DNA of 12,189 bases, taken from NCBI GenBank assembly GCA_015660155.1, contig DQLO01000324.1, positions 1-12,189 on the forward strand. Reading direction: 5' to 3'. This document shows, piece by piece, positions 1 to 12,189 of the stretch. The position numbers were made by a program, and so were the translations under genes. The notes beneath the pieces were generated by a model that saw only the letters and a program-made list of their open reading frames with translations, did no database searches and was not told where the DNA came from. Positions within the stretch are counted from its first letter, which is position 1. Each line of letters opens with the position of its first letter. The DNA comes from Verrucomicrobiota bacterium (lineage in GTDB: Bacteria > Verrucomicrobiota > Verrucomicrobiia > Limisphaerales > UBA1100).

Positions 1-363
1 ATGTGGATGGCGCTCGACGATGTGGACGAAGAAAACGGCTGCGTCCGCTACGTGCGCGGCTCGCACACGCGCGGGATGCGTCCACACGGTCGCACAGAAA
101 CGCTCGGGTTTTCACAGGGCATCACCGACTTCGGCCAAGCGCTCGACGCGCGCGATGAAGTGGCGTGCCCGGCGCGGCCCGGCGATTTGCTGGCGCATCA
201 CGCACTAACCATCCACCGCGCGGATGCGAATGCCAGCGCCACGCGAAGCCGCCGCGCATTGGGGTTTATTTTCTACGGCGAAAGCGCCCGTGAAGACCGC
301 GCCGCACACGAAGCCTATCAAGCTAAGCTCACCACGGAAATGGAAGTGGCTGGGAAAATATGA
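1..363 (+). CDS. PhyH family dioxygenase, C-terminal part (5' end outside window)
   Basis: This is the C-terminal 120 residues of a phytanoyl-CoA dioxygenase (PhyH) family protein, a Fe(II)/2-oxoglutarate-dependent oxygenase family that hydroxylates small molecules. The stretch at residues 3-21 (ALDDVDEENGCVRYVRGSH) is the family's mid-protein ALDD..ENG....GSH signature. Residues 71-77 (IHRADAN) carry the likely distal iron-binding His72, and R84/R85 are candidates for the 2-oxoglutarate-binding Arg. The upstream HxD iron ligands are absent. The ATG at position 1 is therefore probably an internal Met, and the gene should begin several hundred bases upstream. No signal peptide is visible in this part. 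The stop TGA (361-363) overlaps the next gene's ATG by 4 bp, suggesting translational coupling. The substrate is unknown; members of this family do occur beside sulfatase genes in PVC bacteria as far as I recall. The family call is firm, the role is not. Confidence 0.85.
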   Translation: MWMALDDVDEENGCVRYVRGSHTRGMRPHGRTETLGFSQGITDFGQALDARDEVACPARPGDLLAHHALTIHRADANASATRSRRALGFIFYGESAREDRAAHEAYQAKLTTEMEVAGKI

Positions 364-3242
364 GCCGGAGCGGAAATGCTTTTTGTGTGCTGATGGGGTG
401 CTTTGTCGGCGGATTGGCGCAGGGCGCACCGGCGTGGGAGTGGTTGCCGGATTTGCCGGCGGTGGCGGGGCAGCGAACCCAACCGGGCTTGGCCGGGCCG
501 GTGGCGGGGGTGCTGGACGGAACATTGATCGTGGCGGGTGGCGCGAATTTTCCGAATCGTCCGCCGTGGGAGGGTGGGGCCAAAGCGTGGCACGATGCTA
601 TTTTTATACTGGAACCGAAGGCCAACGAATGGCGGCAGTCGCCGGATTGGAAGTTGCCGACGCGCTTGGCTTACGGCGGCACGGTCGAGACTGCGCGCGG
701 GTTGCTGTTGGTGGGCGGCGCGGTGGAGGGTCGGGCGACGGATGCGGTTTGGCTGATGAGCCGCAAGGGGGATGGCGGGTTTGCGTTCGAGTCGTTGCCG
801 TCGTTGCCGACGCCGGTGGCGAACGCTGGCGTGGTGCGGTCGGGGAAACAGGTTTTTGTGGTGTGCGGCGACACGGCCACGGCGCCGGGAAGCCAAGCGG
901 TTTATGCGCTGGATTTGAAACAGTGGGGAGCCAAAGGCTGGGAGTGGACTTCGCGCGTGCCGTTGCCGGGCAAGCGTCGCAACAAGGCGGCGGTGGTGGC
1001 CCAAGAACGCTACGGGCGCTCGGGGGTTTATGTGTTCGGCGGATCGCACGTGGCGGATGACGGCGCGATTACGATTTTGTCGGACGCTTGGTTTTATGAC
1101 GTGACGGCGAATCGTTGGCGGGCGTTGCCGGCGATGGAGTTGGCGGGCCGTGCGCCGGGGGAATCCAATGCGCTCGGCGCCGCCAGCGCGATGGCTTACG
1201 GGGAGGAGGGCTTGCTCGTTTTTTCTGGGGCGGGAAGTGATTTTTTGTTGGGTCGACTGGAGGTGTTGAACGCCGCGCGACAAGCGGCCAAGCGCGGCGA
1301 TGGGTTGCGGGGAAATAAATTGTTGGCCCAACAAATGGCGTTGATGAGTCGGCAGCCGGAATTTCGTTCGGACATTTATTTGTATCAACCGGAGGCGGGT
1401 TGGAAATGCGTGGGCCAATGGCCGGGGCCGGGCGCGGTGACCACCCGCGCGGTGGCTTGGCGTGGGGGCGTGGTGATTCCCAGCGGCGAAACGCGTCCGG
1501 GCGTGCGCACGCCGAAGGTGCGGTTTGCGCCGAGCCTCGACCGCGTGGTTGCGCCGCGCCCGAATATAGTTTTGATCATGCTCGACGATATGGGCTACTC
1601 GGATCTCGGCTGTTTCGGCGGCGAAATCGAGACACCGAATATCGATCGCTTGGCCAAGGGCGGTCTGCGCTTCACGCAGTTTTATAATTGCGGTCGCTGC
1701 TGCCCCACGCGGGCGAGTTTGTTGACCGGCCTTGGCGCGCATCGGGCCGGCTTGGGTCACATGGCCACGGCTGATTACGGATTGCCGGGTTATCGCGGCG
1801 AGATTGCGCCGCACGCGGTGACGGTTGCCGAGGCCTTGCGCGCCTCGGGATACGCCACTTGGATGGCGGGCAAATGGCACGTGTCGCGCGAGTTCATGCC
1901 CGGCCAATCCAAACACAACTGGCCGCGCCAGCGGGGGTTCGATAAATTTTATGGCACGCTCATCGCCGCCGGGAGTCAGTGGAATCCCATTACGCTCACC
2001 GAGGGCAATGCTCCCGCCGAGCCGAAGGGCGACTATTATTACACCGAGGCGTTGGCCAACCGCGCCGTGGGCTGGATGCGGGCGCACCCGAAAGGCTCGC
2101 CGTTTTTTCTCTACCTCAGCCTCACCGCGCCGCATTGGCCGCTGCACGCGCGCGAGAAAATCATCGCCAAATATCGCCAGCGCTACCTCGCCGGTTGGGA
2201 TGCCCTGCGCGCGGCGCGTTTGAAAAAAATGAAAACCCTCGGTCTCCTGTGCGATGGAGTGGATTTATCAAAACGCGACCCCCACGTACCCGATTGGGAA
2301 TCCGCCGCCCATCGCGAATGGCAAGCCAGCCGCATGGCCGCCTACGCCGCGATGATTGATCACGCCGACACGGCGGTGGGACGCGTGGTGGACGCGCTGC
2401 GAAAACGCGGTGAACTGGACAACACACTCATTCTGGTTTTCTCCGATAACGGTGGCGCTTCGCTGGAGCATCCCAACGGGATGATTGGCAGCACCGGCAA
2501 ACCTTGGGCCTTGATGCGGTACGTGGAGGTTGCCACGCGCGCTGGCCGCCCCGTGCTCTCCGGCGACATCGTGGGACTGTCGCCCGGCGCGGAAGACACT
2601 TACGCCGGCTACGGTTACGGCTGGGCTAATCTCAGCAACACGCCGTTTCGGTTGTTCAAAAAAAATATGCACGAGGGCGGCATCGCCTCGCCGCTCATTG
2701 TCCATTGGCCCGCGGGCGTCAAGGCCGCCGGAAAACTGCGGCGGCAATTGGCCCACGTGATGGACATTATGCCCACCTGCCTCGAAGTGGCCGGACGCGC
2801 CACGTCGGGGCTGGACGGCGTCAGCTTGCGGCCCACCTTTGCCAACCAACCGGCCCTTCGGCAAACGCTGTTCTTTGAGCACGCCGGCAACCGTGCCGCG
2901 CGCCAAGGCGACTGGAAACTGGTCGCCGAGTTCGGTCAACCGTGGGAGCTTTATCATTTGGCCAATGACCCCACCGAAATGCACGACCTCGCCGCCCGCG
3001 AGCCCAAGCGCTTGGCCAAGCTGCGGGCGCTCTATCAAGACTGGGCCGCCGCGCATCAAGTGGAGCCGTGGGCCAAAGTGCAGGAACGCATCCGGGGCGC
3101 CAGTCGAGGCGGCGTGGTTCTCCCGAGCCAAGCCAACCCCCTCGCGCGACGCCCCGATGAAGTGGCCCGTGCCGTGAACGCGATGAACACCGAACGCAAA
3201 AAACGTGGTTTGCCCACTTTGAAATTAAATGAAAACAAATAA
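360..3242 (+). CDS. Exported Kelch (NanM/mutarotase-like) - sulfatase fusion protein
   Basis: A 960-residue two-domain protein. Residues 1-22 form a signal peptide. Residues about 24-388 are a Kelch beta-propeller of the cyclically permuted mutarotase / N-acetylneuraminate epimerase type: GGANFPN (60-66), GGAKAWHD (72-79), a Kelch blade at 224-253 (YVFGG...W) and the family's closing motif RPGVRTPKV (379-387). Residues about 399-880 are a type I sulfatase: metal-binding D409-D410, formylglycine motif CCPTR (447-451, Cys447 modified), GKWH (504-507) and D696-N697. Full NanM-like proteins are about 370 residues and sulfatases about 460-550, so both domains look complete. The linker is only about 11 residues and the sulfatase has no signal peptide of its own. 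A basic tail of about 80 residues follows the sulfatase. The start is supported by the ATGA overlap with the upstream gene and by the signal peptide. The two activities (sugar anomerisation and sulfate ester hydrolysis) are inferred from family. The sulfatase resembles the broad arylsulfatase-A-like group; its substrate is unknown. Confidence 0.9.
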   Translation: MSRSGNAFCVLMGCFVGGLAQGAPAWEWLPDLPAVAGQRTQPGLAGPVAGVLDGTLIVAGGANFPNRPPWEGGAKAWHDAIFILEPKANEWRQSPDWKLPTRLAYGGTVETARGLLLVGGAVEGRATDAVWLMSRKGDGGFAFESLPSLPTPVANAGVVRSGKQVFVVCGDTATAPGSQAVYALDLKQWGAKGWEWTSRVPLPGKRRNKAAVVAQERYGRSGVYVFGGSHVADDGAITILSDAWFYDVTANRWRALPAMELAGRAPGESNALGAASAMAYGEEGLLVFSGAGSDFLLGRLEVLNAARQAAKRGDGLRGNKLLAQQMALMSRQPEFRSDIYLYQPEAGWKCVGQWPGPGAVTTRAVAWRGGVVIPSGETRPGVRTPKVRFAPSLDRVVAPRPNIVLIMLDDMGYSDLGCFGGEIETPNIDRLAKGGLRFTQFYNCGRCCPTRASLLTGLGAHRAGLGHMATADYGLPGYRGEIAPHAVTVAEALRASGYATWMAGKWHVSREFMPGQSKHNWPRQRGFDKFYGTLIAAGSQWNPITLTEGNAPAEPKGDYYYTEALANRAVGWMRAHPKGSPFFLYLSLTAPHWPLHAREKIIAKYRQRYLAGWDALRAARLKKMKTLGLLCDGVDLSKRDPHVPDWESAAHREWQASRMAAYAAMIDHADTAVGRVVDALRKRGELDNTLILVFSDNGGASLEHPNGMIGSTGKPWALMRYVEVATRAGRPVLSGDIVGLSPGAEDTYAGYGYGWANLSNTPFRLFKKNMHEGGIASPLIVHWPAGVKAAGKLRRQLAHVMDIMPTCLEVAGRATSGLDGVSLRPTFANQPALRQTLFFEHAGNRAARQGDWKLVAEFGQPWELYHLANDPTEMHDLAAREPKRLAKLRALYQDWAAAHQVEPWAKVQERIRGASRGGVVLPSQANPLARRPDEVARAVNAMNTERKKRGLPTLKLNENK

Positions 3243-4745
3243 TCAGACGCGCGGGAAAAAATGAAATGCCTGTTTCACATTTTGCTGGCCTTCGGCCTTT
3301 GGCAATCGGCTCACGCTGCCGAACGACCGAACATCGTGATCATGCTGGCTGATGATCTCGGCTATGGTGATCTGTCGTGTTATGGCCACGATTACATTCG
3401 GACGCCTAATATTGATCGCCTTGCCGGTCAGGGTTGGCGTTGTACTCAGTTCTATGCGGCGGCTCCGATGTGTTCTCCATCACGAGCCGGATTGTTGACC
3501 GGACGTACGCCCAACAGGACGGGAGTCTTCGACTGGATCGCCCATGACGGGACGTCAGCGATGCATCTTCCTCGATTTGAAATCACATTCGCGACACTGC
3601 TCAAAAAGTCAGGATATCAAACGGCCCTACATGGCAAGTGGCATCTGAATTCCAAGTTCAATTCACCGGAACAACCTCAACCCAATGACCACGGTTTCGA
3701 CTATTGGTTTGCGACGCAGTTCAGCCCAAACCACTTGAATCCGAAAGGCTTCGTCCGGAACGGGAAATCACTGGGAAGGCAGGAGGGTTACGCTTGCCAG
3801 ATCGTTGTCGATGATGCGATTCGTTGGCTGCAACAGCGAGATACCCTATTGCCATTCTTTCAGTTCGTGAGTTTTCACGAACCTCACCACCCAGTTGCCT
3901 CACCGCCCAACCTTGTACAGAAACACCTTGGCAGCAGTACCAAAAAAAAGAACGAAGCGATCTACTTCGCAAACGTCGAAAACCTCGACGCAGCGGTAGG
4001 TCGTTACCTGAAGGCGCTCGACGAACTAGCCATCGCCGAAAACACGATCGTAATCTTCACTTCAGATCATGGTCCACAGAGCCTTGGAAGCGGCATCTTT
4101 CAGCATTCTTATGGCCGAACCGGAGACCTCCGCGGTCGCAAGCGCTATCTTTGGGAAGGTGGCTTGAGAGTTCCCGGGATCATTCGTTGGCCAGGGAAAC
4201 TTATGTCGGTCTTGATGCCATCACCTATTTCGTTTGTTGACCTGCTTCCGACCTTTGCGGAAATCTCCGGGTACGAGGTGCCGTCAGATCGAGTAATCGA
4301 CGGGACCAGCGTTGTTCCATTGATGATGGACAAATCATTCGCTCGCTCGAAGCCGCTGCACTGGCATTTTTACAGTCCTCTTGCTGGGCCTCAGTCCGTT
4401 ATCCGCGAGGGGAAGTGGATGCTTGGGGCAAGTTGGAGTACCGGGCTTGAGCCATTCAAACGCGGGACTCGTCACATCTCGAAATTTGAGCATCTCTTCG
4501 CTGAAGCAACTCTGATGTCGTTCCAGTTGTTCGACATTGAACAGGATTCAAGTCAGAAGAATGACATCGCAATCCAACATCCAGCAGTCGTAAAACGGTT
4601 AAGTCGTCGCTTAATCGAATTGCATAACAGCGTTAAAACAGACAGCAAATAGACAGAACAAAAAAGAACCAACTAATGAACCAACTTGCCGTTACTATTT
4701 GCGTTCTTCTTTCGGCATCGACGCAACTTATTTCTGCCGAGAGGC
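3243..4745. other. Lower-GC compositional segment (gene 3 plus signal-peptide codons of gene 4)
   Basis: From about the end of the Kelch-sulfatase gene to about 4745 the DNA is distinctly poorer in G and C and richer in A/T-ending codons than either side. Hand counts give 29/60, 30/60 and 26/60 GC for the lines starting at 3901, 4321 and 4501, while the line at 5761 is close to 80%. The low-GC character continues through the 23-bp gap and the first 21 codons of the next sulfatase gene. It stops at about the point where that protein's conserved sulfatase domain begins (ERPNVLF). No insertion-sequence ends, target duplications or att-like repeats are visible at the edges, so the segment is defined by composition only and its limits are approximate. 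Confidence 0.5.
3261..4652 (+). CDS. Secreted type I sulfatase (arylsulfatase/GALNS-like), atypical base composition
   Basis: A 463-residue sulfatase that hydrolyses sulfate esters, probably from a glycan, in the periplasm or outside the cell. Residues 1-19 are a signal peptide (cleavage after AHA). ERPNIVIMLADDLGYGD carries metal-binding D31-D32; the formylglycine motif is CSPSR (71-75); GKWH gives K126 and H128; SDHG gives D269-H270. The C-terminal LFD...QKNDIA segment is the usual sulfatase end, so the protein is full length for the family. The start ATG follows a weak GGGA purine stretch, 18 bp after the previous stop. Codon use and GC differ sharply from the neighbours: sample lines count 43-50% GC (for example 3901-3960, 29 of 60), against well above 60% in the adjoining genes. 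That suggests later arrival by transfer or recombination. The overall look is arylsulfatase A / N-acetylgalactosamine-6-sulfatase-like, but the exact subfamily and substrate cannot be fixed by eye. Confidence 0.93.
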   Translation: MKCLFHILLAFGLWQSAHAAERPNIVIMLADDLGYGDLSCYGHDYIRTPNIDRLAGQGWRCTQFYAAAPMCSPSRAGLLTGRTPNRTGVFDWIAHDGTSAMHLPRFEITFATLLKKSGYQTALHGKWHLNSKFNSPEQPQPNDHGFDYWFATQFSPNHLNPKGFVRNGKSLGRQEGYACQIVVDDAIRWLQQRDTLLPFFQFVSFHEPHHPVASPPNLVQKHLGSSTKKKNEAIYFANVENLDAAVGRYLKALDELAIAENTIVIFTSDHGPQSLGSGIFQHSYGRTGDLRGRKRYLWEGGLRVPGIIRWPGKLMSVLMPSPISFVDLLPTFAEISGYEVPSDRVIDGTSVVPLMMDKSFARSKPLHWHFYSPLAGPQSVIREGKWMLGASWSTGLEPFKRGTRHISKFEHLFAEATLMSFQLFDIEQDSSQKNDIAIQHPAVVKRLSRRLIELHNSVKTDSK

Positions 4746-6343
4746 CGAATGTGTTATTTATTTCGCTGGATGACTTGAACGATTGGGTGGGGTGTTACGA
4801 CGGCCATCCGGATGCGAAGACGCCGCACATCGATGCCTTGGCCAAGCGGGGGGTACTCTTTTTCAACGCGCATTGTGTGTCGCCCATTTGCGGGCCTTCG
4901 CGCGCGGCGGTGCTCACCGGAATGCGGCCGGAGACAACCGGCGTGTATCACAATCGAGGCAAGTATATTGATTACGTCCCGAAAGCGGTGACCTTTCCCG
5001 AGCATTTCCGGGCCAACGGCTACCGTGCGCTTGCGGCGGGGAAGGTGAATCACGATCTCGGTGCGCCCGACCCGCGCCTTTGGGATGCCAACGGGCCGGA
5101 CTGCGGATTGCTCGGCACGCCGTTTGTCGGCGATGAATTGCGCACGCTTCATCCGGGCGAGCGGCAAGTGGTTCGCCGTGGAAAACTGAACATAACGCTT
5201 CCAGCCAACGGCGGCCTTTCCGCCATCGACCGACCCAACAATAAATGGAACTCATTCGACTGGGCGCCGTTGGATGTGGATGACGATGAATTTCCCGATG
5301 GCAAAATCGCCAACTGGGGCGCGCGGCAACTCGGCCAAAAGCAGGATAAACCGCTGTTGCTGGCGTTGGGTTTTTACAAACCGCATCAGCCGTTTTTCGC
5401 GCCCAAAAAATATTTTGATCTTTATGACATTGAAAAAATTTCCCTGCCGCTGACGCGCGCCAATGACTTGGCGGACGTGCCGCCGCCCGGTCGCGACTTG
5501 GCCACGCGCCCGTGGACGAGCGGCACGCATCGCGTGGTGGTGAAACACAAGGCTTGGCGCGAGGCGGTGCTTGCTTATCTCGCCACGGTTTCTTTTGCCG
5601 ATGCGCTGGTGGGCAAGGTGATAGCCGCGCTGGATGCTGGGCCGCTCGCGGACAATACTTGGGTGATTCTCTGGAGCGACCACGGTTGGTCGCTGGGAGA
5701 AAAGGAGCATTGGGGCAAGCACGTGCCGTGGCGCGAATGTGTTCGGATGCCGCTCATCATCGTGCCGCCGCGCAACCACGCGCCAAAAGGATTCCGCCCC
5801 GGCACCCGCTGCAACGCGCCGGTGAGTTTGCTGGATTTGTATCCCACGCTCATCGAGGCTTGCGGCTTGCCGAAGCGCGTGGAATTGGAAGGCCACAGCC
5901 TGTTGCCGTTGATCGCCAACCCGCGCGCGCGCTGGAGCGAGGCGGTTGTTTCGACCATCGGCCGTGGCAGCCACAGCGTGTTTGCAAACGGCTGGCGATA
6001 CGTTCGGTGGTTCGACGGCAGCGAGGAACTTTACGATTTGGAAAAGGATCCCCACGAGTGGGTGAACCTCGCTGGGAAGCCCGGTCACAAAAAATTGAAG
6101 CAACGCTTGGCCGGCCATATTCCCGAGGATGATCGGCTGCGGCAATTCGTGCGGCACGGTTCTCTCAAGTGTGTGGTGCCCGTTGCGGGCGCGCCGATGC
6201 TCTTTGATTACCACGCGCCCTTTGGCATTTCGGAACAGAACGATCTCGCCGCCGAACGTCCGGCGGAGTTGGAAGCGATCCTCGCTTGGTTGGCAAAAAC
6301 CAAACCCAACGCGCGGCGCGTGACGATGCCAGAGAAACAATGA
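4676..6343 (+). CDS. Secreted iduronate-2-sulfatase-like sulfatase with C-terminal extension
   Basis: A 555-residue type I sulfatase of the iduronate-2-sulfatase-like group, recognisable from LDDLNDWVGC near the N-terminus and the HC.SP.C.PSR block. Residues 1-21 are a signal peptide (cleavage after ISA). Metal-binding D32-D33, formylglycine motif CGPSR (72-76), K123 and H126 in GKVNH, and D335-H336 in WSDHGW are all present. The family role is removal of 2-O-type sulfate from uronic acids; bacterial homologues vary in substrate, so that is a lead only. The usual C-terminal segment LYDLEKDPHEW..LA lies at 452-466. About 70 further residues then include a second, similar LFD...SEQNDLA segment (509-525), which the next gene's product lacks. 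The start follows a 23-bp gap with only a weak AAGAA ribosome site and is chosen because it gives a complete signal peptide. The signal-peptide codons share the low GC of the upstream gene. The stop overlaps the next start by 4 bp. Confidence 0.92.
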   Translation: MNQLAVTICVLLSASTQLISAERPNVLFISLDDLNDWVGCYDGHPDAKTPHIDALAKRGVLFFNAHCVSPICGPSRAAVLTGMRPETTGVYHNRGKYIDYVPKAVTFPEHFRANGYRALAAGKVNHDLGAPDPRLWDANGPDCGLLGTPFVGDELRTLHPGERQVVRRGKLNITLPANGGLSAIDRPNNKWNSFDWAPLDVDDDEFPDGKIANWGARQLGQKQDKPLLLALGFYKPHQPFFAPKKYFDLYDIEKISLPLTRANDLADVPPPGRDLATRPWTSGTHRVVVKHKAWREAVLAYLATVSFADALVGKVIAALDAGPLADNTWVILWSDHGWSLGEKEHWGKHVPWRECVRMPLIIVPPRNHAPKGFRPGTRCNAPVSLLDLYPTLIEACGLPKRVELEGHSLLPLIANPRARWSEAVVSTIGRGSHSVFANGWRYVRWFDGSEELYDLEKDPHEWVNLAGKPGHKKLKQRLAGHIPEDDRLRQFVRHGSLKCVVPVAGAPMLFDYHAPFGISEQNDLAAERPAELEAILAWLAKTKPNARRVTMPEKQ

Positions 6344-7746
6344 TGAAAAACTTGCTCGCCATTTTTATTCTATTCGCCGGACTGGCTGCCGTCCAAGCCG
6401 CGCCTCGGCCGAATGTGCTTTTTATTGCGGTGGATGATTGGAATGACTGGGTGGGTTGCCTCGGGCACGCGCAGGCGAAGACGCCGAATGTGGATCGCTT
6501 GGCCAAGCGCGGTTTGCTTTTTACCAACGCGCATTGTATTTCGCCGGTTTGCAATCCGTCGCGGGTGGCGGTGTTGACGGGGCTGCGACCGGGGACGACT
6601 GGCGTTTATGAAAATGGCCCGGTGATGCGCAAGGTGGCGTCCAACGTGGTGACGATTCCGCAGCATTTTCGGAAGCACGGTTACGTGGCGCACGGGGGTG
6701 GGAAAATTTTTCACGACGTCACGCCGCATTATGATCCGCTTAGTTTTGATAAATATTTCTGGTGGCATCCGCGCGGGGCATTGGGCAGTGCGCGGCACGG
6801 TTCCCCTTACAGCGTGGAGCCGGATCCCGAGCCAGTGAAGCGTCCGGCGCGGCGCATCACGTCGCTGACCAAACGCAACTTCGACTGGGCCGCGCTTGAC
6901 CGGCCGGAAACTGATTGGCCGGACCGCAAAGTGGCTGATTGGGCCGCTGGTTTTTTGTCCAAAAAACACGAGCAACCATTCTTTTTGGCGGTTGGTTTAT
7001 TTCGTCCGCACGTGCCGTGGTATAATCCGCGCAAATACGTCGAGCAATTTCCGCTGGAGAAAATAAAACTGCCGGCGGTTAAGGAAAACGACCTCGACGA
7101 CCTCGGCCCGTGGGCCAAGGCGCGCGCACACGATCGCAGTTCAAAACACGACAAGGTCGTGGAATTCGGCGAATGGAAACCGGCGGTGCAAGCGTACCTC
7201 GCTTCCATCAGTTTCAGCGACGCGATGCTGGGCCGGGTTTTGGATGCGCTTGATGCGGGACCGAATGCGCGCGACACGGTCATTGTTTTTTGGAGCGACC
7301 ATGGCTATCACCTCGGCGAAAAAGGCCATTGGCACAAGCGCACGCTTTGGGAGCGCAGCACGCGCGTGCCTCTCATCATCGTGGCACCGGGCGTGACGCG
7401 GGCCGGAACGCGTTGCGCGCGTCCGGTGAGTTTGCTCGATCTTTATCCCACGCTCGCCGATTTGTGCGGCTTGCCCGCGCGCGCCGAACTCGAGGGCCAA
7501 AGCCTGCGGCCGCTCCTGAAAAATTCCAAGGCAGAATGGGAACGTCCGGCGGTGATCACGTGGCAAAAGGGCAACCACGCCGTCCGCTCCGAACGCTGGC
7601 GCTACATCCGCTACCGCACGGGCGAGGAGGAACTTTACGATCACAAAACCGATCCAAACGAATGGAACAATTTGGCAAACGACCCCAAACTGGCGGAACT
7701 GCGCAAACAATTGGCGAAGTGGTTGCCAACAAATAAATCAAAATGA
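6340..7746 (+). CDS. Secreted iduronate-2-sulfatase-like sulfatase
   Basis: A 468-residue type I sulfatase, close in layout to the gene just upstream (shared VDD/LDD..NDWVGC, NAHC.SP.C.PSR and SDHG...GEK.HW blocks), so the pair probably arose by duplication. Residues 1-20 form a signal peptide (cleavage after VQA). Metal-binding D32-D33, formylglycine motif CNPSR (71-75), K122 and H125 in GKIFH, and D320-H321 are intact. It ends soon after the standard LYD...DPNEW..LA segment, the usual size for the family. The reading frame is open from 6286, but the upstream part has no signal-peptide character. The start is placed at the ATG at 6340, which forms an ATGA overlap with the previous stop; the adjacent ATG at 6343 is equally possible. 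Its own stop overlaps the next gene by 4 bp, consistent with coupled translation of three successive genes. Substrate: probably a sulfated uronic-acid or related sugar, by family only. Confidence 0.92.
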   Translation: MMKNLLAIFILFAGLAAVQAAPRPNVLFIAVDDWNDWVGCLGHAQAKTPNVDRLAKRGLLFTNAHCISPVCNPSRVAVLTGLRPGTTGVYENGPVMRKVASNVVTIPQHFRKHGYVAHGGGKIFHDVTPHYDPLSFDKYFWWHPRGALGSARHGSPYSVEPDPEPVKRPARRITSLTKRNFDWAALDRPETDWPDRKVADWAAGFLSKKHEQPFFLAVGLFRPHVPWYNPRKYVEQFPLEKIKLPAVKENDLDDLGPWAKARAHDRSSKHDKVVEFGEWKPAVQAYLASISFSDAMLGRVLDALDAGPNARDTVIVFWSDHGYHLGEKGHWHKRTLWERSTRVPLIIVAPGVTRAGTRCARPVSLLDLYPTLADLCGLPARAELEGQSLRPLLKNSKAEWERPAVITWQKGNHAVRSERWRYIRYRTGEEELYDHKTDPNEWNNLANDPKLAELRKQLAKWLPTNKSK

Positions 7747-8912
7747 AAAACAAAACACAAAAGAAAGTTCACTGGACAGCCCTGGCTTTGCTGGCGGCAT
7801 TCTCAATGTCGGCGGCGGAAACGCAGCCGCGCGGTATTACGATTCCAACAATTGATTTGTCGGCGCAGAAGCACCGGCAAATTATTGTCGACCGCGAAAA
7901 AGGACAATATCTCGGACACCCAACGACGGTGCTTTTGGAGGACGGCAAGACGATGCTGTGCGTTTATCCGAAAGGCCACGGGCGCGGCCCGATTGTTTAC
8001 AAGCGCAGCACCGACGGAGGGTTGACGTGGAGCAAGCGACTGCCCACACCGAAAAGCTGGGCGACATCGAAGGAGGTGCCCACGTTGCATCGCGTGATTG
8101 GGCCTGACGGAACCAAGCGTATCATCATGTGGTCGGGACTTTATCCGGCTCGGTTGGCGGTGACCGAGGACGACGGCGCAAAGTGGAGCGAACTCAAACC
8201 CGTCGGCGATTGGGGTGGGATTGTCGTGATGGGATTTGTGGAGGAATTGAAAACCGGCAAGGGCCACTACATGGCGATGTTCCACGACGACGGCCGCTTC
8301 TTCACCAAGGGCGGCACCAAGCCGCGCACGTTCAAGTTGTTCAAAACATTTTCCAAAGATGGCGGGCTGACTTGGTCGTACCCCGAAGTGGTTTATCAAT
8401 CATCCGAAGTTCACCTCTGCGAGCCCGGGTGCATTCGGTCGCCGGACGGAAAAAAACTGGCGGTGCTGCTCCGCGAGAATGCGCGCCGCAAAAACTCGCA
8501 CGTCATCTTCTCCGAGGACGAAGGCAAGACGTGGAGCAAGCCGCGCGAATTACCGCTCTCGCTGACCGGCGACCGGCACACCGGAAAATACAGCGCGGAC
8601 GGTCGGCTGTTCATTAGTTTCCGCTGCCGCTCGCCGAAGCAAAGTGCGAAAGGCCGCCCGTTCGAAGGGGATTGGGTCGGTTGGGTTGGGACGTGGGAAG
8701 ACATCGTCAAGGGACGTGACGGCCAGTATTCCGTCCGACTCAAGGACAACACGAAGGGCTACGACACGACATACCCCGGCGTGGAAATTCTGCCCGACGA
8801 CACGTTCGTTGCCACCACCTACGGGCATTGGGTGAAAGGCGAAGCGCCGTACATTCTGAGCGTTCGTTTCAAACTCAGCGAACTCGATGCGATCGCGAAG
8901 AAGAAAAAGTGA
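7743..8912 (+). CDS. Secreted sialidase-like Asp-box (BNR) repeat protein
   Basis: A 389-residue exported protein with a sialidase-type beta-propeller. Residues 1-25 are a signal peptide (basic N-region, hydrophobic core, SAA cleavage site). Asp-boxes of the form S-x-D-x-G-x-T-W occur at 89-96 (STDGGLTW), 204-211 (SKDGGLTW) and 257-264 (SEDEGKTW), with a degenerate one at 141-148 (TEDDGAKW). Classical sialidases carry an RIP motif whose Arg binds the sialic acid carboxylate. The equivalent place here reads LGHP (57-60), so that Arg is missing. Arginines at 244 (LLREN) and 294-296 (FRCR) could be other triad members. I recall close relatives with this GHPTTVLL segment from planctomycete genomes labelled exo-alpha-sialidase, so the change looks like a family trait rather than damage. 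Function: glycan hydrolysis or binding outside the cytoplasm; true sialidase activity is doubtful. The start overlaps the preceding stop (ATGA). The C-terminus is a Lys-rich tail. Confidence 0.85.
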   Translation: MKNKTQKKVHWTALALLAAFSMSAAETQPRGITIPTIDLSAQKHRQIIVDREKGQYLGHPTTVLLEDGKTMLCVYPKGHGRGPIVYKRSTDGGLTWSKRLPTPKSWATSKEVPTLHRVIGPDGTKRIIMWSGLYPARLAVTEDDGAKWSELKPVGDWGGIVVMGFVEELKTGKGHYMAMFHDDGRFFTKGGTKPRTFKLFKTFSKDGGLTWSYPEVVYQSSEVHLCEPGCIRSPDGKKLAVLLRENARRKNSHVIFSEDEGKTWSKPRELPLSLTGDRHTGKYSADGRLFISFRCRSPKQSAKGRPFEGDWVGWVGTWEDIVKGRDGQYSVRLKDNTKGYDTTYPGVEILPDDTFVATTYGHWVKGEAPYILSVRFKLSELDAIAKKKK

Positions 8913-8920
8913 AACGAGGG

Positions 8921-8997
8921 TTAACCACAGATTGCGCAGAATCACACAGATGAAAACCAACAAAAAAATCTGCGTTAATTGGCGTAATCTGCGGTTT
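8921..8997 (+). repeat. Palindromic repeat, copy A, containing the start codon of the SGNH-sulfatase gene
   Basis: An imperfect inverted repeat that also occurs at 11067-11134. The left outer arm 8923-8937 (AACCACAGATTGCGC) pairs with 8982-8996 over 15 positions, with one A-C mismatch and one G-T wobble. An inner arm 8945-8951 (CACAGAT) pairs with 8968-8974 (ATCTGCG), with one mismatch. The A-rich loop is 8952-8967. The left arm is itself built of roughly 10-bp units of the CRCAGAT type. The ATG at 8950 sits with its A and T in the stem and its G in the loop. The right arm is translated as part of the signal peptide's N-region. The element begins 8 bp after the upstream stop codon. Confidence 0.85.
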
Positions 8998-11058
8998 GGT
9001 TTCTTGGCGGCAGTCTGTGTCGTGTCCGCAGTCACATCGGTTTGCGCTCAAGAACCGGCGCGGCCGTTGACGATAGTTGCGTTCGGCGATTCAACCACTG
9101 CGGTTCGGGGCACGGTGAAGCAGGTTTATGCGGATCGCCTTCCGGCATTATTGAAAGCGCGCGGCATCGAGGCGAAGGTGATTAACGCGGGCGTCGGCGG
9201 CAGTCACACGGGGCGGCTCGCGGACAATGCCCGTCACAAACGACGGCACGCGCTGGATCGCTTGGATGATGCGGTTCGCCACCACAAACCGGACATCGTG
9301 TTGATTCAGTTTGGTTGGAACGATTCGTGGGTGGATTCGGATAACCTGAACGATGCGTCGCGCATTTCGGTTGAAAAATATTCGGCCAACGTGAAACACA
9401 TCGCCAAGACGCTGACCGGCGACGGGGCGCGCGTGATTTTGATGACGCCGAATCGCCCGAACACGTCGGTCGCTGCATGGCGTGTCGCGCGAACGCTGAA
9501 GTACGTCGAGGAGGTGCGGTGGCTCGCGAAATCGGAGGCGTTGCCGCTGGTCGATGTCTGGCGCGAATACGATCGCATCGAGTCAATCAAGGGTCGCAGT
9601 TCCGATGAGTTGTTGCTGGACAGCGTCCATCCCAACGACCAAGGCCACGCGTTGGTCGCGGATTTGTTGAACCGAAAGATCGCGCAAATCACGGCCGGCC
9701 CGAACGTGCTGTTTATTATGGTTGATGATCTTGGCTGGAGCGATGTCGGCTTCAACGGCTCGAAGGTGTACGAGACGCCGAATGTCGATCGGCTTGCGCG
9801 GCAGGGAATGGTCTTGTCGGATTTCTATTCCGGCGGCCCCGTTTGCTCTCCCACGCGGGCCTCGATTATGACCGGCAAGTACACCGCGCGCACCGGCATC
9901 ACGACCTATCTTTTGTCGCCCTCCCGCGACGCCAAGCACCTCCAATCCCATTTGCCGCTTGAGGAATTCACGATTGCCGAGGCGTTCAAAAAAAACGGAT
10001 TCGCTACCGGTTACTTTGGCAAATGGCATCTCGGCTACGAGAACAAATTTTGGGCCGGCAATCAGGGTTTTGATGTGGCCAAGGGCGGCATCGATCTTCC
10101 TTGGGCGTGGACACTTTGTTATCCCGATCTCAAGGCAGCGCCGACGGCAAAAATTTGGCCCAAGCAACACACGCGGTTTTTCAGTCCGTATCATTTGACC
10201 CATCTAAAAAACGGGCCGAAGGATGAATACCTGACCGAGCGCCTGACGAACGAGACGATTGCGTTTATTGAAAAACATCGCGGCGAGCGGTTCTTTGCGT
10301 TCTTGTCGTTTCATACCGTCCATACCCCGCTACAGGCAAAGCCGGAGAAGATTGAAAAATACAAAAAGAAAATTGCCGCGCTGGGGCTGGACGCAAAAAC
10401 CGAAAAGAATCGCCGCGAAAAATCGTTTCAAAACAACGCGGCCTACGCGGCGATGGTTGAGCATATGGACGAGAACGTCGGGCGATTGCTCACGCGGCTC
10501 GACGAACTCAAGCTCAGCGATAACACAATCGTCGTGTGGACGTCCGACAACGGCGGCAAGGGATCGGTCACCTCGAACTTGCCGTTGCGTGGCATGAAAC
10601 ACAATCTTTACGAAGGCGGCATTCGCGTGCCGACGATTGTTCGTTGGCCGGAAAAAATCACCGCCGGCACGAGCAACGCAACTCCGCTAATTAGCAACGA
10701 CTTTTATCCGACGCTGCTGGAGTTGGCCGGTTGCCCCACCGAACCGCAACAGCACGTGGACGGCATCAGTTTCAAAAAAGTGTTGCTCGGCAAAAGTCAA
10801 ACGGTTGAGCGAAGCGCAATCTACTGGCACTACCCGCACAGCCGACAGGAAGCCGCGATTCGCGCCGGACAATACAAACTGCTCCACCGCTTCAAGCAAG
10901 GCCGCGTCGAGCTGTACGACCTAAAGTCCGATCTCGGCGAACGCAGCGACCTCAGCCAACAAAAGCCGGAAGTTGCCAAGCAACTGCTCGCCAAATTAAA
11001 GTCGTGGCAAAAAAACGTGGGCGCAAAATTCCAAGGCGACGCGAAGGAGCAGAAATGA
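8950..11058 (+). CDS. Exported SGNH/GDSL esterase - sulfatase fusion protein
   Basis: A 702-residue bifunctional protein. Residues 1-33 are a signal peptide (Lys-rich start, hydrophobic 17-32, cleavage after VCA; no good lipobox). Residues about 38-243 are an SGNH hydrolase: GDS with nucleophile Ser48, NAGVGG with oxyanion Gly84, GWND with Asn124, and DSVH with Asp224 and His227. Such domains usually deacylate sugars or lipids. Residues about 250-685 are a type I sulfatase: D259-D260, formylglycine motif CSPTR (299-303), GKWH (K358, H360) and D533-N534, ending in a standard LYDL..D..E..DL segment. Fewer than 10 residues separate the domains and the sulfatase has no signal peptide of its own. 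The frame is open from 8887, overlapping the previous gene, but those extra residues are strongly basic. The ATG at 8950 starts a proper signal peptide and is preferred, although no Shine-Dalgarno sequence precedes it and it lies in a palindromic repeat. Inferred role: removal of ester and sulfate groups from the same exported glycan. Confidence 0.9.
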   Translation: MKTNKKICVNWRNLRFGFLAAVCVVSAVTSVCAQEPARPLTIVAFGDSTTAVRGTVKQVYADRLPALLKARGIEAKVINAGVGGSHTGRLADNARHKRRHALDRLDDAVRHHKPDIVLIQFGWNDSWVDSDNLNDASRISVEKYSANVKHIAKTLTGDGARVILMTPNRPNTSVAAWRVARTLKYVEEVRWLAKSEALPLVDVWREYDRIESIKGRSSDELLLDSVHPNDQGHALVADLLNRKIAQITAGPNVLFIMVDDLGWSDVGFNGSKVYETPNVDRLARQGMVLSDFYSGGPVCSPTRASIMTGKYTARTGITTYLLSPSRDAKHLQSHLPLEEFTIAEAFKKNGFATGYFGKWHLGYENKFWAGNQGFDVAKGGIDLPWAWTLCYPDLKAAPTAKIWPKQHTRFFSPYHLTHLKNGPKDEYLTERLTNETIAFIEKHRGERFFAFLSFHTVHTPLQAKPEKIEKYKKKIAALGLDAKTEKNRREKSFQNNAAYAAMVEHMDENVGRLLTRLDELKLSDNTIVVWTSDNGGKGSVTSNLPLRGMKHNLYEGGIRVPTIVRWPEKITAGTSNATPLISNDFYPTLLELAGCPTEPQQHVDGISFKKVLLGKSQTVERSAIYWHYPHSRQEAAIRAGQYKLLHRFKQGRVELYDLKSDLGERSDLSQQKPEVAKQLLAKLKSWQKNVGAKFQGDAKEQK

Positions 11059-11066
11059 AACCGATA

Positions 11067-11134
11067 TTAACCACAGATTACACAGAGCTACGCAGATGAA
11101 ACCCCCAAAAAAAATCTGCGCAAATCTGTGGTTA
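11067..11134 (+). repeat. Palindromic repeat, copy B, containing the start codon of the last sulfatase gene
   Basis: Second copy of the element at 8921-8997. The outer arms 11068-11079 (TAACCACAGATT) and 11123-11134 pair perfectly over 12 bp. The inner arms 11091-11097 (CGCAGAT) and 11114-11120 (ATCTGCG) pair perfectly over 7 bp. The loop 11098-11113 is C- and A-rich. The internal loop is uneven, 11 nt on the left and 2 on the right. Relative to copy A the left arm, start codon and loop align without gaps, and the right arm is 9 nt shorter, so the reading frame is kept. The element again begins 8 bp after the previous stop, and the ATG at 11096 spans the stem/loop border. Confidence 0.87.
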
Positions 11135-12189
11135 GCCCTATCGGTATTCCTGTCGGCGGCAAATGGCTTTGCTGCGGAACGCCCGAATGTGCTGTTTATT
11201 GCCATCGATGATTTGCGGCCGGAGTTGGGGTGTTATGGCGCGGGGCAAATTGTGAGCCCGAACATCGACCGCTTGGCCAAGCGCGGGGTTTTGTTTGAGC
11301 GCGCTTATTGCCAACAACCGCTTTGCAATCCCTCGCGCACGAGCCTCATGACAGGGCTGCGGCCGGAGACGACGGGGGTGACGCATAACCACGCCCACTT
11401 TCGCACGCGCAATCCGGACGTCGTCACATTGCCGCAGTATTTCAAAAATCACGGCTACGAATCGCGCGCTATTGGCAAAATGTATCACGGCGTATTTCCG
11501 AAAGGCGCGAGCAAAACTCCTTGGGATACAATGGGCGATGCACCGTCGTGGTCCGCGCCGGTCATTCGATTTGGGCCGCGCTATTATTATACCGAGTCCG
11601 GCATCGCGCAGGCGAAGGCTTCGTTCGTGCAAAGTTACGGCGCGAAGAATTCCGCGCCGGATGCGTGGACAAAAAAACTCGTTTTCGGCCCAATGACCGA
11701 AGCGCCCGCCGTGCCGGACAATACGCTTTATGACGGCCAAGCCGCCGACGCAGCCATCGCCGCGTTGCGCGAACTCAAGGACAAACCATTCTTCCTCGGC
11801 TTGGGTTTCATCAAACCACACACGCCCTTTGTCGCGCCGAAAAAATATTGGGACATGTACGATCCCAAAAAAATTCAACTCGCCGCGCGTGCCACATTAC
11901 CGAAGGGTTCGCCCACGTTGGCGGGGCACAACTCCGGCGAAGTGCGCCGTTACACCGACCAACCCAAGCGCGACCCCTTCACGGAGGCCAACGCGCGCAA
12001 TCTCCGCCACGGTTATTTTGCGTGCATCAGTTACATCGATGCCCAAGTCGGCCGCGTGCTTGCCGAACTTGATCGGCTTGGTTTGCGCGACAACACCATC
12101 GTGTTGCTTTACGGCGATCACGGTTGGCACTTGGGCGATCACGGGTTGTGGGGCAAAATCACCAACTTCGAAATCGCCGCGCGCGCGCC
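11096..12189 (+). CDS. Secreted iduronate-2-sulfatase-like sulfatase (3' end outside window)
   Basis: The frame is open from the ATG at 11096 to the window edge: 364 complete codons, no stop. Residues 1-26 are a signal peptide (MKPPKKIC start, hydrophobic 11-20, cleavage after GFA), followed by the sulfatase opening ERPNVLFIAIDD with metal-binding D38-D39. The formylglycine motif is CNPSR (77-81); GKMYH supplies K128 and H131; YGDHGW supplies D341-H342. The block order matches iduronate-2-sulfatase-like enzymes and is close to the two at 4676-7746, but with a distinct middle section rich in Tyr and Ala (about 156-230). By comparison with those genes roughly 100-200 C-terminal residues are missing from view. 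The start codon and first residues come from a palindromic repeat, and no Shine-Dalgarno sequence is seen. The gap from the previous stop is 37 bp, so the gene is probably in the same transcript. Substrate unknown. Confidence 0.9.
   Translation, partial: MKPPKKICANLWLALSVFLSAANGFAAERPNVLFIAIDDLRPELGCYGAGQIVSPNIDRLAKRGVLFERAYCQQPLCNPSRTSLMTGLRPETTGVTHNHAHFRTRNPDVVTLPQYFKNHGYESRAIGKMYHGVFPKGASKTPWDTMGDAPSWSAPVIRFGPRYYYTESGIAQAKASFVQSYGAKNSAPDAWTKKLVFGPMTEAPAVPDNTLYDGQAADAAIAALRELKDKPFFLGLGFIKPHTPFVAPKKYWDMYDPKKIQLAARATLPKGSPTLAGHNSGEVRRYTDQPKRDPFTEANARNLRHGYFACISYIDAQVGRVLAELDRLGLRDNTIVLLYGDHGWHLGDHGLWGKITNFEIAARA

Follow-up and report, generated by a model that had tools for sequence, protein, structure and literature searches.

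Palindromic repeats that are translated as part of proteins are known from Rickettsia, whose palindromic elements (RPE) lie in frame within protein genes (PMC2229807; PMC10969869); the excerpted account gives these elements a length of 105-146 bp and places them inside the genes of conserved proteins (PMC2229807). The same account describes the Yersinia palindromic sequence, or RU-2, a palindromic MITE of about 168 bp with a 56-aa frame, which partly forms the signal peptide of the putative exported protein YPO1552 and is described there as creating a new exported protein (PMC2229807). REPs, in the portion of the literature drawn on here, are short intergenic palindromes with a preference for co-directional and convergent junctions, many of them lying near or overlapping coding regions (PMC3733652).

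Here we analysed a window of 12,189 nucleotides (the whole stretch presented above), in which an earlier note, made from the letters alone, had reported that a palindromic repeat supplies the start codon and the signal-peptide N-region to two neighbouring genes. The observation was confirmed, and its interpretation, a dispersed repeat family either domesticated as an initiation and export module or spread by insertion at gene starts, was partly supported. Judging from sequence, the repeats in the window most likely represent a junction palindrome that was tolerated, and is now used, as signal-peptide code.

Results

Two sister copies of a palindromic repeat at the heads of two sulfatase genes

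The stop codons of genes 5 and 6 end at positions 8912 and 11058, respectively (Table 1); the repeat begins 8 nt later at both, and the gap from stop to ATG is exactly 37 nt at both genes (ATGs at 8950 and 11096). Both copies, both spacings, the in-frame ATGs and a 9-nt difference between the arms, all reported earlier, were confirmed by re-measuring the coordinates. From the ATG to the end of the copy there are 48 nt in copy 1 and 39 nt in copy 2, so that the difference sits downstream of the ATG and the frame is kept. The additional claim that the hairpin survives this difference held only in part, as the deletion takes one of the three right-arm units and part of the stem is gone. RNA folding yielded -26.9 kcal/mol (z -6.1) for copy 1 and -21.8 kcal/mol (z -7.9) for copy 2, and 0/200 shuffles folded as well for either of them; within the window, no Rfam match was obtained at the gathering score. 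The lack of a Shine-Dalgarno sequence before both ATGs is true but uninformative, the motif not being enriched before starts in the genus (7.6%, versus 6.7% and 7.6% in control zones, for 119 long ORFs whose first ATG was treated as the start).

Table 1. Coordinates of the genes, repeat copies and related features of the window.
Feature	Position	Strand	Remarks
Gene 5, BNR/sialidase-like protein	7743..8912	+	PF13088; stop precedes copy 1; same-junction orthologs in G005 and G006
Gene 5 3' end sharing 18/25 nt with gene 6 3' end	8891..8915	+	Shared segment begins before the stop; direct repeat D6
Palindrome copy 1 (AGAT subfamily)	8921..8997	+	77 nt
ATG within copy 1	8950..8952	+	Most likely start of gene 6; P0001 N-terminus identical there
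Gene 6, 702 aa	8950..11058	+	Predicted signal peptide, SGNH (GDSL-like) domain, sulfatase domain
Gene 6 3' end, partner of 8891-8915	11037..11061	+	
Palindrome copy 2 (AGAT subfamily)	11067..11134	+	68 nt; right arm one 9-nt unit shorter
ATG within copy 2	11096..11098	+	Most likely start of gene 7; ortholog in G005:C21 begins likewise
Gene 7, sulfatase	11096..12189	+	PF00884; 3' end lost at contig end; labelled iduronate-sulfatase-like in the earlier note

Genes 6 and 7 had been called unrelated, which is true of their N-termini and the extra SGNH domain only; a PF00884 sulfatase domain is common to both, and gene 6 aligned with gene 7 of the relatives at 27-28% identity. The nearest relative of gene 6 outside the genus set is P0001, a predicted protein of an environmental relative in another assembly, which is 92% identical and whose N-terminus MKTQKKICVNRRNLWFGL consists of the same repeat-encoded residues. 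As this protein from an independent assembly has the same N-terminus, an assembly artefact is unlikely. A search with the 40 N-terminal residues of gene 6, which like all our N-terminal protein searches reached only proteins of similar length sharing several exact 5-residue words, recovered one protein out of three candidates, this being the same gene, and no other that shares the N-terminus.

The similarity between the copies extends upstream over the preceding stop codons, where 18/25 nt are alike. Among 278 background gene ends from the genus, none matched the gene 6 end that well and one matched the gene 5 end, namely that of the G005 ortholog of gene 5 (a sialidase, judged by sequence); 198 of 200,000 random pairs reached this match value. 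On the evidence of these sequences, copies 1 and 2 are sister copies, and their identical 37-nt gaps therefore represent one event, not two independent pieces of evidence.

The shared sequence over the stop codons would also fit a different scenario, possible although not the one we favour, in which gene 6, together with its leader, entered the operon through homologous recombination between copies and the repeats act chiefly as recombination sites. Gene 6 lies between direct copies and was matched over its full length in none of the six remaining genus genomes (the best match reached ~50% over the sulfatase part), and P0001 departs from it in the 3' tail, both of which speak for this scenario. 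However, the lone copy at the G005 junction is, in our reading, like copy 1 on either side and not a copy 1/copy 2 hybrid, although this is one case only. As regards the origin of copy 2, such shuffling is compatible with a tolerated junction palindrome.

The repeat belongs to a dispersed family

A pattern search detected eight copies in the genome of the window (2.15 Mb, 423 contigs, 74% complete), 18 in G005, one in G001 and two in G006, which bears out the earlier proposal of a dispersed repeat family. A covariance model made from 21 copies showed AGAT to be one of three sister palindrome families in the genus, the other two being built of CGGAT and of AGAG units; among the matches listed, five of seven genus genomes were represented. 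In total, 84 copies were examined, 29 from the pattern searches and 55 from the best-ranking covariance matches listed. Copies measure roughly 50-110 nt, their arms consist of three tandem 9-10 nt units, and the consensus of 21 aligned copies ends in TTAACC...GGTTAA, terminal inverted repeats being a MITE trait. A related pattern was present in at least 117 database stretches and, by record title, in named genomes of Cyanobacteria, Acidobacteria, Planctomycetes, Verrucomicrobia, Bacteroidetes, Spirochaetes, Proteobacteria and archaea. An exact search of 286 genomes of the class for CTCTGTG copies ending in GTG found three copies in two genomes, none of them seen heading a gene.

Inspection of the copy flanks by eye disclosed no clear target-site duplication, and the signal sequences are too diverged to give exact insertion points. 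No parent transposase element was found for the family and no mobility enzyme could be tied to it. Six Y1 transposase loci were present in three of the seven genus genomes, which are incomplete and could hide a relevant gene; none of the six held a full family copy (a single partial match lay ~1.1 kb off, in L214), and in the four loci examined for repeats other palindromes flank the Y1 gene. A link to a Y1/RAYT transposase is hence unsupported. Literature searches with the repeat as a sequence string returned no paper on this repeat, and none among the papers listed describes it in these phyla; we do not claim that it is unpublished.

Orthologs with and without the repeat

Close orthologs of gene 7 were found in G005 and G006, and a third, in G004, is broken by a contig end before its start. 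In G005:C21 one repeat, similar to copy 1, separates the sialidase and sulfatase genes. The gene 7 orthologs in G006:C3 and G005:C53 carry no repeat and the upstream stop overlaps their GTG start; the surrounding gene order agrees between G005:C21 and G006:C3. The repeat-free ortholog in G006 has the N-terminus MGLVRSSFVAWLLSLFAMVADGWALERPN. The repeat-free orthologs, in which a full signal peptide stands at this place, show that a copy took over from an earlier start region in gene 7.

Judged by reading frame, repeat sequence occupies the first codons of seven gene loci, corresponding to at least five events. At three of the loci, namely genes 6 and 7 and the ortholog of gene 7 in G005, the repeat is an AGAT copy; AGAG half-copies write the cores of two sulfatases (LCVLCASVV in G005:C17 and LCVLCVSVV in G006:C19). 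A whole AGAG copy lies in frame in the sulfatase gene of G004:C37, and a whole repeat likewise in G001:C415, which encodes a protein with a signal-peptide-like start; at both of these loci the upstream stop overlaps the start. The orthologs of G004:C37 in G001, G002 and G003 are repeat-free, 81-82% identical and start at an overlapping ATGA, the N-terminus in G002 being MIIRLLPTLCFLCGFLNAADKPN, whereas the G004 gene starts at an overlapping GTGA and proceeds to ...RRFPIFLSVFLCVLCGELGFAADKPN. Likewise, G001:C415 has a repeat-free ortholog of 86% identity in G003:C42, with MKKLITITLLGVVWATAAEND (preceded by MALA) in G003 against MVKRFFTTETQRVQRLILSVLSVFLWFNSFAAEND in G001; the orthologs of the two loci span 81-88% identity overall. 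The ortholog of the G001:C415 gene in G004:C35 contains a different palindrome in its N-region. As we read these cases, gene 7 included, the region of the cleavage site appears to have been kept and the stretch preceding it changed. When the LCVLCASVV sulfatase was used as the query of an N-terminal search, it retrieved itself (record P0121) and a single weak match (E 0.8).

All seven repeat-written N-termini passed a rough signal-peptide rule, a home-made hydropathy test, as compared with 22/61 of the genes whose start faces an untranslated copy. Fisher tests for export among translated copies gave p 0.004 for 6/6 events and p 0.009 for 5/5 events, a contrast that is partly circular, as copies had been accepted as translated in part on account of their signal-peptide reading. 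The p value becomes 0.035 (5/6) or 0.074 (4/5) if one event is wrong, and 0.017 if an ambiguous copy before a cytosolic-looking gene (L252) is counted; the set is small and post hoc, its half-copies were found by eye, and G005:C17 enters both columns, once via its AGAG copy and once via its AGAT copy. In three of the events, the orthologs that lack the repeat likewise have an N-terminus that reads as exported.

At five of the loci the codon-based caller placed the start downstream of the repeat or late within it: far downstream in gene 6, and also in G006:C19, G004:C37, G001:C415 and the gene 7 ortholog of G005; gene 7 itself was started at the ATG of the repeat, and G005:C17 at an ATG just past its AGAT copy. 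The downstream starts chosen by this crude caller for gene 6 and the G005 ortholog of gene 7 would suit copies that are untranslated 3' elements of the upstream genes, i.e. terminator or mRNA-stabilising hairpins, with the true starts of genes 6 and 7 lying downstream and the frame open by chance. The tight placement behind stops points in the same direction, and a sibling copy with no gene attached to it (G005 C21b) has just as open a frame, for which reason openness is no sign of selection. We nonetheless consider this explanation improbable. Starts downstream of the repeat would leave, in our reading, about 9 (G005:C21) to about 15 (gene 6) residues and no n-region ahead of the expected cleavage site, full signal peptides stand at that place in the repeat-free orthologs, and G004:C37 and G001:C415 combine the stop/start overlap with a whole repeat in frame.

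Copies follow gene ends rather than gene starts

When the 84 copies were listed against genes as called by our script, which rest on a crude codon score, 81 of 102 stop-facing flanks lay within 15 nt of the stop (median 6 nt); for start-facing flanks and the start, the corresponding figure was 22 of 66 (median 48 nt). Forty-four copies occupied co-directional, 29 convergent and 11 divergent junctions, and by the same calls all were intergenic, with 0/84 in a gene interior. The two whole-copy reading frames are our own reading. The family follows gene ends, not gene starts, and the proposed spread by insertion at gene starts is not supported, as copies sit right behind stops in convergent as well as co-directional junctions.

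Nine AGAT copies cover a start or end within 12 nt of one, and seven of these head sulfatase genes (six identified by Pfam and one through its 91% identity to gene 7); the four genomes concerned have 43 to 98 sulfatase genes each. A sulfatase-specific association of start-abutting copies was dropped after 55 more copies had been included: over all subfamilies the abutted genes are diverse, and their N-termini, by eye, suggest cytosolic enzymes.

The proportion of sulfatases among these nine copies, although so few such genes exist per genome, and the identical spacings and frames at genes 6 and 7 speak for a domesticated module, i.e. a repeat selected as a start-codon/export cassette that spread by aiding expression or secretion, its hairpin perhaps gating initiation. 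We regard this as very unlikely, in view of the sister relationship of copies 1 and 2, the tracking of stops by the family, the diverse, by eye cytosolic-looking genes abutted when all subfamilies are taken together, and the lack of compensatory change within copies (see below). Moreover, the N-terminal search with gene 6 found only the same gene, and among the matches listed 15 of 127 database copies with an ATG at the loop open frames of at least 80 codons, versus 0 and 8 in the other frames (the 0 being forced by the sequence). Hence the earlier suggestion of a translation-initiation module is not supported; the reading of the repeat as the start of a signal peptide gains from the repeat-free orthologs, the P0001 N-terminus and the downstream starts that would be too short.

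Gating of initiation by the hairpin was rejected, as a check for compensatory changes in 24 copies came out against it: pairing the two arms of the same copy gave no better match than pairing arms across copies (4582, 4570 and 4900 of 5000 permutations reached or exceeded the observed match for the outer 11, 20 and 27 nt, respectively), and one of 20 consensus pairs had a two-sided change.

Hydropathy of the palindrome arms

For hydropathy, 79 copies were read in three frames on either strand, five half or degenerate copies out of the 84 being excluded. Of the resulting 474 frames, 439 had a right arm that exceeded the left in hydrophobicity, with 163/168, 108/138 and 168/168 frames in the three subfamilies; the right arm reads so because it is complementary to the left. 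Among frames open across the whole copy, those resembling signal peptides numbered 44/88 for AGAG, 4/34 for AGAT and 2/32 for CGGAT, compared with 251/2307 (10.9%) for shuffled sequences and 396/1520 for random palindromes of the same composition. AGAT frames thus equal the shuffled control and CGGAT frames lie below it. The palindromic form helps a signal-peptide reading, and the AGAG subfamily alone is clearly suited to it; by this measure the AGAT family of the window is not special. In the AGAT copies of the window, the repeat appears to give the start and the n-region, the core being mostly host sequence.

Discussion

We consider it probable, from the sequences compared, that a REP/MITE-like junction palindrome lodges behind stops, ends up in the opening codons of the following gene and is tolerated there as signal-peptide code. 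The dispersed palindrome would settle in gene junctions directly behind stop codons and, in a tight operon where the next gene starts on or beside the stop, a landing copy would enter the first codons of that gene. Such insertions appear to survive where these codons encode a signal peptide, which is loosely constrained in sequence, and a palindrome may be favourable there, as the right arm, complementary to the left, reads more hydrophobic. At the present locus, an ancestral copy would have landed between the sialidase and sulfatase genes and displaced the original start region of gene 7, and a sister copy would now head gene 6, located at the same junction in this lineage. The location of the copies, the sister relationship, the repeat-free orthologs, the recurrence in other genes and the arm hydropathy are seen directly in the sequences; we infer that copies are mobile, that the ATGs within them initiate translation, that the resulting signal peptides are functional and that the copies persisted because they were tolerated rather than beneficial.

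This reading offers a testable route from selfish or structural intergenic DNA to coding sequence, in which the stop/start overlap would guide the repeat and signal peptides tolerate it, and the repeat-free orthologs in sister genomes allow before/after tests. The opposite hydropathy of complementary strands is a simple reason why palindromes suit signal peptides. Furthermore, gene callers can misplace starts where a repeat supplies the first codons, as the codon-based caller did here. As codons complementary to polar or basic codons tend to be hydrophobic, an inverted repeat would tend to read like a signal peptide; in a tentative extension that we hold to be somewhat doubtful, palindromic DNA might be a general ready-made source of bacterial signal peptides, a translated inverted repeat giving a basic n-region and then a hydrophobic core, and palindromes at the junctions of tight operons could go on altering the export signals that secreted enzymes carry, in many phyla.

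The repeats of the genus are like RAYT-mobilised REPs, as far as the excerpted account portrays these, in being short intergenic palindromes with a preference for co-directional and convergent junctions. They differ from these GTAG-tagged REPs in their TTAACC...GGTTAA ends without a GTAG tag, in that the Y1 loci of the genus have other palindromes and are without a full family copy, and in that the arms are built of three tandem 9-10 nt units. With RPE they have in common a translated repeat in frame in protein genes, here at seven gene loci and by reading frame only; unlike RPE as described in the cited excerpts, the copies of the genus (~50-110 nt) follow stops and are translated nowhere but at the 5' end of the following gene. 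The closest precedent in effect, within what the cited account relates, is YPO1552 of Yersinia. Unlike that case as described there, the repeats of the genus appear to have replaced the signal sequence of existing exported enzymes, and to have done so repeatedly, in at least two subfamilies and with repeat-free orthologs seen. The kind of event is thus known; what this genus adds is its recurrence in two subfamilies, the replacement in existing enzymes as seen against repeat-free orthologs, the route through the stop/start overlap and the hydropathy rationale.

Palindrome variants at gene junctions

Copy 2 of the junction palindrome, a member of the AGAT subfamily, is closely flanked by ACCGATA and TATCGGT, seven further pairs that lengthen the palindrome and lie outside the family consensus. 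In five copies of the same-genus genome G005 (C4, C17c, C21b, C5 and C67), one palindrome end runs on into a slightly varying tail of the AAAATGGTTT type, which is the source of an additional ATG. The tail is shortened to TGGTTT in copy 1 and its G005 relative.

Coordinates of the features described
Feature	Sequence	Positions
Gene 6	window	8950-11058
ACCGATA	window	11060-11066
TATCGGT	window	11139-11145
Frame from loop ATG	L195	1606-2217
Sulfatase locus, G005:C17	L034	1-1493
Sulfatase locus, G006:C19	L031	1-1493

A 204-aa frame opens from the loop ATG of a database copy (L195) with a start resembling a signal peptide (MNPDKIPSAFICVYLLISAVASPTLA), and Pfam gave no match for this frame. At G005:C67 (L252), a copy of the sister subfamily CGGAT overlaps the start called for a gene that looks cytosolic (MILDPCKSLKSVSPLRQAYRLMHRAHG...); as a second candidate ATG is available past it, this copy is only possibly translated. 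Two distinct sulfatases, in G005 and G006, carry an AGAT copy immediately 5' of the ATG, and in both an AGAG half-copy codes for the predicted signal-peptide core.

In gene 6 the SGNH domain precedes the sulfatase domain, the reverse of the order found in homologs P0002, P0003 and P0024, the last of which has a sialidase domain as well; SGNH, sulfatase and sialidase functions are neighbours in the window's operon.

Other palindromes

The G004:C35 ortholog (L297) of the G001:C415 gene, whose predicted signal-peptide start is written by the repeat, contains another palindrome in its N-region (CGGACTCGCAGGCTCG...). This is unlike that of G001:C415, so a single junction differs in its palindrome between two species. 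Palindromes of other kinds were also present on the gene flanks at three Y1 transposase loci of G005 (L214, L216 and L217), those of L214 and L217 being partly similar; one genome thus harbours several REP families.
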